A stretch of DNA of 64,000 bases from Desulfatibacillum alkenivorans DSM 16219 (GTDB lineage: Bacteria > Desulfobacterota > Desulfobacteria > Desulfobacterales > Desulfatibacillaceae). The DNA lies in NCBI RefSeq assembly GCF_900142135.1, contig NZ_FQZU01000002.1, forward strand, positions 248,001-312,000. Reading direction: 5' to 3'. The notes under the pieces were generated by a model. It did no database searches and had not been told where the DNA came from. It was given only the letters and a program-made list of their open reading frames with translations. Made by a program: the position numbers and the translations under genes. Numbering within the stretch: the stretch's first letter is position 1; every line of letters starts with the position of its first letter. Shown piece by piece: positions 1 through 64,000 of the stretch.

Positions 1-1
1 A

Positions 2-901
2 TACAACGTAAGCCCCGGCGCCCAGGTGGACAAGGGCCAGGTGCTCATCCAACTGGACAGCGACCAATTGAACGCTCAGGTGGAGGAAGCGGCCCAAGGC
101 CTGGTTTCGGCCCGGGCCATGCACGAGCAGGCCAAGCAGGCTTTGGAGCAGGCCAAGGCGGCCTTTGACGAAGCGGCTAAAGCCTATCAGCGCGTCAAAA
201 CCTACTTCGCCTCCGAAGCCGCCACACAGCAGCAATTGGAGCAGGCCGAATCCGCCTATCTCCAGGCGCAAGCCGGAGTAAGGCAGGCTGAGGACGGGGT
301 CAAGGCGGCCAGAGCCGGCGTGGCCAGGGCGCAAAAGGTGGTGGATCAGCGCATGATCGCCAAGGGCTACACCACCATTACAGCGCCCACCGACGGCGAG
401 GTGGTCAAAAGGCTGGCGGAAAAGGGAGACCTGGCGTGGCCGGGCAAGCCCTTGCTGGTCATCCAGACCCGCAGCCAGCTTAGGCTGGAAGCGGTGGTCC
501 GGGAAGGGCTCATCAGCCGGGTGCGCATTGGAACGCCTTTGGAAATCGCCATCGACTCCATGGATTTGATTATTGAAGGAACGGTGGAGGAAATCGTGCC
601 TTCGGCCGATTCGGTCACCCGCACCTTTTTGGTCAAGGTGGACCTGCCCCAAACCCAGGGCATGTTCCCCGGCATGTTCGGCAGGCTGATGATTCCCGCA
701 TCCACCCGATCCGTGGTGGCGGTCCCCAAATCCGCCATTGAACGGACCGGCCAGCTTGAGATGGTCACGGTCCGGGAAGGCGGAATCTGGAAAAAGGTCT
801 TCGTCAAGACGGGAAAGCCTTTGGGCGGCGGCAAGGTGGAGGTGTTGTCCGGCCTGGAAGGCGGCGAAACCGTAGGAGTCAGGGGGGGAGAAAATGGCTG
901 A
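2..901 (+). CDS. RND efflux periplasmic adaptor (membrane fusion protein), 5' end missing
   Basis: This is the C-terminal 299 residues of an HlyD/AcrA-type adaptor that links an inner-membrane RND pump to an outer-membrane channel. The frame is open from base 2, so the true start lies before the window. The visible part opens in the first half of a lipoyl-like domain (PGAQVDKGQVLIQLDS). An Ala/Gln/Glu-rich alpha-helical hairpin of about 90 residues follows. The second lipoyl half contains ITAPTDGEVVKR, and a beta-barrel/membrane-proximal region with FPGMFGRLMIP comes last. The stop overlaps the start of the pump gene by 8 bases, so the two are translationally coupled. The substrate cannot be read from the sequence. 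Confidence 0.93.
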   Translation, partial: YNVSPGAQVDKGQVLIQLDSDQLNAQVEEAAQGLVSARAMHEQAKQALEQAKAAFDEAAKAYQRVKTYFASEAATQQQLEQAESAYLQAQAGVRQAEDGVKAARAGVARAQKVVDQRMIAKGYTTITAPTDGEVVKRLAEKGDLAWPGKPLLVIQTRSQLRLEAVVREGLISRVRIGTPLEIAIDSMDLIIEGTVEEIVPSADSVTRTFLVKVDLPQTQGMFPGMFGRLMIPASTRSVVAVPKSAIERTGQLEMVTVREGGIWKKVFVKTGKPLGGGKVEVLSGLEGGETVGVRGGENG

Positions 902-3900
902 TCAGGACCGCGCGCCCGGCGGATTCATTACTGGGGTGGTCCGCCTGTTTTTGGAATCCAAGCTGCCCATATTGTTCATCCTGTTCGCTATTGGCATGGG
1001 AGCGGCCAGCATTTACGTCACCCCCCGCGAGGAGGAGCCGCAAATCGTGGTGCCCCTGGCGGACGTGTACGTCCAGGCCCCCGGCGCCAGCGCCGAGGAA
1101 GTGGAAAAGCTGGTGGCAACGCCCCTGGAACGGCTGTTGTGGCAGATAGACGGCGTGGAATACGTGTATTCCACCTCCCACCGCGACATGGCCGTGGTCA
1201 CGGTCCGGTTTTATGTGGGCGAGGACCGGGAGCGATCCATCGTCAAGCTTCATAACAAAATAATGATGAATCAGGATCAGGCGCCGCCCATTGTCAAAGG
1301 CTGGGTGGTCAAGCCGGTGGAAATCGACGACGTGCCCATCGTCAACCTGACCCTGTATTCGGATAAATACGACGACCACGCCCTCACCCGTATCGGCCAG
1401 GAAGTCCTGGCGCGCCTCTCCGAAGTGGAGGACATTTCCCGCACGTCCATTGTGGGCGGCCGCAAGCGCGAGGTGCGGGTGGAATTGCTGCCCGACCGCA
1501 TGAACGGCCTGGGCGTGAGCATGCTGGAGGTGGGGCGGACCCTGGCCGGAACCGATGCGTCCGTCACAGCCGGATCCTTCTCACGCGCCAACAAGGATAT
1601 CACCGTCACGGCGGACGGATTCGTGTGCTGCGCCCGGGACGTGGAAAATCTGGTGGTGGGCGTCCACGGCGATCGCCCCGTATACATGCGGGACATCGCC
1701 AGGGTCATTGACGGGCCGGAGGAGGCTTTTTCGTACTCCCGGTTCGGCTATTCCCAGCATTATCGCCAGGAAAACGGCCTGGACGGCGAGCCTGTTGAAT
1801 ACCCGGCGGTCACCCTGGCCCTGGCCAAGAAAAAAGGCGTCAACGCCGTTAACGTGGCCCAAAACATCCACAAAAAAATGGAGGAGCTGAAAAAGGACGT
1901 GATCCCCCCCGACGTCCACGTCATAACCGCCCGGGACTACGGCCAGACCGCCCAAACCAAGGTGGACGACCTTTTAAGCTCTCTCTTTTTCGCCATCCTC
2001 ACCGTGGTGGCGCTTCTCATCTTTACCCTGGGCTGGCGGGAAGCCATGGTGGTGGCTCTGGCCGTGCCCATCAGCTTCGCCCTGGCCCTGTTCGTCAATA
2101 TGATGATGGGCTATACCATCAACCGGGTGACCCTGTTCGCCCTGATTCTTTCCCTGGGCCTGGTTGTGGACGACCCCATCACCAATGTGGACAACATCCA
2201 GCGCCATATCGGCATGGGCAAATTGAAGCCCAAGGGCGCCACCCTGTTCGCCGTGAACGAGGTGCTGCCTCCGGTCATCATGTCCACCCTGGCCATCATC
2301 GTGTCGTTTACGCCCATGTTTTTCATCACGGGCATGATGGGGCCGTATATGTCCCCCATGGCCGCCAACGTGCCCCTGACCGTTATATTCTCCACGGTCT
2401 GCGCGCTTACCATTGTGCCGTGGTTCACCTTTACTTTGCTTAAGAAAAGCGGGGTTCCCAAGGAAGCCGGCCAGGACGTCACCCCGGCCTGGATAAGAAA
2501 AGGCTACGCCTGGGTGATTCGGCCGTTTTTGGACTCAGGCCTGCGGCGCATCCTCCTGGGCCTGGTGGTGGTCGGGCTGCTGATTTTTTCCGCCTCTTTG
2601 GCTTTGTTCCGCCACGTGCCTTTGAAAATGCTGCCTTTCGACAACAAAAACGAATTCCAGATTATCCTGGACATGCCGGAGGGAACGCCCCTGGAAGCCA
2701 CGGACCGCGCGGTCCGCGCCTTTGAAGAATACCTCCGGGGCGTGTCGGAAGTGACCAACACCATTTCCTACGTAGGCGAGCCTTCCCCCATGGACTTCAA
2801 CGGCATGGTGCGCCACTATTATTTGCGCAAGGGCGGAAACCTGGCCGACATCCGGGTCAACCTGTACGACAAGGTCAGGCGTCAGGAACAAAGCCATGCC
2901 ATCGTATTGAGGCTCCGGCAGGACCTCCAGGCCATCGCCGATCAGCACGGCGTTGACATGAAAATCGTGGAAGTCCCGCCCGGGCCTCCGGTCATCTCCA
3001 CTGTGGTTGCGGAAATCTACGGCTCTCCGCATATGCAGTACCAGGATCTCATTGACGGCGCCGCTCATGTAGAGGAAATTTTCCGGCATGAAGATTTTGT
3101 GGTGGACATAGACGATACCACGGAAACGCCCCGGGATCGCCTGGACTTTGTGCTGGATAAGGAAAAAGCCGCCCTTCACGGGGTGACTACCGAAATGATC
3201 GCCCAAACCCTGCGTATGGCGGTGGGCGGCGCCAGCCCGGCCACGGTGCACGCTCCGGGGGAACGCCAGTTCCTGCCCGTGACGGTCATCCTGCCCCGGG
3301 CTCAACGGTCCAGCGCCCAGGGATTGTCGCAAATTCCCGTCAAGACCGCCGCCGGCAAGATGGTTGCTCTGGGCGAGTTGGGCGCCTTCCGGAAAATCCC
3401 GGTGGATCAGCCCATTTACCATAAAAATTTAAAGCCCGTGGTTTACGTGTTCGGCGAAATGGCAGGCAGGGCGCCCGGCGAGGCCATCCTGGATATGCAA
3501 TCCCGCTTAAAGGATAATCCGCCTCCTCCGGGCATCGAGGTGGATTGGGCCGGAGAAGGGGAATGGAAAATCACCCTGAGCGTGTTCCGGGATATGGGAC
3601 TAGCATATCTGGCGGCCTTTGCAGGCATTTACGTGCTGCTGGTCATCCAGATGAACTCCTTTTTCATGCCCGTGTTGATCCTCATGGCCATTCCGCTGAC
3701 ATTCATCGGCATCATGCCGGGATTCTGGCTGTTTAACCTGTTTTTCGCGCCGCCTGTGGCGGCCTTTGAAAACCCGGTGTTTTTCACGGCCACAAGCATG
3801 ATCGGCATGATCGCCCTGGGCGGCATTGTCATCAGGAATTCGCTGGTGCTCATCGAGTTTATCCAACAGGCCCTTAAAGAAGGCATGGGCCTGAAAGACG

Positions 3901-4103
3901 CCATCCTGCAAAGCGGCGCGGTCCGGCTGCGGCCCATCATCCTGACAGCCGCAACCACGGCCCTGGGCGCCTGGCCCATCACCCTGGATCCCATATTCTC
4001 GGGACTGGCCTGGGCCTTGATCTTCGGCTTGTTTGCGTCCACGGCCTTTACCCTACTGGTGGTGCCGGTCACCTACTTTGCATTGAACAAAAACAAGGCC
4101 TGA
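894..4103 (+). CDS. RND-family efflux pump, inner-membrane permease
   Basis: At 1069 residues this has the usual AcrB/MexB-family length. It exports substrates by proton antiport as a trimer with the upstream adaptor. Seen in the sequence: TM1 at about residues 20-38, a large periplasmic loop, a TM2-6 block, a second periplasmic loop, and a TM8-12 block ending LVVPVTYFALN. The TM4 signature GLVVDDPITNVDN holds the paired aspartates of the proton relay. The C-terminal GGIVIRNSLVLIEF block is typical of the family. Periplasmic sequence such as YVQAPGASAEEVEKLVATPLE is also typical. The gene starts inside the adaptor gene (8-base overlap) and is followed by an intrinsic terminator. Whether it is a drug, solvent or metal pump is not decidable here. 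Confidence 0.95.
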   Translation: MADQDRAPGGFITGVVRLFLESKLPILFILFAIGMGAASIYVTPREEEPQIVVPLADVYVQAPGASAEEVEKLVATPLERLLWQIDGVEYVYSTSHRDMAVVTVRFYVGEDRERSIVKLHNKIMMNQDQAPPIVKGWVVKPVEIDDVPIVNLTLYSDKYDDHALTRIGQEVLARLSEVEDISRTSIVGGRKREVRVELLPDRMNGLGVSMLEVGRTLAGTDASVTAGSFSRANKDITVTADGFVCCARDVENLVVGVHGDRPVYMRDIARVIDGPEEAFSYSRFGYSQHYRQENGLDGEPVEYPAVTLALAKKKGVNAVNVAQNIHKKMEELKKDVIPPDVHVITARDYGQTAQTKVDDLLSSLFFAILTVVALLIFTLGWREAMVVALAVPISFALALFVNMMMGYTINRVTLFALILSLGLVVDDPITNVDNIQRHIGMGKLKPKGATLFAVNEVLPPVIMSTLAIIVSFTPMFFITGMMGPYMSPMAANVPLTVIFSTVCALTIVPWFTFTLLKKSGVPKEAGQDVTPAWIRKGYAWVIRPFLDSGLRRILLGLVVVGLLIFSASLALFRHVPLKMLPFDNKNEFQIILDMPEGTPLEATDRAVRAFEEYLRGVSEVTNTISYVGEPSPMDFNGMVRHYYLRKGGNLADIRVNLYDKVRRQEQSHAIVLRLRQDLQAIADQHGVDMKIVEVPPGPPVISTVVAEIYGSPHMQYQDLIDGAAHVEEIFRHEDFVVDIDDTTETPRDRLDFVLDKEKAALHGVTTEMIAQTLRMAVGGASPATVHAPGERQFLPVTVILPRAQRSSAQGLSQIPVKTAAGKMVALGELGAFRKIPVDQPIYHKNLKPVVYVFGEMAGRAPGEAILDMQSRLKDNPPPPGIEVDWAGEGEWKITLSVFRDMGLAYLAAFAGIYVLLVIQMNSFFMPVLILMAIPLTFIGIMPGFWLFNLFFAPPVAAFENPVFFTATSMIGMIALGGIVIRNSLVLIEFIQQALKEGMGLKDAILQSGAVRLRPIILTAATTALGAWPITLDPIFSGLAWALIFGLFASTAFTLLVVPVTYFALNKNKA

Positions 4104-4132
4104 TTGAACAGGCCAATTTGAATACCCCAAAA

Positions 4133-4169
4133 AACCTCCCCGGAATAACCTCCAGGGAGGTTTTTTTTT
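4133..4169 (+). terminator. Intrinsic terminator of the RND operon
   Basis: AACCTCCC (4133-4140) pairs with GGGAGGTT (4155-4162), with a 14-base loop and a run of nine T's. It lies 30 bases after the pump stop codon. Confidence 0.85.
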
Positions 4170-4217
4170 GTTGCAATGTCTTTCCTCCCCGTAGGGGCGC
4201 CGCTTGCCGCGTTCTTT

Positions 4218-4440
4218 GGTTGGGTGGCCCAGGCAACGGTAGTATGTTGCCTGGGTTTGGTTAGCAACAGAAGGAGCGGCCTGTGAAGATGATGGAAATC
4301 GGGGATGGTCGGCGGGCGTATAGAGTTGGTTGAAAACCTGCGTTTGTTCTTGGCTTTGGGTGAACCATCCGTCCTTACCAATTTCCCGGATTCCATGGCT
4401 CGCAAGGTTTTACTACTTGTCGCATTGCGACCCCGGCACG
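4218..4440. repeat. Intergenic repeat family A, copy 1
   Basis: The sequence begins GGGTGGCCCAGGCAAC and carries a perfect 10-bp inverted repeat, CCCAGGCAAC (4228-4237) with GTTGCCTGGG (4246-4255), around an 8-base loop. Downstream similarity to copy 2 continues through GGGGATGG...GGCGGGCG, GTTGAAAACCTGC and a GGTTTTACT..TGTCGC..TG segment. It holds no convincing coding sequence. Function is unknown; it looks like a bacterial interspersed palindromic element. Confidence 0.65.
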
Positions 4441-4515
4441 ATACTGCTGTGCCGGGGCTACCCATAGATAAGGACTCGGCTTCGAGCCTATCGATTGGTT
4501 AAAGCAATGCAGGCG

Positions 4516-4537
4516 CACAGCTTGCTGTGTTTTTTTA
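4516..4537 (+). terminator. Terminator-like hairpin between the two family A repeats
   Basis: CACAGC, TT, GCTGTG is followed by eight T's. No gene upstream on this strand needs it, because the RND operon already ends at 4169. It may belong to the repeat element. Confidence 0.4.
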
Positions 4538-4760
4538 GGGTGGCCCAGACAGTGTAGTTTACTGTCTGGCTTGCTTTAGCAACACAAGGTGCCACCGGGA
4601 CTGATAATTGGAATTGGGGATGGCCGGCGGGCGAACAGCGCGGGTTGAAAACCTGCTTTTTTTGTTTGATTTTGGATGCGGCGCTCGTGTTCACCGAATT
4701 TTTTGGACTCCTTGCTCTGCATGGTTTTACTGCATGTCGCGCTGAAACTCAGCACTCCCA
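4535..4760. repeat. Intergenic repeat family A, copy 2
   Basis: This is a diverged direct copy of the element at 4218-4440. Its hairpin CCAGACAGT (4545-4553) / ACTGTCTGG (4561-4569) is perfect although three base pairs differ from copy 1, each compensated on the other arm. The rest of the 4104-4927 gap holds only terminators and an ATTCTGAC...CTGGATTCCTGCGTCC stretch typical of proteobacterial intergenic repeats. I see no gene in it. Confidence 0.65.
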
Positions 4761-4862
4761 AAAGGGGAACCCGGCGTCATTCTGACAAAATCGCCGAGAG
4801 AATGGATGCAACCCGGATTCATGTAAAAGCAAGGACCCTGGATTCCTGCGTCCAAGCGCAAA

Positions 4863-4892
4863 GGCCCGGGAGGCTGAAACACCTCCCGGGCC
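4863..4892 (-). terminator. Probable terminator of the hcp operon
   Basis: An 11-bp stem GGCCCGGGAGG/CCTCCCGGGCC with an 8-base loop lies 35 bases beyond the hcp stop. On the minus strand it is followed by only three T's, so the call rests mainly on stem strength and position. Confidence 0.6.
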
Positions 4893-4927
4893 GGGTTTGT
4901 TGTAAGGTGTTTTTTACGCCGTCCTGA

Positions 4928-6538
4928 TTATCCCAGGATGGCTTTCAGGTCGTCGTCCGGGGTGGAAATGGGCATGATGTTGAAGTTCTTCACCAGCACG
5001 TCCAGGACGTTGGGGGTGATGAACGCAGGCAGGGTCGGCCCGAGGCGAATGTCCTTGATTCCCAGGAACAGCAGGGTCAGGAGGATGGACACGGCCTTTT
5101 GCTCGTACCAGGACAAAATCATGGACAGGGGCAGGTCGTTGACTCCGCATTCAAAGGCGTTGGCCAGGGCCACGGCGATCTGGATGGCCGAGTAGGCGTC
5201 GTTGCACTGTCCCACGTCCAAAAGTCTGGGGATGCCCCCGATGTCGCCCAGTTCTTTGTCGAAAAACCGGAACTTGCCGCAGGCCAGGGTCAGGACCACG
5301 CAGTCCGAGGGGACTTTTTCCACGAACTCGGTGTAGTAGTTCCGGCCGGGCTTGGCGCCGTCGCAGCCGGCCACCAGAAAGAAATGCCGGAGGGCCTTGC
5401 CCTTGACCGCCTCGATTACCTTGTCGGCCACGCCCAGGACTGCATTGCGGCCGAATCCCACCAGAACTTCCTTGCCGGGAGCGTCTTCTGTAAAGCCGGG
5501 CAGGGCCAGGGCTTTTTCAATGACCGGGGTGAAGTCGCCGTCGGCAATGTGCTGCACGCCGGGCCATTCCACTACGCCGCTGGTGAAAATGGCGCCTTCG
5601 TATTCTTCCTTGGGCTTTTGGATGCAGTTGGTGGTCATGAGGATCGCGCCCGGAAAGGCTGCGAACTCCTTTTTCTGGTTCTGCCAGGCGGTGCCGTAAT
5701 GGCCGTAAAAGTGGCCGTATTTTTTCAGTTCCGGATACCCGTGACAAGGCAGCATTTCGCCATGGGTGTAAACGTTAATCCCTTTGCCTTCGGTCTGCTT
5801 CAAGACGGCTTCCAGGTCTTTGAGGTCGTGGCCGGAAACCAGGATGGCCTTGCCCGCCTTGACGCCCAGAGGCACGGGAGTGGGAACCGGGTGTCCGTAG
5901 GTTCCGGTGTTGCCCGCGTCCAGGAGTTCCATGGCCCTGAGGTTAACCTCTCCGCATTTGAGCACCAGCCCGACCCATTCGTCCAGGCCCAGGTCCTCAT
6001 TCAGGGGAGCGGTCAGGGCTTCGTACAAGAAGGCGTAAACTTCGGGATCGCTCTGGCCCAGGATTTCGGCGTGATCCATATAGGCCGCAACCCCTTTAAG
6101 CCCAAAAAGCAGAATGTGCTGCAGGGAGAGGATGTCCGGGTTGACGTCCGGCTCGGACTTGAGGCCCACTTGCGGGGCCTGAACCAGCATCTCGTCTAAG
6201 GTGGAGCCGGGGACGAAGGCCGCCGGGCCGTCCAGGGTCACGCCCAGCTTTTCCTTGCAGGCGTCGCGCAATGCCACGGTTTTGCGGACCCATTCAGCCA
6301 AATTGTCTTTGTCAAAATTCACGTTGGTCAGGGTGGAAAACAGGGCCTTGGAGGTGAACACGTCAATTTCCTTGTCCACGATACCCTGTTTCCGGGCTTC
6401 CAGGGCGTATTGGGCCAGGCCGCGCAGGGCGTAGACCAAAAGATCCTGCATGTCGGCAACCTCGGGCTGCTTGCCGCAAACGCCTATGGCATCGCATCCG
6501 GTTCCTTTCGCCGCTTGTTCGCATTGGTAACAAAACAT
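4928..6538 (-). CDS. hcp: Hybrid cluster protein (hydroxylamine/NO reductase), class I
   Basis: The protein has 536 residues, the length of class I Hcp. It is a cytoplasmic enzyme that reduces hydroxylamine in vitro and is tied to NO detoxification and nitrosation signalling. The N-terminal cysteines C3, C6, C15 and C21 (MFCYQCEQAAKGTGC...VCGKQ) have the spacing of Desulfovibrio-type class I proteins, which bind a [4Fe-4S] cluster. Ligand regions of the hybrid [4Fe-2O-2S] cluster are recognisable at THGEMLPCHGYPELKKYGH, TTNCIQKP, VAGCDGAKPGRNYY, LTLACGKFRF and DVGQCNDAYSA. It is the last gene of a four-gene minus-strand operon, 56 bases after the HD protein, and probably shares the CRP/FNR-type promoter near 9030-9072. 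Confidence 0.97.
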   Translation of the reverse strand: MFCYQCEQAAKGTGCDAIGVCGKQPEVADMQDLLVYALRGLAQYALEARKQGIVDKEIDVFTSKALFSTLTNVNFDKDNLAEWVRKTVALRDACKEKLGVTLDGPAAFVPGSTLDEMLVQAPQVGLKSEPDVNPDILSLQHILLFGLKGVAAYMDHAEILGQSDPEVYAFLYEALTAPLNEDLGLDEWVGLVLKCGEVNLRAMELLDAGNTGTYGHPVPTPVPLGVKAGKAILVSGHDLKDLEAVLKQTEGKGINVYTHGEMLPCHGYPELKKYGHFYGHYGTAWQNQKKEFAAFPGAILMTTNCIQKPKEEYEGAIFTSGVVEWPGVQHIADGDFTPVIEKALALPGFTEDAPGKEVLVGFGRNAVLGVADKVIEAVKGKALRHFFLVAGCDGAKPGRNYYTEFVEKVPSDCVVLTLACGKFRFFDKELGDIGGIPRLLDVGQCNDAYSAIQIAVALANAFECGVNDLPLSMILSWYEQKAVSILLTLLFLGIKDIRLGPTLPAFITPNVLDVLVKNFNIMPISTPDDDLKAILG

Positions 6539-6594
6539 GTTGGGGCCTCCTTTGTTGTGTGAGTTGTCCTGCGTAATATTGCGCGTAATCTTCT

Positions 6595-7332
6595 TTATTG
6601 AGCGTACATCGAAAGGGCTTTTTGCCTGCCCGTTTCAGTTTTGAAAACCTTGTTGATGAGTTTGGCCAGGTGCTCCTTGTCAAAATCCGGGTACACGTCC
6701 GGGATGTTCACCAGCCAGTCCGAATCCCACAGGATGCGGAACTCCGGAGTGTCCATGCCTCTGACCGTGTGGTGGTTGGCGATGATGTCGCACACATGGT
6801 CAACGGTTTCCTTATCCATGCCCAAACCTTCCATGATGGGCCGGGCGATGGGCGGGCCTTCAATCTCCTGAAAGCGGCCCCGGTTGCTGCCGTGCTTTTT
6901 TTCCGCTTCCTGAATGCCGATATCGTGAAGCACCGCGGCGGAAAGCACCACCTTGGGGTCGCCTTCTTCCGTCTTGATCAGGTCCTGGGCGTGACCTAAA
7001 ACTTCCAAGGCGTGGTTGATGCGTTTTTCATCCTTGCCGAACTGCATTTTCATGGCGTCCACCAGTTGATCCACCAGGGAGGCGCCGCCTTCTCCCTCGC
7101 CCATTTTCTCTTTGGGATCGTAGCCCAGGCATTCCTTGGCGTGCTCGCACCACAGGGCGCAGCCCAGGTTGAGCTTGGGGTTTTTGACCATATGCTGGCA
7201 CTTGGGGCATCTGCGGCGGGCGTCATCGCGGAAAAACTCAATTTCGTGGCCGCAATTGCCGCACGGAATTTCAAAAACATCGTCTGCGGACCAAAACATG
7301 GTGTCTTGTCCGGGGCACATTGTTCTTCCCAT
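6595..7332 (-). CDS. Zinc-ribbon and HD-domain protein (predicted phosphohydrolase)
   Basis: This 245-residue protein has an N-terminal treble-clef-like ribbon with C24-x2-C27 and C42-x2-C45, plus further cysteines at 58, 62 and 68. An HD domain follows, with H107, the H136-D137 pair (AAVLHDIGI) and H187-H188 (IIANHHTV). HD proteins are metal-dependent phosphohydrolases, often acting on nucleotides, but the substrate here is unknown. Its ATG overlaps the stop of the AsrC-like gene by one base (TAATG), so the two are coupled. Lying between a sulfite-reductase-like protein and Hcp, it likely belongs to the nitrosative-stress response. That role is inferred from context only. Confidence 0.85.
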   Translation of the reverse strand: MGRTMCPGQDTMFWSADDVFEIPCGNCGHEIEFFRDDARRRCPKCQHMVKNPKLNLGCALWCEHAKECLGYDPKEKMGEGEGGASLVDQLVDAMKMQFGKDEKRINHALEVLGHAQDLIKTEEGDPKVVLSAAVLHDIGIQEAEKKHGSNRGRFQEIEGPPIARPIMEGLGMDKETVDHVCDIIANHHTVRGMDTPEFRILWDSDWLVNIPDVYPDFDKEHLAKLINKVFKTETGRQKALSMYAQ

Positions 7333-8195
7333 TATTCCCTCCTATTCCAGCGGATCCAAAAATCCGCAAACCGTTCGTTTTCCAGGCCGTGATCCAAATA
7401 ATCCCTGACGATCTTGTCGATCACGGGCATGGCGTCCCGGGGGCTGGTGAACTCGCCCACAACCCTCGCCAGGTGGGGATGGCGGCCTAACTTGCCGCCG
7501 GCCAGCAGCCTGCCGCCATTTTCTTCAAGGCGGATGCATCCGGCCGGGCAGGCCTGGGAGCAGTTGAAGCATCCCTGGCAGGCGGCCGGATCATGCACCG
7601 GGCGGTCGTCCCTCATTGCGATGGCGTGATCCGGGCAGGACTCGGCGCAATCGCCGCAGCCCACGCATTCGTCCAGGTTAAATTCAGGCCGTGCGTATCC
7701 TACAATGGCCAGGTCCGATATCTGGGGCCGGCTGCAACCGTTGGGGCAGCCCGAAACCGACACTTTGACCTTGTTATGAAACTTGATCGTGTCGGCCTTG
7801 ACCTTTTGCCGCAGCTTCTCCGAAATCCCGGCGGCCTCGGCCCAATCTTTGACGGCCAGAGTCCATTCCTCCGTGTCGATCAAAGGATTTTGGCAGCCCG
7901 CCAAGGCGTTATGGCAGGCGTTGAAAACCAGCATGGGAACCCCGGCCTCGTTCTTCGCGGGCATCTTGCCTTTCAGGGAATCCATGGATTTGCCGGACAT
8001 CAAGGCCTTGAACCGTTGCTCCGCCGCCTGGTAGTCGCCCAAGGAGACCGCGGCTCCGCCTTTATCCCGCACGGCTTGCTCCACCTTGCCGCGAACCATG
8101 GGGCGCACCACAAGGGGTACGGATTTCAGGGCCTGTTCAGCCTCCCTATCCCAGGGCAGGCCGCCCTGCGCGTCTTTTCCGGCGAATAATTTCAT
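7332..8195 (-). CDS. AsrC-like siroheme/[4Fe-4S] and ferredoxin-domain reductase protein
   Basis: The protein has 287 residues. The N-terminal part resembles the nitrite/sulfite reductase fold, with cluster-siroheme cysteines C94, C101, C150 and C154 (ACHNALAGC and SGCPNGCSRPQ). It ends in two complete ferredoxin motifs, C177/C180/C183/C187 and C206/C209/C212/C216. This order matches the anaerobic sulfite reductase C-subunit family and small assimilatory-type reductases. No AsrA or AsrB is present, so a stand-alone reductase or electron carrier for Hcp is more likely than a full Asr complex. It overlaps the upstream ferredoxin gene by one base (TGATG). Confidence 0.85.
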   Translation of the reverse strand: MKLFAGKDAQGGLPWDREAEQALKSVPLVVRPMVRGKVEQAVRDKGGAAVSLGDYQAAEQRFKALMSGKSMDSLKGKMPAKNEAGVPMLVFNACHNALAGCQNPLIDTEEWTLAVKDWAEAAGISEKLRQKVKADTIKFHNKVKVSVSGCPNGCSRPQISDLAIVGYARPEFNLDECVGCGDCAESCPDHAIAMRDDRPVHDPAACQGCFNCSQACPAGCIRLEENGGRLLAGGKLGRHPHLARVVGEFTSPRDAMPVIDKIVRDYLDHGLENERFADFWIRWNRRE

Positions 8196-8938
8196 CAGCT
8201 TAGCTTTCCGTCCTTATCCAGGGTTCCTTCCATCAACACGTCGCCGTTCCGCCCGATCTGGATCAGCCCGATGGGCATATCCACGCCGGCCTTTTCCACG
8301 GCCTTCTGGGCGGCGTACACAAAGCCCTTGCAGCAGGGCACGTCCATAAACATGACGGTCAGGGACTTGGGCTTGGCGCCAGCCAATATCTGGGCCAGCT
8401 TGTCAATATGGGCCTGCAGGTCGTCCAGCTTGGGGCAGCCCATGGCGATGGCCTTGCCCGGCAGCACTTTCTGATGCAGCGCCGGGTTGGACGCCGCCGC
8501 GCAGTCCGCCAGCAGGACCAGGTCGGCGCCTTTTAAAAAGGGCGTATTGGGCCCCATCAACTGCAGCTTGACGGGCCAGTGGCCCAGGGTGGATGCTCCG
8601 GCTTCCCCGGGATCTCCCTGGGGGGGCATGGTCATGATCATGGCCTGGGAGGAAGGGCAGCCGAATCCGGCGGCCGGCTTGGGCGCGTCGCTCTTCATCC
8701 TGGCCATTCTTTCGTGCACGGCTTCCTCGTCAAACTCGGGGGCCTCCCGTTCGATGAGGTGCAAAGCGTCCTGGGGGCATTCGCCCAGGCAGGCGCCCAG
8801 GCCGTCGCACAGGATGTCCCCGACAAGCTTGGCCTTGCCGTCAACGATTTCCAGGGCCCCCTCCGCACAGGAGAGAATGCACTGTCCGCAGCCGTCGCAT
8901 TTTTCCTCGTCGATCTCGATGATTTTTCTAAGAGCCAT
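8195..8938 (-). CDS. Ferredoxin-like iron-sulfur protein of the hcp operon (FrdX-like)
   Basis: I take the ATG at 8938 because AGGAGG lies 7 bases before it and it leads straight into the ferredoxin domain (MALRKIIEIDEEKC). This gives 247 residues. The first cluster motif is complete (C14, C17, C20, C24). The second has only three cysteines (C44, C50, C54), with Leu in place of the second, as in CDGLGACLGECP. The C-terminal 170 residues include CAAASNPALHQKVLPGKAIAMGCPKLD and VMFMDVPCCKGFVYA, more potential metal ligands. Proteins of this type neighbour hcp in Desulfovibrio and are the presumed electron donor. First gene of the operon. Confidence 0.85.
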   Translation of the reverse strand: MALRKIIEIDEEKCDGCGQCILSCAEGALEIVDGKAKLVGDILCDGLGACLGECPQDALHLIEREAPEFDEEAVHERMARMKSDAPKPAAGFGCPSSQAMIMTMPPQGDPGEAGASTLGHWPVKLQLMGPNTPFLKGADLVLLADCAAASNPALHQKVLPGKAIAMGCPKLDDLQAHIDKLAQILAGAKPKSLTVMFMDVPCCKGFVYAAQKAVEKAGVDMPIGLIQIGRNGDVLMEGTLDKDGKLS

Positions 8939-9022
8939 GGTTTGCCTCCTGTATTTGCTTGGCCGATATTTTCGGCCGTCCTTTTTTTTATGTCCGGGGG
9001 ATTGCATTCCGTCCCCGATGTT

Positions 9023-9072
9023 GACTCCGGTTATAGGACGGAAACAGCGAGCGGTCCTTGACCTGAGTCAAG
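9023..9072 (-). promoter_or_regulatory. Predicted HcpR (CRP/FNR-family) operator and promoter of the hcp operon
   Basis: CTTGAC-CTGA-GTCAAG (9057-9072) is a perfect 6+6 palindrome with the TTGAC-N4-GTCAA pattern associated with HcpR regulators. On the minus strand a -10 box TATAAC lies at 9035-9030, giving a start near 9023. The palindrome centre (9064.5) is then about 41.5 bases upstream, the class II activator position of CRP/FNR proteins. The transcription start is inferred, not measured. Confidence 0.7.
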
Positions 9073-9235
9073 AATAAGAATTTTTTTGAATATTTTTTGG
9101 TTGGAGCTGATTTTCTATTCGAAGCAAGATACATACCATGTGATTCGTGGGCATGTACGGGATATAAATGGGCAAATTGGTCCGACCAGTAACCCAGTAG
9201 ACCAGTTGGCGTTGGATTGTGAATTTGCTCGTGAA

Positions 9236-9270
9236 GAAAAAACAGGCGTCCGGGCAAAGCCCGGCGCCTG
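9236..9270 (-). terminator. Intrinsic terminator of hsp20
   Basis: On the minus strand CAGGCGCCGGGC-TTT-GCCCGGACGCCTG is followed by six T's. It lies 40 bases past the Hsp20 stop. Confidence 0.88.
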
Positions 9271-9310
9271 GTTAAATTCCATTCAGGCCGGGGAGGCCAT
9301 TGGGAGGATA

Positions 9311-9745
9311 TCAGTTGATCTCGATTTTCCTGGTTTTTTCCTCCTCAGTCTTGGGAAGGACAATTTTCAGCACGCCGTCGGCGGTTTCGGCCTTAACACC
9401 GGCCAGATCCACGCCGTTGGGAACCCGCAGGCTGCGGGAAAAGCTGCCGTAGCTGCGCTCCATCACGTGGTATGTATCGGTTTCCTCTTTCTTCTCCTGC
9501 CTTTTTTCACCCTTGATGGTGAGCAGGCCCTCGCTGAGGCTGATGTCGATGTCTTCCTTGGCCAGGCCCGGGATTTCCGCCGTCACGACGTACTCCCCTT
9601 CGTTTTCCGCAACGTCCAGAGAGGGGATCCATTCCCTGTCTCTGGCAAGCCCTAAGCCGAAGTCTTCGAACATGCGATCGAACAGGTCCCAGGCGGGACG
9701 AGCCAACAGTCCTTGCCTACGAAGTTCAGGTAAATATTCGTTCAT
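9311..9745 (-). CDS. Small heat shock protein, Hsp20/alpha-crystallin family
   Basis: At 144 residues this is typical of Hsp20. It is an ATP-independent holdase that binds unfolding proteins in the cytoplasm. The N-terminal arm is WDLFDRMFEDFGL. The alpha-crystallin domain runs from about residue 38, through VVTAEIPGLAKEDIDISL and LTIKGEKR to GVLKIVLPK, and a C-terminal IEI-type anchor (TRKIEIN) mediates oligomers. AAAGGAGG precedes the ATG. A consensus -10 TATAAT lies at 9770-9765. The palindrome GCGGT-TAAC-ACCGC (9775-9788) sits in the spacer before it and could bind a repressor. It is not a CIRCE element. Confidence 0.95.
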   Translation of the reverse strand: MNEYLPELRRQGLLARPAWDLFDRMFEDFGLGLARDREWIPSLDVAENEGEYVVTAEIPGLAKEDIDISLSEGLLTIKGEKRQEKKEETDTYHVMERSYGSFSRSLRVPNGVDLAGVKAETADGVLKIVLPKTEEEKTRKIEIN

Positions 9746-9764
9746 AATCGCACCTCCTTTAAGA

Positions 9765-9793
9765 ATTATATCAAGCGGTTAACACCGCCTTTC
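9765..9793 (-). promoter_or_regulatory. hsp20 promoter with spacer palindrome
   Basis: The -10 box TATAAT is at 9770-9765. The -35 region 17 bases upstream (GAAAGG) is poor. GCGGTTAACACCGC at 9775-9788 is palindromic and fills the spacer, so regulation by a DNA-binding protein is plausible. No known operator is matched. Confidence 0.5.
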
Positions 9794-9876
9794 CGTAACT
9801 TTAAAATAATCATTTCCAAAAGGCAGTCAAGGAGGCTGCGCAGCAAATTTTGGTTTTTGAGACGCCGAAAACAGCC

Positions 9877-10977
9877 TTATATCGGCCCCGGATCGGCCAG
9901 TTTGTGGGTGAAAAAGATGGTGTACAACACGGCTATGTAGCCGCCCACGGCGGCGAAAGCCAGCATGGGATGCAAATGGCCGATGGGCGCCAGCCCGATA
10001 ACCACAAACCAATGCCAACCGATGAGGGTTTTGGAGTTCAGGCTGATGGGAAAGTCGTAATACCTGGCAATGACCGCCAGCCCGCACAAATTCCAGCCGT
10101 ACAGGGAGGCGAAGGCATGGAGGCGAAGCAGCCATCTGTATTTTTCGGTGGCGTATCCCGGGCCTATCTCCAGGAAGATGTAGGCGATGCCCGTGACGGC
10201 CGTGAACAAAAGAAATCCCAGGCCGGAGGTCAGGAATTGCTTCTGCTGCTGGGGCAGGCCCAACTTCATGTGGATGCCCAGAATCATGATAACGGCGGCG
10301 AAGAGGCACAGGGTCACCACCACCTGCCAGGCGAGCTGCTCGAATATGATGAAGATGAAAAAAATGATCACGCCCAGGTTGATGGCCCAGAAACCCAATT
10401 CCTTCAAAGGCCCGGAGGCGCCTTTGTCGCTTTTTTCCATGTAGGAGAAAATGAGCGACATGGTGATGAGGGAGGAGGGAAAGCTGAATCCCAAGAAAAA
10501 AACGTTCAAGGTCAGCTTGGGCAGATAAATCCAGTGCATGAATTGGTTGTTCAGGATGACGGCCGTGGAGATGAACAGGCCCATGGACAGGCACAGGAGC
10601 GAAGCCTGATGGAACTTGGCGGAGACCGGCTCGTTTTTTCGGACGAATCCCCATGGAAATACGGTGAATCTTTCCATGCGGATGCTTTCCACGATTCCGG
10701 CCATGATGACCGATACGATCATGGCTGTGATGTACATCTCCAGAAAAGCAAGGATAGCGTATCCGATTCCCAGGATCAAAAAGCACGTGGTCCGGAGCGT
10801 CAGGCATCTTTTTTCTTCGCTGAAAAGCAGGATGATGGTTCCGCCGCTGCACAGGTTGAAAAGGAAAATGTGCAGCCTTTCAAAACTATGGGCCGAGGTT
10901 ACGAAATAGTCCAGGTATCCGAAGGCCAGGGCCAGGGACATGAGGCTTGCAAAAAAGATTTTCAGTCCGGAACTCAT
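9877..10977 (-). CDS. Polytopic membrane protein of unknown function
   Basis: I chose the ATG at 10977, preceded by GAGGAAA, which gives 366 residues. A longer GTG start at 11043 lacks a ribosome site. About ten to twelve hydrophobic helices cover nearly the whole length, so it is an inner-membrane protein. Several helices carry histidines in pairs or next to Gly/Trp (RLHAF, GWHWF, GHLHPM). This is reminiscent of haem-binding membrane subunits such as NnrS or oxidase subunit I, but I cannot assign a family. It sits alone between hsp20 and a repeat element, with no obvious operon partner. Confidence 0.75.
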   Translation of the reverse strand: MSSGLKIFFASLMSLALAFGYLDYFVTSAHSFERLHIFLFNLCSGGTIILLFSEEKRCLTLRTTCFLILGIGYAILAFLEMYITAMIVSVIMAGIVESIRMERFTVFPWGFVRKNEPVSAKFHQASLLCLSMGLFISTAVILNNQFMHWIYLPKLTLNVFFLGFSFPSSLITMSLIFSYMEKSDKGASGPLKELGFWAINLGVIIFFIFIIFEQLAWQVVVTLCLFAAVIMILGIHMKLGLPQQQKQFLTSGLGFLLFTAVTGIAYIFLEIGPGYATEKYRWLLRLHAFASLYGWNLCGLAVIARYYDFPISLNSKTLIGWHWFVVIGLAPIGHLHPMLAFAAVGGYIAVLYTIFFTHKLADPGPI

Positions 10978-11040
10978 ATTTTCCTCTATCTTTTCAAGGA
11001 GGCGTTCGTTCTGTTTTATATCTGTCAGCTTCCAAAAAGA

Positions 11041-11337
11041 CACTGGGGCCCCGTTTCCGAGAGTGCGTCATGATGATTGCATAAAAAAACCGCAATCATC
11101 CCGCCGCCTCTCTCCACGGGGATGACGGAGTGCAGAGGCCTCCGTACTCAAAGGATCTTGGATGTTTTTCTCTTGTCATGACAGAAGAGCGGCAAGCGCC
11201 CTCCAATCTTTCAACAAGCTCAAAAGATCGTCATCCCGGCAAGGGCGATCCGCTTTTCAGGATCGTCCCGCAAGCCGGGACCCAGCGTCCTTGGGAACTA
11301 CCTCGGAACATGGTTGCTTGTTCGAACTCGACTTGGC
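11041..11337. repeat. Long intergenic repeat family B, copy 1
   Basis: About 297 bases align in order with 55018-55302. Shared blocks include CCGTTTCCG, GCAATCATCCCGCCGC, CTCCACGGGGATGACGGAG, CGTCATCCCGGCAAGGG, CAAGCCGGGACCCAGCG and TGCTTGTTCGAAC. It contains GATGATTGC/GCAATCATC and a nested hairpin whose inner stem GGGCGATCC (11243-11251) / GGATCGTCCC (11260-11269) sits inside CCCGGC/GCCGGG. No coding potential. It fills the gap upstream of the membrane protein at 9877. Confidence 0.75.
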
Positions 11338-11338
11338 A

Positions 11339-12742
11339 TTATCTCTCCTCATCCTGATCCAAAGACTCTCCGGTTTTGCCGAGCATATGGCGCAGGGCGG
11401 CTTCCAGGCCGGGATACCGGAAATCATAGCCCGAGCCCGCCAGCTTGTCCGCGCTCACCCGCGCGCTGGCAAGCACCACTTCCCGGCCCTTCTCCCCAAA
11501 GACCGCGTCCACAGCAAAGGCCGGAACCGGAAAGAACGCAGGACGCTTGAGCACGCCGGCCAGGGTCCTGGTGAATTCCAGGTTGGCGACCGGCTGCGGC
11601 CCCACGATGTTCACCGGGCCCTCCACGGCATCGTTGCACACCAAATGAAACAGGGCGCCCACGGCGTCGTCTATGCCGAGCCAGCTAAGATATTGCCTGC
11701 CGCTTCCCACCTTGCCGCCCAGGCCCATCCGGAAAAGGGGCAGGAACTCCGCCAAGGCGCCTCCCTGAGGGGATAAAACCACGCCGATCCGGCCCAAAAC
11801 GGTGCGGATGCCAGCGTCCGCAGCCGGCTGAGCCGCCTTTTCCCAGCGGTCGCACACCTCGGATATGAACAAAGCGCCCGGGCCGTCCGCTTCCGAAACA
11901 AGGCGGTCGCCCGTATCCCCGTAAAACCCGATGGCCGAAGCGCTTAAAAACACCTTGGGCTTGGGATTCATGGCTGCGGCGGCCCGGGCCAAAAGTCCGG
12001 TTCCAAGCTCCCGGCTGTCGATGATCAGGCGTTTTTTCTTGTTGGTCCACAACCCCTGGCCGATGTTGTCTCCGGCCAGATGAATAATGGCGTCCGCCCC
12101 GTCCAGATCCCGGGGATTCAACTTGACGCGGACCGGATCCCAGAAGATTTCATCCTCGTTAACGGGCTGGCGGCGAACCAGCTTTTTGACCTTATGCCCG
12201 CCCGTGGTGAGAAAGGGAACCAGAGTCCTGCCGATCATGCCCGAAGCGCCGGATATGACGATGGTCATGGGCTTGGCGGCGAGCTTTTTATGCAAGGCCA
12301 CGTCCTGAAGCACGGTTTCGTGCCGCCACGTGAACATGGTTTCCAACTCCCTGGCGGCCCACCATCCGGCCGCCGGCCCGGACACAAAGGAAAAAGGCAG
12401 GCGGTATTCCACATTGTCTTCGTAAATGCAGTCGCCGTTGTTTTTATGAAAGCGGTGCTTGTGAATCCATTGGGAGAACGGTCCGCTCACCTGCCGGTCC
12501 GCAAAAAAGCGGTTCTCCTCCAGGGCGAAATGCTCGCTGCGCCATTTATAGGCGATTGGGCCGGTTTTCAAACGGAGCGTAACCTTGGTTCCCACCTCCA
12601 AAAGACCGGTCTTCTCCAGCACGGCCATGTCCGTCCAGGGCGGAGTCAAACGCTCCAGGGCGCCGGGCCTGGCATGCCAGGCAAAGACTTCCTCCACCGA
12701 AGCGGGAATGCGGGATTTCTTAACAAATACGGTATTGGGCAT
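11339..12742 (-). CDS. SRPBCC-domain and TIGR01777-type NAD-dependent epimerase fusion
   Basis: The protein has 467 residues in two parts. Residues 1-155 form a SRPBCC/START-like ligand-binding domain (TVFVKKSRIPASVEEVFAWH...; GPFSQWIHKHRF). Residues 158-460 are an extended short-chain dehydrogenase of the YfcH/SDR39U1 family. They show a Rossmann motif ISGASGMIGRTLVPFL, WDP, DAIIHLAGDNI, SASAIGFYGDTGD, LGRIGVVLSPQGGAL and the family's typical end ASARVSADKLAGSGYDFRYPGLEAAL. This fusion order is known in many bacteria. The substrate is unknown. ATG start; the gene is monocistronic as far as can be seen. Confidence 0.92.
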   Translation of the reverse strand: MPNTVFVKKSRIPASVEEVFAWHARPGALERLTPPWTDMAVLEKTGLLEVGTKVTLRLKTGPIAYKWRSEHFALEENRFFADRQVSGPFSQWIHKHRFHKNNGDCIYEDNVEYRLPFSFVSGPAAGWWAARELETMFTWRHETVLQDVALHKKLAAKPMTIVISGASGMIGRTLVPFLTTGGHKVKKLVRRQPVNEDEIFWDPVRVKLNPRDLDGADAIIHLAGDNIGQGLWTNKKKRLIIDSRELGTGLLARAAAAMNPKPKVFLSASAIGFYGDTGDRLVSEADGPGALFISEVCDRWEKAAQPAADAGIRTVLGRIGVVLSPQGGALAEFLPLFRMGLGGKVGSGRQYLSWLGIDDAVGALFHLVCNDAVEGPVNIVGPQPVANLEFTRTLAGVLKRPAFFPVPAFAVDAVFGEKGREVVLASARVSADKLAGSGYDFRYPGLEAALRHMLGKTGESLDQDEER

Positions 12743-13003
12743 AATTTGGATTGCACCTTTTATTTAATTTGCAGCGAAAAACGGTTTCTTAACGGCTGCG
12801 TGCATTGTCATTTTTTTACATGGTCCATGATTGTGCATCAAACGGCATTTTTATCACATAACACAATGTAATCTGATTATCATCGTCTGGCAAGGGGTTG
12901 GAGGGTGATGATTGTTCCCAACCAGCTAAAGAGCCCACTGCAAACAGCCTCCCATAGCGCTATCTTACCACGCAATTTGACATGGCATTGGGTTGGATTT
13001 ATA
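12743..13003. other. Intergenic gap before the RHH unit, no gene seen
   Basis: This 261-base stretch between the divergent epimerase and RHH genes becomes AT-rich toward its right end. I see no conserved RNA or coding sequence in it. Promoter signals for the right-hand unit begin at 13004. Confidence 0.5.
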
Positions 13004-13082
13004 TTTTTGATATATTTTTGATATATTTTTTATATCATTTTGATATAATTCTATTGACACCATGACAAACAAAACATATTTT
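13004..13082 (+). promoter_or_regulatory. Promoter with four 11-bp phased GATATA repeats (putative operator)
   Basis: GATATA begins at 13009, 13020 and 13042, and its reverse TATATC at 13031, so the hexamers fall exactly 11 bases apart. The first two are complete TTTTTGATATA units. Directly downstream lies a strong promoter: TTGACA at 13054-13059, a 17-base spacer, and TATTTT at 13077-13082. One-turn spacing on one DNA face is what cooperative ribbon-helix-helix repressors bind, and the first gene downstream encodes such a protein, so autoregulation is likely. Confidence 0.7.
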
Positions 13083-13126
13083 ATACACGGAGGAATTTGC
13101 GAAGGGGGATTAAAGGAGTTCCAAAG

Positions 13127-13366
13127 ATGGAAAATCAAAAAAAGCGCGTCATGTTCACCTTTGACGAGGCCAGCCTTAAAAGCCTGCAAAAACTAAAAGA
13201 GGACGGAGGCTTTCCCTCCATGGCGGAAGCGGTCAGACGCTCGCTGCAAATCAACAAGGCCCTTAGGGAGCAAAGCGCCAAGGGTTTTACGGAGATCGTG
13301 GTGAAAAATCCGTCCACCGGCGAAGAACGGGTAATGGTGATCCCTGAGTTGACTAATGGGAGCTAA
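13127..13366 (+). CDS. Ribbon-helix-helix (CopG/Arc-type) DNA-binding protein
   Basis: The start is the ATG at 13127 with AAAGGAG upstream, giving 79 residues. It shows a basic N-terminal strand (KKRVMFTFDE), helix A (ASLKSLQKLKED) and helix B (SMAEAVRRSLQINKALREQ), the ribbon-helix-helix layout. The tail is short and may fold back or bind a partner (FTEIVVKNPSTGEERVMVI). Such proteins act as dimers, commonly as autorepressors or antitoxins. The following gene starts at the next base after its TAA, so both are one transcript. It is not paired with a recognisable toxin. Confidence 0.78.
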   Translation: MENQKKRVMFTFDEASLKSLQKLKEDGGFPSMAEAVRRSLQINKALREQSAKGFTEIVVKNPSTGEERVMVIPELTNGS

Positions 13367-13762
13367 ATGATGACAGAAGAGGGAACCGGGCGGGACTCTT
13401 TGGAAGCCATTGACGGAGGCGAGATCGTCGCCGGTGAGCCGTTTGAAGAAAGCGCCGTTCCCATTTCAGGTGCGGAGGAGCCCTTCTACCTCGAAGCCGG
13501 GGAAGTAACCGACCTGGATGTTCATCAATTTACATTCAATAAAGTTGCGCATGAGGCCAAGACCGCACGAATATTGGCGATAATAATTGTCATCATATTT
13601 GGAGTCAGTTTTTTTGTGCATTACTTGGCGATGTTCGTTGCCTTGCTATTGGATTGCGACCAAAAAGTCGCCTCTCTTGGGGATTTATTCAATAGTTGGC
13701 TGCCTGTCATTTCGGGTTTTGTGGGCGCCTGCGTAACTTACTATTTCACCAAAGACAAATAG
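13367..13762 (+). CDS. Small membrane protein of unknown function
   Basis: This 131-residue protein has an acidic, soluble N-terminal half (residues 1-65) and two predicted membrane helices, about 69-95 (ARILAIIIVIIFGVSFFVHY) and about 109-127 (NSWLPVISGFVGACVTYYF). The end is short and charged (TKDK). I recognise no family. Its ATG abuts the stop of the ribbon-helix-helix gene, so the pair is translationally linked and its level probably follows that regulator. A membrane-acting toxin with an RHH antitoxin is conceivable, but the long acidic N-terminus is unlike known small toxins. Confidence 0.65.
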   Translation: MMTEEGTGRDSLEAIDGGEIVAGEPFEESAVPISGAEEPFYLEAGEVTDLDVHQFTFNKVAHEAKTARILAIIIVIIFGVSFFVHYLAMFVALLLDCDQKVASLGDLFNSWLPVISGFVGACVTYYFTKDK

Positions 13763-13819
13763 TGTTTTCACTCTCGAAAAACTGAAAATACACAATAGGC
13801 GGCGTCTTCTACGTTGCGT

Positions 13820-14971
13820 TTACTCTTCCTTGGCGGCGTTGTTTACGCTGGCAAGGGGATAAAGCAAATGGTCCGCCAGCCAGGACACCACGGGCACAGC
13901 CAGGCCGTCTCCGATCAGGTGGTAGGCCTCGTTGTATTTTTGGGGCAATTGATAGTCGTCGGGCAGGCCCATCAGCCGGGCCGCCTCTCGAGTGGAAATC
14001 AGGCGGGCGGAAACGTCCTTGCCGTTGACGATCATTAAAATCTGCCGGCTGGACCCGCCCGCCGGAGTGCGCAGGCATCCGCTGATCTGGTCGAACCGCA
14101 CCTCCGCCCTTTGCACCCGGTTTCCGTCTGAATCCTTGCGGGTTCTTTTGTAGACGGTCCCCACGGTTATTTTTCCTGACTTTTTGACCGCTTCCACCTT
14201 GTTGATGTTGGCCTCGGACATCATGGAGAGGATGCGTTTCGTTTCTTCAGGCGTGTACAGGGAGACGCTTTGAGGTGCGTCTTCAATGAGGTCGGCCAGT
14301 TCAACCTTTCTCGGTTCGGGCCTGGGCAGATTCCACCAAATCCAATCCTTTTTTGTGGAAGCCGGCAGGGAGTTATACGCCTGCGCCGCCTTGGGCGTGT
14401 GCCAGAATCCGTCGGGCCCTTCCCGGCGAAGGGATTCTGGAATGAGCACGGCCTTCTTGCAGGCGACGATAAAGAGCCTGGGACGGGATTGGGGCGTGAA
14501 ATGGACCGCGTTCATAACCAATGGGCCGAAGCAATATCCCGCACTGCTAAGCGCCTTGGCCAGAACCTTGAAATCCTCCCCCTTGTTGGAGCTTAGGGCG
14601 CCCACTACGTTTTCCAGGACAATTACCGGGACGCCCCGGCCCAGGGAGTCCAGTTCTTTCATGAGATCCCAAAACGGCCAGAAGGTTCCGCTGCGCGCGC
14701 CTTGAAGCCCTTTTCCGTTCCCAGCCAGGGACAAATCCTGGCACGGAAAGGAGGCCCAGGCCAAATCCGCGTTTTCCTTAAGGTCGGCGGGAGTCGCCTG
14801 CGCCACGTCCCGAACATCCACCCTGGGGGCGCCGCCGTGGTTGATTTCGTAAGAGCGTGCTTTTTTTTTGCACCATTCGTTGACGTAGACGCATTTCCAT
14901 TGAGGCCCCAAGCCAAGGCTTGCCATGCCGCCGCCGGCGAAAAACTCGTAAAATCGGAATTTGTCAGCCAT
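13820..14971 (-). CDS. dcm: DNA (cytosine-5-)-methyltransferase
   Basis: The protein has 383 residues. Motif I is FFAGGGMASLGLG (residues 10-22), motif IV is SFPCQDLS with catalytic C77, and motif VI is LENV with E120. FTPQSRPRLFIVA (motif VIII) and the C-terminal RLISTREAARLMGLPDDY and YHLIGDGLAVPVV (motifs IX-X) follow. It transfers a methyl group from SAM to C5 of cytosine in a short DNA site. It lies 5 bases after vsr in the same transcript. No restriction endonuclease gene is present on either side, so it is an orphan methylase or one whose endonuclease has been lost. Confidence 0.96.
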   Translation of the reverse strand: MADKFRFYEFFAGGGMASLGLGPQWKCVYVNEWCKKKARSYEINHGGAPRVDVRDVAQATPADLKENADLAWASFPCQDLSLAGNGKGLQGARSGTFWPFWDLMKELDSLGRGVPVIVLENVVGALSSNKGEDFKVLAKALSSAGYCFGPLVMNAVHFTPQSRPRLFIVACKKAVLIPESLRREGPDGFWHTPKAAQAYNSLPASTKKDWIWWNLPRPEPRKVELADLIEDAPQSVSLYTPEETKRILSMMSEANINKVEAVKKSGKITVGTVYKRTRKDSDGNRVQRAEVRFDQISGCLRTPAGGSSRQILMIVNGKDVSARLISTREAARLMGLPDDYQLPQKYNEAYHLIGDGLAVPVVSWLADHLLYPLASVNNAAKEE

Positions 14972-14976
14972 GGGCC

Positions 14977-15387
14977 TTAGTCCTCAATAAAATCCCGGAT
15001 GATCGTTTCCAACTGCTCCAAGTCTTTGATCTGGCATTCCCAGATGACGAGAACTTGCCAGCCGTTGCTTTCCAGGGTTTCGATGTTTTTTTTATCCCGC
15101 TCCATGTTCCGGTCCAGCTTTTTGTTCCAGTATTCCGTGTTGGATGCAGGCCTGTTGGACGCCGGGCATCCCTGGTGCTGATGCCAGAAACAGCCATGGA
15201 CGAAGATGATTTTTTTTCGTCCGGGAAAGACAAGATCCGGCTTGCCGGGCAGGTCTTTTCTGTGAAGCCGGTATCGAAATCCCAGTCGAAAGACGGTGCG
15301 CCGCACGGTCCATTCAGGCTTGGTGTTTTTGCTCCGCACCTGCTTCATGGTGTGTTTTCGTTGCTTTTTCGTAAGGTTATCTGTCAT
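14977..15387 (-). CDS. vsr: Very short patch repair endonuclease
   Basis: The 136 residues match the Vsr family in length. Vsr nicks 5' of the T in T:G mismatches left by deamination of 5-methylcytosine, protecting sites of the partner methylase. D51 in GKPDLVFP aligns with the catalytic aspartate of E. coli Vsr. Zinc ligands are visible as C66, H69, H71 and C74 (HGCFWHQHQGC). The N-terminus MTDNLTKKQRKHTMKQVRSK is typical. It is the first gene of the vsr-dcm pair. The ribosome site is weak (AGAAG). Confidence 0.96.
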   Translation of the reverse strand: MTDNLTKKQRKHTMKQVRSKNTKPEWTVRRTVFRLGFRYRLHRKDLPGKPDLVFPGRKKIIFVHGCFWHQHQGCPASNRPASNTEYWNKKLDRNMERDKKNIETLESNGWQVLVIWECQIKDLEQLETIIRDFIED

Positions 15388-15401
15388 AAGCTTCTGGAAT
15401 A

Positions 15402-15430
15402 AAAGTACATAATTTTTAAAAATTAGTCAA
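15402..15430 (-). promoter_or_regulatory. vsr-dcm promoter
   Basis: On the minus strand TTGACT (15430-15425), a 17-base spacer and TACTTT (15407-15402) lie just before vsr. The spacer contains the AT palindrome AATTTTTAAAAATT. Confidence 0.65.
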
Positions 15431-15673
15431 GGAAAGGGCGAGGGGGCGCGCGACTATTCGAATAATTGCCCCCAATTTGGTTGGATTTGGTTTAGGGGCG
15501 GGGCTTGCCCTGCCCGGCATGCTCCTCGGGCGTCCCTAAGGCTTTTGAAAATGTCGCTGCCAAAGGCTGAAGATTCACTATCTCGTTGCTTTTTGGCGTT
15601 TCTCTTTTTTTCAAAAGGTGTTATGAAGCCATGCTCTTTTGAGGGCCATGGAGGCGGGGCAGGGAGTAAAGAA

Positions 15674-16594
15674 GTGGCGCAAAACAACATTGTAACAGCC
15701 GCTGGGGATCAGCCGGGCAAAGGGGTCGCCCTTGCCTATCTGGCCATATTCGCGGCGGTGGTTTTTTGGGGATTGTCCTTTGTGGCGTCCAAGATCGCTT
15801 TGGAAACCATCCCCATATTCACTTTGATTTTCATCCGGTTTTTTCTGGCCGCGCTTTTGTTTACAGGGATCTGGTTGAAGACCGGATTTCCCCGCCTTCT
15901 TAAAAAAGATTGGATAAAAATAACCTTATTGTCCTTGTTCGAACCGGGATTGTATTTTTATTGCGAAACCACAGGCCTGAGCCTTACTTCCGCTCCCAAA
16001 GCATCCCTGATCATAGCCACGATCCCGGTTTTTGTGCTGGTTGCAGCCGCGATTTTTCTTAAGGAAAAAGCCAGCAGGCTGAACTTCATGGGCGTGGCGG
16101 TTTCTTTGGCCGGAATCGGGATTTTGGTGGCCGGAGGCCGTGAGATCCAGTGGTCCCTGTCCGGAGAGATGTTGGGCGACGCCCTGGTTTTCGGCGCCGT
16201 GATCGCCGCCAGTATATACATTATCATGGCCAGGGATTTGGGGCTGACCCATTCGGCTTTGACAATCACGGGCCTGCAATCGCTTTTCGCTGCAACTTTA
16301 TACCTGCCTGCCTTTATTTGGGAATTCCCCCAGGTGAAGTGGGAAGGCCTGACTTCCCATTCCTTGTGGGCTTTGTGCTACTTGGTGATTTTCGCCACGT
16401 GTGCGGCTTTTTTCTGCTGGAACTATTCCCTGACGAAAATCCGGGCCTCCTCGGCGTCGGTGTTTTTGAACGGAATTCCCGTGGTCACAGCCCTGGCCGC
16501 CTGGGTTTTGTTGAGAGAAAGCCTGAACGCCGCGCAAATGAGCGGCGGCGCGCTCACGCTCATCGGCGTTTATATGGCCAACCTGCGCAGATGA
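15674..16594 (+). CDS. EamA (DMT) family transporter
   Basis: I prefer the GTG at 15674: AGGGAG lies 7 bases upstream and it gives 306 residues, the family's normal size. Upstream in-frame ATGs (15545, 15623) would add a charged stretch unlike the family. About ten membrane helices form two EamA repeats, with FWGLSFVASKIALETIPIFTLIFIRFF opening the first and HSLWALCYLVIFATCAAFFCWNYSL in the second. These are inner-membrane metabolite exporters or importers. The substrate is not predictable. The last 8 bases before 16602 separate it from the convergent phospholipase D gene. Confidence 0.88.
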   Translation: MAQNNIVTAAGDQPGKGVALAYLAIFAAVVFWGLSFVASKIALETIPIFTLIFIRFFLAALLFTGIWLKTGFPRLLKKDWIKITLLSLFEPGLYFYCETTGLSLTSAPKASLIIATIPVFVLVAAAIFLKEKASRLNFMGVAVSLAGIGILVAGGREIQWSLSGEMLGDALVFGAVIAASIYIIMARDLGLTHSALTITGLQSLFAATLYLPAFIWEFPQVKWEGLTSHSLWALCYLVIFATCAAFFCWNYSLTKIRASSASVFLNGIPVVTALAAWVLLRESLNAAQMSGGALTLIGVYMANLRR

Positions 16595-16601
16595 ATCGTC
16601 C

Positions 16602-18512
16602 TTAAAAGAGCAAATCCAGGTACCAGGCGATCTCCAACCGGTTTTTGTATTTGATTTTTTGTTGGGCCAGTTCCCCGGCGGTTATTTCCGTCGCCGGATT
16701 CCCGATTCTCTGCAGAAAATCCTTTTCCCTGTCCAGGCAAATTGCGGCGTCGTCCACAAAGGTCAGGTTTTCCGACTCGATGTAAGACGAACGCAGGGAC
16801 AGGTTAAAAGAGCCCACCGCCGCCATTTTGGAGTCGAACAGGTATTCCTTGCTGTGGCAGTAGGGCGCGCCCTTATCGCCGGGCTCTCCGTTGACCGTAT
16901 AGATTCTCGCCCCTGCGTCCAGCAGGTCCTGCATATTGTTCAAACTGATGAAATAGCCGGCGCTGAAATACAACTGGCTGGAGGTTTCGTACGAGTTGGT
17001 CAGGATGCGGACGTCCACGCCCCGTCCGGCGGCGTCCATAATGGCGTCGCACAACAGGCTTTGGGACAGGGAAAGGTACTGGGAGGTGATGTACAGGCTT
17101 TTTTCACTGGCCCGAATGCTTTGAATCAGGGCGTACAGGGCGGCGTAATCCTTGTCCCAGGGCTTGCTTTGGACGAACATGGCCTCCTGGCTTCCCGTCA
17201 CCTGGTTCCGGACGGTCAAGTCCATGGGCGGCCTGACTTCAGGATTGGTGCGGCCAAGCTCCCGGTAGTTATACAGGAAGCCCCCCTGGATCTGATCCAC
17301 AACCGGGCCTTCCAGATACAGGTCCAGGTCGGTCCACGCGTCAAAATATTGATCCTCCAGGTTGCGCCCTCCCACAATGGCCCTGGCGCCGTCCACAACC
17401 AAAATTTTTTCGTGCACTGCGTGGTCCAGCAAGGGCAGGGCGGGCAGGCCGCCCGGGCCTTTGAATATTTCCCGGATGTCCCAGGGCGGGCTCCGGTCCG
17501 GTGAAATCACGCCCTTATCCTCCAAAACTCTGGTAAGCCAATGGTCGGGAGGCCCCTTGCGGGCGTTATGCCTTTGGGCCAGATCCTTGGATGAAACCAG
17601 GATCAGATTCACGCCCCGTCCCGGGCTCTTGGACAAAAAGTTTTTCACTACGAACTCGCCGGGCTTGTTTGTGGAGAGCTTCTTTTCCGCGCTTTCCAGC
17701 CATTTTCCCACAAGCTCATCCAGTTCCAGGCGCAAGGCGCCGGAAGGCGACGTGGGCAGCTGGCTGCCTGCATTGAGGATGATGTTGACCTCCACCCCCT
17801 GCTTCGCTTTCTTTAGAAGAAGCTCCATCAGGGCGCCCTGGGCCGCGTCTTTATCAAAGGTGTAGCTTTGGAGATTGATTTGCCGGGTCGCCTGCTCGAT
17901 CAGCTCCATGCGTTTGGCCAGGGCGGCGGGGCCGTCGGCCAGAACCTGGATGACGTTTCCCGGGGCGAAATTGCTGTCGCCCGCCCTTTCCAGCAGGGTT
18001 TTGAATTCCGAAGAGCCGATGGCCGGGAAATCGTCCGGCCTGTGAAACACCACCGTAAATCGCGTCATACCCTGGCCCTGCGCTCCTGCGGAGTCCTCCG
18101 CCCGGAGGGGCGTCCAATAGGTTCCGCAGTCGGCCAAGGAGTCCACCAGCAGGCTGCCAGTGTATCGGCCTTCTCCGGAAGGAAGGGTGTGCCGGGGATC
18201 GGAACGCAGATAAACGTCCTGAAAAGTCGCCGTATGCCCCATGAGCGCCCGGACCGATTTTATGGAGCAGTTTTCGTTGGGCGAAAACACGGTGCAGGAA
18301 AATTTAATCCGGTGGGCGCCCGTATTGGGAACGGCCTTGGGGAGGGAATCGGCGTCCTTAACCACCACCGGGGAGGGGGCGGATCGCTCTGGCAGCAAAT
18401 TTCCGATAATGGGTTCGGCGTAGGCCGCGTTAATCAACAAACATAAAAAACACCATGCAAAAAGCGGTAAAATTATTTTCAATATTATGATATTATAAAT
18501 AATATATTTCAA
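16602..18512 (-). CDS. Exported phospholipase D-like protein with two HKD motifs
   Basis: The protein has 636 residues. The start is a TTG with GGAGG 9 bases before it. An N-terminal hydrophobic segment (about residues 12-33) ends in NAAYAEP, a likely signal-peptidase site, so it acts outside the inner membrane. The first catalytic motif is HEKILVVDGARAIVGGRN near residue 366 and the second HSKEYLFDSKMAAVGSFN near residue 552. Both keep the HxK(x)4D core. The family cleaves or transfers phosphodiester bonds (phospholipase D, cardiolipin synthase). A divergent N-terminal 150-residue region precedes the catalytic fold. Membrane remodelling or a secreted lipase role is possible. Confidence 0.87.
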   Translation of the reverse strand: MKYIIYNIIILKIILPLFAWCFLCLLINAAYAEPIIGNLLPERSAPSPVVVKDADSLPKAVPNTGAHRIKFSCTVFSPNENCSIKSVRALMGHTATFQDVYLRSDPRHTLPSGEGRYTGSLLVDSLADCGTYWTPLRAEDSAGAQGQGMTRFTVVFHRPDDFPAIGSSEFKTLLERAGDSNFAPGNVIQVLADGPAALAKRMELIEQATRQINLQSYTFDKDAAQGALMELLLKKAKQGVEVNIILNAGSQLPTSPSGALRLELDELVGKWLESAEKKLSTNKPGEFVVKNFLSKSPGRGVNLILVSSKDLAQRHNARKGPPDHWLTRVLEDKGVISPDRSPPWDIREIFKGPGGLPALPLLDHAVHEKILVVDGARAIVGGRNLEDQYFDAWTDLDLYLEGPVVDQIQGGFLYNYRELGRTNPEVRPPMDLTVRNQVTGSQEAMFVQSKPWDKDYAALYALIQSIRASEKSLYITSQYLSLSQSLLCDAIMDAAGRGVDVRILTNSYETSSQLYFSAGYFISLNNMQDLLDAGARIYTVNGEPGDKGAPYCHSKEYLFDSKMAAVGSFNLSLRSSYIESENLTFVDDAAICLDREKDFLQRIGNPATEITAGELAQQKIKYKNRLEIAWYLDLLF

Positions 18513-18815
18513 ATTAAAGGCCCTCCGGAATGGCTTTTTCTCGCCTGGTAATGGTTCGCAATGCCTTTTGTGTAAAAAACTTTAACCCGCTCACGAAAAA
18601 AGGTCCATTTGTTTTATCCGGCGTTGAAGGTATATACTATGAATGACCGGCGTTCGGGGGTGGAGCGTTCGGCTCAACAAGCGTTCAAGGTCTTGTTTCG
18701 GAGAAAGAAATTAAGCGAGCCTTCGTTTTTTCAGAATTCGCTTGCGCATTTTTCCAATTTCTTTACAATTGCCCCAAACAAACCACCCCCCAAACACTTT
18801 TACAAGGAGTTTAGT
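18513..18815. other. Divergent intergenic region, 303 bases
   Basis: It separates the PLD-like gene and the ene-reductase gene. It contains the GGAGG that serves the TTG start on the left and ACAAGGAG before the ATG on the right. An open frame runs through it into the reductase, but it lacks similarity to that family and a ribosome site. No RNA element is recognised. Confidence 0.5.
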
Positions 18816-20816
18816 ATGTACGACTATCTTTTCTCTCCTATTAAGATCAACAAGGTGGAAATCAAAAACCGGATAGCCTATCCGGCGTTGGGGGTGCTGT
18901 ACAGCTATGACGGCTGTCTAAACGACCGTTATTACAATTTTTTCAGGGAGAGAGCAGCGGGCGGCGCCGGATTGGTGACCGTCGGCCCCGTGGGCGTGGA
19001 TTTTATCGGGTCCGGATTTATCGTTTTGTCCCTGGCTTCCGATGAGGCGGTTCCCGCGTTCACCAAGCTGGCGGACGTGATTCACGAAGCGGGCGCCAAG
19101 GCCTGGGTTCAGCTTTTTCATGCGGGGCGCTACGCCCATCCCATCGCAATCAACAATGAGCAGCCTTTGGGCGTGTCCCCGGTTTTCAGCCCCTATTCCA
19201 AAGCGACGCCCAAGGAAATGACCCTGGACGAGTTGGCGGGAATCCAAAAAGCCTTTGTGGACGCGGGAGTGCGGGCCAAAAAGGCGGGGTTTGACGGCGT
19301 GGAGATCATCGGGTCCGCCGGATACCTCATCACCCAGTTTCTTTCTCCCACGACCAACCTTCGCACGGACCAGTACGGCGGATCTTTTGAAAACAGGGTG
19401 CGCTTTCCCAGGGAAGTCATCGAAAAGCTGAGACATGCTGTGGGGCCTGATTTTCCCGTAACCATCCGCATGGCCGGTAATGATTTCATACCCGGGGCGA
19501 ATACGGACGTGGACATGCCCGCCATCGCCCAGGTTTACGAAAAGGCCGGCATCGACGCCATCAACGTCACCGGCGGCTGGCACGAAACCAAGGTGCCTCA
19601 GCTTCCCATGGATCTGCCCCGCGGGGCGTTCGCCTTTTTGGCGGCTAATGTGAAAAAGGCGGTCAATGTGCCGATTATGGCGTCCAACCGCATTTCCGAG
19701 CCGGCCTTGGCCGAGAAGATCATCCGGGACAATTGCGCGGACATGGTCAACCTGGGCCGGGTGCTGATCGCCGACCCGGAATGGCCCATGAAGGCGCAAG
19801 CGGGCCGGGAAAAGGAAATCCGTCCCTGCGTGGCCTGCAACCAGGGCTGCACGGACCAGGTTTTTTCGGGCCAGCCCGTATTTTGCGCGCTCAACGCCAG
19901 GGCCAGCTACGAGGGCGAGCGGATTTTGAAGAAAACCGGCTCCCCCAAGAAAGTCATGGTCATCGGCGCCGGTCCGGGCGGGCTGGAAGCCGCGGTCACG
20001 GCGGCCATGGCGGGCCATAAAGTCGCCTTGTATGAAAAAAGCGACGACATCGGCGGCCAGTTGTGGCTGGCGGGCGCGCCTCCCCATAAGCACGAGTTGT
20101 TTGAAATAATCCGTTACTACCGGGCCATGCTGGAAAGCCTTGAAATCGACCTGCACCTGAACACGGAAGTGGATGCGGAGCTCATCAAGGCGGCGGCGCC
20201 GGAGTACATCATCGTGGCCGAGGGCGCCGAGCCTTTGATTCCACCCATTGACGGAAAGGACGATCCCTGCGTGCTGAACGCCTGGGACGTATTGAAGAAC
20301 GATCCCCCCCTGGGCCCGGAAGTGGCGGTTGTGGGCGGCGGCGCCGTGGGCCTGGAGACCGCCATGTTCGCCGCGGAAAAGGGCACGCTCAGCCCCGAAG
20401 CCGTGCATTTTCTCATGGCTTACGATGCGGTCCCGCCGGAACGCATCAAGAAGTTCATGTTCGAAGGCTCGTCCAAGGTGACGGTTTTTGAAATGCTGGA
20501 CAAATCCGGCAAGGACGTGGGCCGGTCCACCAAGTGGGTGTTGATGGACAACACCCAGCGTTTTGGGATCAACATTCTCACCAGCGCCAAGGTGCTGTCC
20601 GTAGCCGGCGGGCTGGTGAAGTTTGAAGTGGACGGAAAGGCCCTGGAAAAGCAGTTTGACAACGTAATCATGGCCGTGGGCTCCCGGTCCGCAAAAACGG
20701 TTTCGAACATGGTGGAGGAACTGGACATCCCCTACGCCGTGATCGGGGATGGCGCAGCCCCGGGAAAGATAGACGGAGCGGTGCACGGAGGTTTTTTGGC
20801 AGCCATTAACATTTAA
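18816..20816 (+). CDS. Old-yellow-enzyme-type NADH:flavin oxidoreductase / 2,4-dienoyl-CoA reductase-like
   Basis: The ATG at 18816 has AAGGAG 7 bases upstream and starts the conserved sequence MYDYLFSPIKINKVEIKNR. This gives 666 residues. Residues 1-325 are an FMN-binding TIM barrel (FHAGRYAHP, GFDGVEIIGSAGYLITQFLSP). Cysteines CVACNQGCTDQ...C near 338 hold a [4Fe-4S] cluster. VIGAGPGGLEAAV near 384 and VVGGGAVGLETAM near 505 are the FAD and NAD(P) Rossmann motifs. The layout matches bacterial FadH and trimethylamine dehydrogenase relatives. An insert after the second Rossmann motif (LSPEAVHFLMAYDAVPPERI) recurs in anaerobe ene-reductases. It probably reduces an activated C=C bond. Transcription ends at 20955-20992. 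Confidence 0.92.
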   Translation: MYDYLFSPIKINKVEIKNRIAYPALGVLYSYDGCLNDRYYNFFRERAAGGAGLVTVGPVGVDFIGSGFIVLSLASDEAVPAFTKLADVIHEAGAKAWVQLFHAGRYAHPIAINNEQPLGVSPVFSPYSKATPKEMTLDELAGIQKAFVDAGVRAKKAGFDGVEIIGSAGYLITQFLSPTTNLRTDQYGGSFENRVRFPREVIEKLRHAVGPDFPVTIRMAGNDFIPGANTDVDMPAIAQVYEKAGIDAINVTGGWHETKVPQLPMDLPRGAFAFLAANVKKAVNVPIMASNRISEPALAEKIIRDNCADMVNLGRVLIADPEWPMKAQAGREKEIRPCVACNQGCTDQVFSGQPVFCALNARASYEGERILKKTGSPKKVMVIGAGPGGLEAAVTAAMAGHKVALYEKSDDIGGQLWLAGAPPHKHELFEIIRYYRAMLESLEIDLHLNTEVDAELIKAAAPEYIIVAEGAEPLIPPIDGKDDPCVLNAWDVLKNDPPLGPEVAVVGGGAVGLETAMFAAEKGTLSPEAVHFLMAYDAVPPERIKKFMFEGSSKVTVFEMLDKSGKDVGRSTKWVLMDNTQRFGINILTSAKVLSVAGGLVKFEVDGKALEKQFDNVIMAVGSRSAKTVSNMVEELDIPYAVIGDGAAPGKIDGAVHGGFLAAINI

Positions 20817-20954
20817 CAAGCTGAGTTGGTTTATTTGGTGAATGAGGCAGTTAGGCTGCCGTCTATATTGCACCAGACCGTTTGGATTCCGGCCTGTTTG
20901 GATAGTACGTACTGAAAGCATGTTGTTTTGCAAAATTTCGTGTGGAATTGCAAT

Positions 20955-20992
20955 GGGCGCATCGTGTTGTTCAAGACGGTGCGCCCTTTTTT
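20955..20992 (+). terminator. Intrinsic terminator after the ene-reductase
   Basis: GGGCGCA pairs with TGCGCCC and is followed by six T's. The stem extends through CGT/ACG with a T/G mismatch. It lies 139 bases after the stop codon. Confidence 0.8.
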
Positions 20993-21089
20993 ATATGCAC
21001 AGGGCGTAGGCCGTTAAACAGGGTTTTGCGCCCTCTTTCTTGCATTCATCCCCAGCTTGATGAAATAAAAAAAGGAAAGGTTCCAACCC

Positions 21090-23018
21090 GTGAAGAAAAG
21101 CCTCCGCATCAAGTTCATGCTTCCGGCCGTGCTTGTCGCATTTGTATTTTTAAGCATTATCGGCGCCATCAATTATTTCAAACTTAGCACCGTGCTTGTC
21201 AAGAATTCCGAGGCGCGCATTTCCAGCCAGGCGGCGTCCTCGGCAGCCCATTTAGGCTCCTGGGTGCGCAGAAACACGTCTGAACTGATTCGCCTTTCCA
21301 AGCAGGCCTATTACCGCAATTCCCTCAAAGACAATTTTTTGGGGCAGGCGTCCCGAGAAAGCGTGGCCGAGGATTTCAAAAGCCTTGTGGAGTTGTATCC
21401 TTTTTTTGAACTTGTCACTTTACGGGATGTTGACGGAACCCCCCTCGTTTCTGACGACATGGAGGCCGCGGTCAAGTATTCCGATTCCGGGAAAAACGCG
21501 AATGTGTTGATCTCCAATGAAAAATACACAATATATCAGGCGATGAAAAGCCCCCTGTCCGGCCTCCCGGTGATTCCAATTCAAGTGGCCGTGGAAAACG
21601 GCTCCCTAAAGGGCTCCCTGACCGCCAATATCAATTTGATTTTCTTCCGCAGCCGATTCATGGAGAAAGAAAAGACTGTGGAAAGCGGACACGCCTTTGT
21701 GATCAATTCTCAGGGACTGGTCCTCACTCACCCGGATGAAGGTCTTGATTTTAATTTGAATCTTACCAATATCGGCCTTGATGCAGGCTTTTCAGGCAAT
21801 GAGGACGCAATTTATCATAACTTGGTGCGGGAGGAGGACGGGAAGAGCATCATCTACACTGCGGCCATTAATAAAGTGAAAGGCACGGACTTATTTGTCG
21901 CGGTCAACGCCCAGGATCGGGAAATTCTCAAGGGCGTCAGGATTATGGCCAGGTGGGTGATCGGTCTGGGCCTGATCCTTATGCTGCTTATCGCTCTGGG
22001 CATCTGGTTTTTCCTGGAGTTTTCCATCCTGAAGCCCTTGAAAACCGTGCGCGACGGCCTTAAGGACGTGGCTCAGGGAGCGGGGGACCTGACCCAAAGG
22101 ATAAAGATCGCCAATCAGGATGAGGTTGGCGACCTGGCCTCGTGGTTTAACGCCTTCATGGACGCTCAGCAGGACATGATTACGGAAATCATGGATTCCG
22201 CCCATTATCTGGCCAATCTCACCTCTCAGATTTCCGGCGCCGCCTCCCAGTTTGCAGCCAGCGCCGCCGAAATGGTGGCCTCGGTGACGGAAATCAGCAC
22301 AACCGGCGAGGAAGTCAAGGAAACCGTCCGCCTTTCCAGCGGAAAAGCCGAAGAAGTGGCTCAAACCGCGGAAGCCACGGAAAAAGTGTCGCAAGGCGGG
22401 CTGTCCGCCACGGCCAAGACCTTGGACGGCATGGAGCGCATTAGAGCGGAAATGGAATATGTGGCCGAAAGCATTGTCAAATTGAGCGAGCAAACCCGGA
22501 ACATCGCCGAAATCATCGACGCCGTGAACGAATTGGCCAATCAGTCCAACCTGCTTTCCGTCAATGCTTCCATCGAAGCGGCCAAAGCCGGCGACTTCGG
22601 CAAGGGCTTCGCCGTGGTGGCCCAGGAAGTCAAGACCCTGGCCGACCAGTCCAAGCAGGCCACGGAACAGGTCCGGAACATTCTCTCCGAGATTCAAAAC
22701 GCCACCAGCGCCGCTGTCATGGCCACGGAACGAGGCTCCAAAGCCGTGGATGAGGGAGGCATGCTCTCCTCCGAAGCCGAGGAAGCCATCCGCAGATTGT
22801 CCCAAAGCTCCTCGGAATCCGCCAAGTCCTCCCGGCAAATCGCCGCTTCCAGCCACCAGCAATTGGCCGGCATGGAGCAATTGGCGCACGCCCTGGAAAA
22901 CATAAAACAGGTGTGCGAGCAAAACATGGACAGCGCCAGGCAACTGGAGCAGTCCACCGGAAGCCTGAAGGAGCTTGGGGAGTCTTTGAGCAATATGGCT
23001 AACCGTTTTCAGGTATAA
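21090..23018 (+). CDS. Methyl-accepting chemotaxis protein with periplasmic Cache-like sensor
   Basis: The 642 residues start at a GTG behind AAAGGAAAGG. TM1 is about residues 11-30 and TM2 about 289-312. The periplasmic region between them (about 250 residues) resembles a double Cache domain. A HAMP segment follows ([17 protein letters not shown]...[22 protein letters not shown]). The long coiled-coil signalling domain has the conserved hairpin tip [22 protein letters not shown]...[18 protein letters not shown]. The C-terminus (MANRFQV) has no CheR/CheB pentapeptide tether. The ligand is unknown. No che genes are nearby, so it signals to kinases encoded elsewhere. Confidence 0.95.
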
Positions 23019-23102
23019 CCGAGGCGGTTTTGGGGCTCCATAAAAAAAGCAGAAAGAAAAATAATGATTGACGCAAGCGTTTAGTCGCTATACACTTCCT
23101 CC

Positions 23103-23567
23103 ATGAACACGAACTCAAACAAGCCGACGCCGTTCTCCCTGATCGGAAAATTCATGAAAGCCGTAAAGGTCTGGCAGGACCTGGAAAAACAGCCCAGGAA
23201 GTTCGGTATAGAACAGGATTTGCACAGCGCCGAAATCCATCTGATAGAAGCCGTGGGCCATCATGCGGGGGTGAGCGTGACCGATTTGGCGGAGCTTATG
23301 GGCGTGACCAAGGGCGCCGTGTCGCAAACCCTGAAAAAACTGGAAGGCAAAGGGCTTGTGAGCAAGATTGCGGATCCGGACAACAGTTCCCGCTTGCTGG
23401 TTCACCTGACGTCCAAAGGCAAGGTGGCCTTTTACGCCCATGAGCACTGGCACGAGACCATGGACGGCGGGTTTAAGGAGTATTTTTTCGGCATGCCCGA
23501 GGAGCAGTTGGTTTTTTTGGACGAGTTCCTGGACAGGCTGATCGACTTTTTCGGGAAGCGCCGATAA
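23103..23567 (+). CDS. MarR-family transcriptional regulator
   Basis: The 154 residues form a winged helix-turn-helix. The recognition region is VTDLAELMGVTKGAVSQTLKKLEGKGLV (about residues 59-86), and the wing is DPDNSSRLLVHLTSKG. Terminal helices form the dimer interface. MarR proteins usually repress neighbouring genes and release DNA on binding a small molecule or on thiol oxidation. The protein has no cysteine in the visible core, so ligand sensing is more likely. It is 47 bases upstream of a methyltransferase and EFR1 gene, which are plausible targets. Confidence 0.93.
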   Translation: MNTNSNKPTPFSLIGKFMKAVKVWQDLEKQPRKFGIEQDLHSAEIHLIEAVGHHAGVSVTDLAELMGVTKGAVSQTLKKLEGKGLVSKIADPDNSSRLLVHLTSKGKVAFYAHEHWHETMDGGFKEYFFGMPEEQLVFLDEFLDRLIDFFGKRR

Positions 23568-23614
23568 TTTTTTTTGCAAAAAGCGTATACCTGCTAAACA
23601 AAGGAGCATAAATC

Positions 23615-24178
23615 ATGAGTCTGAAAGAGAAGGGCTTCGGCCAAAGGATGGATCGCATGCCCGGATGGGCCTTCCGGGGCATGTCTTTCCTATTTAGCAT
23701 CCGGGACCGTTTTTTTCCCGTGGACTCCCGGCTGGAGGAATTGCCCATCCGGGAGGGAATGACGGTGGCGGATTACGGATGCGGGCCGGGTTCTTATATT
23801 CCCCGGGCTTCCCGCAAGGTCGGTCCCAAGGGGACGGTGTTCGCCATAGACGTCCATGAACTGGCCATTGAGGCTGTGCAAAAGAGGGTTCAAAAGGGAG
23901 GCCTCGCCAACGTCAAACCCGTGCTGGCGGCAAAGGACAGGGCGCCCCTGGAAGACGAGTCGGTTGACCTGGTATGGGCTTTTGACATGTTCCACATGGT
24001 GAGCCAACCCACGGCTTTTTTGAGGGAGATCAACCGGTTTGCCAAGTCTTCGGCCTTGCTGTTTATTGACGACGGCCACCAACCCCGGGAGCGGACCAAG
24101 GCCAAAATATTGGAGTCCGGGGCCTGGAGCATTGCGGAAGAGAAACCCGAATATTTGAAATGCACACCCATAAAATAG
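23615..24178 (+). CDS. Class I SAM-dependent methyltransferase
   Basis: The protein has 187 residues. SAM-binding motif I is VADYGCGPGSYIPRAS. FAIDVHELAIEAVQKR (motif II acidic residue), ANVKPVLAAKDRAPLEDESVDLVWAFDMFHMV and LREINRFAKSSALLFIDDGH follow, as in Methyltransf_11-type enzymes. The acceptor is unknown; quinone, lipid or xenobiotic methylation cannot be told apart. AAAGGAGC precedes the ATG. The stop lies 15 bases before the EFR1 gene and 23103-25015 reads as one operon. Confidence 0.88.
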   Translation: MSLKEKGFGQRMDRMPGWAFRGMSFLFSIRDRFFPVDSRLEELPIREGMTVADYGCGPGSYIPRASRKVGPKGTVFAIDVHELAIEAVQKRVQKGGLANVKPVLAAKDRAPLEDESVDLVWAFDMFHMVSQPTAFLREINRFAKSSALLFIDDGHQPRERTKAKILESGAWSIAEEKPEYLKCTPIK

Positions 24179-24193
24179 GGAAAGGAGCTGCAC

Positions 24194-25015
24194 ATGAAGA
24201 TTGCCGTCCTATATTTTTCGGCCACCGGCAACACAAAAAAGATGGCGGACGTCATTGAACAATCCCTTGCCGGGCTGGGCGCCCAGGTGGAGAAGATTGA
24301 CGTCACTGTTCCCTCCGCTCGCAGGGAATCCATGGATTTCTCCGGGTGGGACGGCGTGATTTTCGGGGCGCCCATCCATTCCATGCGCGCCCCCCGGGTA
24401 TTGCGGGAATGGCTGCAGACCCTGAACGGCCAGGGAAAAAAGGCGGCCATGTATTTCACCTACGGCGGGTTTCACGTGCATCCCTGCCATTACTCCACCA
24501 GGGAGATATTGGCGGCCGCCGGCTTCACCGTGGTCGCTTCGGCCGAGTTTCTGGGCGCCCACACCTTTAACAGGGGCGGCTGGCAAGCCGTCCCCGAGCG
24601 GCCGGACGCCTCGGATTTTGCTGTTGCAAAAGACTATGCCGCTGCAGTTTACGCCCGTTTTTCGGGCAAGGACGCAGGCGTTTTGGGCGAGTTGGAAAAA
24701 ACCGATATGAACGAGGAGTTTCTGGACGCCATCGAGGGATTTCGTTTCAAGGCCCTGACTCAGCTTCCCACCAGAAACGGCAAGGAGTGCAGCCTGTGTA
24801 TGGCCTGCCAGGAACAATGCCCCAGCGGCGCCATGGATGCCGAGAAAGGGGAGGCCGACCCCGCGCTTTGCATCGCCTGTCTGGGCTGTTTGGACGCATG
24901 CCCGGAAGACGCCTTGGAGATCAATGACATGAGCGGCGTGTTCGCCCAGAGGATGGAGATGGAAAAGTCCACGCCCCAGGATCTGAACAAAAAGCAGAGC
25001 AAAATTTATCTGTAG
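24194..25015 (+). CDS. EFR1-type flavodoxin-ferredoxin fusion protein
   Basis: The protein has 273 residues. Residues 1-165 form a flavodoxin-like domain with the FMN phosphate loop FSATGNTKKM and MYFTYGGFHVHPCHY. Two ferredoxin motifs follow at about residue 198 (CSLCMACQEQCP) and about residue 226 (CIACLGCLDACP), for two [4Fe-4S] clusters. It is a single-chain electron relay between NAD(P)H- or H2-linked donors and a low-potential acceptor, common in anaerobes. It lies last in the marR-methyltransferase operon, and its redox partner there is unclear. Confidence 0.92.
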   Translation: MKIAVLYFSATGNTKKMADVIEQSLAGLGAQVEKIDVTVPSARRESMDFSGWDGVIFGAPIHSMRAPRVLREWLQTLNGQGKKAAMYFTYGGFHVHPCHYSTREILAAAGFTVVASAEFLGAHTFNRGGWQAVPERPDASDFAVAKDYAAAVYARFSGKDAGVLGELEKTDMNEEFLDAIEGFRFKALTQLPTRNGKECSLCMACQEQCPSGAMDAEKGEADPALCIACLGCLDACPEDALEINDMSGVFAQRMEMEKSTPQDLNKKQSKIYL

Positions 25016-25071
25016 TTTTTTTGTCAATGCAGCAGGCGACGGGCCGGGCGCATGCTGTCCGGCCTGTTTTA

Positions 25072-26961
25072 TCATGGGGTCAGGCCGCCGCCCCAAACCC
25101 GGGATCCTGTCACGCTTCCCGAAAGCTCCAACTCCACCACGCCAGGGGATAAGGGCAGCAAGGAGTCCCAATCTCCGGCCGAGGCGCCCTGATAAAACAT
25201 CATATTCTTCAGATTCAGGGTGTATGTGATCACTTGTCCGTCCAGGAACGGAAAATCCGTGGTTATCGGGTCCGACGAAGTGAAGGAAATGTTTATTGTG
25301 TAATCCTGATTCATGAGGGCAGGAGCGCCTTGGGCCGAGCCTTCCACTGACGCATGGTAGACCGGGTCTTCCCCCCATTGGTGGGCGATGCTCCAGATTG
25401 CGTCCGCCTCAATGGCATCCTGGGTGTTCCAACGGAGGGTCAAATCCACATCCAGGGATGTCGGCTGCTCGTTGTCCGCCAGAACCCATCCTTCCTCAAC
25501 AATGCCCTGGGTGACGGTGATCGTCGTGGAGGCGAAATCCCCCCCGCCCTGGGCGTTCTCGCACCAAAAGACCGGTTGGTGCACCTGAGCGTCCTGAGTT
25601 CCCGGGGTCCAGGAGAACAGGCCGGTTTCCGGATTTAAGGAGGCGTTTAAAGGCATGTTGGTCATGGTGAATCGAACCGGCAGGCTTCCAGGGGCTTCCA
25701 GCTGCAGGGTAAAACTCAGGGCTTTCCCTTCTTCAATTTGTTTGCTCTGCACAGCCTCGATAACGGGCGCCGATCCAAAGGCTTGCATGGCGTGTAAAGC
25801 CTCCTCCATGCCGGCTTTTCCATCCTGGTTGACGTCGCCGGCGCCCAGATTGCGGCACGGGAGTACATTGGCCGTTGTGAATTGCAAAGCGTCCAGGGCG
25901 TCCTCCAGGGTCAGGATGGAATCGCAGTTTAGGTCTCCGGCGTAGAAAAAATCGATCTGATAGGATTCCCAATCTCCGCCCGTCTGCTTGGCGTTCATAA
26001 AGGCGCGGACCGTGGCATCATCCGTAAAAAATTGATTGTACCTGAAATCGTTTTTTCCGTTCTGGAGGGAGGTCAGGTGGACGATTTCTTCGGGAACAGG
26101 CCCGCAAAAACGGTTGTTGCTCAGATCAAGGACCATGAGATTGGAGAGGCTTCCCATGCCCGAGGGAATGGCTCCGCAAAGGCTGTTTTGGGAGGCCAGA
26201 AATTCCTGAAGTTGAGACAGGCCGTCAAAGCCGCATGGCAGGCCGCCTGTCAAGCGATTTTCGCTGACGTTCAGCTTGGTCAGCATGAAGAGCTTGGTCA
26301 ACTCCGCCGGAATCCTTCCGGTAAATTTGTTGGCGTGGATCAATATCTGTTGCAGCCAGAAAAGATCTCCCAGCCACGCGGGAATCTCGCCGCTCAACAA
26401 GTTGTGATGGACGTCCAGTATCCTGAGCTCCGACAACCTGGAGAACTCCTCGGGCAAAGGCCCGGAAAGGTTGTTGCGATTGGCGTACAGGTGTTCAAGG
26501 GCGCCTAAATTTCCCAGGGAGGCGGGGAACGAGCCTTCCAACTGGTTGCGATGAAGATACAGGCCGGCCAATGCGCTCAGGCTTCCCAGCGAAGCGGGTA
26601 TTTCCCCTTTGAGCGCGTTTTTCGACAGGTCAAGAGTCTCCAACAGGGCCAGGGCGGATAAATCCGGCGGGATAGACCCTGCCAAGCCGTTTCCCGAAAG
26701 GGCGACGCCGGTCACATGGCTCTCGTCATTATTGCATGTCACGCCGTACCATCCGGCTTCCGTTCCCGGCCGGGCGAATCCATCCTCGGCGAGAGGCTCC
26801 TCTTTCCAGCCGCCTGCATTCGTCCAATTGCTTCCCCCCGCGGCTGTGTACAATGCTATAAGGGCCGCTCTTTCCGTTTCCGGTATTTGAGCCGCAGCCT
26901 GGGGAACCCAGTAAAACAAAGCCAGCATCAAGATAGTAAGTAAACGGGTGTCTTTGGGCAT
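25072..26961 (-). CDS. Secreted plant-type leucine-rich-repeat protein with dockerin-like EF-hands and Ig-like domain
   Basis: The protein has 629 residues. A signal peptide (residues 1-25, cut near AAAQIP) is followed by an LRR cap (ETERAALIALYTAAGGSNWTN...WYGVTCN). About ten repeats of the plant extracellular type, LxxLxLxxNxLxGxIPxxLG, span about 80-330. Around 338-395 are two dockerin-like calcium loops, DLNCDSILTLED and DVNQDGKAGMEE. A cadherin/Ig-like domain follows (ASLNPETGLFSWTPG). The last 140 residues are a beta-rich region I do not recognise. No LPXTG, beta-barrel or PEP-CTERM sorting signal is evident. A cell-surface or matrix binding role is inferred. It converges with the EFR1 operon across a 56-base gap. 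Confidence 0.88.
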   Translation of the reverse strand: MPKDTRLLTILMLALFYWVPQAAAQIPETERAALIALYTAAGGSNWTNAGGWKEEPLAEDGFARPGTEAGWYGVTCNNDESHVTGVALSGNGLAGSIPPDLSALALLETLDLSKNALKGEIPASLGSLSALAGLYLHRNQLEGSFPASLGNLGALEHLYANRNNLSGPLPEEFSRLSELRILDVHHNLLSGEIPAWLGDLFWLQQILIHANKFTGRIPAELTKLFMLTKLNVSENRLTGGLPCGFDGLSQLQEFLASQNSLCGAIPSGMGSLSNLMVLDLSNNRFCGPVPEEIVHLTSLQNGKNDFRYNQFFTDDATVRAFMNAKQTGGDWESYQIDFFYAGDLNCDSILTLEDALDALQFTTANVLPCRNLGAGDVNQDGKAGMEEALHAMQAFGSAPVIEAVQSKQIEEGKALSFTLQLEAPGSLPVRFTMTNMPLNASLNPETGLFSWTPGTQDAQVHQPVFWCENAQGGGDFASTTITVTQGIVEEGWVLADNEQPTSLDVDLTLRWNTQDAIEADAIWSIAHQWGEDPVYHASVEGSAQGAPALMNQDYTINISFTSSDPITTDFPFLDGQVITYTLNLKNMMFYQGASAGDWDSLLPLSPGVVELELSGSVTGSRVWGGGLTP

Positions 26962-27490
26962 TGCTCTCCCTCACAAGCAAAAAACCAATTGCTTGCCGAA
27001 AAAACGTCCCCTCTGCAAACCAATTGCAAACAAGTTTGTACGATTGTTGAATTAGCCTGAACCGTGCCACACGCATCCGTATTAGTCAAGGATGGATATG
27101 ACCTTTAATGGCAAAAAATGAGAAATCATAGTCAGTGTAAAATTTTATAAATGTCATTTAACTAGCCTGTTAAGCCGGAAGTGATTCTGGCCGAATTTTT
27201 TTCTTGCCTTCCCATATGATCAGGAGGATAATCCCCCTCGGCTAAGGGGGGCGGAGGTTTGCCCCCGTATATCAGAAATCACTAGGAGAAAGCCCCATGA
27301 ACGACCCAGGAGACAGTCACAGTCCCCGTTGTCAGGACGCAAAAATCGTCTGGCGCCCATGCGCCCATGCTTTGCGGCGTACACGCAATGCAGCCCCTTC
27401 CGCGATAGGCAGGCTCTCCGGTCCGTTCTAGCCTGTTGATTCGCCTCCGGCCGCCATGCGTTTTCGCCGCGGCTGAAAAGGAGGTGAATC
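26962..27490. other. Divergent intergenic region with GC-rich leader upstream of mgtE
   Basis: The left half (26962-27200) is AT-rich and must hold the LRR gene promoter. From about 27225 to the mgtE ATG the sequence is GC-rich with several possible stems: CCCCCT/AGGGGG at 27232-27250, and CAGGCT/AGCCTG near 27410-27435. AAAGGAGGTG lies just before the start. This could be a structured 5' leader. I compared it by eye with the M-box and yybP-ykoY patterns and it matches neither. No coding sequence seen. Confidence 0.4.
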
Positions 27491-28876
27491 ATGAACATCA
27501 AAAATCCGCTCCACATCATTGAACTGCGCGAAATGCTCGCGCACGCCGATTATCAATCCATAAGAAATTACTGCCAATCCTATCATCCGGCCGACATCGC
27601 CGACGCTCTGTCTTCCTTCCCGGACAGCGAAGCGCGGGTTGTCCTTGGCCATGCTCCGGCCCCTTTGGGCGCAGAGATTTTCAGCCATCTGGATGAAGAC
27701 GTTCAGGCGAGCATGGCTTCCGGGATGTCCCGGAAGGACCTTGCCGGCCTGTTGGCGGAGATGCCCCCGGACGACCGGGCCGACTTGTTCAAGAAAATGA
27801 GCAGCGAACTGCAGGAAAACGTGCTGCCGGCCCTGGCCCAGGCTGAGCGGGAGGATATCCGCCGCCTGGCCTCGTATAAAGAGGGAACCACCGGCGCCGT
27901 AATGACCTCGGACTACGCCGCGCTTTCAGCGGACCTCACTGCATCCCAGGCCATCGACCGCTTGCGCGAAGCAGCGCCGGACAAGGAAACCATTTATTAC
28001 ACCTATGTGGTGGACGAACAACGCAGGCTGCTTGGATTTGTATCCTTAAAGGACCTCATTACGGCGCGGCGCAACGCAAGGGTGGGGGACATCATGCACA
28101 AGGATGTGATTTTTTCCCGGGTGGAGGACGACCAGGAAGCCTCTGCCAGGAAAATCCAGAAATACGACCTGTTGGCCCTGCCTGTCGTCAACGGAGGCGA
28201 CGCTCTGGTGGGAATTTTCACTCATGACGACGCCTTGGATGTCATCACCCAGGAAACCACGGAGGATATGGAGAAACTGGCGGCCATCACCGGAGCCCAC
28301 GAAGCCGGCGTGTATCTTAAAACCCCGTCCTGGATTCATTTTAAAAATCGCGCATACTGGATAGTGGGCCTTGCCGCCCTGGGGCTGATATCCGGCGTGA
28401 TCATCCATTCCTTTCAGGCCAGCCTCATGCACATGTTGATTTTGGCGCTGTATATGCCCATGGTGGCGGACACCGGCGGAAACACGGGCAGCCAGTCGGC
28501 GACCGTGGTGGTGCGAGCCCTGGCCTTAAAGGAAATTTCGCCCAAGGATACGTTCAGGGTGCTTTACAAAGAATTGAAAATTTCGGTTTTGCTGGCGTTG
28601 ATTCTGGGGGGGCTGTCCTGGCTTAAGGTCATGTTTCTTTCCCGCGGAGACAACATCCCCATGGGAATTTCCCTGGCCAAGGCGGGATTCGCCATAGCCG
28701 CCGCCCTGGCGTTGCAGGTGGTTACCGCCACCCTGGCGGGGGCGATTTTGCCTTTGTTTGCAGCAAAGATGAAATGGGACCCGGCCATTGTGGCCAGCCC
28801 GGCTCTCACCACGGTGGTGGACATCACCGGGCTGCTCATCTACTTCACGTCGGCCAAGTTGATTTTGGGCGTGTAA
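27491..28876 (+). CDS. mgtE: Magnesium transporter MgtE
   Basis: The 461 residues match MgtE length and order. An N-terminal superhelical domain (about 1-130, with GMSRKDLAGLLAEMPPDDRADLFKKM) is followed by paired CBS domains (about 135-255, with MTSDYAALSADLTASQAIDRLRE). The linking plug helix comes next. Five membrane helices from about 285 include the conserved NTGSQSATVVVRALAL and the final GLLIYFTSAKLIL. It is a homodimeric Mg2+ channel of the inner membrane, gated by Mg2+ bound in the cytosolic domains. AAAGGAGGTG sits 4 bases before the ATG. The GC-rich leader upstream may add RNA-level control. Confidence 0.96.
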   Translation: MNIKNPLHIIELREMLAHADYQSIRNYCQSYHPADIADALSSFPDSEARVVLGHAPAPLGAEIFSHLDEDVQASMASGMSRKDLAGLLAEMPPDDRADLFKKMSSELQENVLPALAQAEREDIRRLASYKEGTTGAVMTSDYAALSADLTASQAIDRLREAAPDKETIYYTYVVDEQRRLLGFVSLKDLITARRNARVGDIMHKDVIFSRVEDDQEASARKIQKYDLLALPVVNGGDALVGIFTHDDALDVITQETTEDMEKLAAITGAHEAGVYLKTPSWIHFKNRAYWIVGLAALGLISGVIIHSFQASLMHMLILALYMPMVADTGGNTGSQSATVVVRALALKEISPKDTFRVLYKELKISVLLALILGGLSWLKVMFLSRGDNIPMGISLAKAGFAIAAALALQVVTATLAGAILPLFAAKMKWDPAIVASPALTTVVDITGLLIYFTSAKLILGV

Positions 28877-28886
28877 AAGGGAGAAG

Positions 28887-28910
28887 GGCGGGGGGGCTCC
28901 CCCCGCCTTT
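28887..28910. terminator. Bidirectional terminator between mgtE and the VOC gene
   Basis: The stem GGCGGGGGG/CCCCCCGCC has a three-base loop, with TTT on the plus side. It serves the convergent genes ending at 28876 and 28915. Confidence 0.7.
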
Positions 28911-28914
28911 ATCA

Positions 28915-29331
28915 TCAGGCCTCTTCGTCCTTGGGGCCGATCCAAAAATAAGGATTGTACGCGACTTCCCAAAGATGCCCGTCCGGGTCGGCGAAATATC
29001 CCGAGTACCCGCCCCAGAAAACCTTTTGGGGAGGCTTGATCTGGGCCGCCCCGGCTTCAAGCGCTTGAGCCATGAACGCGTCCACCGCAGCTTCCGAGGC
29101 CAGATTATGAGCCAGGGTCACGCCCCGGAATCCCTTTCCTTCCGCCGGAACCTGGGCGTCTTCGGCCAACAGGTTCCAGGGGTATAATGCCAGCCAGGTT
29201 CCGTTCAGGGTGAAAAAGGCGACCGCCGGGTCGTAGTCCATTTTGGGAAGCCCCAGGCCTTCTTCATAAAATTGGACCGCCCGGTCCATATCCCGAACGC
29301 CCAGGGTGATCATGCTGATTCTCGGCCTCAT
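28915..29331 (-). CDS. VOC (glyoxalase/bleomycin resistance) superfamily protein
   Basis: The ATG at 29331 follows GGAGG by 4 bases and opens the domain (MRPRISMITLGVRDMDRAVQFYEEGLG), giving 138 residues. It has one pair of beta-alpha-beta-beta-beta modules. Conserved features are AVAFFTLNGTWLALYP, a central FRGVTLAHNL and the C-terminal FADPDGHLWEVAYNP with the metal-ligand glutamate. Members bind a divalent metal and act on diverse substrates. This one is similar to uncharacterised lactoylglutathione-lyase-like proteins. It converges with mgtE and follows the ars operon by about 150 bases, but is not clearly part of it. Confidence 0.87.
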   Translation of the reverse strand: MRPRISMITLGVRDMDRAVQFYEEGLGLPKMDYDPAVAFFTLNGTWLALYPWNLLAEDAQVPAEGKGFRGVTLAHNLASEAAVDAFMAQALEAGAAQIKPPQKVFWGGYSGYFADPDGHLWEVAYNPYFWIGPKDEEA

Positions 29332-29478
29332 AAATCCTCCGGTGTCTAAGTAATTGGATGTTGGATTTGATAAGTAGCATTGGTTGGCATAAAAGCAAAC
29401 CTGCAATCAATGCCGCACTCCCGCCGGTCATCCACGATTTGGGCCGCCCCCTGTTTTGACGGAATGCGCAGCCTGATT

Positions 29479-30561
29479 TTACTCGCACGTCACGTGGCAC
29501 ACGCCTGTGGGCGTTTGTTTTTCAAAGGGGAAGTATTTTTTCTTAAACCACAAAGCAGCGTTGACTAAGGCAATAAGCACAGGCACCTCCACCAACGGCC
29601 CGATTACCGCGGCAAAAGCCTGGCCGGAATCCAGTCCGAAAACGGCCACGGCCACGGCGATGGCCAGTTCGAAATTATTGGAGGCGGCTGTAAAGGAAAG
29701 GGTGGCGGATTGTTCGTAGGTGGCCCCGGCTTTCATGGAGAGGACGAAAGACGCAAAGAACATGACGATAAAATATACGCACAACGGAACGGCAATGCGA
29801 AGAACATCCAGGGGCAGTTGCACAATGTACTCGCCCTTGAGGGAAAACATTACAAGGATGGTGAACAAAAGAGCGATCAGTGTAATGGGGCTGATTTTGG
29901 GCAGAAAGTTTTCTTCGTAACGTTTTTCGCCTACGGTTTTCAGACCGATGACCCGGGAAAGCACTCCGCCGATGAAAGGAATCCCAAGGTAGATGAACAC
30001 GCTTTCGGCAATCTGGCCCATGGAAATATCCACTTCCATGCCCGCCAGGCCGATCCAACCGGGCGCGACAGTGATGAAGAACCATGCGTATACGGAAAAG
30101 AACAGGACCTGGAAAATGGAGTTAAAGGCCACCAGGCCGGCGCAATACTCCCTGTCTCCGGAAGCAAGGTCGTTCCAGACGATTACCATGGCGATGCACC
30201 GGGCCAGGCCGATGAGGATAAGGCCGGCCATGTACTCCGGATGGCCGGACAAAAATGCAATGGCCAGACCGAACATAAGAATGGGGCCTATGACCCAGTT
30301 TTGCACCAGAGACAAGCTCAATACCTTGAAATCGCGAAAAACAAGGCCGAGCTTCTCATATTTGACCTTGGCCAAAGGCGGATACATCATGAGTATAAGG
30401 CCTACGGCGATGGGAATATTGGTGGTTCCCACGGAAAAATGGTTAATGACGTTCTTGATATCCGGAAAAAGGTAGCCGCTAACCACGCCTAAAGCCATGG
30501 CCGCAAAGATCCATAAAGTCAAAAAACGGTCCAAAAATGAAAGTCGTTTGGCGTCGCTCAT
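29479..30561 (-). CDS. acr3: Arsenite efflux transporter Acr3
   Basis: The 360 residues have ten predicted helices, the Acr3/BASS-family topology. Conserved elements include [29 protein letters not shown] with the functionally essential cysteine of Acr3, and the C-terminal [21 protein letters not shown] and [10 protein letters not shown]. It expels arsenite from the cytosol by proton antiport. It is the last gene of the minus-strand ars operon, so the pump is made with the reductases just upstream. The C-terminus ends [10 protein letters not shown], with two extra cysteines that might bind As(III). Confidence 0.96.
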
Positions 30562-30602
30562 TCGGCCCCCTGCTGTAAATTATCAGATAAAATTGCGGTT
30601 GG

Positions 30603-31058
30603 CTATTCGCCGGGTTTTAATGTGCAGCATTGCTCCGGGTTCGCCAGCCATTCTTCCACGGCGCCTTTGATCTGGTCGCGGATCGCCCGGGTTTTCTCCA
30701 ACTGTTCTTCTTCGCTTCCCTCCAAGTTCCAGGGATCGGGAAAACTCCAATGGCAGCGCCTTACAATGCCGGGAAAGACAGGGCATTGCTCGGCCAGGGA
30801 CTCGTCGCAGACGGTGATTACGAATTCATATATGCGCCCGGATTTATAAAGATCGAAAACCTTTTGGGATTCCTTGGCTGTAATATCCATGCCAAGCTCA
30901 GCCATGACCTTGGCTGCCAGGGGATTCACCGGCGCGATATCAAAACCTGCGCTTTCCACCATATGCCGGTCGCCTGCCAGGGCGTTTAAAAAAGCCTCGG
31001 CCATTCTGCTCCGGGCGGAGTTGTGTTCGCAGACGAATAAAACGCGCGTTTTTTGCAT
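30603..31058 (-). CDS. arsC: Arsenate reductase, LMW-phosphatase fold, divergent P-loop
   Basis: The protein has 151 residues. The catalytic loop VCEHNSARSRMAEAF holds nucleophile C10 and arginine. The relay cysteines are C84 (VITVCDES) and C92 (EQCPVFPG). The canonical second loop cysteine (C15 of pI258 ArsC) is missing, as in the related glutaredoxin/thioredoxin-coupled subgroup. A C-terminal pair (EQCCTLK) is unusual. It reduces arsenate to arsenite for Acr3. It is the second arsC of the operon, 24 bases after the first, and may differ in reductant. Confidence 0.92.
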   Translation of the reverse strand: MQKTRVLFVCEHNSARSRMAEAFLNALAGDRHMVESAGFDIAPVNPLAAKVMAELGMDITAKESQKVFDLYKSGRIYEFVITVCDESLAEQCPVFPGIVRRCHWSFPDPWNLEGSEEEQLEKTRAIRDQIKGAVEEWLANPEQCCTLKPGE

Positions 31059-31082
31059 GGTAAATCCCCTTTTTGAAAATGG

Positions 31083-31523
31083 TCAGTCATTGTTCAGATT
31101 ATCGGGCATGGCTTCCACAAAGGCCCGGATTTCGTCCCTGACCTTTCTGTAATACACTAGAGCGTCTTCTTCTGTTTTTGCGTCAGCGGCCAGAGCGGGA
31201 GGATCTTCAAAGCCTGCGTGGACCTTTTTGGCCCTGCCCAAAAACATGGGGCAGGATTCCTTGGCATGGTCGCAAACCGTGACTACGTAATCCAGGTCCT
31301 TGTCCAGAAATTGGTCCGCCAGCTTGGAGGTGTGGCTGGAAATGTCGATCCCGACTTCGGCCATCACTTTGACCGCCAGGGGGTTGAGCCCGTGGGTCTC
31401 GACGCCTGCGGACCAGGCCCGGAACTCGTCGCTTCTCAAGTGATTGACAAAGCCTTCGGCCATCTGGCTTCGGCAGGAATTGCCGGTGCACAAAAACAGG
31501 ATTTTGATGAGTTCTTCAGACAT
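31083..31523 (-). CDS. arsC: Arsenate reductase, thioredoxin-coupled type
   Basis: The protein has 146 residues. LCTGNSCRSQMAEGF is the classic pI258-type loop, with C12 as nucleophile and C17 as the second loop cysteine. C84 (VTVCDHAKESC) and C91 form the disulfide relay recycled by thioredoxin. NPLAVKVMAEVGIDISSHTSK is also typical. It reduces arsenate in the cytosol. Of the operon's two reductases it is the canonical one, and the thioredoxin-like genes upstream (33328 and 32890) are candidate partners or relatives of its reducing system. Confidence 0.95.
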   Translation of the reverse strand: MSEELIKILFLCTGNSCRSQMAEGFVNHLRSDEFRAWSAGVETHGLNPLAVKVMAEVGIDISSHTSKLADQFLDKDLDYVVTVCDHAKESCPMFLGRAKKVHAGFEDPPALAADAKTEEDALVYYRKVRDEIRAFVEAMPDNLNND

Positions 31524-31546
31524 GATTATATCTCCAAAAGCCTTTA

Positions 31547-32071
31547 TCAGGCGTCAAAGTCGAAATCCGCCAGATAGTCCTGCAGGCTTTCCAGTTTTTC
31601 TCCGGTCAATTCCGGGCAGTCTTCCGCGCCCTTGCCGCCTTCCCGCACCAGGTTGGCGAAAACCATGCACGTGGGCTGGCCGCATTTTTTGCAATTGGTT
31701 TTTGGGAGGCGCTTGAGGATCTCCAGGAACTGGGGCGATTTTTTGCCTTCGTAACAGGGGGTTATGGAATCCCTTTCCTCCCAGACCCGGTTGATTTCGT
31801 TGATCATCCAGGTCAGAATTTTGTCCGCTTCCGCCTCATCCGCCAGGGCGTTGATAGCGATTTCCCGGGCGCCCACCTTGATGATCCGATTATTCACCCG
31901 GAACATGACCGTGGGCGGGTCCTTGTGGTATTCAATGCCGCCCAACTCGGCGTTCAGATAGGGCAGGGCATCTCCCACATCCGAATCCAGGCTGGCTATG
32001 CACACCACGGACTCAAAACTGTGGTTGCAATCCGGCCGGGTGATGCGTTTGGAGTAGCTTTCCAGAATCAT
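31547..32071 (-). CDS. Iron-sulfur protein with a Fes-type [4Fe-4S] domain
   Basis: The protein has 174 residues. The C-terminal part has C127-x2-C130-x4-C135-x16-C152 (NCKKCGQPTCMVFANLV), the pattern of the Fes domain found in acetyl-CoA synthase/corrinoid proteins and RnfB. The N-terminal 100 residues (DVGDALPYLNAELGGIEYHKDPPTVMFRV) resemble uncharacterised anaerobe proteins and may bind a cofactor. It is co-transcribed with the ars genes. Its role is unknown, but electron supply for arsenate or thiol reduction fits the setting. Confidence 0.8.
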   Translation of the reverse strand: MILESYSKRITRPDCNHSFESVVCIASLDSDVGDALPYLNAELGGIEYHKDPPTVMFRVNNRIIKVGAREIAINALADEAEADKILTWMINEINRVWEERDSITPCYEGKKSPQFLEILKRLPKTNCKKCGQPTCMVFANLVREGGKGAEDCPELTGEKLESLQDYLADFDFDA

Positions 32072-32183
32072 AAACTTCCTCCGCAGGTTGCAGATTAAAC
32101 CTTGTTTGTTTGATTTGCGTTAGTAAGGTTGAGTTGTAGCAAAAGATTTACCGGCTTTTTAGGCTGCGCCTTTATTACGGCGT

Positions 32184-32900
32184 TTAAACCAGAGGATTTT
32201 GCAAAAACGGCCGGACGATGAAATAGACGGCGAGTCCGGCCACCAGAACGCCTGCGCCTTTTCGAAACCAGGCGCCTCCCCGTTGAAAGGCGTTGTTCGA
32301 CAAAACCTTGCGCACCAGCGCTGCACTGGATCCAGCCGCTGCAATGGGAATGCAATGGCCGATCCCAAACAATACAATCATCATGACGCCGGTTGCAATT
32401 TTTTCCTGGACCGTAATGACGGCCAGGATAGGGGCGATAAACCCGAAGGTGCATGATCCGGAAAGAATTCCGTAGGCCAGGCCGAGAATAAAAGCGCCGC
32501 CTATCCCCTTGACCCGCAGCCTGGACATGGCGCCGGAGGACATGGAGCAGGCTTGAACCCCCAGCATATCCAGGGAGACCCAAAGCAGGATGGCGCCCAC
32601 CAGGATGGTCCAATAGGGGCTTACATCCCCCATCATCCGCCCCAGGACGGCGCACACGACGCCAAGAACGGCGATGGTTATGAACAAGCCAAAAGTAAAG
32701 GCGGCGGCGTATTTCGCCGCCCCCTTAACTTCCAGGATTTTATCCTGCCCCCCGACATATCCGACTATCAGAGGGATGGAAGCCATGTGACAGGGAGACA
32801 AAAGCACGCTGATCATTCCCCACAGCAGACAGCCAAATGCAGCGGCAAGGAGCCCTCCGGACATCCAGTGGTTTACGGTAACGAAAAAATCATTGAGCAT
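32184..32900 (-). CDS. ccdA: CcdA/DsbD-type transmembrane electron carrier
   Basis: The ATG at 32900 is preferred: it follows AAGGCGG and gives 238 residues. Six to seven membrane helices are present, with the two conserved cysteine sites LLSPCHMASIPLIVGY and ILSGSCTFGFIAPIL. CcdA passes electrons from cytosolic thioredoxin to exported thiol proteins. The start overlaps the end of the exported thioredoxin-like gene by 11 bases, so the two form a unit able to reduce that protein outside the membrane. A 112-base gap follows before the Fe-S gene. Confidence 0.9.
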   Translation of the reverse strand: MLNDFFVTVNHWMSGGLLAAAFGCLLWGMISVLLSPCHMASIPLIVGYVGGQDKILEVKGAAKYAAAFTFGLFITIAVLGVVCAVLGRMMGDVSPYWTILVGAILLWVSLDMLGVQACSMSSGAMSRLRVKGIGGAFILGLAYGILSGSCTFGFIAPILAVITVQEKIATGVMMIVLFGIGHCIPIAAAGSSAALVRKVLSNNAFQRGGAWFRKGAGVLVAGLAVYFIVRPFLQNPLV

Positions 32901-33303
32901 TGCCGGCCGCCTTGGTTTTAGGGACGCCCAGTTTGTCAAACATGGCGACAATGCTCTTTTTGTCCATATAGCCTACATGACGGCTGACTTCCTTGCCGGT
33001 CTCGTCGTAAAAAATCTGGGTGGGGATGGCTCTGAGGCTGTATTTAGCGCCTTCCTCCCTGTTTTGCCACACGTCGATAAAGATGACGGACGCCCGCCCT
33101 TGATACTCCTTTTGCAATTCCTCTATGACCGGCGCCATCATTTTACAGGGAATGCATTTGTGGGCGCCCAAATCCAGCATGGTGACCATGCCCGGGGTCG
33201 GGACTTGCGGAATCGGCTCCCCGGCGGCATCCTGGGACGCCGCCGGACTGTGAAGCAGCAGCATAAAAAGAAATAGCAGGTTGATCAAGATCAGCCTTTT
33301 CAT
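32890..33303 (-). CDS. Exported thioredoxin-like protein
   Basis: The protein has 137 residues. A signal peptide or anchor (MKRLILINLLFLFMLLLHSPAAS, 1-23) precedes a thioredoxin fold with C50-I-P-C53 (DLGAHKCIPCKMM). FIDVWQNREEGAKYSLRAIPTQIFYDETGKEV contains the cis-proline site. A CxxC after a signal sequence next to CcdA points to periplasmic disulfide reduction. Within an ars operon it could keep arsenic-sensitive periplasmic thiols reduced or support the exported part of detoxification. That is inference. Confidence 0.91.
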   Translation of the reverse strand: MKRLILINLLFLFMLLLHSPAASQDAAGEPIPQVPTPGMVTMLDLGAHKCIPCKMMAPVIEELQKEYQGRASVIFIDVWQNREEGAKYSLRAIPTQIFYDETGKEVSRHVGYMDKKSIVAMFDKLGVPKTKAAGNAQ

Positions 33304-33327
33304 TGAATTCCCCCTTGATAAGCCTAT

Positions 33328-33558
33328 TTACTTTAGCCAGGAAAGAACGTCTTTCTTCTTGGGAACCTTGCCTGCGATTTTCATTTGGCCGTCCACCACC
33401 ACGGAGGGAGTGGCCATGACGCCGTAGCCCGCGATTTCCATCATGTCGGTGACCTTTTCCACATTGGCTTCCACGCCGGCTTCAGCCAGGGCTTCCTTGA
33501 CGATTTTGGCGGTTTGTTCGCATTTCTTGCACCCGGGCCCCAAAACTTTAATATCCAT
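33328..33558 (-). CDS. Small thioredoxin-fold protein, TM0996/MTH895 type
   Basis: The ATG at 33558 follows AAAGGAG by 6 bases and gives 76 residues. MDIKVLGPGCKKCEQTAK carries the redox pair C10-x2-C13. KVTDMMEIAGYGVMATPSVVVDGQMKIAGKVP carries the cis-Pro loop. These redox-active disulfide proteins frequently sit next to ArsP-type permeases. It is cytosolic, with no signal peptide. It lies between DUF2703 and the exported thioredoxin. Confidence 0.93.
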   Translation of the reverse strand: MDIKVLGPGCKKCEQTAKIVKEALAEAGVEANVEKVTDMMEIAGYGVMATPSVVVDGQMKIAGKVPKKKDVLSWLK

Positions 33559-33575
33559 TGCATCTCCTTTCTCGT

Positions 33576-33953
33576 TTACTCCGAAAATTCTTCTTTGCAT
33601 AAGGCCGCAGCCTCCATGATCATGGAAGCGGGGATGGCCTCGTGGGTTGTTCCATTGTATTGTACGGTCCGGCACATAACCGGAGCGCCCAACATTTCGC
33701 CGCAGGACGCGCAGCAGCTTTCCGATTTTTGCGCCCCCGGCAGAATCTCTTCAATGGGGACGCCGTTAATCAGGATGATATTGGACTGATCCAGGCTTTC
33801 TTCATCCAGAGGAATTTCCTCCAGCAAGACCTCCCATCCCAATTTTCTCAACTCGCTGGCCGCACGGCGCACCTCCCACCCTGTGTCCGAACAACGATCG
33901 CAAGTCTTGCCGCCTTGGGTCAAACGCCGCCATTCCAGCTTGATTATCTTCAT
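33576..33953 (-). CDS. DUF2703 family cysteine-rich protein
   Basis: The protein has 125 residues. Opening MKIIKLEWRRLTQGGKTCDRCSDTGWEV has C18-x2-C21 in a thioredoxin-like position. LINGVPIEEILPG and SESCCASCGEML add a cysteine cluster. The family is uncharacterised but often neighbours arsenic or mercury genes. The cysteine pattern suggests metalloid or thiol chemistry, possibly an As(III) carrier. It sits 13 bases before the ArsP permease stop in the transcript order arsP-DUF2703. Confidence 0.85.
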   Translation of the reverse strand: MKIIKLEWRRLTQGGKTCDRCSDTGWEVRRAASELRKLGWEVLLEEIPLDEESLDQSNIILINGVPIEEILPGAQKSESCCASCGEMLGAPVMCRTVQYNGTTHEAIPASMIMEAAALCKEEFSE

Positions 33954-33966
33954 GAAACCCTCGCGT

Positions 33967-35079
33967 CTAAAACAGGAAGTTGAAAATGTATCCCACCAGC
34001 AGGATTCCTAGGGCCACCACGCCGATAAAGACGGCTATCAGGCGGGGCTTCAAGACCTTCCGCAGGATGATCATCTCGGGCAGGGAAAGGGCGATGACCG
34101 ACATCATGAAGGCCAAAACCGTTCCCAGGGCCGCGCCCTTGCCCAGCAAAGCCTGGACAATGGGGATGATCCCGGCGGCGTTGGAGTACATGGGGATTCC
34201 CACCAATACGGAGGCGGGAACCGACCACCAGGCGGACTTGCCCATAAAGGAAGCCATAAAGCCCTCGGGGACGTATCCATGAATACCCGCTCCCACGGCG
34301 ATGCCAAGCATCACGTAGAGCCACACCTTGCCCACAATGTCCCTGACCGCCTCAATGCCGTAGCGAATGCGCCCGACCCAGTCCAGTTCCTCCTCTTCCG
34401 CGCCCAGACCGCCGGATTGAATCTGAAAAACCCAGTCCTCCAGGTGCTTCTCCATTTTAAGCCGCCCGATGGTCCAGCCTGCGATCATGGCGATAAGCAA
34501 GCCCGTGCCTGCATAAATGGCGGCTATCTTCCAGCCGAACAGGCCGTAAAGCAGCACCACGGCGATTTCGTTGACCATGGGCGCGGCGATCAAAAAGGAA
34601 AAGGTGACGCCCAGGGGAACGCCCGTGGTCACGAATCCCAAAAACAGAGGCACGGCCGAGCAGGAGCAAAAAGGCGTGACTACGCCCAGCAGGGCGGCCA
34701 GCACATTGCCCACCGACTCCCGCTTGCCCGCCAATATGGCGCGGGTGCGCTCCGGGGTGAAAAAGGACCGTACAATGCCCACCCCGAAAACCACCAGGGT
34801 CAAAAGCATGAGCACTTTGGGAACTTCATAGATAAAGAAGGATATGGAGCTTCCCAAATGCCCATCCAGATCAAAACCGGCCGCCCAGGCCAAAAAGGCG
34901 GACGCCGCTTCTGAAAGAGGAAGAAGATTTTTATAAAGAATCCACCAGAGGACAAGAAAAAAAACGCTGCCGCCCAAATACAGGGCTAAGGTTTTTCTTT
35001 CCATGGCCGCCTCACTGGCGGCGTTCCCGCCCGTCCGGGGGGCTTTGCAATTGCATGCATCTTCTTGAATCGGTTCCAT
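33967..35079 (-). CDS. arsP: ArsP-type permease (organoarsenical efflux)
   Basis: The protein has 370 residues with eight or more membrane helices. The family signature is GVVTPFCSCSAVPLFLGFVTTGVPLG, with FSFLIAAPMVNEIAVVLL after it and SVPASVLVGIPMYSNAAGIIPIVQALL in the second half. ArsP of Campylobacter exports trivalent organoarsenicals, and the wider permease family is uncharacterised. A central hydrophilic loop (RLKMEKHLEDWVFQIQSGGLGAEEEE) faces the cytosol. The N-terminus holds a CNC motif (EDACNCKAP) before the first helix. First gene after arsR. Confidence 0.88.
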   Translation of the reverse strand: MEPIQEDACNCKAPRTGGNAASEAAMERKTLALYLGGSVFFLVLWWILYKNLLPLSEAASAFLAWAAGFDLDGHLGSSISFFIYEVPKVLMLLTLVVFGVGIVRSFFTPERTRAILAGKRESVGNVLAALLGVVTPFCSCSAVPLFLGFVTTGVPLGVTFSFLIAAPMVNEIAVVLLYGLFGWKIAAIYAGTGLLIAMIAGWTIGRLKMEKHLEDWVFQIQSGGLGAEEEELDWVGRIRYGIEAVRDIVGKVWLYVMLGIAVGAGIHGYVPEGFMASFMGKSAWWSVPASVLVGIPMYSNAAGIIPIVQALLGKGAALGTVLAFMMSVIALSLPEMIILRKVLKPRLIAVFIGVVALGILLVGYIFNFLF

Positions 35080-35167
35080 TTATCCTTTGCTCCGTTCGCC
35101 AAACCCGCCCCTGGGAGGGGCGCCCGGCATATGCTGTATATTTCGGAATGTATCGATGTATGGGTTC

Positions 35168-35530
35168 TTAACTGGCCAGGGCGCGGCCCTTGGAGCAGAT
35201 TTCCTCCCGATTGATGTCGGGAAGCCGCGCCATCAGCCCCTGCACTCCGGCGTCGTCTTCCAGCCAGTGCTTCAGGTGCCCCAGGAGGCTGGCCGCATAG
35301 GGGCTGTCCGAACCGTCCGCCAGGCGGTAGTTCACCCACAGGCCCTCCTTGTAAAATTCGATAAGCCCGGCTTCCTCAAGTATTTTCAAGTGCTTGGAAA
35401 CAGTGCTCTGGGCCAGCCCCAAGGCGTTTTGCAGTTCGCAAACGCACATGACTTTGCGTCCCAGCATTTTTACGATGCTCACCCTGCTTGGGTCAGACAG
35501 GGCTTTCATGACTTTGATGAATTCTTTCAT
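35168..35530 (-). CDS. arsR: ArsR-family arsenite-responsive repressor
   Basis: I use the ATG at 35530 with GGAGG 5 bases upstream (an in-frame ATG at 35542 overlaps that site). This gives 120 residues. The winged helix includes ALSDPSRVSIVKMLGRKVMCVCELQNALGLAQSTVSKHLKIL. C29 and C31 form the As(III)-binding CxC pair in the first DNA-binding helix, as in R773-type ArsR. Metalloid binding should release DNA. The palindrome at 35539-35554 in its own promoter is the predicted operator. It heads the ten-gene operon ending at acr3. Confidence 0.95.
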   Translation of the reverse strand: MKEFIKVMKALSDPSRVSIVKMLGRKVMCVCELQNALGLAQSTVSKHLKILEEAGLIEFYKEGLWVNYRLADGSDSPYAASLLGHLKHWLEDDAGVQGLMARLPDINREEICSKGRALAS

Positions 35531-35538
35531 GGCGTCCT

Positions 35539-35584
35539 CCATATCGCTATATGGCAATATAACGCAGGCGGAGGGCGGCGTCAA
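35539..35584 (-). promoter_or_regulatory. ars operon promoter and ArsR operator
   Basis: On the minus strand TTGACG (35584-35579), a 17-base spacer and TATATT (35561-35556) are followed at once by CCATAT-AGCG-ATATGG (35554-35539), a perfect 6+6 inverted repeat covering the expected transcription start. ArsR bound there would block initiation. Confidence 0.82.
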
Positions 35585-35800
35585 GAAGGTTTTTTTCGCC
35601 CGGGACGTATCAGGGCCGATGAAATGCTTATAATATCATAGGGGAAAAAAAGCCCTCCCTCAAATAAAACGGCCAATCGCGCCGCAGCCGGGGTGTTGAC
35701 GCAAACCCCCTGATGCTGTAAATAAAGGCAGCCTTGGAGGAGAGGGAGTTCGTTCGTCAGGCGGTAAAAGGCCTCTTTGGCGAATATTCCTAAAAAAAAG

Positions 35801-35830
35801 TTGACAACCCACTCTAAAAAGGCCATATTT
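35801..35830 (+). promoter_or_regulatory. Promoter of tRNA-Gly
   Basis: A consensus TTGACA at 35801-35806 is followed 17 bases later by CATATT/ATATTT (35824-35830), directly before the tRNA gene. Confidence 0.65.
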
Positions 35831-35843
35831 GCAAGCTGCGTTG

Positions 35844-35919
35844 GCGGGCATAACTCAGCTGGTAGAGTACGAGCTTCCCAAGCTCGGAGTCGCGAGTTCG
35901 AATCTCGTTGCCCGCTCCA
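35844..35919 (+). tRNA. tRNA-Gly (anticodon CCC)
   Basis: The 76 bases fold as a full cloverleaf. Acceptor GCGGGCA pairs with TGCCCGC. The D arm is ACTC-AGCTGGTA-GAGT. The anticodon stem CGAGC/GCTCG has loop TTCCCAA, so the anticodon is CCC and reads GGG. The T arm is GCGAG-TTCGAAT-CTCGT. The discriminator is T and CCA is encoded. It has its own promoter and terminator and lies directly upstream of rimP. Confidence 0.97.
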
Positions 35920-36059
35920 AAACAATGGCTTCGCCTGCTCCCTGACCGAGGCGGCTTCCGGTTTCGTCACCAACTGCCGGACGTTTGACTTTGGCTGTGG
36001 AGTTTTTGATAACGGTTGACCGGTGACGTATGTAAGTTCACAAGGTGTCCGCGTTCAGG

Positions 36060-36084
36060 AAACGGGCGATTAGCCCGTTTTTTA
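36060..36084 (+). terminator. Terminator between tRNA-Gly and rimP
   Basis: AACGGGC-GATTA-GCCCGTT is followed by further T's. It lies 140 bases after the tRNA and 56 bases before rimP, so read-through may couple them. Confidence 0.82.
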
Positions 36085-36139
36085 TTTGTTGGACCCCAGG
36101 GCTGGGAAAAAACGGCCAAGCCCTTGACTGAACAGGAAT

Positions 36140-36688
36140 ATGGGACAAAAGACGAAAAAAGATAAGTCCCGAAAAGGCGCCCCCCGGGTTTCCAAGGACA
36201 GAATTCGCCGCGTGGATGCGGACAGGATTCTGGAGCAGGTTCGGAAGCTGACGGGAGCGGCCCTGGAAGCCGAGGGCATGGACTTGGTCCTTGCTGAGTT
36301 CAAAAGGGAAGGCGGCGGTTATATTTTGCGCCTGTACGTGGACAAGGAAGGGGGCATCACCCTGGGCGATTGCACCATGGTCAGCCGGTATGTAGGCGAC
36401 CTTTTGGACGCCTATGCGGATGAAATGCCCCGGTATCGTCTGGAGGTTTCCTCGCCGGGTCTGGACAGGCCCCTGACCAGGGAGGATCATTTCAGGCGGT
36501 TCGAAGGGCGGACGGCCCTTATTGTGACCAAGGAGCCCCGGGAGGGACGCAAGAAATTCAGAGGCGTCTTGTCCGGCGCTTCAAACGGCGTGATAACCTT
36601 AGTCGCGGACGAAGTCCCCATGGAGTTTGCGCTCCATGAAATCGAGTCCGCCAGACTCCAATACAAGCACGGAGAAAGCACATGTTGA
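36140..36688 (+). CDS. rimP: Ribosome maturation factor RimP
   Basis: The protein has 182 residues. RimP assists maturation of the 30S subunit. Seen here: AAL-EAEGMDLVLAEFKREGGGYILRLYVDKEGGITLGDC, then SRYVGDLLDAYADEMPRYRLEVSSPGLDRPLT, the strongest family signature, and a C-terminal SH3-like part (GRKKFRGVLSGASNGVITLVADE). The N-terminus has about 30 extra basic residues (MGQKTKKDKSRKGAPR). The stop overlaps the nusA start, as in the conserved rimP-nusA-infB order. A TTGACT just before the start could be part of a promoter. Confidence 0.95.
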   Translation: MGQKTKKDKSRKGAPRVSKDRIRRVDADRILEQVRKLTGAALEAEGMDLVLAEFKREGGGYILRLYVDKEGGITLGDCTMVSRYVGDLLDAYADEMPRYRLEVSSPGLDRPLTREDHFRRFEGRTALIVTKEPREGRKKFRGVLSGASNGVITLVADEVPMEFALHEIESARLQYKHGESTC

Positions 36689-38148
36689 TCAGCGACATCG
36701 GCCGTGTCATAGACCAGGTCAGCCGGGATAAAGGCATAGACAGGAATGTGCTCATTGCCACCCTTGAAGAAGCTCTTCAGGCTGCAGCCCGAAAAAAATT
36801 AGGCCCCAGGGCGGACATCGAAGTCCAATATAATGAGGAAGCCGGAGAACTGGAAGTCTTTCAGTTCAGGGAAGTGGTCGAGGAAGTGACCGAACCGGAC
36901 CTGGAAATGTCCATGGAAGACGGCAGGGAGTTGGATCCTGACTGCGAACTGGGCGACAGCCTGGGCAGCAAAATGGACACCGCCACTTTCGGCAGAATCG
37001 CCGCCCAATCCGCCAAGCAGGTCATCATCCAGAAGCTCAAGGACGCCGAGCGGGACGCCGTCTACTCCAGCTTTATGGATCGTAAGGGCGAAATCATCAA
37101 CGGCATCATGCAGCGTATGGACCGGGGCGACATCATCGTCAACCTGGGACAGACCGAAGGCGTGCTTCCCTCCCGCGAACAGGTTCCCAGGGAGACGTAT
37201 CACCGGGGGGACCGGATTCGCGCTTTCATCCTGGACGTGGTCCTGGAAGGCAGGGGGCCCCAGATTATTTTATCCCGGACCCATCCCAACTTCCTCACCA
37301 GCCTGTTTAAAATGGAAGTGCCGGAAATCGGCGAAGGCATCGTCAGCGTGATGGCCGCCGCCCGGGAGCCCGGAGTCAGAGCTAAAATCGCCGTGGCCTC
37401 CAGCGACTCGGACATCGACGCCGTGGGCGCCTGCGTAGGCATGAAGGGCAGCCGGGTTCAGAACGTGGTGCACGAACTCCGGGGCGAAAAAATCGACATC
37501 GTGCCCTGGCACGCGGATTCCGCCAAGTTCGTCTGCAACGCCCTGGCCCCCGCCCAGATTTCCAGGGTCATTATCGACGAAGAAAACCATGCCATGGAAG
37601 TCATCGTCCCCGACGAATTTCTTTCCGTGGCCATTGGCAAGAAAGGGCAGAACGTCCGGCTGGCCTCCAAGCTCACCGGCTGGCATTTGGACGTTAAGAG
37701 CGAAACCCGTTACAGCAGGACCATGCAGGACGGCTACAACTCCCTCATGGAACTGGCTGAACTGGACGAGAGCATCGCCGACGCCCTATATGAAAAAGGC
37801 TTCTACTCCGTGGAAGAGCTTTCCGCCGCAGACCCCGACGATCTGGTGCAGATCAAGGGCATAGACCTGACCCTGGCCGACACGCTCATCGTCGCCGCCC
37901 AGGAAGCCATGGCCAGCATGGCCATGGAGAAGCAGGCCTCTGCGCCGCAGGAGGCTGAAGAAGCCGAGGACGCCCAGCAGGAGGAAGCAGCGCCTGAAGA
38001 GGAGTTCCCGGAAGAGAGCGAAGAAGCTGAAGAAGTTGAAGAAGCCGAAGAAGAGGAAGAAATTCCGCAGGACGAGCCTGAAGACGGCTCGGACGAAGAT
38101 TCGGCGGAAGAACCGGCGCCTGAAGAGGAGCCGGAAGAAGAGAAATAA
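36682..38148 (+). CDS. nusA: Transcription termination/antitermination factor NusA
   Basis: The protein has 488 residues. The N-terminal RNA polymerase-binding domain starts MLISDIGRVIDQVSRDKGID. The S1 domain is GDIIVNLGQTEGVLPSREQ. KH1 and KH2 include VGACVGMKGSRVQNVVHELRGEKIDIV and AIGKKGQNVRLASKLTGWHLDVK. One helix-hairpin-helix AR-like repeat follows (YEKGFYSVEELSAADPDDLVQIKGIDLTLA). A strongly acidic tail of about 65 residues (repeated Glu/Ala/Pro) closes the protein and may be a flexible, autoinhibitory or AR2-like extension. It overlaps rimP by 7 bases. Confidence 0.97.
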   Translation: MLISDIGRVIDQVSRDKGIDRNVLIATLEEALQAAARKKLGPRADIEVQYNEEAGELEVFQFREVVEEVTEPDLEMSMEDGRELDPDCELGDSLGSKMDTATFGRIAAQSAKQVIIQKLKDAERDAVYSSFMDRKGEIINGIMQRMDRGDIIVNLGQTEGVLPSREQVPRETYHRGDRIRAFILDVVLEGRGPQIILSRTHPNFLTSLFKMEVPEIGEGIVSVMAAAREPGVRAKIAVASSDSDIDAVGACVGMKGSRVQNVVHELRGEKIDIVPWHADSAKFVCNALAPAQISRVIIDEENHAMEVIVPDEFLSVAIGKKGQNVRLASKLTGWHLDVKSETRYSRTMQDGYNSLMELAELDESIADALYEKGFYSVEELSAADPDDLVQIKGIDLTLADTLIVAAQEAMASMAMEKQASAPQEAEEAEDAQQEEAAPEEEFPEESEEAEEVEEAEEEEEIPQDEPEDGSDEDSAEEPAPEEEPEEEK

Positions 38149-38335
38149 GGCAATAGGATTACGAACACCAAAACGAATAAACCAGGGGCCCTTCCGCCCA
38201 AGCCGCCCAGCGGCGCAGGAGAGGCCCAAAGGGTTGCATAAAACGTTTAGAGGGGTATTTCTTCTTTTGAAACGGGAACAACTTCCGAACATGACCGGAA
38301 GCAGTCAAATGCAAGACCAGGTTTAGGGGGAATGG

Positions 38336-41300
38336 ATGGCAAAACTCAGAGTGCATGAATTAGCCCGGGAGCTCAACATGACCAATAAGGTGCTCCTGGA
38401 TAAACTCCAGGCCATGGACCTCCCCACGCCTGTGAGGAGCCACATGAGCAGTCTGGATGACGATGTGGTGGCCTTGGTGAAAGCCAGCCTGGTCCGGCCT
38501 AAAGCGAAAAGCGTGGTGGAAAAGCGCATAGGGACAACCGTTATTCGCCGGCGTAAGAAAGTCGTCAAACCGGCCGAAGGCGGCCCCGAAGAAGCGGCGA
38601 AGCCCGAAGACGGGGCGGAGGAAGGCGTGCAGGAAATGGATGCAGCGCAGGAATCCGTCAGCGCTCCGGAAGCCGAAAAGGCTCCGGAACCCGTTGCCGA
38701 AAAAGCGCCCGAGCCCCTAGCGGCTGCTCCCGCCGCGGAAGAATCCAAGGCTGAAGAGGGCGCCCCTGCGCCCGAAAAGGCTGCTCCCGTCCACGCCAAG
38801 GAAGAGCCGGAAGAGGCTCCCAAGGCGGAAGCCAAGCCCGCACCCTCGAAAAAGGTGGATGTGACTCCTCCGGGGGAAAAGGCCAAGATCATAGCCAAGC
38901 CCGAGCCGGCCCAGCCGGCCGAGCCCGAGCCGCCCAAGGAAGCTCCCGCGCCTGCGGAACCGCCTGAGGAAAAACAGGCTGCTCCGGCCAAGGCCGCCGA
39001 TGCTCCCGCCGAGCCCCGGGAACAGCCCGAGGCCAAGCCGGAAGCCAAGCCGGAAGCCAAGGTTGAGGCCAAAGCCGAAGAAGAGACGCCTGCCAAGCCG
39101 GAGGAAGAGCCCAAGGCCCAGGAAGAGCGGAAAGCCGCTCCGGAAGCTCCCCAGGAAGGAGCCAAGGCCGAAGAGCCCGCTCAACCTGCGGAAGACAAAA
39201 AATCCGAAGAAAAGGCCAAAGCTCCGGATGAAAAGGAGTCTGGCAAATCCCAGGAGCCTCAGGCCGCCAAGGAACCCCCCAAGGAAGCTCCCAAGCCCAA
39301 GGGCAAAAAGAAAAAGAAAAAGGAGACTGCGGCGAAAATCATCAGTCTGCCTACAAAACCCGTGGAACCCGTTGTTCCGCCTGCATCCCGTCAAAAACCC
39401 GCTCCTCAGCCGCCGGCCGGACCGGGTGGTCCGGGTGGACCGGGCGGCCCTTCCCAGCCCCGTGCGCCTCAGGACCTTGGCGGCGATCCGTCGGCCAAGA
39501 AGGAAAAACGCAAGAAAAAGGGACGCCGCGATGGCGGAACCACCGAGGAAACGGATTCCAGGTTCTTTAAGAAAAAGATTTCTTTCCGCAAAAAGGCCGT
39601 GGTGGAAGGGGCCGATCTTTACGACAAGACCCCCGGAAAGATGCGTAAAGGCAAAAAGGGCCAGAAGGCCGCCCCTGTGAGACAGCAAAAGACGCAAACC
39701 ACCACGCCCAAGGCCATCAAGCGCCGCATCAAGATCGACGAGGCCATCGCCGTGGCCGATCTGGCCAAACGCTTGGGCATCAAGGCCGCCGAGCTTATCA
39801 AAACCCTGATGGGCATGGGCATTATGGCCACGGTCAACCAGATGCTGGACTATGACACCGCCGTGCTTTTGGCCGCGGAATTCGGATATGAAGTGGAAAA
39901 GGCCAGTTTCGAGGAGGAAACCGTCCTCAAGGCCGAGGAAGACGCTCCCGAAGCCTTGTCAAACCGTCCGCCCGTCGTGACCATCATGGGCCACGTCGAC
40001 CATGGCAAGACCTCCCTGCTGGACGCCATTCGCGAGAGCAACGTAACCGGGGGCGAGGCCGGCGGCATCACCCAGCACATCGGCGCTTACCTGGTGGACT
40101 CCCCCAAGGGCAGGATCGCTTTCCTGGATACTCCCGGCCATGAGGCCTTTACAGCCATGCGCGCCCGGGGCGCCCAGGTTACGGACATCGTGATTCTGGT
40201 TGTGGCCGCCGACGACGGGGTCATGCCCCAGACCGTGGAAGCCGTCAACCACTCCAAGGCGGCCGGCGTTCCCATCATCGTGGCCGTCAATAAGATGGAT
40301 AAGGAAGGCGCTGATCCGGACCGCGTCATGCGCGAGCTGGCCGATCACGGGCTGGTGCCCGAAGACTGGGGCGGAGACACCATCTTCGTTCACGTGTCCG
40401 CCAAGCAGCGCCAAGGCCTCGACGACCTGCTGGAAATGGTCCTCCTTCAGGCGGAAGTGCTGGAACTCCAGGCCAACCCGGACAAGCTGGCCAGAGGCCA
40501 TGTTGTGGAAGCCAAGGTGGATCCCGGAAGGGGGCCTGTGGCTACGGTCCTGATTCAGGAAGGCACGCTTCACGCCGGAGACGTGGTTGTCTGCGGCATT
40601 CATTACGGCAAAGTGCGCGCCATGTACAACGAAAAACGCCAGCCCCTGGACGCCGCCGGCCCTGCGTGCCCGGCCGAAATCCTGGGCCTTTCCGGCGTGC
40701 CCATGGCGGGCGATGAAATCATTGCCGTGGATGACGAAAAGGTGGCCAAGCAGGTCTCTTCACACCGCGCTCAAAAACAGCGGGCCACGGAACTGGCGAA
40801 ATCCAGCAAGCTGTCCCTGGACAACCTCTTCGACCAGATGCAGGCTGGGAACGTGAAGGACCTCAACCTGATTATCAAAGCGGACGTGCAGGGCTCCATC
40901 GAGGCCTTGCGCGAATCCCTGGAGAAGCTTTCCGGCGACGAGGTCAAGATCCACGTGGTCCATGCCGCCACCGGTACGGTTCTGGAGTCGGACGTGGCCC
41001 TGGCCGCCGTGTCCAACGCCATCATCGTGGCCTTTAACGTGCGGCCGAGCCCCAAGGTCAGCGACATGGCCGCCGAAGAGCACGTGGACATCCGCTTCTA
41101 CGACATCATTTACAACGCCATCAACGAGATCAAGGACGCCATCGTGGGCTTGATGGAATCCACTTACAAGGAGCACGTCTCCGGCCGCGCGGAAGTCCGC
41201 GACACCTTCACCATTCCCAAGGTGGGCACCATCGCCGGCTGCTACGTGACCGACGGCAAGGTGGAAAGAAACAACCAGGTCCGCCTGCTCCGCGACGGCG

Positions 41301-41470
41301 TGGTGATTTTCGACGGCAAACTGGCTTCTCTCCGCCGCTTCAAGGACGACGTCAAGGAAGTGGCGACCGGCTACGAATGCGGCATGGGCATCGAGAACTT
41401 CAACGACATCAAGATCGGCGATGTTCTGGAGCTCTATTATCTGGAAGAGATCAAGCCGGTTTTGAAATAA
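38336..41470 (+). CDS. infB: Translation initiation factor IF-2
   Basis: The protein has 1044 residues, long for IF-2. The first IF2_N domain ([25 protein letters not shown], 1-52) is followed by an Ala/Pro/Lys/Glu-rich linker of about 300 residues, a basic stretch, and a second IF2_N near 455-510. The GTPase has G1 GHVDHGKTS near 551, G3 DTPGHE and G4 NKMD. Domain 2 and the C-terminal fMet-tRNA-binding domains ([32 protein letters not shown]) finish it. It loads initiator tRNA on the 30S subunit. The usual ylxR gene between nusA and infB is absent: 187 bases separate them. Confidence 0.97.
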
Positions 41471-41524
41471 GGCTGCAAATAACCGGCGCCGGGCGGGCCG
41501 GAAAAACCCGCCCGAACATAGAGT

Positions 41525-41812
41525 ATGGTTATAGGCTACGGGGTGTTGGTGTTGAGAATACCCGACATCCATTCCCTCAAGGGAAAGAGAAAGATCGTGA
41601 AATCCGTGGTGGGGCGCATGCGAAGCAACTTTAACGCTTCGGTGGCCGAAACCGGGGATAATGATATGCACCAAAGGGCGGAAATAGGCTTCGCTCTGGT
41701 CGGCAACGATCAAAGACTGTTGAACTCAAAGATGGACCGGATCATCAACCTTGTGGAATCCATGGGCGTCTGTGAGATCATAGATTCGGAAATGGAGATA
41801 ATGCATCTGTGA
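41525..41812 (+). CDS. DUF503 family protein
   Basis: The protein has 95 residues. MVIGYGVLVLRIPDIHSLKGKRKIVKSVVGRMRSNFNASVAE and the tail GVCEIIDSEMEI match the DUF503 (YlxP-like) family that sits between infB and rbfA in many bacteria. It probably has a ribosome- or RNA-related role, but the function is unproven. Its stop overlaps the GTG start of rbfA. Confidence 0.93.
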   Translation: MVIGYGVLVLRIPDIHSLKGKRKIVKSVVGRMRSNFNASVAETGDNDMHQRAEIGFALVGNDQRLLNSKMDRIINLVESMGVCEIIDSEMEIMHL

Positions 41813-42180
41813 AATCCATAGGGCGCCAGGACAGAGTGGCGGGACGCATCCAGCAGGAGTTGTCCGCCCTCATTCAAAAACGCATTAACGACCCGCGCCT
41901 GGAATGGGCCACCATTACAGGGGTCAAAATGACCAAGGATTTGAAGATCGCCCGGGTTTATTACTGCGTGTTCGGCGAAGAAGAAAAGAAAATCAAAGTC
42001 GGCGAGGCCTTTCAGCAGGCCCACGGCTTTATTAAGCGGGAACTGGCCAAAAAATTGGGGCTCAGGTACATGCCGGAGTTGGAGTTTTTCTTTGACGAGT
42101 CCTTTGACTACGGCCGGAAGATCGAAAATATCCTGAAGGAAATCGGTCCCCTGGACAGCCCGGAGGAACCGGAGGAATGA
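41809..42180 (+). CDS. rbfA: 30S ribosome-binding factor RbfA
   Basis: The protein has 123 residues and a GTG start overlapping the previous stop (GTGA). The KH-type fold is visible in RIQQELSALIQKRINDPRLEWATITGVKMTKDLKIARVYYCVFG, then LAKKLGLRYMPELEFFFDESFDYGRKIENIL, both diagnostic. RbfA acts in 16S rRNA 5' end maturation of the small subunit. It overlaps truB by 4 bases. Confidence 0.96.
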   Translation: MKSIGRQDRVAGRIQQELSALIQKRINDPRLEWATITGVKMTKDLKIARVYYCVFGEEEKKIKVGEAFQQAHGFIKRELAKKLGLRYMPELEFFFDESFDYGRKIENILKEIGPLDSPEEPEE

Positions 42181-43199
42181 CAGGCATGCAGCTTGAAAAA
42201 GGGGCGGTAAACCACGGAATCATCGTGGTGGACAAGCCGTCCGGAATCACCTCCGCAAAGGCTCTGGACAAGGTCAAAAAGACCTTGGGCGTCAAAAAGG
42301 CGGGGCACACCGGCACCCTGGACCCGTTCGCCACGGGCGTGCTTGTATGCTGCCTGGGCGCAGCCACCCGGCTGGCCAGGTTTTTTCTTCATGGCGACAA
42401 AACCTATGAAGCGGTTATGCACTTGGGCATCGAGACCGACACCCAGGATTTGACCGGCGAAGTCACCTCCCGGATGGAGGCGGAGGCCGCCCAGGTTACG
42501 CCCGAGCAGATCCGGGAAGCCGCGGCCAGGTTCCAGGGGGAAATCGATCAGTTTCCGCCGGTGTATTCCGCGCTTAAGCACCAGGGAGTTCCTTTGTACA
42601 AGCTGGCTCGAAAAGGAACCCCCGTGCAAAAGGAAGCGCGGCGCATCACCATCTACTCGTTGGATGTGACTGACATAAACCCGCCCATGGCGGGATTCAC
42701 CGCCCGCTGCTCAGGCGGGGCGTATATCAGAACCCTTTGCGCGGACATGGGGCGCGAATTGGGCTGTGGAGCCCATTTGCACGCCTTGCGCCGTACGGAA
42801 AACAGCGGCTTTTTCATTGAGGAAGCCGTGACTCTCGACCAGTTGGAAGACCTTGTTTTATCGGGAAAAATCAATGAGCATGTCGTGCCCATGGCCCATG
42901 CATTACGTCAAATGCCCGAATATACAGCGTCCTCGCAAACGGCCAGGAAAATCACCCATGGGGCGGCCCTCACATGGCTGGACCTTGGAGAAAAAACAGG
43001 CAGGCAAGACCTGCAGGATAATCCCAAGCATATCAAGGTGGCTTCCCAGGAGGGAGACCTGCTTGCCGTGCTTACGCCTAAAACGGACGGCATAGGCTTC
43101 ACCTATGAATGCGTCTTTCCCCCAACCCGTCCTGTGGGGAGAAGGCATTCAAAGGGTGCGCCCATGCTTCCCAACGCAAGAAACAGTTTTAACAGTTAA
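42177..43199 (+). CDS. truB: tRNA pseudouridine(55) synthase
   Basis: The protein has 340 residues. Motif [20 protein letters not shown], holds catalytic D49. [52 protein letters not shown] and [15 protein letters not shown] are further TruB blocks. It makes pseudouridine 55 in the T loop of tRNAs. A PUA-like C-terminal region continues to about 315. The last 20 residues ([19 protein letters not shown]) look like a non-conserved extension. Two possible ATGs lie close together at 42177 and 42186. Confidence 0.96.
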
Positions 43200-43222
43200 C
43201 CTACACAGGAGGCTTGAGAAAC

Positions 43223-43492
43223 GTGGCCTTAACAGCGAAAACCAAACAAGAGCTTATCGAACAATTCAAGACCCATGACTCTGACACCGGTTCCCCGGAA
43301 GTGCAGGTGGCCTTGTTAACAAATCGGATCACTTACCTGACCGAGCATTTTAAGACCCACAAAAAGGATCACCATTCCAGGCGTGGGCTGCTTAAACTGG
43401 TCGGCCAGCGTAGAAGGCTCTTAAACTATTTGAAAAATAAGGATGTGCAGCGATATCGCACATTGATTGAGGCGTTGGGACTACGCAAGTAA
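43223..43492 (+). CDS. rpsO: 30S ribosomal protein S15
   Basis: I take the GTG at 43223, 10 bases after AGGAGG. It gives 89 residues and the standard N-terminus (M)[47 protein letters not shown] and the helix [17 protein letters not shown] bind the 16S rRNA three-way junction. The order rpsO-pnp is conserved. The TTG at 43214 would sit almost on the ribosome site and is rejected. Confidence 0.97.
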
Positions 43493-43589
43493 TCATTGTA
43501 GAGGTCAACATGCTTGCGACGAGGCTTTGGGCCGCGCCGCGGGCTGACATAAGCACTGGTTTGCGCACGACCACCGTCGGGAGATGCTA

Positions 43590-45728
43590 ATGGAAGTAAC
43601 ACTAGAAAGGAATTTGGGGGACAGGCCCCTGCGTATTCAAACAGGCAAGCTGGCCAAGCAGGCCAGCGGGTCGGTTGTGGTTTCGTATGGCGAAACTATC
43701 ACGTTGGTAACCGTGGTGGGTTCTCAGGAACTCCGCCCAGGCATTGATTTTGTTCCGCTATCAGTTGAGTACCAGGAGAAGGTATACGCCGCCGGAAGAA
43801 TTCCCGGGAACTATTTTCGCCGGGAAATCGGGCGGCCCTCAGAAAAAGAAACCCTGACAGCAAGACTTATAGACAGGCCGATCCGGCCCTTGTTTCCCAA
43901 GACCTGGCGTTATGAAACCCAGGTGATAGCCACCGTGCTGTCCATGGATCAGGAAAACGACCCGGATATGTTGTCTATGGTAGGGGCTTCCGCCGCACTT
44001 TGCATTTCCGACCTGCCCTTTTCCACGCCGATCGCCTGCGTCAGGGTAGGCAGAATCGACGGCCAACTGGTGGCAAACCCCACTATCAGCCAGCAGGAAA
44101 ATTGCGACCTCAACATCATCGTGGCAGGGTCCCGGGACGGGGTTGTCATGGTGGAAGGCGGAGGCCAATTTATTTCTGAAGAAGAAATGCTGGACGCCAT
44201 TTATTTTGGCCAGGAATCCCTGGAGCCCCTCCTTGAGATGCAGGAAGAACTCATGGAGAAGGCGGGGGTTCCCAAAAGGTCGGCCGATCCTGAAGAAAAG
44301 GACGAAGAACTGGCCGCCAAAGTGGCGGAGCTGGCTGATCCCGAGATCAAAAAGGCTCTTGAAATCAACGACAAGCTGGAGCGTCAGGACGCCATTCGCG
44401 ACGTCAAGAAAACCGTGATGGAAGGCCTGGGCGAGGAATACGAAGACCGGGGCAAGGAAGTCTCGGAATTCATCCATGACCGCACCCGCGTGATTATGCG
44501 CGCCATGGTGTTGGACGAAGGCCGCCGCATCGGCGGACGGCGCTTCGATGAAGTCCGGCCCATTACCTGCGAAGTGGGCATTCTGCCCCGGACCCACGGC
44601 TCCGCCCTGTTCACCCGCGGCGAAACCCAGTCCCTGGGCATCCTCACTTTAGGGTCCTCCGGCGATGAACAGCGTGTGGAAACCCTGTACGGCGACGAGA
44701 CCCGTCCCTTCATGCTCCACTATAACTTTCCTCCTTACTCCGTGCGCGAGGTCAAAAGAATCAGCGGCCCCAGCCGGAGGGATATCGGCCACGGCGGCTT
44801 GTCCACCCGCGCCATCAAGGAAGTGCTTCCTTCCAAGGAGGATTTTGACTACACAATCCGGATCGTTTCCGAAATCCTGGAATCCAACGGCTCCTCCTCC
44901 ATGGCCACGGTCTGCTCTGCAAGCCTGGCGCTCATGGACGGCGGCGTGCCCATCGCCAATCCCGTCTCCGGCATCGCCATGGGGCTCATGGCCGAAGGCG
45001 ACAAGATTGTGGTTCTCTCCGACATTCTGGGGGACGAAGACCACATGGGCGACATGGATTTCAAGGTGGCCGGCACCAAGGACGGCATCACTTCCGTGCA
45101 AATGGACATCAAGATTTCCAGCCTCACCCGGGAAATCATGGAAAAAGCCCTGGCCCAGGCCAGAGTGGGACGTTTGCACATCCTGGAGAAAATGCTGACC
45201 ACCATCAGCGAGTCCCGCGAGGAAATGTCTCCTTACGCGCCCAAGGTGTTCACCGTCCAGATCCATCCTGACAAAATCCGGGATATCATCGGCCCCGGCG
45301 GCAAGGTGATCCGGGCCATCCAGGCGGAAACCGGAACCCGCGTCGACGTGGACGACAGCGGCCTGGTCAAGGTCTCTGCGGTGAACCTGGAAGAAGGCGA
45401 AGCAGCCCTTCAGATGATCAAGGACATTACGGCCGTTCCCGAAGTGGGCGCCGTCTACGAAGGAACCGTCGTGAAAATCATGGACTTCGGCGCCTTTGTG
45501 GCTATCCTCCCCGGCACGGAAGGCCTGTGCCATATTTCCCAACTGGACACCAAGCACGTCAAAAAGGTGTCCGACGTGGTAAAGGAAGGGGAAAAGATCA
45601 AAGTCAAGGTGCTGGAATTAACCAAGGATGGAAAGATCCGTCTGAGCCGCAAGGCGCTTCTGGAAGAAGAGAATGGAAAACCCGGTCCGGAAAACGGAGC
45701 TCCAAAACGGGATAAGAATCGTCACTAA
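43590..45728 (+). CDS. pnp: Polyribonucleotide nucleotidyltransferase (PNPase)
   Basis: The ATG at 43590 has GGGAG 6 bases upstream; one lies two codons earlier at 43584. This gives 712 residues. Two RNase PH-like domains flank a helical linker ([64 protein letters not shown]). A KH domain near 553 ([22 protein letters not shown]) and an S1 domain near 620 ([27 protein letters not shown]) follow. It degrades RNA 3'-5' with phosphate. The stop lies 56 bases inside the next gene. Confidence 0.97.
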
Positions 45729-46929
45729 TTCCATGCCGCATGTGCGGTCTGTGTCCATGGGCGTCTGGGTTAACGTAGGCGCCCGGGACGAACCTCTTGA
45801 AAACAACGGCATGTGCCACTTTATCGAGCACATGGTTTTCAAGGGCACGGAAAAGCGGGACGCTTTCCAGATAGCGGCCGAAATGGACGCCATCGGAGGA
45901 AACGCCAACGCATTCACCGGCATGGAGGATACCTGCTACCATGGCAAGGTTCTGGATACGCACTTGCCGCGGCTGACGGATATTCTATCGGACATCTTTC
46001 TTAATTCCGTCTTTCAACCGGAAGAATTTATTCGGGAACGAGCTGTCATCCTGCAGGAAATCGGCATGCAGGATGACAGCCCTGACGACCGAGTCCATCT
46101 TATGACCGGCCAGGCGCTTTTCGGAGAGCATCCCCTGGGGCGTTCCGTCCTGGGTTCTCCGGATAACCTTCTTTCCTTCGAGGCCCACTCCCTGCTGGAA
46201 TGTCTCAAGGAATGGTATCAGCCCAGCCGCATTGTCATCACCGCAGCCGGGCATCTGGACCATGACGACTTTGTCTCCCTCACCGGGCCGGCCTTCGAGC
46301 AAGTGAGCCCGGGGCCTGAACTGCCTCAACGCGTTCCGCCGAAAAACAAGCCCGAACTGCGGGTGGAGCACCGGGACCTGGAGCAGGTGCATTTGTGCCT
46401 GGCCGCTTCGGGCCTCGGCGCCGTGGACCCCAGGCGCTACGCGTATTCCCTTATGAACATTATTCTGGGCGGAAACATGAGCTCCCGGCTTTTCCAGGAA
46501 GTACGCGAAAAGCGCGGCCTGGCCTATTCCGTGTATTCCTTCGCCCCGTCCTTTTCCGACACCGGCGCCATCGGCGTTTACGCGGGCGTGGATCCCTCCA
46601 ACCTGGACCTTACCCTAAACCTCATCTACAAGGAATTGAGCCGCTTGAAAGAGGAAAAGGTGAGCGAACAGGAACTGAAGGGCGCCAAAGAGTATGTGCT
46701 TGGCAGCCTCATTATGTCCGCGGAGAGTACGGACAACCAGATGTTGAGGGCGGCCCAGAACGAAATCAATTTCGGGCGCCACAAACCCATTTCCGAATCC
46801 GCAAAAAATATTGAAGCCGTCACCAGGGAGCAAATTCTGGAGCTTGCCAACGAGTTGCTGGAACCGCCTATGGCCCTGGCCGTCCTTGGCCCTGTCAAGG
46901 ACCCAGACAGCCTTAAAAGATACGTATAG
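45673..46929 (+). CDS. M16-family zinc metallopeptidase (insulinase/YmxG-like)
   Basis: The protein has 418 residues. The inverted zinc motif is H49-F-I-E52-H53 ([13 protein letters not shown]). [15 protein letters not shown] and [30 protein letters not shown] are family blocks, and [26 protein letters not shown] is the conserved substrate-binding region of the second half. It belongs to the single-chain processing-peptidase-like group found after pnp in many bacteria. It overlaps the end of pnp by 56 bases in another frame, so expression is coupled. No signal peptide, so it is cytosolic. Confidence 0.95.
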
Positions 46930-46937
46930 GATTATTC

Positions 46938-47402
46938 ATGCAATCCCAGGAACAGCCGGAAATCAGGATCAAACGATTGAATCCCGAAAAGGACGGAGAC
47001 CTGCCCCTGCCCAGATACATGACCCCCGGGTCTGCGGGCATGGATATTTGCGCGGCCCTGGACGAAGATCTCGCCATGGCGCCCGGAGACATCGCCCTGG
47101 TTCCAACCGGCCTGGCCATGGCCATTCCCCAGGGCTTCGAAGTGCAGGTGCGTCCCCGCAGCGGCTTGGCCGTCAAGCAGGGGGTCAGCCTGGTCAACAC
47201 GCCCGGCACCATTGATTCGGACTACCGGGGGGAGGTAAAGATCGGGCTCATCAATCTTTCCCGCGAAACGCGCACCATCTCCCGGGGCGACCGCATTGCT
47301 CAGCTTATTGTGGGACGCGTATTCCAGGCAAGGCTGACGGAGACGGACTCCCTGGACGAAACCGAACGCAACGGCGGCGGCTTCGGGCATACCGGCGTCT
47401 GA
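46938..47402 (+). CDS. dut: dUTP diphosphatase
   Basis: The protein has 154 residues, the size of trimeric dUTPases. The five motifs are visible: PGSAGMDICAA, VPTGLAMAIPQGFEVQVRPRSGLAVKQGV, NTPGTIDSDYRGEVKIGLIN, GDRIAQLIV and the C-terminal arm RNGGGFGHTGV. It hydrolyses dUTP to dUMP, keeping uracil out of DNA and feeding dTMP synthesis. It lies 8 bases after the peptidase gene and looks like the last gene of the rimP-dut transcript. Confidence 0.97.
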   Translation: MQSQEQPEIRIKRLNPEKDGDLPLPRYMTPGSAGMDICAALDEDLAMAPGDIALVPTGLAMAIPQGFEVQVRPRSGLAVKQGVSLVNTPGTIDSDYRGEVKIGLINLSRETRTISRGDRIAQLIVGRVFQARLTETDSLDETERNGGGFGHTGV

Positions 47403-47520
47403 TTTTTTTCGCCTTCAGATAATCGCTTTTGAAAAATTGTTAACCCGGATATAATAAGGCTGAAACGCCCCAAGAGCGGAGTTTGCTTCTGGGAGTCTTT
47501 TGACGACGCCGAAAAAAGCT

Positions 47521-47534
47521 CCCCCCCCCCCCCC
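47521..47534. repeat. Homopolymeric C tract, 14 bases
   Basis: Fourteen C's follow GAAAAAAGCT and precede TAAAGGGAGG, in the gap between dut and the MBL hydrolase. The tract with the nearby GGGAGG could form a hairpin. It is about 93 bases before the MBL start codon and lies outside any gene. Confidence 0.8.
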
Positions 47535-47626
47535 TAAAGGGAGGAAGGGGCGAAGATTTTGGGATTAGCGCACCGAAGTTATTTGGTTTTAAATCCATTT
47601 GAAAGATAAGAAGTTGATGCTGGCAT

Positions 47627-48439
47627 ATGACGAACTCTCCCACGGAAAACCCGTTCAAAATCTGCGTGCTGGCCTCGGGCAGCAAAGGCAATTCCATCTA
47701 CGTGACCGACGGAACAACCTCCATCCTGGTGGATGCAGGGCTTTCCGGCGTGCAATTGGAGCGGCGCATGGCCGAACGGGACATCGACCCCAGAAGCATC
47801 AGCGCCGTGCTGGTGTCCCATGAGCATACGGATCATGTGAGCGGGGTGGGCGTGCTTTGCAGGCGTTACGGGTATACGGCGTATTTTACGCGGGAGACGT
47901 ACAGGGCCTCCATCAAAGGCCTGGGCAAAATGGAAAAATGCAAGGGCTTCGCTCCCGGCCAGGAATTCACTATAGGCGGGATGACGATTCATCCTTTTTC
48001 CACCAGCCACGACGCCGTCAATCCCGCCGGATTCACCATACAAGCCCATGGCGCCAAAGCGGGAATCGCCACGGACCTGGGAATCGCCACCGCTATGGTG
48101 AAAAACCACCTCCAGGACTGCAACGTGCTGCTTATGGAAGCCAATCACGACGTGCAAATGCTTTTGGACGGCCCGTATCCGTGGCATTTGAAGCAGCGGA
48201 TCAAAGGCCGGTCCGGACATCTTTCCAACGACGCCTCCCGGGAACTGCTGGAGGAAATCCTCCATGAGGGCCTGTCGCACGTCATTCTGGGGCATTTGTC
48301 CGAGACCAACAACCTGCCGGAAATCGCCCTGGATACCGTGGCCCCGGTTCTGGACGGACACAAGGCCAAGCTCTGCGCCGCTCATCAGTCCGTGTGCGGC
48401 GACCTCATCGACATTTGCAGTAAAAAGAATCTACCCTGA
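47627..48439 (+). CDS. MBL-fold metallo-hydrolase, YycJ/WalJ-like
   Basis: The protein has 270 residues. The metal site is SHEHTDHVSG (HxHxDH), with further ligands in FSTSHDA, EANHD and HLSN. CVLASGSKGNSIYVTDG is the family's opening. It matches the YycJ/WalJ-type beta-lactamase-fold proteins, thought to be nucleases or linked to DNA processing and cell-wall stress. The substrate is unknown. ATG start; the upstream ribosome site is poor (GATGCTGGCAT). Confidence 0.88.
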   Translation: MTNSPTENPFKICVLASGSKGNSIYVTDGTTSILVDAGLSGVQLERRMAERDIDPRSISAVLVSHEHTDHVSGVGVLCRRYGYTAYFTRETYRASIKGLGKMEKCKGFAPGQEFTIGGMTIHPFSTSHDAVNPAGFTIQAHGAKAGIATDLGIATAMVKNHLQDCNVLLMEANHDVQMLLDGPYPWHLKQRIKGRSGHLSNDASRELLEEILHEGLSHVILGHLSETNNLPEIALDTVAPVLDGHKAKLCAAHQSVCGDLIDICSKKNLP

Positions 48440-48471
48440 AATCTCATCAGCCATACCCTGGTGATTTCGTT

Positions 48472-48536
48472 GTTGGGTTCGAAGTCCGCACACGTTTCCG
48501 CCATGCGATGCGCAAAGCCGGACTTCTTAACCCAAC
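48472..48536. repeat. Intergenic inverted-repeat element, family C, copy 1
   Basis: GTTGGGTTCGAAGTCCG (48472-48488) is complementary, with a small gap, to CGGACTTCTTAACCCAAC (48519-48536). A second GTAGGTTGGA...AACCCAAC pair follows to 48592. A related palindrome occurs at 54271-54343. It resembles widespread bacterial AACCCAACCTAC repeats. No coding sequence lies in 48440-48644. Confidence 0.7.
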
Positions 48537-48644
48537 CTATCGGTGAATTTTGAGCGATGTAGGTTGGATAGAGCTTGCGAAACCCAACAATATTAAAATG
48601 TTAGGCGGAAAACTTGCCTTTGCGAACTTGGGTGTAAACCTCCA

Positions 48645-49748
48645 TTAATTCAACCCCTGCTCCTGCATCAAGGCTTTTTTACCGTCCCGGATGGCTTTGC
48701 GGCGGAAATAGGCGGGGGCGTCCTCCCCCAGCATTTCGTCGGCCGCCTGTTCTATGGCCGCGTCCTTTTGCTCCTGGGTCAGTTCGGGATTGTTTTGGAT
48801 TTCCTGCTCTTGAGCTTGAAATTCGCTTTCGGCCGCCTGCTTTTCATCCAGCATGACGTCCACCTCATCCAATGCCGCCACCTGCTCCGGGGTGAAGAAC
48901 TCCTCCCGGAACTCCCGGGTGAGGGCTTCCTTGTCTTCTGGGGAGGTCATTTCGGAAAAATTCTTTTGGTACATGCGCAGCTTTTCCTGATACCGGTTAT
49001 AGGGCAGTCCGTAGGCCTCCACATCCGAGGTCTGGTCTCCCCACATATCCTCGTTCAACTGCGCCAGCAGGGCTTCCTTTTCTTCGCCGTAAAGCTCCCT
49101 GTCCGCCACAATGGCGCCGCGGCGGATCCGGTACTCCTTGGTTTTTATTTCGGCTCCGTACAAGGCGTCGGCGACCTCCTTGCCAAGGTAATCACGCCGG
49201 TACGCCTGAATGCGGGCCAGCAGGGCCACCACTTCATCCACCGTAGCGGGTTGGCCCCAGGACTCCTGGGCGTAAGCCAGGTCCATTTCGCAGTTCAGGT
49301 AATCCGTATACAGGGCGAAAAGCTCCATGGCTTCGTCCTCGGGCAGTTGGGAAAGCAAAAATGCCTTCACCTCGGCAAGGTGGCTTTCCAGGTCTTTGCT
49401 GTGCTTGAATTTTTTTTCCAGATACTTGAAATACTTGCGGGTGAAAACGGTCACGCCCATGCCCTCGTCGAAATACCGGCTCACATTGACCTGGGAGTAT
49501 CTGCCGGGTTCGGCCGAAGCCTTGGCCTGATTGACGGAGTCTCCGGGGGAGGCGACCCCGTGGGATTTGACAATGTCCTTAAGCGGGACGTCGTAGGTTT
49601 TGTCAAAGATGTATCCGGGCGGGGCGGCTTCAGGCAAGACGGCCCGCCGGGAATCCCCGCCTGACAGAAGCACATACCCCAGGACGATCAGAACCAGTGC
49701 GGCGCCGCACAACAAACCAATTTTTTTCCACTTGCTTAAGCCGGACAT
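48645..49748 (-). CDS. Lipase-specific foldase (lipase secretion chaperone)
   Basis: The ATG at 49748 follows GGGGGGA and gives 367 residues. A single N-terminal membrane anchor (about residues 10-27, IGLLCGAALVLIVLGYVLL) holds a periplasmic helical scaffold. Foldase blocks: a degenerate form of the RxxFDYxL motif as RKYFKYL, then LSQLPEDEAMELFALYTDYLNCE, RIQAYRRDYLGKEVADALYGAEIKTKEYRI and FTPEQVAALDEVD. The tail is Glu/Gln-rich. It should fold a Pseudomonas-type lipase, and the candidate client is the lipase at 55433, encoded 5.7 kb away on the same strand. Confidence 0.86.
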   Translation of the reverse strand: MSGLSKWKKIGLLCGAALVLIVLGYVLLSGGDSRRAVLPEAAPPGYIFDKTYDVPLKDIVKSHGVASPGDSVNQAKASAEPGRYSQVNVSRYFDEGMGVTVFTRKYFKYLEKKFKHSKDLESHLAEVKAFLLSQLPEDEAMELFALYTDYLNCEMDLAYAQESWGQPATVDEVVALLARIQAYRRDYLGKEVADALYGAEIKTKEYRIRRGAIVADRELYGEEKEALLAQLNEDMWGDQTSDVEAYGLPYNRYQEKLRMYQKNFSEMTSPEDKEALTREFREEFFTPEQVAALDEVDVMLDEKQAAESEFQAQEQEIQNNPELTQEQKDAAIEQAADEMLGEDAPAYFRRKAIRDGKKALMQEQGLN

Positions 49749-50249
49749 TGATTGTTCCCCCCGATGGCGCTGCAAAGGCCCTATTGAATTGAAACTTGGA
49801 AGATTTGAGGTCAAGGCTGGGAGTAAATGTAGCAAAAACGCCTCATTCCCGCAACCGAAGAATGGGCGAAGAATGGGCGGGCCTGCACCCTATTGCAGAA
49901 GCCAATCCCTCCGGACGCCAGAACGGTTGGCCTCCACTCCATGAGTTTGGTTTTTTCCTATTAAGTTCACGGAATTATGAACGGCCTTCAGAAATAAATG
50001 CTTCAATATTCAGAACAGGGGAGCGATTTCATTCCAAACAAAAAATTTGCACGTTTGTAAAGATTCTTTCCCCTCACAGTTTTATCCGCAATTAAGTGTA
50101 AATCAAACAATTCTGTTCAAAAGGAGGCAACCATAGTTGACTTACAAAGCCGTTTCCGCCAAAATTTTTCCTCCGGCAAGGGGATTCGCTATGCCGGATA
50201 CACCTTGAAAACACATACAATTTGAACCAAGCAACCTCCGGAGTGGACA
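49749..50249. other. Divergent intergenic region, 501 bases
   Basis: It separates the foldase and beta-helix genes. Notable elements: a perfect 7-bp inverted repeat TCCGGCA/TGCCGGA at about 50172-50200, 50 bases before the beta-helix start, and AAAAGGAGGCAACC near 50120 that looks like an orphan ribosome site without a start codon behind it. I find no riboswitch match. CTCCGGAG overlaps the ribosome site of the downstream gene. Confidence 0.4.
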
Positions 50250-53200
50250 ATGCCCAGCATTTCATCGCCCCTAAAGGCTATCTTTTTCCTTTTTTTCTTC
50301 CTGATTCCATTAGCCGGCTTATGCCATGGCGCCACCATTACTGTGCCCGGCGACTACGCCAAAATCCAGGACGCCGTTTTGGCCGCTCAGGCCGGCGACA
50401 CGGTGGAGGTGGGGCCAGGAACCTATACGTTCACAGCTTATGAGGGCAACAACGCCGAGGCTGTCGCGGGAAGCAGCAATTGCACGGATCCTGGGAAAAT
50501 TATAGGCAAGACCAATAATTGGGGCGATGATGTTAAAATAGGGGCTGATGGATATATCATTGTGCGCATGGAAGAGGAAATCATGGACGGGCCGGGGGAT
50601 GATTTTTATGTCCATTGGTGGACGTCCAATGGCAACAGTTGGGGTGAATACGCCCATTATTACGTGGGAGGCTCAGCGTCCGGCCCCTGGACCCGGGTGA
50701 CCAGCGCATCCGATGCTTTTTCATGGTATCATTTTGGGGATTTGTCCACGGCGGGCGCAGCCAGCGCAAGGTATGTCAAGATTGAACCTGTCCTCGAAAA
50801 TTCGGATTGGACCCTGAACGTCAGGTTTGTGGAGGGGGATTTAAAATGGGATCCTCCCATTTATATCCCTAGCGCGATAACCTTAAAAGGCGCGGGGACG
50901 GGCCAGACCATCATTGACGGCGCCAACCTTAGCCCGGACGAGAGCATTGGATTTGTCAATGTAGGGCCGGACCCATGGTCAACGGTCCATTATGACGATT
51001 TTGCCGTGATCGCCGTAAACGCCACCGGCGTCGCCATTTCGGATTTGACCGTCAAAAACCATGGCTCCTATGCAGGCGTTCGCGGCTCCAGCAGTACCTG
51101 GGAACCCACCAATTTTTTAACGATTTCCGGGGTCGAAGTAAGCAATTGCTATACGGGAATGTCCTTTGGGGAAGGCTCCGACAATCTTGTGGTGGAAAAC
51201 TGTCTGGTTCACGATAACGCTCACGGCGGAATCCAGTGCGGCTCCAAGAACGTCAACGTGAATGGAAATGTTTTTTATCAAAACGCCGACGGGAGCGGAA
51301 ATAACGGATACGGAATCTCGGCGGCCTGGGCATGCGCCGGCAGATTCACAAACAATGTGGTTTTGTCTAATGATTATGGAATTACCGTACAATCCTCGGA
51401 GCTCGGCGCTCAAATAGATGTGTTGAATAACACCGTCGTTAACAACTCATCCGGTATACTCTTAAATAGTTGCACGGGCGCCGTTCGCGTCAAACGGAAC
51501 ATATCGGTCAATAATTTCAGCGGCGCCTCTGAGCTAAGCTGTTCGGTACCGCCTGACTTTGATTACAACATGGTCCATGGAAACACCCGCAATTATGAAG
51601 GGAACTCCACCGGCGCCAACGACATCCGGCTATCGCCCGTCTTTGTGGATAAAAACAGCGGCGACTACCATCTTCAGAATTCTTCTCCAGGCATAAACAT
51701 AGCCCCCCCCTCCACCCAATATGAATACCTGGATGTGGGCGGCGTTATTACGGATACCAGCGGGACCGCGTGCCGCGGCGCCGCCGGCGGCATGGCGACG
51801 CGAATACCGGACGAAGGGCCGAATTCCCATTTTTTCGGGACGTATCAGGTGACGGAAACGGTGGGCGACTGCGATCCCGTCACTAAAATTGTGGAAGTGG
51901 GAAACGATCCGACCAGGGTGTATAACCAGAATTATCTATACATTCCCGCGGCCGGCGGCTCCTTTCAGCACCAATGGACCGAACTTGATCTGGACGCCCG
52001 CACCATGTCCATGCTCATTTCCGATAAGGTTATAACAATCACGGATCAAGGCGTATGGGCCGGCTACTCTTACCAGGGATGGGCGGACAATTACACGGTC
52101 ACATTCGCTGAGGACTACAACAGCTTTACCTTTTCCGGCGCCTTGTCCGAGGACGGCGACGAGGCCTGCGTGGGCGCTAAAAGCGGAACCGGCGTCAGGC
52201 TTGACGGCGATGGGAATAATAAGCGTTTTTACGGCGCTTATATGATTACCGGGACGGAAGGGTCCTGCGACGAAGAAACCAAGTTTTTTGTCATCGGCGG
52301 CGACCCCGGCCGGATAGGATACGACAATTATTTGTATCTGCCAGCTTCCGGGACCAGCTTCACCTTTTCCGGGGAAAACATGGACGGCGATTACTGCCAA
52401 TGGTCCACGTCCATCAGCGGCGATTCCATCACCTTGAATAATGAGGGCTACGCCGTCGACAACCCGGATAATACCTGGTCAGAGCAGATTACAGCCGTTT
52501 TCGCCGCTGACCTGAACTCGTTCACCTACTCCGGGACCAGCCAGGACGACGACGCGGACCAATGCCAGGGGGTCATTACAGGCTCAGGGGCCAGGGTAGC
52601 TGAGGCAGGCCCCAATACCAGGTTTTACGGAAATTATATTATTGATGAAACCCTGGGCGCCTGCACGGAAAATGGCAAGGTGGTGGAAATCGGCAATGAC
52701 GCAAAACGCATCGGCGCAGAGTACTACATCTATCTTCCGGCGGAAGGCTCTGACTTTTCCTTCTCCTTTCGATACGACGACGGCGATGATTTTGCCGAGC
52801 GCCAGATTGCTGTGGCGTCGGACACCTTAACAATCGACACCGTGGGGGTATGGGTTTCCGATCCTTCCAAGGGATGGACCGAGCACATTGCTGCTCAATT
52901 CAGCGCTGACATGAACAGCTTGACCTACACAGGAACCCTTGCGGACGACGACCCTGCCGAGTGCCAGGGCGCCATGTCAGGAACGGGCGAGCGTATATCG
53001 ACCCAGGCGGATAACAGCCGGTTTTTTGGAAGCTGGCTTTTGTTTATGACCGAGGGGCCGTGCAGTGCAGAAGTAAAGGTCGTGACCTTTGGCGGCGACG
53101 CTTCCAAGAAAAACGTGGACAACTACATCTATCTGCCTCCAAAGGCGAGCCCTGTTTCCTACTCGGGCTTTTTTCAAACCGACGAGGCTCTGTATGATAG

Positions 53201-54107
53201 AACCCTCACCCTGGGGGCGAATTTTCTTAAAATGCACGATGACATCATGGACGCCGGCCTGTCCAAGACGGAAGAGTACACAGCAATCTTTCATAACGGA
53301 GTTCCTGAACGGGATTATGACGGAGAACCGCGCATTCAGGGCGGCATGTACGACGCCGGGGCCGACGAAACCGATGTACAGGGCAGCGGCCTGGACCTGA
53401 CCTGGGAGTTGGCCCTGAACCAGGAAATGGACCAGGAAGGCGCCATCGAGTACGAAGTCACAGGCGAGTCTGAAATGCAGGGCCTGACCCTGACGACGCC
53501 CTTGAATGAGGAGTTCGGCATTCCGTTCCGCCTCGAAGAAAACTCCCTGCAAGAGCGCTTTATTGACGGAACGTACTCCGTGGCAGCCTTTGGCGCCGAG
53601 GAAACCGGCGTTTTGTCCGGATCTTTTCCCGGCCAGTTTCCCGAGGTCTCCACACGAATAAAAGGCGATAAAAGCCTGTTTGTGGAATGGACGCCCTGGA
53701 CCGCGGCCGTGGGAAGCGAAGCGCAAATCAAGGTCATGCTGGAAGTGAATCACGACGAGATTTACTCCGTCTCCCTTTCCAGCAGTGCGACTTCCTGGGT
53801 TGCGCCTATCCAGGACATCGCCTCCGGTTTGTCGGGCTGCGTGGAATATGAGCTCATCGTCATGTTCACCAACACTTGCGGCGAGGGCATCAGCAAATCC
53901 ACAAGCAGAACTATTGATATGGACTGCTCCCAGGTCCCCTTGGGCGACTACAACGCGGATGAGGCCTTAACCCTGCAGGATTGCCTCCTGGGCTTGGAGA
54001 TTCTCACGGGAAAGGAAAGGGCTGTCTCCTTTGACCAGGACCCCACGGGCAACCAAAAGGTGGAGCAGGAGGACCTGATTTACATCCTTCGGGAATTGGC
54101 GGAATAG
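50250..54107 (+). CDS. Giant secreted beta-helix protein with four 132-aa repeats and dockerin-like end
   Basis: The protein has 1285 residues. A signal peptide (1-27) ends near LCHGATI. Residues 28-510 contain the pectate-lyase-like parallel beta-helix pattern (ITVPGDYAKIQDAVLAAQAGDTVEVGPGTY; VVENCLVHDNAHGG; NNTVVNNSSGILLNSC). Four repeats start at residues 514, 646, 778 and 911 with a G-x-G-x-R, N-x-R-F-x-G frame and paired cysteines such as SC-DEETK and ACTENGK. A mixed region to about 1215 includes an Ig-like part (SKSTSRTIDMDC). It ends with a dockerin-like calcium-loop pair (DYNADEALTLQD, then D-x(5)-N-x-K-V). It has no recognised enzyme motif. Surface adhesin or matrix protein is inferred. 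Confidence 0.85.
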   Translation: MPSISSPLKAIFFLFFFLIPLAGLCHGATITVPGDYAKIQDAVLAAQAGDTVEVGPGTYTFTAYEGNNAEAVAGSSNCTDPGKIIGKTNNWGDDVKIGADGYIIVRMEEEIMDGPGDDFYVHWWTSNGNSWGEYAHYYVGGSASGPWTRVTSASDAFSWYHFGDLSTAGAASARYVKIEPVLENSDWTLNVRFVEGDLKWDPPIYIPSAITLKGAGTGQTIIDGANLSPDESIGFVNVGPDPWSTVHYDDFAVIAVNATGVAISDLTVKNHGSYAGVRGSSSTWEPTNFLTISGVEVSNCYTGMSFGEGSDNLVVENCLVHDNAHGGIQCGSKNVNVNGNVFYQNADGSGNNGYGISAAWACAGRFTNNVVLSNDYGITVQSSELGAQIDVLNNTVVNNSSGILLNSCTGAVRVKRNISVNNFSGASELSCSVPPDFDYNMVHGNTRNYEGNSTGANDIRLSPVFVDKNSGDYHLQNSSPGINIAPPSTQYEYLDVGGVITDTSGTACRGAAGGMATRIPDEGPNSHFFGTYQVTETVGDCDPVTKIVEVGNDPTRVYNQNYLYIPAAGGSFQHQWTELDLDARTMSMLISDKVITITDQGVWAGYSYQGWADNYTVTFAEDYNSFTFSGALSEDGDEACVGAKSGTGVRLDGDGNNKRFYGAYMITGTEGSCDEETKFFVIGGDPGRIGYDNYLYLPASGTSFTFSGENMDGDYCQWSTSISGDSITLNNEGYAVDNPDNTWSEQITAVFAADLNSFTYSGTSQDDDADQCQGVITGSGARVAEAGPNTRFYGNYIIDETLGACTENGKVVEIGNDAKRIGAEYYIYLPAEGSDFSFSFRYDDGDDFAERQIAVASDTLTIDTVGVWVSDPSKGWTEHIAAQFSADMNSLTYTGTLADDDPAECQGAMSGTGERISTQADNSRFFGSWLLFMTEGPCSAEVKVVTFGGDASKKNVDNYIYLPPKASPVSYSGFFQTDEALYDRTLTLGANFLKMHDDIMDAGLSKTEEYTAIFHNGVPERDYDGEPRIQGGMYDAGADETDVQGSGLDLTWELALNQEMDQEGAIEYEVTGESEMQGLTLTTPLNEEFGIPFRLEENSLQERFIDGTYSVAAFGAEETGVLSGSFPGQFPEVSTRIKGDKSLFVEWTPWTAAVGSEAQIKVMLEVNHDEIYSVSLSSSATSWVAPIQDIASGLSGCVEYELIVMFTNTCGEGISKSTSRTIDMDCSQVPLGDYNADEALTLQDCLLGLEILTGKERAVSFDQDPTGNQKVEQEDLIYILRELAE

Positions 54108-54270
54108 CAAAAGGGGCGTCTTTTTCCATTGATAGGATGCGTATGAGGCGCCGCCGAGGCTTTCTGTTCTATTTCGCGAGGAGGCCATCGGGCGTATTGG
54201 AAGATTGGCATTTTTGTTGCAATAACGATATTATATAAGAAATACTCGACCTTTGTCGCATCATGAAAAG

Positions 54271-54343
54271 CCGTAGGTCGGGTTAAGAAGTCCAGGGATG
54301 GACCTTCAAGCTGGCAACGGTGCTGTTGGACTTCAAACCCAAC
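54271..54343. repeat. Intergenic inverted-repeat element, family C, copy 2
   Basis: GGGTTAAGAAGTCCA (54280-54294) pairs, with one gap, with TGGACTTCAAACCC (54327-54340), and GTTGTTGGGTTTAGC recurs at 54400. The element is related to 48472-48536, sharing the GGGTT, AAGTCC and AACCCAAC units. The rest of 54108-54672 shows no gene or RNA that I recognise. Confidence 0.65.
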
Positions 54344-54672
54344 AAAAATTGCAGCAATCGCCCTTTGAAGCCTGCCCCATGGAAGAGAGGTCGGAGCCAG
54401 TTGTTGGGTTTAGCAAAAAAGGACGCGGCTTCACAGCAATTATGGCTGGATTAATGTTTCTGCTTTTCTCTCGTTCCCATGCTGTCAGCTCGTATCGCAG
54501 TAGTTGTTTTTTTGCGATGCGGGCTGTACGCGTGGGAATGCATCCCGGACTATCCAACTTTCTCAAACGTCAAACGTAGATTTGACCCCATGCCCTACAC
54601 TCTCCGGCGTCTTGACTTCCTCATGATTTCACCCTGCAATTTGTAAAGGATTTCTTAAGAGGAGGTTATCCC

Positions 54673-54942
54673 ATGGATATTCAACTGACCACCCAAATTC
54701 TAAAAGAAAAAGACGTTTTTATCGCCTACGCTCCTGAAATAGACATTGCAAGCTGCGGACGGAATCCGGATGAGGCTGCTAAAAATCTATGAGAGGCTGT
54801 TGAGCTTTTTATTGAGACAGCCATGGAGCAAGGAACGTTTCAAGACATTTTGGAGGAGTGCGGGTTTTCCGAAACTGCCTCTTATTGGAAAGGACCGGAG
54901 ATTATTTCAAGCAAGCGCCTCCAACTATCCATGCCGGCTTAG
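54673..54942 (+). pseudogene. HicB-family protein, interrupted by an in-frame TGA
   Basis: AGAGGAGG lies 7 bases before the ATG. The frame reads MDIQLTTQILKEKDVFIAY, APEIDIASCGRNPDEAAKNL, then TGA (54790-54792), then EAVELFIETAMEQGTFQDI and LEECGFSETASYWKGPEII, stopping at 54942. Both halves fit one HicB/UPF0150-like protein of about 89 residues, with the typical Y-x-P-E-x-D-I-A-S-x-G-x(2)-P-x-E-A. A CGA to TGA change would explain the break. No hicA is adjacent. Selenocysteine recoding is a remote alternative. Confidence 0.75.
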
Positions 54943-55017
54943 CGCCATGCCCATTATTACTCCTTTCTTATATACCGTTTCCGGTTTTTTTGTCCCTATT
55001 TAGGCGCTATTCCAATG

Positions 55018-55302
55018 ACACTGGGTTCCCGTTTCCGGGAGTCCGTCAGGATAATTGCATAACTGAGGCAATCATCCCGCCGCATCCCTCCACGGGGATG
55101 ACGGAGAGCAGCGGCAATACCCAGACAAAGGGGGGCGCCCATATATAAGGCCTTCAAGCGTCCTCTGTTCTTTCGATGGCCGCAAAATCTCGTCATCCCG
55201 GCAAGGGACGGTCTGTATTTAAAGACCGTCCTGCAAGCCGGAACCCAGCGCCATTATGGACTTGCCTTGAAAGGCAATTACTTGTTTGAACGCAACTTGT
55301 CA
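55018..55302. repeat. Long intergenic repeat family B, copy 2
   Basis: It aligns in order with 11041-11337. The inner hairpin GGACGGTCT (55206-55214) / AGACCGTCC (55223-55231) is a perfect 9-bp stem although several bases differ from copy 1. The outer CCCGGC/GCCGG stem is kept. It lies between the hicB remnant and the lipase terminator, with no coding sequence. Confidence 0.75.
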
Positions 55303-55356
55303 CCAGCCTGCAATAAAGATGGCGGCCTCCAAGCCCAAACGCCCGTATTTGAAAAC

Positions 55357-55390
55357 GCAAAAAAGGGAGCCCGGACTGACCGGACTCCCT
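55357..55390 (-). terminator. Intrinsic terminator of the lipase gene
   Basis: On the minus strand AGGGAGTCCGG-TCAGT-CCGGGCTCCCT is followed by seven T's, 43 bases after the lipase stop. Confidence 0.85.
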
Positions 55391-55432
55391 TTGTATTTCA
55401 AGGACTGTTTACATTTTTAGTTTGGGAATCAA

Positions 55433-56326
55433 TCAGTATCCCCTGTCCTTCAGGTCGCTCACGATGTCCACGAAGAAGTCGGGAGCGTCAAAACCGGGGG
55501 TGATGCCGAAAAGCTGGCCCACAATGTTCAGGTGATCCACGCCCAGGCTCCACCATGCGCCGTCTTCCACGCCGCGGAATTTGCCCCATTTGGCGCTTTC
55601 CACGCCGACCAGCCCGTCATTGGAGCCTTCGTAGCCAAGCATGATCAGCCAGGTGGGGGCCAGGACCACGCTGTTGCAGCCTGCTTTGGCCTTGGCGGCC
55701 CAGCTTTGGTAGTACACGCTGCTCAGGTTGGGCGTGTTGGGATTGAACACGTCGCTCATGTAGTCGGTCACCAGGTCGTAGCCGTTTTCCAGGCTTTGAG
55801 GATTGTCATCGCCGAAGATGAAGGCGTAGACAAAATCCAGGACGTCGCCGCCCACGCTCAGCAATCCGGAGGGAAGGCCGTTCATGATCAGGTCGGCGAT
55901 GCTGCTTCCCTGGTGGGGCCCTGCAATGCTGGTGTGGCTTTTGACGTAGCGGCCCAGGCTCAGGTTGGACATGGCGTACCGGGTGTATATGGTTCCGTGG
56001 GAGTGGCCGATGACGTTAATCTTGGAGGCGCCGGACACAGCCATGATTTGAAAAGCCTGACGCTGAAAGTCAGCAGCCTTGTTTTCCGTGGCGTCCATGC
56101 CGTTGACCGACGTGATGTACACTTCGGCGCCTTCGTCTTCCAGCGCTTCCTCAATGCCCCACCAGTAATCCATGATCCCCAGGATCTCGGCCGATGCGCC
56201 CATGCCATGGGCCAGAACCACCGGGTACTTGGTGTCGCAAATGTCCTTGCTGCCGCCGGCGAGCGCCAGTCCGGGAATCAGCAAAAGAGCGGCCAACGCC
56301 AGAATTAATGCTTGCTTCTTCATCAT
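55433..56326 (-). CDS. Secreted triacylglycerol lipase, Pseudomonas family I type
   Basis: The protein has 297 residues. A signal peptide (1-23) is cut near ALAGGS. The fold is alpha/beta hydrolase: oxyanion-hole VVLAHGMG (H40), nucleophile S109 in VIGHSHG, acid D237 in GSNDGLVG and H265 in GVDHLN. LSLGRYVKSHTSIAGPHQGSSIADLI is a family I.1/I.2 block. These lipases hydrolyse triacylglycerols outside the cell and need a membrane foldase; one is encoded at 48645. The structured leader at 56367-56460 predicts c-di-GMP control. ATG with GGGGGA upstream; an alternative ATG lies one codon later. Confidence 0.93.
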   Translation of the reverse strand: MMKKQALILALAALLLIPGLALAGGSKDICDTKYPVVLAHGMGASAEILGIMDYWWGIEEALEDEGAEVYITSVNGMDATENKAADFQRQAFQIMAVSGASKINVIGHSHGTIYTRYAMSNLSLGRYVKSHTSIAGPHQGSSIADLIMNGLPSGLLSVGGDVLDFVYAFIFGDDNPQSLENGYDLVTDYMSDVFNPNTPNLSSVYYQSWAAKAKAGCNSVVLAPTWLIMLGYEGSNDGLVGVESAKWGKFRGVEDGAWWSLGVDHLNIVGQLFGITPGFDAPDFFVDIVSDLKDRGY

Positions 56327-56366
56327 CGTTCTCCCCCTGAGAAGTTATGGTGTGGTGAGATAAAAC

Positions 56367-56460
56367 TAAAAAAGCCGGGTTGCCTCTGAAGTGCAACCCG
56401 GCTGTCTTTTATGATCAAGACCCGTGGCTTTCCGTCCCGGCCTCGCGACCGGTTTGGCAA
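56367..56460 (-). promoter_or_regulatory. c-di-GMP-I (GEMM) riboswitch with overlapping terminator, upstream of the lipase
   Basis: On the minus strand the leader reads TTGCCAAACC, then P2 CCGGTC-GCGA-GGCCGG with a GNRA loop, GGACGGAAAGCCACGG, then P3 GGGTCTT/AAGACAGCC, and ends GCCGGGTTGCA. This is the class I c-di-GMP aptamer pattern (56392-56459). The ligand-contact G (G20 of the Vc2 aptamer) and the facing C appear kept. The 3' arm GCCGGGTTGC (56402-56393) can instead pair with GCAACCCGGC (56383-56374) ahead of six T's. Ligand binding should therefore block termination: an ON switch. Confidence 0.87.
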
Positions 56461-56538
56461 AACGAATTGTTGATTTGGAATTCGCCCGGGTGAAGTGTAG
56501 GCTTTGAAGATCGTACTTTTTCACCCGCGTTGAACGGA

Positions 56539-56567
56539 ATTTATCTCAAAACTTCTACGCCTGTCAA
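56539..56567 (-). promoter_or_regulatory. Promoter of the lipase leader
   Basis: TTGACA (56567-56562), a 17-base spacer and ATAAAT (56544-56539) lie about 80 bases before the aptamer. They predict a leader of roughly 200 bases containing the whole riboswitch. Confidence 0.6.
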
Positions 56568-56663
56568 GAAAAAAATTCTACACATGGGTAAGAACACCGT
56601 TATAAATATCAGCCGTCATTCGGGTCGGATGCACCATGGGGCTGACCTGTTAATTTTGGCCCT

Positions 56664-57563
56664 TTAATCCAGTCGATCAGCCAAAAACCGTCCGCCGCGG
56701 ATCAACAGGGACCTTCCCAGGCCGGAGCGTCCTGCCAGGCCCTGGAGCACGTGGACCCTGCTGTTGTAAATTTCCAGGGCCGCATCCACGCCGTGGGCCT
56801 GGGCGCGTTCCACGGTTTCCCGGGCGTCGCAGCGGAGAAGCTCGCCCTTTGCCGCCTGAACCAAAATGGGCGGCAGGCCGGCGTAATCACCGTAGGCCGG
56901 GCTGATCAGAGGATTTTTCTTATCCGATCCGGCCGCGTAAAGGTCCGAGGCGTAGCGCACATACCGGTCCTGGCGATGCTTGACGCCCGTTCTTTGAAAT
57001 TGGCCGGACTTATTGCATTCGTACAGGTTGGTCCAGGGGGACATGCAGTAGGCTCCGGCCGGCAGGGGGAGGCTTTTTTGCTTGAGCGCCAGCAGCAGGG
57101 CCAGGGTCAGGCCTCCCCCCGCGGAGTCTCCTGCGATGACGATTTTTTCCGGCTTAACCCCGGAAGCCAGAATCGCGCCGTAAGCCAAAAGGGCGTCTTC
57201 CAAAGCCGCGGGAAAAGGGTGCTCCGGCGCCAGGCGGTAATCTATGATCACTCCCCGGGCCGAGGTTATGCGGCACAGGGCCGAGGCCAGGGGCCTGTGG
57301 GTGCTGATGGAGCCCATGAGATACGCCCCGCCGTGGAGGTACAACAGGGTCCTGCCGTCCGTATGCGCCCATCCGGTTATGATTTCCGCCGGCATGCTCT
57401 CTATGCGGGTTTTGATGATTTTGGCCTTTTGGGGCGTCCTGCCCAAAGTCTTGACGATTCCGTCCAGCATAAATCGTTGAAACCAAAGGGATTGGGGGCT
57501 GTCATTGAACATGGATCTTAACAGAACATTAGGTTTTTTCCGACCGTTGGATCTTGCCGCCAT
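56664..57563 (-). CDS. Alpha/beta hydrolase, hormone-sensitive-lipase-like esterase
   Basis: The protein has 299 residues. HSL signature LYLHGGAYLMGS (H77-G-G) forms the oxyanion hole. Nucleophile S147 is in IAGDSAGGGLTLAL. GVIIDYRLAPEHPFPAALEDALLAY is the classic family block. The acid is probably in GELLRCDARE and the histidine in SRVHVLQ, although that end is divergent. It has no signal peptide, so it is an intracellular short-chain esterase. AGGGAGGGG precedes the ATG. The palindrome at 57597-57610 in its promoter region suggests regulation. It is not co-transcribed with the lipase, which has its own promoter. Confidence 0.9.
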   Translation of the reverse strand: MAARSNGRKKPNVLLRSMFNDSPQSLWFQRFMLDGIVKTLGRTPQKAKIIKTRIESMPAEIITGWAHTDGRTLLYLHGGAYLMGSISTHRPLASALCRITSARGVIIDYRLAPEHPFPAALEDALLAYGAILASGVKPEKIVIAGDSAGGGLTLALLLALKQKSLPLPAGAYCMSPWTNLYECNKSGQFQRTGVKHRQDRYVRYASDLYAAGSDKKNPLISPAYGDYAGLPPILVQAAKGELLRCDARETVERAQAHGVDAALEIYNSRVHVLQGLAGRSGLGRSLLIRGGRFLADRLD

Positions 57564-57596
57564 CGCCCCTCCCTGGTTTGTTTGTTGGATAAATAA

Positions 57597-57610
57597 ACTG
57601 ACATGTCAGT
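57597..57610. promoter_or_regulatory. Perfect 14-bp palindrome, putative repressor operator
   Basis: ACTGACATGTCAGT lies 34 bases upstream of the esterase ATG. Its form is like TetR-family operators, but no such regulator gene lies nearby. Confidence 0.5.
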
Positions 57611-57946
57611 CTTTGCGGCAGAATAAAATTGAACGATCGGATTGTCAAGGAGATATAAGTTGGAAAGAGGCGATAAGAGCCCTGTCAGATCTCGAAACGG
57701 CCCCGGCGCCGCTCCTTTTTGGGGCATGCCGGGCAGGGTTTCCTATTCCAAATGTTTATGCAGGGTGCGGGGCTTGCCCCGCCCGAAGCAGGGGCTGGGC
57801 TTCCGGCCCAAAGAACGCGGGGACCGCGCAACCACAGCGAGGAGACCTCGCAACTACCCCTCCATCCGAATACAAACCGGAGACCTGGTTTACAAAATAA
57901 ACTGATGACGTGATTTGCACATAATGACGGCGCCCCGACCTCGGAA
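57611..57946. other. Intergenic gap with short GC-rich palindromes, no gene seen
   Basis: GGGGCTTGCCCC (57769-57780) and GCATGCCGGGCAGGG (57724-57738) occur here. Related sequence is found in reverse at 15494-15525 (GGGGCTTGCCC and TGCCCGGCATGC), so these are minor interspersed repeats. Short frames crossing the gap have no similarity to known proteins and no ribosome site. Confidence 0.45.
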
Positions 57947-57997
57947 TAAAAAAACCGGGACTGACGGCCGTTGCCAGCCGTCCATCCCGGTTTTAAA
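57947..57997 (-). terminator. Terminator of the telA gene (bidirectional)
   Basis: AAAACCGGGAT-GGACGGC...GCCGTC-AGTCCCGGTTTTTTT on the minus strand makes a long stem, with T runs on both sides. It lies 31 bases after the TelA stop. Confidence 0.87.
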
Positions 57998-58027
57998 ATC
58001 TGTCAAAGCCCGCTTTTAAGGGGGCTG

Positions 58028-59230
58028 TTAATCGATTTTGTTCACGGCGTCCCGGGCGGCTTCCTGGGCCTGGGCGCGTTTTTCCATGTCCTTGGTCATT
58101 TCCTCTAACTGGGCCATGTTGGACTTGGCGGATTCCAGCATCTGGCCTTCGATCTTGGAGGCTTCGGCCATGCGGGAGGTGAGGATATTGTAGGACTTGA
58201 CCAGATCCTGAAAGCGCACCAGAGGCTCGTTGGTGACCTTGGCCACCTCGGCCGCGTTGTCCATGGAGTCCTCGGCGATGGACACCATGAGCCCGCCCAG
58301 GTACTCTTGGGAGGCGGCCAGGGCCTGGGCGATTTCCTTTTCGTCCTGCTGGGCGATTTTGAGGGCCAGGCCGTTTTCCAGGACCGGGCGGGTGAGGTTG
58401 ACCATGCTTTTGATGGAGTCCCGCAGGTTGTCGTGGTTGTCCATGGTGATGTTCATGGTCACGAAAAACTGGGAGAATGCGTTTTCGGTCACCTTGATGT
58501 TCTGGAGCCTTCTCACCACCCGGACAATGGCCTTTTGCAGGGCCTGCTTTTCGATTTCGTCGGTCATTTCTGGCTGGAGCTTTTCCATCTCCTGCAAAAG
58601 CACCTGGAGCTTGTAGCCCCGCAGCCGCAGCTCGTTTTGAAGCTGCTTGAGGTTGTTGTACCGCTCTTCGATTTCCAGGGTGTTTTCCAGCAGCTTGTCG
58701 CTGCCCGCCATCAGGGACTGGATAATGGCGTCCACCTGGGTCTGGACCGACTCATAACGCATGGCAATGTCGGCCAGGATCTTGCCTACGCCGGGCACGC
58801 CCCTGAACATGCGGGAGAAAAAGCCCGCGGTCTGGGATTTTTTCAACTGCTCGATGGCCGGATACGGGTTGATCTGGTCCATGACCTCGCGCAATTTCAC
58901 CAAATCCTGGGGGATGCTGTTCTTTTCGCCATTGCTCATCCGGTCCATGACCTTGCCCAAAGAGGTGCGCATAAGCCCGAACTCCCCGTTGGCCTTGGTC
59001 TGGACGTCGTCGCCCACGGAGGTCGCCTCCCGAAGCGCGGTCCTGTCCGTGGGGTCGGCCTTGATTTTTTCCAGCAGGACCAGGGCGGCTTCCTTGGCGG
59101 CGTCCGCCTCGGGCGCGGGGACGTTTTTGGGCGGCTCCAGCACGGCGGGAACCAGTTCTTTTAAAGCCTGCTCCGGGCTTTGCTCCACGATTTCAGCGTC
59201 GATGACGGGAGATTGTCCGTTTTCTGTCAT
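58028..59230 (-). CDS. Toxic anion resistance protein TelA family
   Basis: The protein has 400 residues with the TelA family layout throughout: INPYPAIEQLKKSQTAGFFSRMFRGVPGVGKILADIAMRYESVQTQVDAIIQSL, then ENTLEIEERYNNLKQLQNELRLRGYKLQVLL, and VTENAFSQFFVTMNITMDNHDNLRDSIKSMVNLTRPVLENGLALKIAQQ. It is mostly helical and cytoplasmic. The N-terminal 60 residues are Pro/Ala-rich and variable. The family is named for tellurite resistance, but its biochemical role is unsettled and no ter genes are nearby. Monocistronic, with a strong terminator. Confidence 0.94.
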   Translation of the reverse strand: MTENGQSPVIDAEIVEQSPEQALKELVPAVLEPPKNVPAPEADAAKEAALVLLEKIKADPTDRTALREATSVGDDVQTKANGEFGLMRTSLGKVMDRMSNGEKNSIPQDLVKLREVMDQINPYPAIEQLKKSQTAGFFSRMFRGVPGVGKILADIAMRYESVQTQVDAIIQSLMAGSDKLLENTLEIEERYNNLKQLQNELRLRGYKLQVLLQEMEKLQPEMTDEIEKQALQKAIVRVVRRLQNIKVTENAFSQFFVTMNITMDNHDNLRDSIKSMVNLTRPVLENGLALKIAQQDEKEIAQALAASQEYLGGLMVSIAEDSMDNAAEVAKVTNEPLVRFQDLVKSYNILTSRMAEASKIEGQMLESAKSNMAQLEEMTKDMEKRAQAQEAARDAVNKID

Positions 59231-59452
59231 AACCGTATTCCTCCTGGGAATCCTGGGTGTTTGTTTTTTTTATATCCGACGGGCGGAATGAACGCGCCGA
59301 AGCATTGCTGCCGAAAAACTGACTATTACTAAAGGGCCGGAAGGGTTGTCAATGCCGTCCGTCCCGTCTTTTCATAATTTATCAAGGTTTGGTTTTTGTT
59401 AAAAGACGTGGGCGGCCCCGGCAATGGAGGCGCATCCCCTGAAAGACGGCAA

Positions 59453-59496
59453 CAAAAGGGGCGGCTCGGAAAGCAACCGCCTCCAAACCGCCCCTT
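59453..59496 (-). terminator. Terminator of the first propeller gene
   Basis: AAGGGGCGG pairs with CCGCCCCTT (59488-59496 with 59456-59464), with TTTTG after it on the minus strand. The loop and flanks nearly match 62331-62377. Confidence 0.8.
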
Positions 59497-59519
59497 GGAG
59501 ATAATTCGCAGTTTTTTAT

Positions 59520-61832
59520 CTACCGCAGGCCCGCCACTTTTTGAAGCACGTAGATGCTTTCCGCCTGATCCACCTTGCCGTCGCCGGTGACGTCCGTGGG
59601 GGTGGATTGCACTCCCGTGGTTTTGCCTGACAAGGCGCCCATGGAAAGTACGGCGTCTGCCAGATCAATGCGTCCGTCCCGGGATACGTCGCCCATGACC
59701 GGCCTGCGCACCACAATACCCGCGTTAATGGATTGAAGCCAAACCATGCCTCCGCAGAAGTAGATGTCGCCCTGGGCGTTCACGGTCATCAGATCCTGGT
59801 TTGTTTGGTTGGCTGGCACGGGGGCGCCGTCGAATACCATGTTTGCGGGAATGCCGCCGTTCAAAAAAGGCATGGGCCGGGTGTTGAAAAGCGTGGCGTC
59901 GGTCTGGGTGACCCAGGTGTTCGTCTCGCTGTCAAAGGTCTGGCTGGCCGTATTCCATACGGCGCCATTTTTGTCCACGTACAGGCGAGGGCCTCCCAGG
60001 AAGCCGGAGGCGTCTCCCCGAGTAAAGACATGCCATGTGGGATCCCCCCCTTCGGGATCCTTTTTCCTGACGCTCACCTTGGGGGTGCTGATGAAGGTGG
60101 TCATGAACCAGATGTTTTCCTCCCCGTCCATAAGAGCGTATTGAATCCGGTAGTCGGGGAACTTGGCGGCGTCGTTGGTGTCGAAAATCTCCCAGGCCGA
60201 GTTGTCCGCGTTCAGATGATACACATTGTTTGCCCCCAGGAACCACTTGCCGTCCAGGGGATCCACATACAGGTTATAAAAATAAGTGTCGGCCGGGGGG
60301 GCTGGAGATTCGGAGGGCAGGTCCAGCCACTGCTCCGTGTTGATGTCGTAGGCCAGGGGGGCGCGGCGGGTGGGGGCGAAATAGGCAATGTTACGGGAAT
60401 CCACCCCAACGCCGGTGACGCTGCCGGAACTAGGGTCCCCGGGCAGGCCCATGGCGTCTTCCCTATACTGAACCCAGGTTCCGTCGGCTTTCAATCGGGC
60501 CACGCTGGGGGCGTCATAGGCGGCGAACCACACGCCCCCGCTCAGGTCTCCGGCTATGGAATTGATGCGGTGGCTGGTCAGGGTGGTGCTTGTTTTCCTA
60601 TAATTATAGGAAACCACCTGGGGGTCTTCTTTCCTGGACCCTAAAGTCCAGCCGTGCACGCCGGAACCATAGTTAGTCGCAACATCCACAACAAACCACA
60701 GAACGCCGCCGTGTTCCTGCAAGCTCAGAACCTGTTCACTTCCCACGCCCAGGCTGGCGCAGGTGGTGCGGGTCCAGGTCCCTCCACTGGCGGGGCTGTA
60801 TTTGACGATGCCGCTATAGTTGGGGGCGAACCACATGCCGCCGTCGGACGCAGGGGCCAACCGGTTGACGGCATTACTGGAGCCGTTGGCCACGGTGGAG
60901 AGATTGTAATACACCCAGTCGTCCCCGGTTGTGAGGCAAAAAACCCCCCCGGTCCCGTAGGTTGAATTGCCAAACCACATGTTCCCGGACGCATCCTCCA
61001 TGATGCACGTGATGGGGCTGTTCTCCTGGGGAACTTCCGGGTCATTAGTATACTCCGGGTGGTAGACGGGATCGCCCACCAGAGCCATGTCGTACATGGT
61101 TGAACCCTGGTACAGCCCCCGTTCGTTGGCCATCCAGTGTCTCCCCTGGCTGTCAATGTAAGCGTCCTGGATCAGGTCGTTGTTATACGTGGAATATACG
61201 GCCACGGTTTCCGCCACGTTGAAAGAAGGGTCCAGGTGTTTGAGGCTTTTGTAGGCGACCAGCAAAACGTTTTGGGACCCGTCCTGATTGTCAATCAAAT
61301 GGATGGTGTGGACGCTGTCCACATGGGTGGTGTCCGTAAAGCCGGATTGGGTATTTTCCATGGTGATCGTGAGCCAGGAGTCATCCGGCTTTTGCACCAG
61401 CACGGTGCGGTTGTCCAGGGCGTACCAGGCGTTGCCGGCTTTATCCCGGACCACGTAGTTTATCTCCTCATTCAACTGAGGCTTTTCCACCACGTTATTG
61501 TAATCGCCTTCCAGCCAGTTATTGGCCCGGGAATTGGTCAGATACTGAAAGCGGGTTTCACCGGAAGGCAAACGCCAGACCCCAGGATCATATTCCGAGC
61601 CATTGGAGGCCGTGACCCACACCGCGCCCGTGGAATCCACGGTCAGGTCTTGAGGCATATAAGGCACGCTGTTGGCGCGTATTCTGTACCAGTCCGGCGG
61701 GGTTTCTTCCTGGGCCAGCGCCGTTTGAAAACCTGAGCACAGGAAAATCAGCATGAGACCGAGAAGCGTCCCGGTAAAGAGGCGTTTTTTAAAGAGACGG
61801 ATTGCGTAGAGTTTACGAAATTCTTTCAACAT
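59520..61832 (-). CDS. Secreted beta-propeller protein with C-terminal dockerin-like EF-hands
   Basis: The ATG at 61832 follows AAGGGG; an in-frame GTG lies two codons earlier. This gives 770 residues. A basic N-terminus and hydrophobic segment (about 18-38, TLLGLMLIFLCSGFQTALA) form a signal peptide. Repeats of the two-component-regulator propeller type carry D-x-x-G-N/G-x-W-F (DASGNMWFG, ASDGGMWFAP, DLSGGVWFAAY). The last 58 residues hold two dockerin loops: DVSRDGRIDLAD and DVTGDGKVDQAE, ending LQKVAGLR. No kinase or output domain follows. It is a paralogue of the gene at 62398. It is probably displayed or released, and the ligand is unknown. Confidence 0.87.
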   Translation of the reverse strand: MLKEFRKLYAIRLFKKRLFTGTLLGLMLIFLCSGFQTALAQEETPPDWYRIRANSVPYMPQDLTVDSTGAVWVTASNGSEYDPGVWRLPSGETRFQYLTNSRANNWLEGDYNNVVEKPQLNEEINYVVRDKAGNAWYALDNRTVLVQKPDDSWLTITMENTQSGFTDTTHVDSVHTIHLIDNQDGSQNVLLVAYKSLKHLDPSFNVAETVAVYSTYNNDLIQDAYIDSQGRHWMANERGLYQGSTMYDMALVGDPVYHPEYTNDPEVPQENSPITCIMEDASGNMWFGNSTYGTGGVFCLTTGDDWVYYNLSTVANGSSNAVNRLAPASDGGMWFAPNYSGIVKYSPASGGTWTRTTCASLGVGSEQVLSLQEHGGVLWFVVDVATNYGSGVHGWTLGSRKEDPQVVSYNYRKTSTTLTSHRINSIAGDLSGGVWFAAYDAPSVARLKADGTWVQYREDAMGLPGDPSSGSVTGVGVDSRNIAYFAPTRRAPLAYDINTEQWLDLPSESPAPPADTYFYNLYVDPLDGKWFLGANNVYHLNADNSAWEIFDTNDAAKFPDYRIQYALMDGEENIWFMTTFISTPKVSVRKKDPEGGDPTWHVFTRGDASGFLGGPRLYVDKNGAVWNTASQTFDSETNTWVTQTDATLFNTRPMPFLNGGIPANMVFDGAPVPANQTNQDLMTVNAQGDIYFCGGMVWLQSINAGIVVRRPVMGDVSRDGRIDLADAVLSMGALSGKTTGVQSTPTDVTGDGKVDQAESIYVLQKVAGLR

Positions 61833-62330
61833 GGCCACACCCCTTCAAATAAATTGTGAAGAAAACAAGGTTCGATCGATCTTCAGCAAAGGTGCTGCGT
61901 GGAGGTGAAAAATTATGTGCGCGGACGGCGCAGGAAGGACGAATTTACTCATCCGGCCATGCAAGCCGTTTTAAATTCCAGCTATTTTCAAGTTCGGGTA
62001 GAAGATTTCAGGAGAAAATATCCCAAAACCTCACCTCGAACCAAGCCTCCGGAAGATTCGGAAGGCCTTGCTCCACATTGTATTAAATAGCCTTGCCATG
62101 GGCGAAAGGCAAGATAATTTTCAAGCCCTCCGTTCTCGAAAACTTAGGGAAAATGGAACTGCCTCAAAAGTATTCAGGCGATGATTAAGAGAGTGTGAAG
62201 GCGTTCTTTATATCCGCCATTGTCAATAGCCGGCGGCGTGCAAAAAACAAACAACATTACTGCTGAGAGATTACGGAAAGTGAAGAACAGCAGGTAAATG
62301 GGGCGGGATTGGGTCCCTGGAGGGAAGGTT
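61833..62330. other. Gap between the two propeller genes, about 500 bases
   Basis: It holds the promoter region of the left propeller gene. A 63-codon frame on the plus strand (61899-62090, GTG start) has a possible ribosome site but no recognisable similarity, so I do not call it. No RNA element is seen. Confidence 0.4.
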
Positions 62331-62377
62331 AAAAAAAAAGGGCGGCTTGGGAAGCAACCGCCTCCAAACCGCCCCTT
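62331..62377 (-). terminator. Terminator of the second propeller gene
   Basis: GGGGCGG...CCGCCC is followed on the minus strand by nine T's, 20 bases after the stop. It is nearly identical to the terminator at 59453-59496. Confidence 0.82.
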
Positions 62378-62397
62378 ATGGATAATCCGTAGTTTTT

Positions 62398-64000
62398 TTA
62401 CCGCAGGCCAGCCACTTTTTGCAGCACAAAAAGGCTTTCGGCCTGATCCACCTTGCCGTCGCCGGTCACGTCCGTGGGCGCGGACTGGATGCCCGAGGCC
62501 TTGCCCGCCAGGGATCCCATGGAAAGCACGGCGTCGGCCAGATCAATGCGTCCGTCCCGGGACACGTCGCCCTTTACCGGGCTGCAGACAATAATGCCTT
62601 TATTGACGGATTGGACCCAGAACATGCCGCCGGCAAAGTATATATTGCCTTCCGTATCCACGGTCATGCGATCCTGGACTGTGCCGGACAACGCTTCCGG
62701 CGCCCCGGCCAAATCCACATCGGCCGGGATGTTTCCGTTCAGAAAACGCAGAGGCCGGGTATTAAAGGGGGTGGCATCCGTCTGGGTGGTCCAGGTATTG
62801 TTGGCGCTGTCATATGTCTGGCTGGCCGAATTCCAGATTACGCCGTCTTCGTCCAAAAAGACCCGGTCCGTGTACCAGCCCGCATATCCCGTGCCGTCGC
62901 CGGATTCAAACTGGATCCAGACGGTTCCGCTGACGGGATCGTTTTTGGCGAGGCACAGGCCGTAATAGGTGGAGAACCACATGTTTTCCTCGGCGTCCAT
63001 GAGGGCGTTGGTCACCCGGTAATCGGAAAACGTGGTTTCGTCGTTTGTGTCGTAGATCGTCCAGGCGGAGTTGTCCGCATTCAGATAATAAACCCAATCA
63101 GCGCCCAGGAACCACTTGCCGTCCTTGGGATCGACGTACAAACCGTAGAACACGGTGTCCGCCTGGGGGGCCGGGGGATCGGAGGGCAGGGACAGCCATT
63201 GCTCCGCGGTGATGTCATAGGCAATGGGGGAACGGCGCGTGGGCGCCATGTAGACAATGTTGTTGGAATCCACGCCGATTCCGGGAATGCTGCCGCTCCC
63301 TCGGGACCAGAGAAGATCCATGGCGTCCGTCGCGTACTGAACCCAGGTCCCGTCCGCCTTCATGCGGGCGACCTCGGGCAGATCGTAGGACGCGAACCAC
63401 ACGCCTCCGCTGAGGTCGGCCGCCACGCTGTTAATGCGGTTGCTGGTGAGGGATGTGCTGCTTTCCCGATAGGTCCAGGAGGTCACCGAGGAGTCGGATA
63501 AATTCAGGGCGTACACGCCCGCATTGACTGAATTGTCGTAGGTGGTGAACCATAGCTTGGAGTCGTGCTCCTCCATGCTTAAAATTTGTTCGCTGGGAAT
63601 CCCCAGGATGGCGCATGTGGTCCGAGACCAGCCCGACCCGGGGGCGTACGTGACGATTCCGCTGTAACGCGCCCCGAACCACATGGTTCCGTTGGCGCCC
63701 GCCGCCATGCAATTAATCGTGTTGCTGGCGCCCGTCAATGCGTTGATGTCGTATTTGAGCCAGTCGTCCGCGCCGTCCGGATTGGTCAGGCAGTAAACTC
63801 CGCTGTCGCTGCTGAACCACATGTTTCCCAAAGAATCTTCCATGATGTGCGTTACGGCTTCGATGGTGGATGTGACGACCCATGGATTAGAGGGCGGCGC
63901 CTCCGGGTCGTTTTTGTAGGCATCGGAGTATGCCGGAAACTCAGTATTCAGAAGGTTTGTTCCAAACTGCACGCCGTACCCGTCGCACACCCAGTATCTT
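62398..64000 (-). CDS. Secreted beta-propeller protein with dockerin-like end, N-terminus beyond the window
   Basis: At least 534 residues are visible. The frame is open to the window edge (RYWVCDGYGVQF), so the first ORF methionine is not the start. The RYWVCDGYG stretch aligns with RHWMANERGLY of the 59520 gene. Shared blocks: ITCIMEDASGNMWF versus VTHIMEDSLGNMWF, AVNRLAP versus TINCMAA, SLTSNRINSVAADLSGGVWFASY, and ADGTWVQYATDAMDL. It closes with the dockerin-like pair (DVSRDGRIDLAD, DVTGDGKVDQAE) and the same LQKVAGLR end. A propeller domain with calcium-binding tail; function unknown. Confidence 0.86.
   Translation of the reverse strand, partial: RYWVCDGYGVQFGTNLLNTEFPAYSDAYKNDPEAPPSNPWVVTSTIEAVTHIMEDSLGNMWFSSDSGVYCLTNPDGADDWLKYDINALTGASNTINCMAAGANGTMWFGARYSGIVTYAPGSGWSRTTCAILGIPSEQILSMEEHDSKLWFTTYDNSVNAGVYALNLSDSSVTSWTYRESSTSLTSNRINSVAADLSGGVWFASYDLPEVARMKADGTWVQYATDAMDLLWSRGSGSIPGIGVDSNNIVYMAPTRRSPIAYDITAEQWLSLPSDPPAPQADTVFYGLYVDPKDGKWFLGADWVYYLNADNSAWTIYDTNDETTFSDYRVTNALMDAEENMWFSTYYGLCLAKNDPVSGTVWIQFESGDGTGYAGWYTDRVFLDEDGVIWNSASQTYDSANNTWTTQTDATPFNTRPLRFLNGNIPADVDLAGAPEALSGTVQDRMTVDTEGNIYFAGGMFWVQSVNKGIIVCSPVKGDVSRDGRIDLADAVLSMGSLAGKASGIQSAPTDVTGDGKVDQAESLFVLQKVAGLR

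Follow-up and report, generated by a model that had tools for sequence, protein, structure and literature searches.

The GEMM-Ib riboswitches of Geobacter pilM (Gmet_0970) and pgcA (GSU1761) turn expression on by means of an aptamer and a terminator that exclude each other. For pilM, aptamer and terminator are described as mutually exclusive, and modelling indicates that the ligand must bind within a short interval, some terminator being formed even at high ligand concentration (PMC9262584); for pgcA the ligand is proposed to stabilise an antiterminator (PMC6456294). In both cases the terminator sequesters the C that pairs with the ligand (PMC9262584, PMC6456294). Transcriptional control through an intrinsic terminator is also found in Cd1 of Clostridioides difficile, which is by contrast an OFF switch whose aptamer and terminator can coexist (PMC9262584). 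The key nucleotides for ligand recognition in c-di-GMP-I aptamers are G20, A47, A48 and C92 (PMC3764141). An A20G substitution shifted the selectivity of a GEMM-Ib riboswitch from cGAMP to c-di-GMP (PMC6456294); in the cGAMP riboswitch, the pair next to the specificity position is C15-G40, and A12 touches the ligand through two hydrogen bonds with 96.5 and 99.8% occupancy in simulation (PMC6274999). Both the class of RNA and the ON arrangement proposed for the leader analysed here are already known, and it is the lipase target and the form of the RNA that stand out.

The leader lies on the minus strand of the window, that is, the whole 64-kb stretch of Desulfatibacillum alkenivorans DNA under analysis. 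Scoring against the c-di-GMP-I model RF01051, as proposed in the preliminary description, identified a GEMM-I aptamer at positions 56468-56389 (minus strand) with 58.6 bits for a gathering score of 35 (E 7e-9; cmscan, Rfam 15), the match covering model positions 1-87 of 87. Our own model, R1, gave 77 bits on this copy, which was part of its training alignment. Alignment revealed that G20 (56458, the ligand-specificity position, G being the c-di-GMP type), A47, A48 and C92 are all present. RF01051 and the alignment placed the P2 helix at 56437-56452, A47-A49 of J2/3 at 56429-56431 and P3 at 56395-56429, while C92, the ligand-pairing C, stands at 56393 in a column invariant in 28/28. The GNRA helix (loop GCGA, 56446-56443), the P3 and the ligand-contact G and C that had been recognised earlier were thus all recovered. 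The interhelical C44-G83 pair is present as well, formed by C56434 and the bulged G56402 as assigned by alignment. With Vibrio cholerae Vc2 and the classic c-di-GMP-I aptamers, the window copy has in common the RF01051 score, G20, C44, A47-A49, a GNRA loop and C92. By contrast, G20 is flanked by a C21-G46 pair and not by G21-C46, the tetraloop is GCGA and not GAAA, the alignment shows a short P3 without the 11-nt receptor, and no P1 is evident. A classic Vc2-type aptamer was consequently rejected on its C21-G46 pair, its GCGA loop and its missing receptor. The GAAA tetraloop with its receptor in P3 is common, but not universal, in c-di-GMP-I RNAs.

The 3' end of this aptamer is built into an intrinsic terminator. 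On the minus strand, GCCGGGTTGC (56402-56393) is followed by ACTTCAGAG (56392-56384), GCAACCCGGC (56383-56374) and TTTTTT (56373-56368), and GCAACCCGGC is the exact reverse complement of GCCGGGTTGC, with nine bases between them. The last ten bases of the aptamer, C92 included, are exactly the 5' arm (56402-56393) of this 10-bp terminator hairpin (56374-56402), and the six-T tract (56368-56373) ends 41 bases before the ATG of the lipase gene at 56326, a second in-frame ATG being located at 56323. Letters and coordinates agree with the earlier claim that the 3' aptamer arm doubles as the terminator's 5' arm, and with the six T's and the 41-base distance to the lipase start given there. The hairpin alone has a predicted folding energy of -20.5 kcal/mol. 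No other hairpin in the 64-kb window answers to the same definition (10 perfect pairs, a loop of 3-12 and, no more than 2 bases away, six T's). Since more than one loop size suits it, the scan counted this hairpin as 4 placements; in 100 dinucleotide shuffles of both strands the total was 9 placements, a single hairpin again being liable to count several times. A generic terminator scan limited to loops of 3-8 missed this terminator because its loop has nine bases. The lipase start is preceded by a Shine-Dalgarno sequence, AGGGGGAG (56331-56338, minus strand). Upstream, a consensus scan located a promoter candidate, TTGACA-18-TAAATT (56538-56567, minus strand), which is weak when taken alone, since the scan of 55200-57700 returned 3 sites compared to 1.1 (sd 1.1) in shuffles. 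A 5' leader hairpin, GGGTGAA...TTCACCC (56487-56527, minus strand), is predicted between this promoter and the aptamer.

RF01051 matched four times in the host genome and four times in that of Desulfatibacillum sp. MAG7, the one other genome used for comparison within the genus. In alignment, the eight genus aptamers have the motifs GCC-AAACC and G(A/G)CGG-AAAG in common; their GNRA loop is never GAAA, their P3 is short, and the pair beside G20 is C21-G46, not G21-C46. RF01051 matched 281 of the 389 genomes of the order; none of seven other genomes of the family gave a match, although six of them have lipase relatives. A pattern describing the GC form was found in 154/389 genomes of the order, compared to two genomes for the backward pattern, and R1 confirmed 29 of 30 loci drawn from it. 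GC and GG types were then compared for terminators, and the comparison was repeated with one locus per genome because the first had used top-scoring GG loci. In this per-genome set, the GAAA loop was present in 27/30 GGC aptamers and 0/28 GCC aptamers, and a shared-arm terminator in 0/30 and 8/28, respectively, this genus being excluded from the 8/28. The 30 GGC aptamers derive from 29 of 30 loci (L216 unmatched at E 0.001, L226 with two; one aptamer has A20). Two of the 30 GCC loci, L142 and L143, duplicate L002 and L007 and were removed, L144 was unmatched by the model and L135 gave two aptamers; L138:579-661 and L135:698-777, for which there was no core call, were left out, and both carry a shared-arm terminator in the larger set. 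Under one fixed definition, this larger set contains shared-arm terminators in 11/37 G20/C21 aptamers (two being lipase leaders), where shuffled downstream DNA gives an expectation of 0.01 for the 37, in 2/4 A20/C21 aptamers, and in 0/30 top-scoring GG aptamers; such a terminator was likewise seen in one further match for which there was no core call.

The genus and the order offer several other arrangements. Besides the lipase leader, the host has three aptamers, a tandem pair and a single one, which lie ahead of secreted-looking proteins of 116 and 118 aa. Tandem GEMM-I aptamers, one base apart, occur in both genus genomes (host C76:33733-33898, L001 and L003; MAG7 C84:39659-39820, L005 and L008) ahead of the 116-aa secreted-looking protein, for which a scan of the L001 copy gave no Pfam match. 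At L002 and L007 (about 1497-1960), a GEMM-I aptamer is accompanied by a GCAGG...CCTGC hairpin just 5' of the Shine-Dalgarno sequence, with no T tract, perhaps pointing to translational control; the downstream protein is 118 aa long, secreted-looking and weakly DUF6160-like (below cut-off). In the copies tested, namely L001 and L002 together with L005 (twice) and L007 as their counterparts in MAG7, there is no shared-arm terminator. GAAA-type c-di-GMP-I aptamers (L027, L028, L029, L031, L032, L033, L039 and others) are repeatedly found ahead of large proteins that look secreted and begin alike (MDR/MVR..., DVTLAW), and fn3 matched 5/47 of the downstream proteins scanned. The GCC-type aptamers of L152, L155, L157 and L159 stand before different proteins that have nearly the same signal-peptide-like start, VKRLFLVLAAMILMAGSAQA, located 41-44 bases past the end of the model. 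Finally, L138 carries two aptamers about 0.8 kb apart (579-661 and 1460-1546, minus strand), both having a shared-arm terminator and a downstream protein of their own.

In the MAG7 ortholog of the lipase leader, aptamer, terminator, TTGACA block and Shine-Dalgarno sequence occur in the same order. The promoter block TTTTTTCTTGACAGGCGTAGA is identical, the letters of the Shine-Dalgarno sequence are the same and the core is conserved from GCC to GGGTTGC, whereas the stretch from promoter to aptamer, and with it J1/2, has diverged. No substitution affects the shared arm, and the private arm of the terminator differs at two C-to-T sites, so that 10/10 pairs are retained, two of them as G-U. An esterase gene (57563-56664, minus strand), hormone-sensitive-lipase-like (Abhydrolase_3), lies directly upstream of the riboswitch-lipase unit on the same strand, and the terminator could serve only to end transcripts coming from it, its overlap with the aptamer being incidental. 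We regard this as highly improbable, because the 5' arm of the terminator coincides with the aptamer arm in MAG7 as in the window, because a conserved promoter-like block separates the esterase and lipase genes, and because the shared arm recurs in the GC form while it was found in none of the 30 GG-type aptamers of either sample.

If the leader is a switch, the polymerase would first make the GEMM-I aptamer, in which CCGGGUU could fold into P3 and leave C92 free for the ligand. Binding of c-di-GMP before the next ~20 bases emerge would lock P3 and C92, making the 5' arm of the terminator unavailable, and the resulting read-through would allow the lipase to be made; in the absence of ligand, the shared ten bases would pair with GCAACCCGGC and transcription would stop in the T tract. 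The preliminary description had already proposed that the ligand holds the arm and lets transcription pass, a logic in line with what is published on pilM and pgcA. When the leader was folded from 56530 at every fourth length, P3 was fully formed in the minimum-energy structures between 138 and 150 nt, and from 154 nt onwards these contained the terminator. At full length, the predicted terminator fold is more stable than the aptamer-held fold in the window (-44.3 compared to -33.0 kcal/mol, a gap of about 11) and in MAG7 (-36.3 compared to -29.1 kcal/mol, a gap of about 7). Control would thus be kinetic and ligand capture would have to be fast.

The prediction that the full-length leader adopts the terminator fold when no ligand is bound would also fit a decaying aptamer, one that binds its ligand poorly within a leader whose main effect is to terminate constitutively and so keep the lipase low. 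At the position matching A12 of the cGAMP riboswitch, presumably A18 in Vc2 numbering, the alignment shows U in the window copy and A in MAG7, this position being A in 30/30 GG-type and 26/38 GC-type rows (two of these 38 rows repeat a site already read). Furthermore, the predicted ligand-free fold of the window pairs the U-rich J1/2 with A47-A49, which the MAG7 fold does not, and a simple contiguous-pair test detected no evident P1 in the window copy or in its MAG7 ortholog. However, the sampled GC-type group likewise shows no P1, its mean pairing in a crude contiguous-pair test being 2.6 bp compared to 2.5 bp in shuffles, a result that does not support a conserved P1 in this type; the GG type gave 3.3 compared to 2.7 bp, a modest support (this test left aside two duplicates and three further rows, two having no C92 call and one no core call). 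Moreover, PMC3764141 does not count A18 among its highly conserved positions. Window and ortholog have nearly identical aptamer cores despite the divergence of the preceding stretch, which argues for selection, and decay of the aptamer appears to us unlikely.

The nature of the ligand was considered from the RNA and from the enzymes of the host. Position 20 is G in 8/8 genus aptamers in the alignment, A20, the mark of the cGAMP type, being absent. The pair beside it is nevertheless the C-G pair of the Geobacter cGAMP riboswitch, and so the window aptamer looks like a cGAMP form with a c-di-GMP-type G20. The same ON switch could consequently respond to 3',3'-cGAMP, or to both dinucleotides, and its non-GAAA loop and short P3 are consistent with this, the Geobacter cGAMP aptamer likewise having a short P3 and, as its tetraloop, GCGA. 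A20 forms of the same pattern matched 11/96 genomes of the order; the host genome gave no match to the A20 pattern. The host has one SMODS CD-NTase and 28 GGDEF matches, in which we took the last Asp of GHxxGD as the specificity column, equivalent to Ser348 of GacA. This column holds Asp in 22 matches, Thr in one (L185, a GADEF domain) and Ser in none; L187, which lacks a GGDEF motif, has Gln there, the column could not be read in L188 and L191, and the truncated matches L189 and L192 do not reach it. The CD-NTase and the Thr-type domain speak for such a cGAMP switch, whereas the lack of Ser-type domains, the lack of an A20 match in the host and the G20 of all genus aptamers speak against it, as does the change of selectivity caused by A20G in the GEMM-Ib aptamer (PMC6456294). 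A response to cGAMP is in our opinion quite improbable, and c-di-GMP, although favoured rather than proven given the shared C-G pair, is the likelier natural ligand.

Taken together, these results lead us to propose that the lipase leader is probably a transcriptional ON riboswitch for c-di-GMP, like those of pilM and pgcA. This proposal is favoured by the RF01051 score, by the exact shared arm that is rare in shuffles, by substitutions in the private arm that preserve pairing, by the pilM and pgcA precedents, by the selectivity associated with G20, by the order of folding, by the terminator counts in the GC form and by the GGDEF column. It is weakened by the U at A18, by the lack of an evident P1, by the greater stability of the terminator fold, by the Thr-type GGDEF domain and the CD-NTase, by the 26/37 G20 aptamers that have no shared-arm terminator and by a comparison within the genus that covers a single further genome. 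Compared to the Geobacter switches, the window leader has G20 instead of A20, a lipase as target and U at the A12/A18 position. More tentatively, and with rather less than even confidence, we suggest that the GC form (G20, C21-G46, a non-GAAA GNRA loop, a short P3 and often no P1) may constitute a second, widespread form of c-di-GMP-I RNA, in this order often fused to a shared-arm terminator and mostly placed before secreted or surface proteins; cGAMP switches could arise from it via a single G20A change, and the U-rich J1/2 of the window copy may add a second lock on the off state by pairing with A47-A49. A G20 form of cGAMP-like RNA may already be known to specialists.

The gene that follows the leader (55433-56326, minus strand) encodes a LipA-family protein of 297 aa with a Pfam Abhydrolase_1 match and a GHSHG motif. 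A profile of 12 lipase homologs found the lactonizing lipase of Pseudomonas aeruginosa, 1EX9, with an E value of 5.7e-35. Counting residues from the second Met (56323), S108 (of GHSHG), D236 and H264 are invariant in 12/12 homologs and, with roles taken from the 1EX9 alignment, are predicted to be the Ser-Asp-His triad of what is by prediction a LipA-type triacylglycerol lipase. The N terminus, judged by eye, is signal-peptide-like and secretion is predicted, in keeping with the secreted lipase named in the first reading of this DNA. A terminator candidate of 13 pairs follows the gene (55362-55392, minus strand), the consensus scan of the region having returned 5 compared to 3.9 (sd 2.0) in shuffles. 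With the LipA enzymes of Pseudomonas and Burkholderia, which are associated with a foldase, the window lipase shares the profile match, GHSHG and the presence of PF03280 in the region. By contrast, its foldase gene is set apart: the lipase foldase (Lif, PF03280; 48645-49835, minus strand), the single PF03280 match of the host genome, lies 5.6 kb downstream on the same strand without adjoining the lipase gene, and a plus-strand ORF for a NosD-like protein of 1285 aa (50250-54107) is located between the two. A foldase relative was found on the downstream side of the lipase in 35/96 lipase loci (some loci being present twice) and was absent from the 3 kb examined at the MAG7 locus. The lipase-foldase pair thus seems to be split in Desulfatibacillum.

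To what extent lipase genes elsewhere carry this leader was addressed from both sides. Over 96 lipase loci, R1 gave strong matches only at L009, the window's own locus, and at L055 and L010, which are one MAG7 locus present twice; the next-best match, at L100, had an E value of 0.034 (75 of the 80 named lipase loci have at least 250 nt upstream). Conversely, the proteins downstream of the sampled aptamers amount to 67 references, 65 of them distinct, and among these 65 the 12-lipase profile found only L004 and L006, both lipases of this genus. A Pfam scan of 47 downstream proteins placed Abhydrolase_1 in 2 members, among the matches listed (25 of 68 families), and further hydrolase families may occur among the rest. 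Lipase control as a general theme of these riboswitches was accordingly rejected, the lipase target being limited to this genus within the samples. A lipase as target of a c-di-GMP riboswitch was not found in our searches of the openly licensed literature.

The window RNA offers a compact test of c-di-GMP versus cGAMP specificity on one RNA form, and a test case for ON switching by kinetic means where the opposing terminator is very strong. Cultured Desulfatibacillum degrade alkanes and fatty acids. If our reading is true, a secreted LipA-type lipase would be under the direct control of c-di-GMP through an RNA, which would tie the use of lipids to the attached state.
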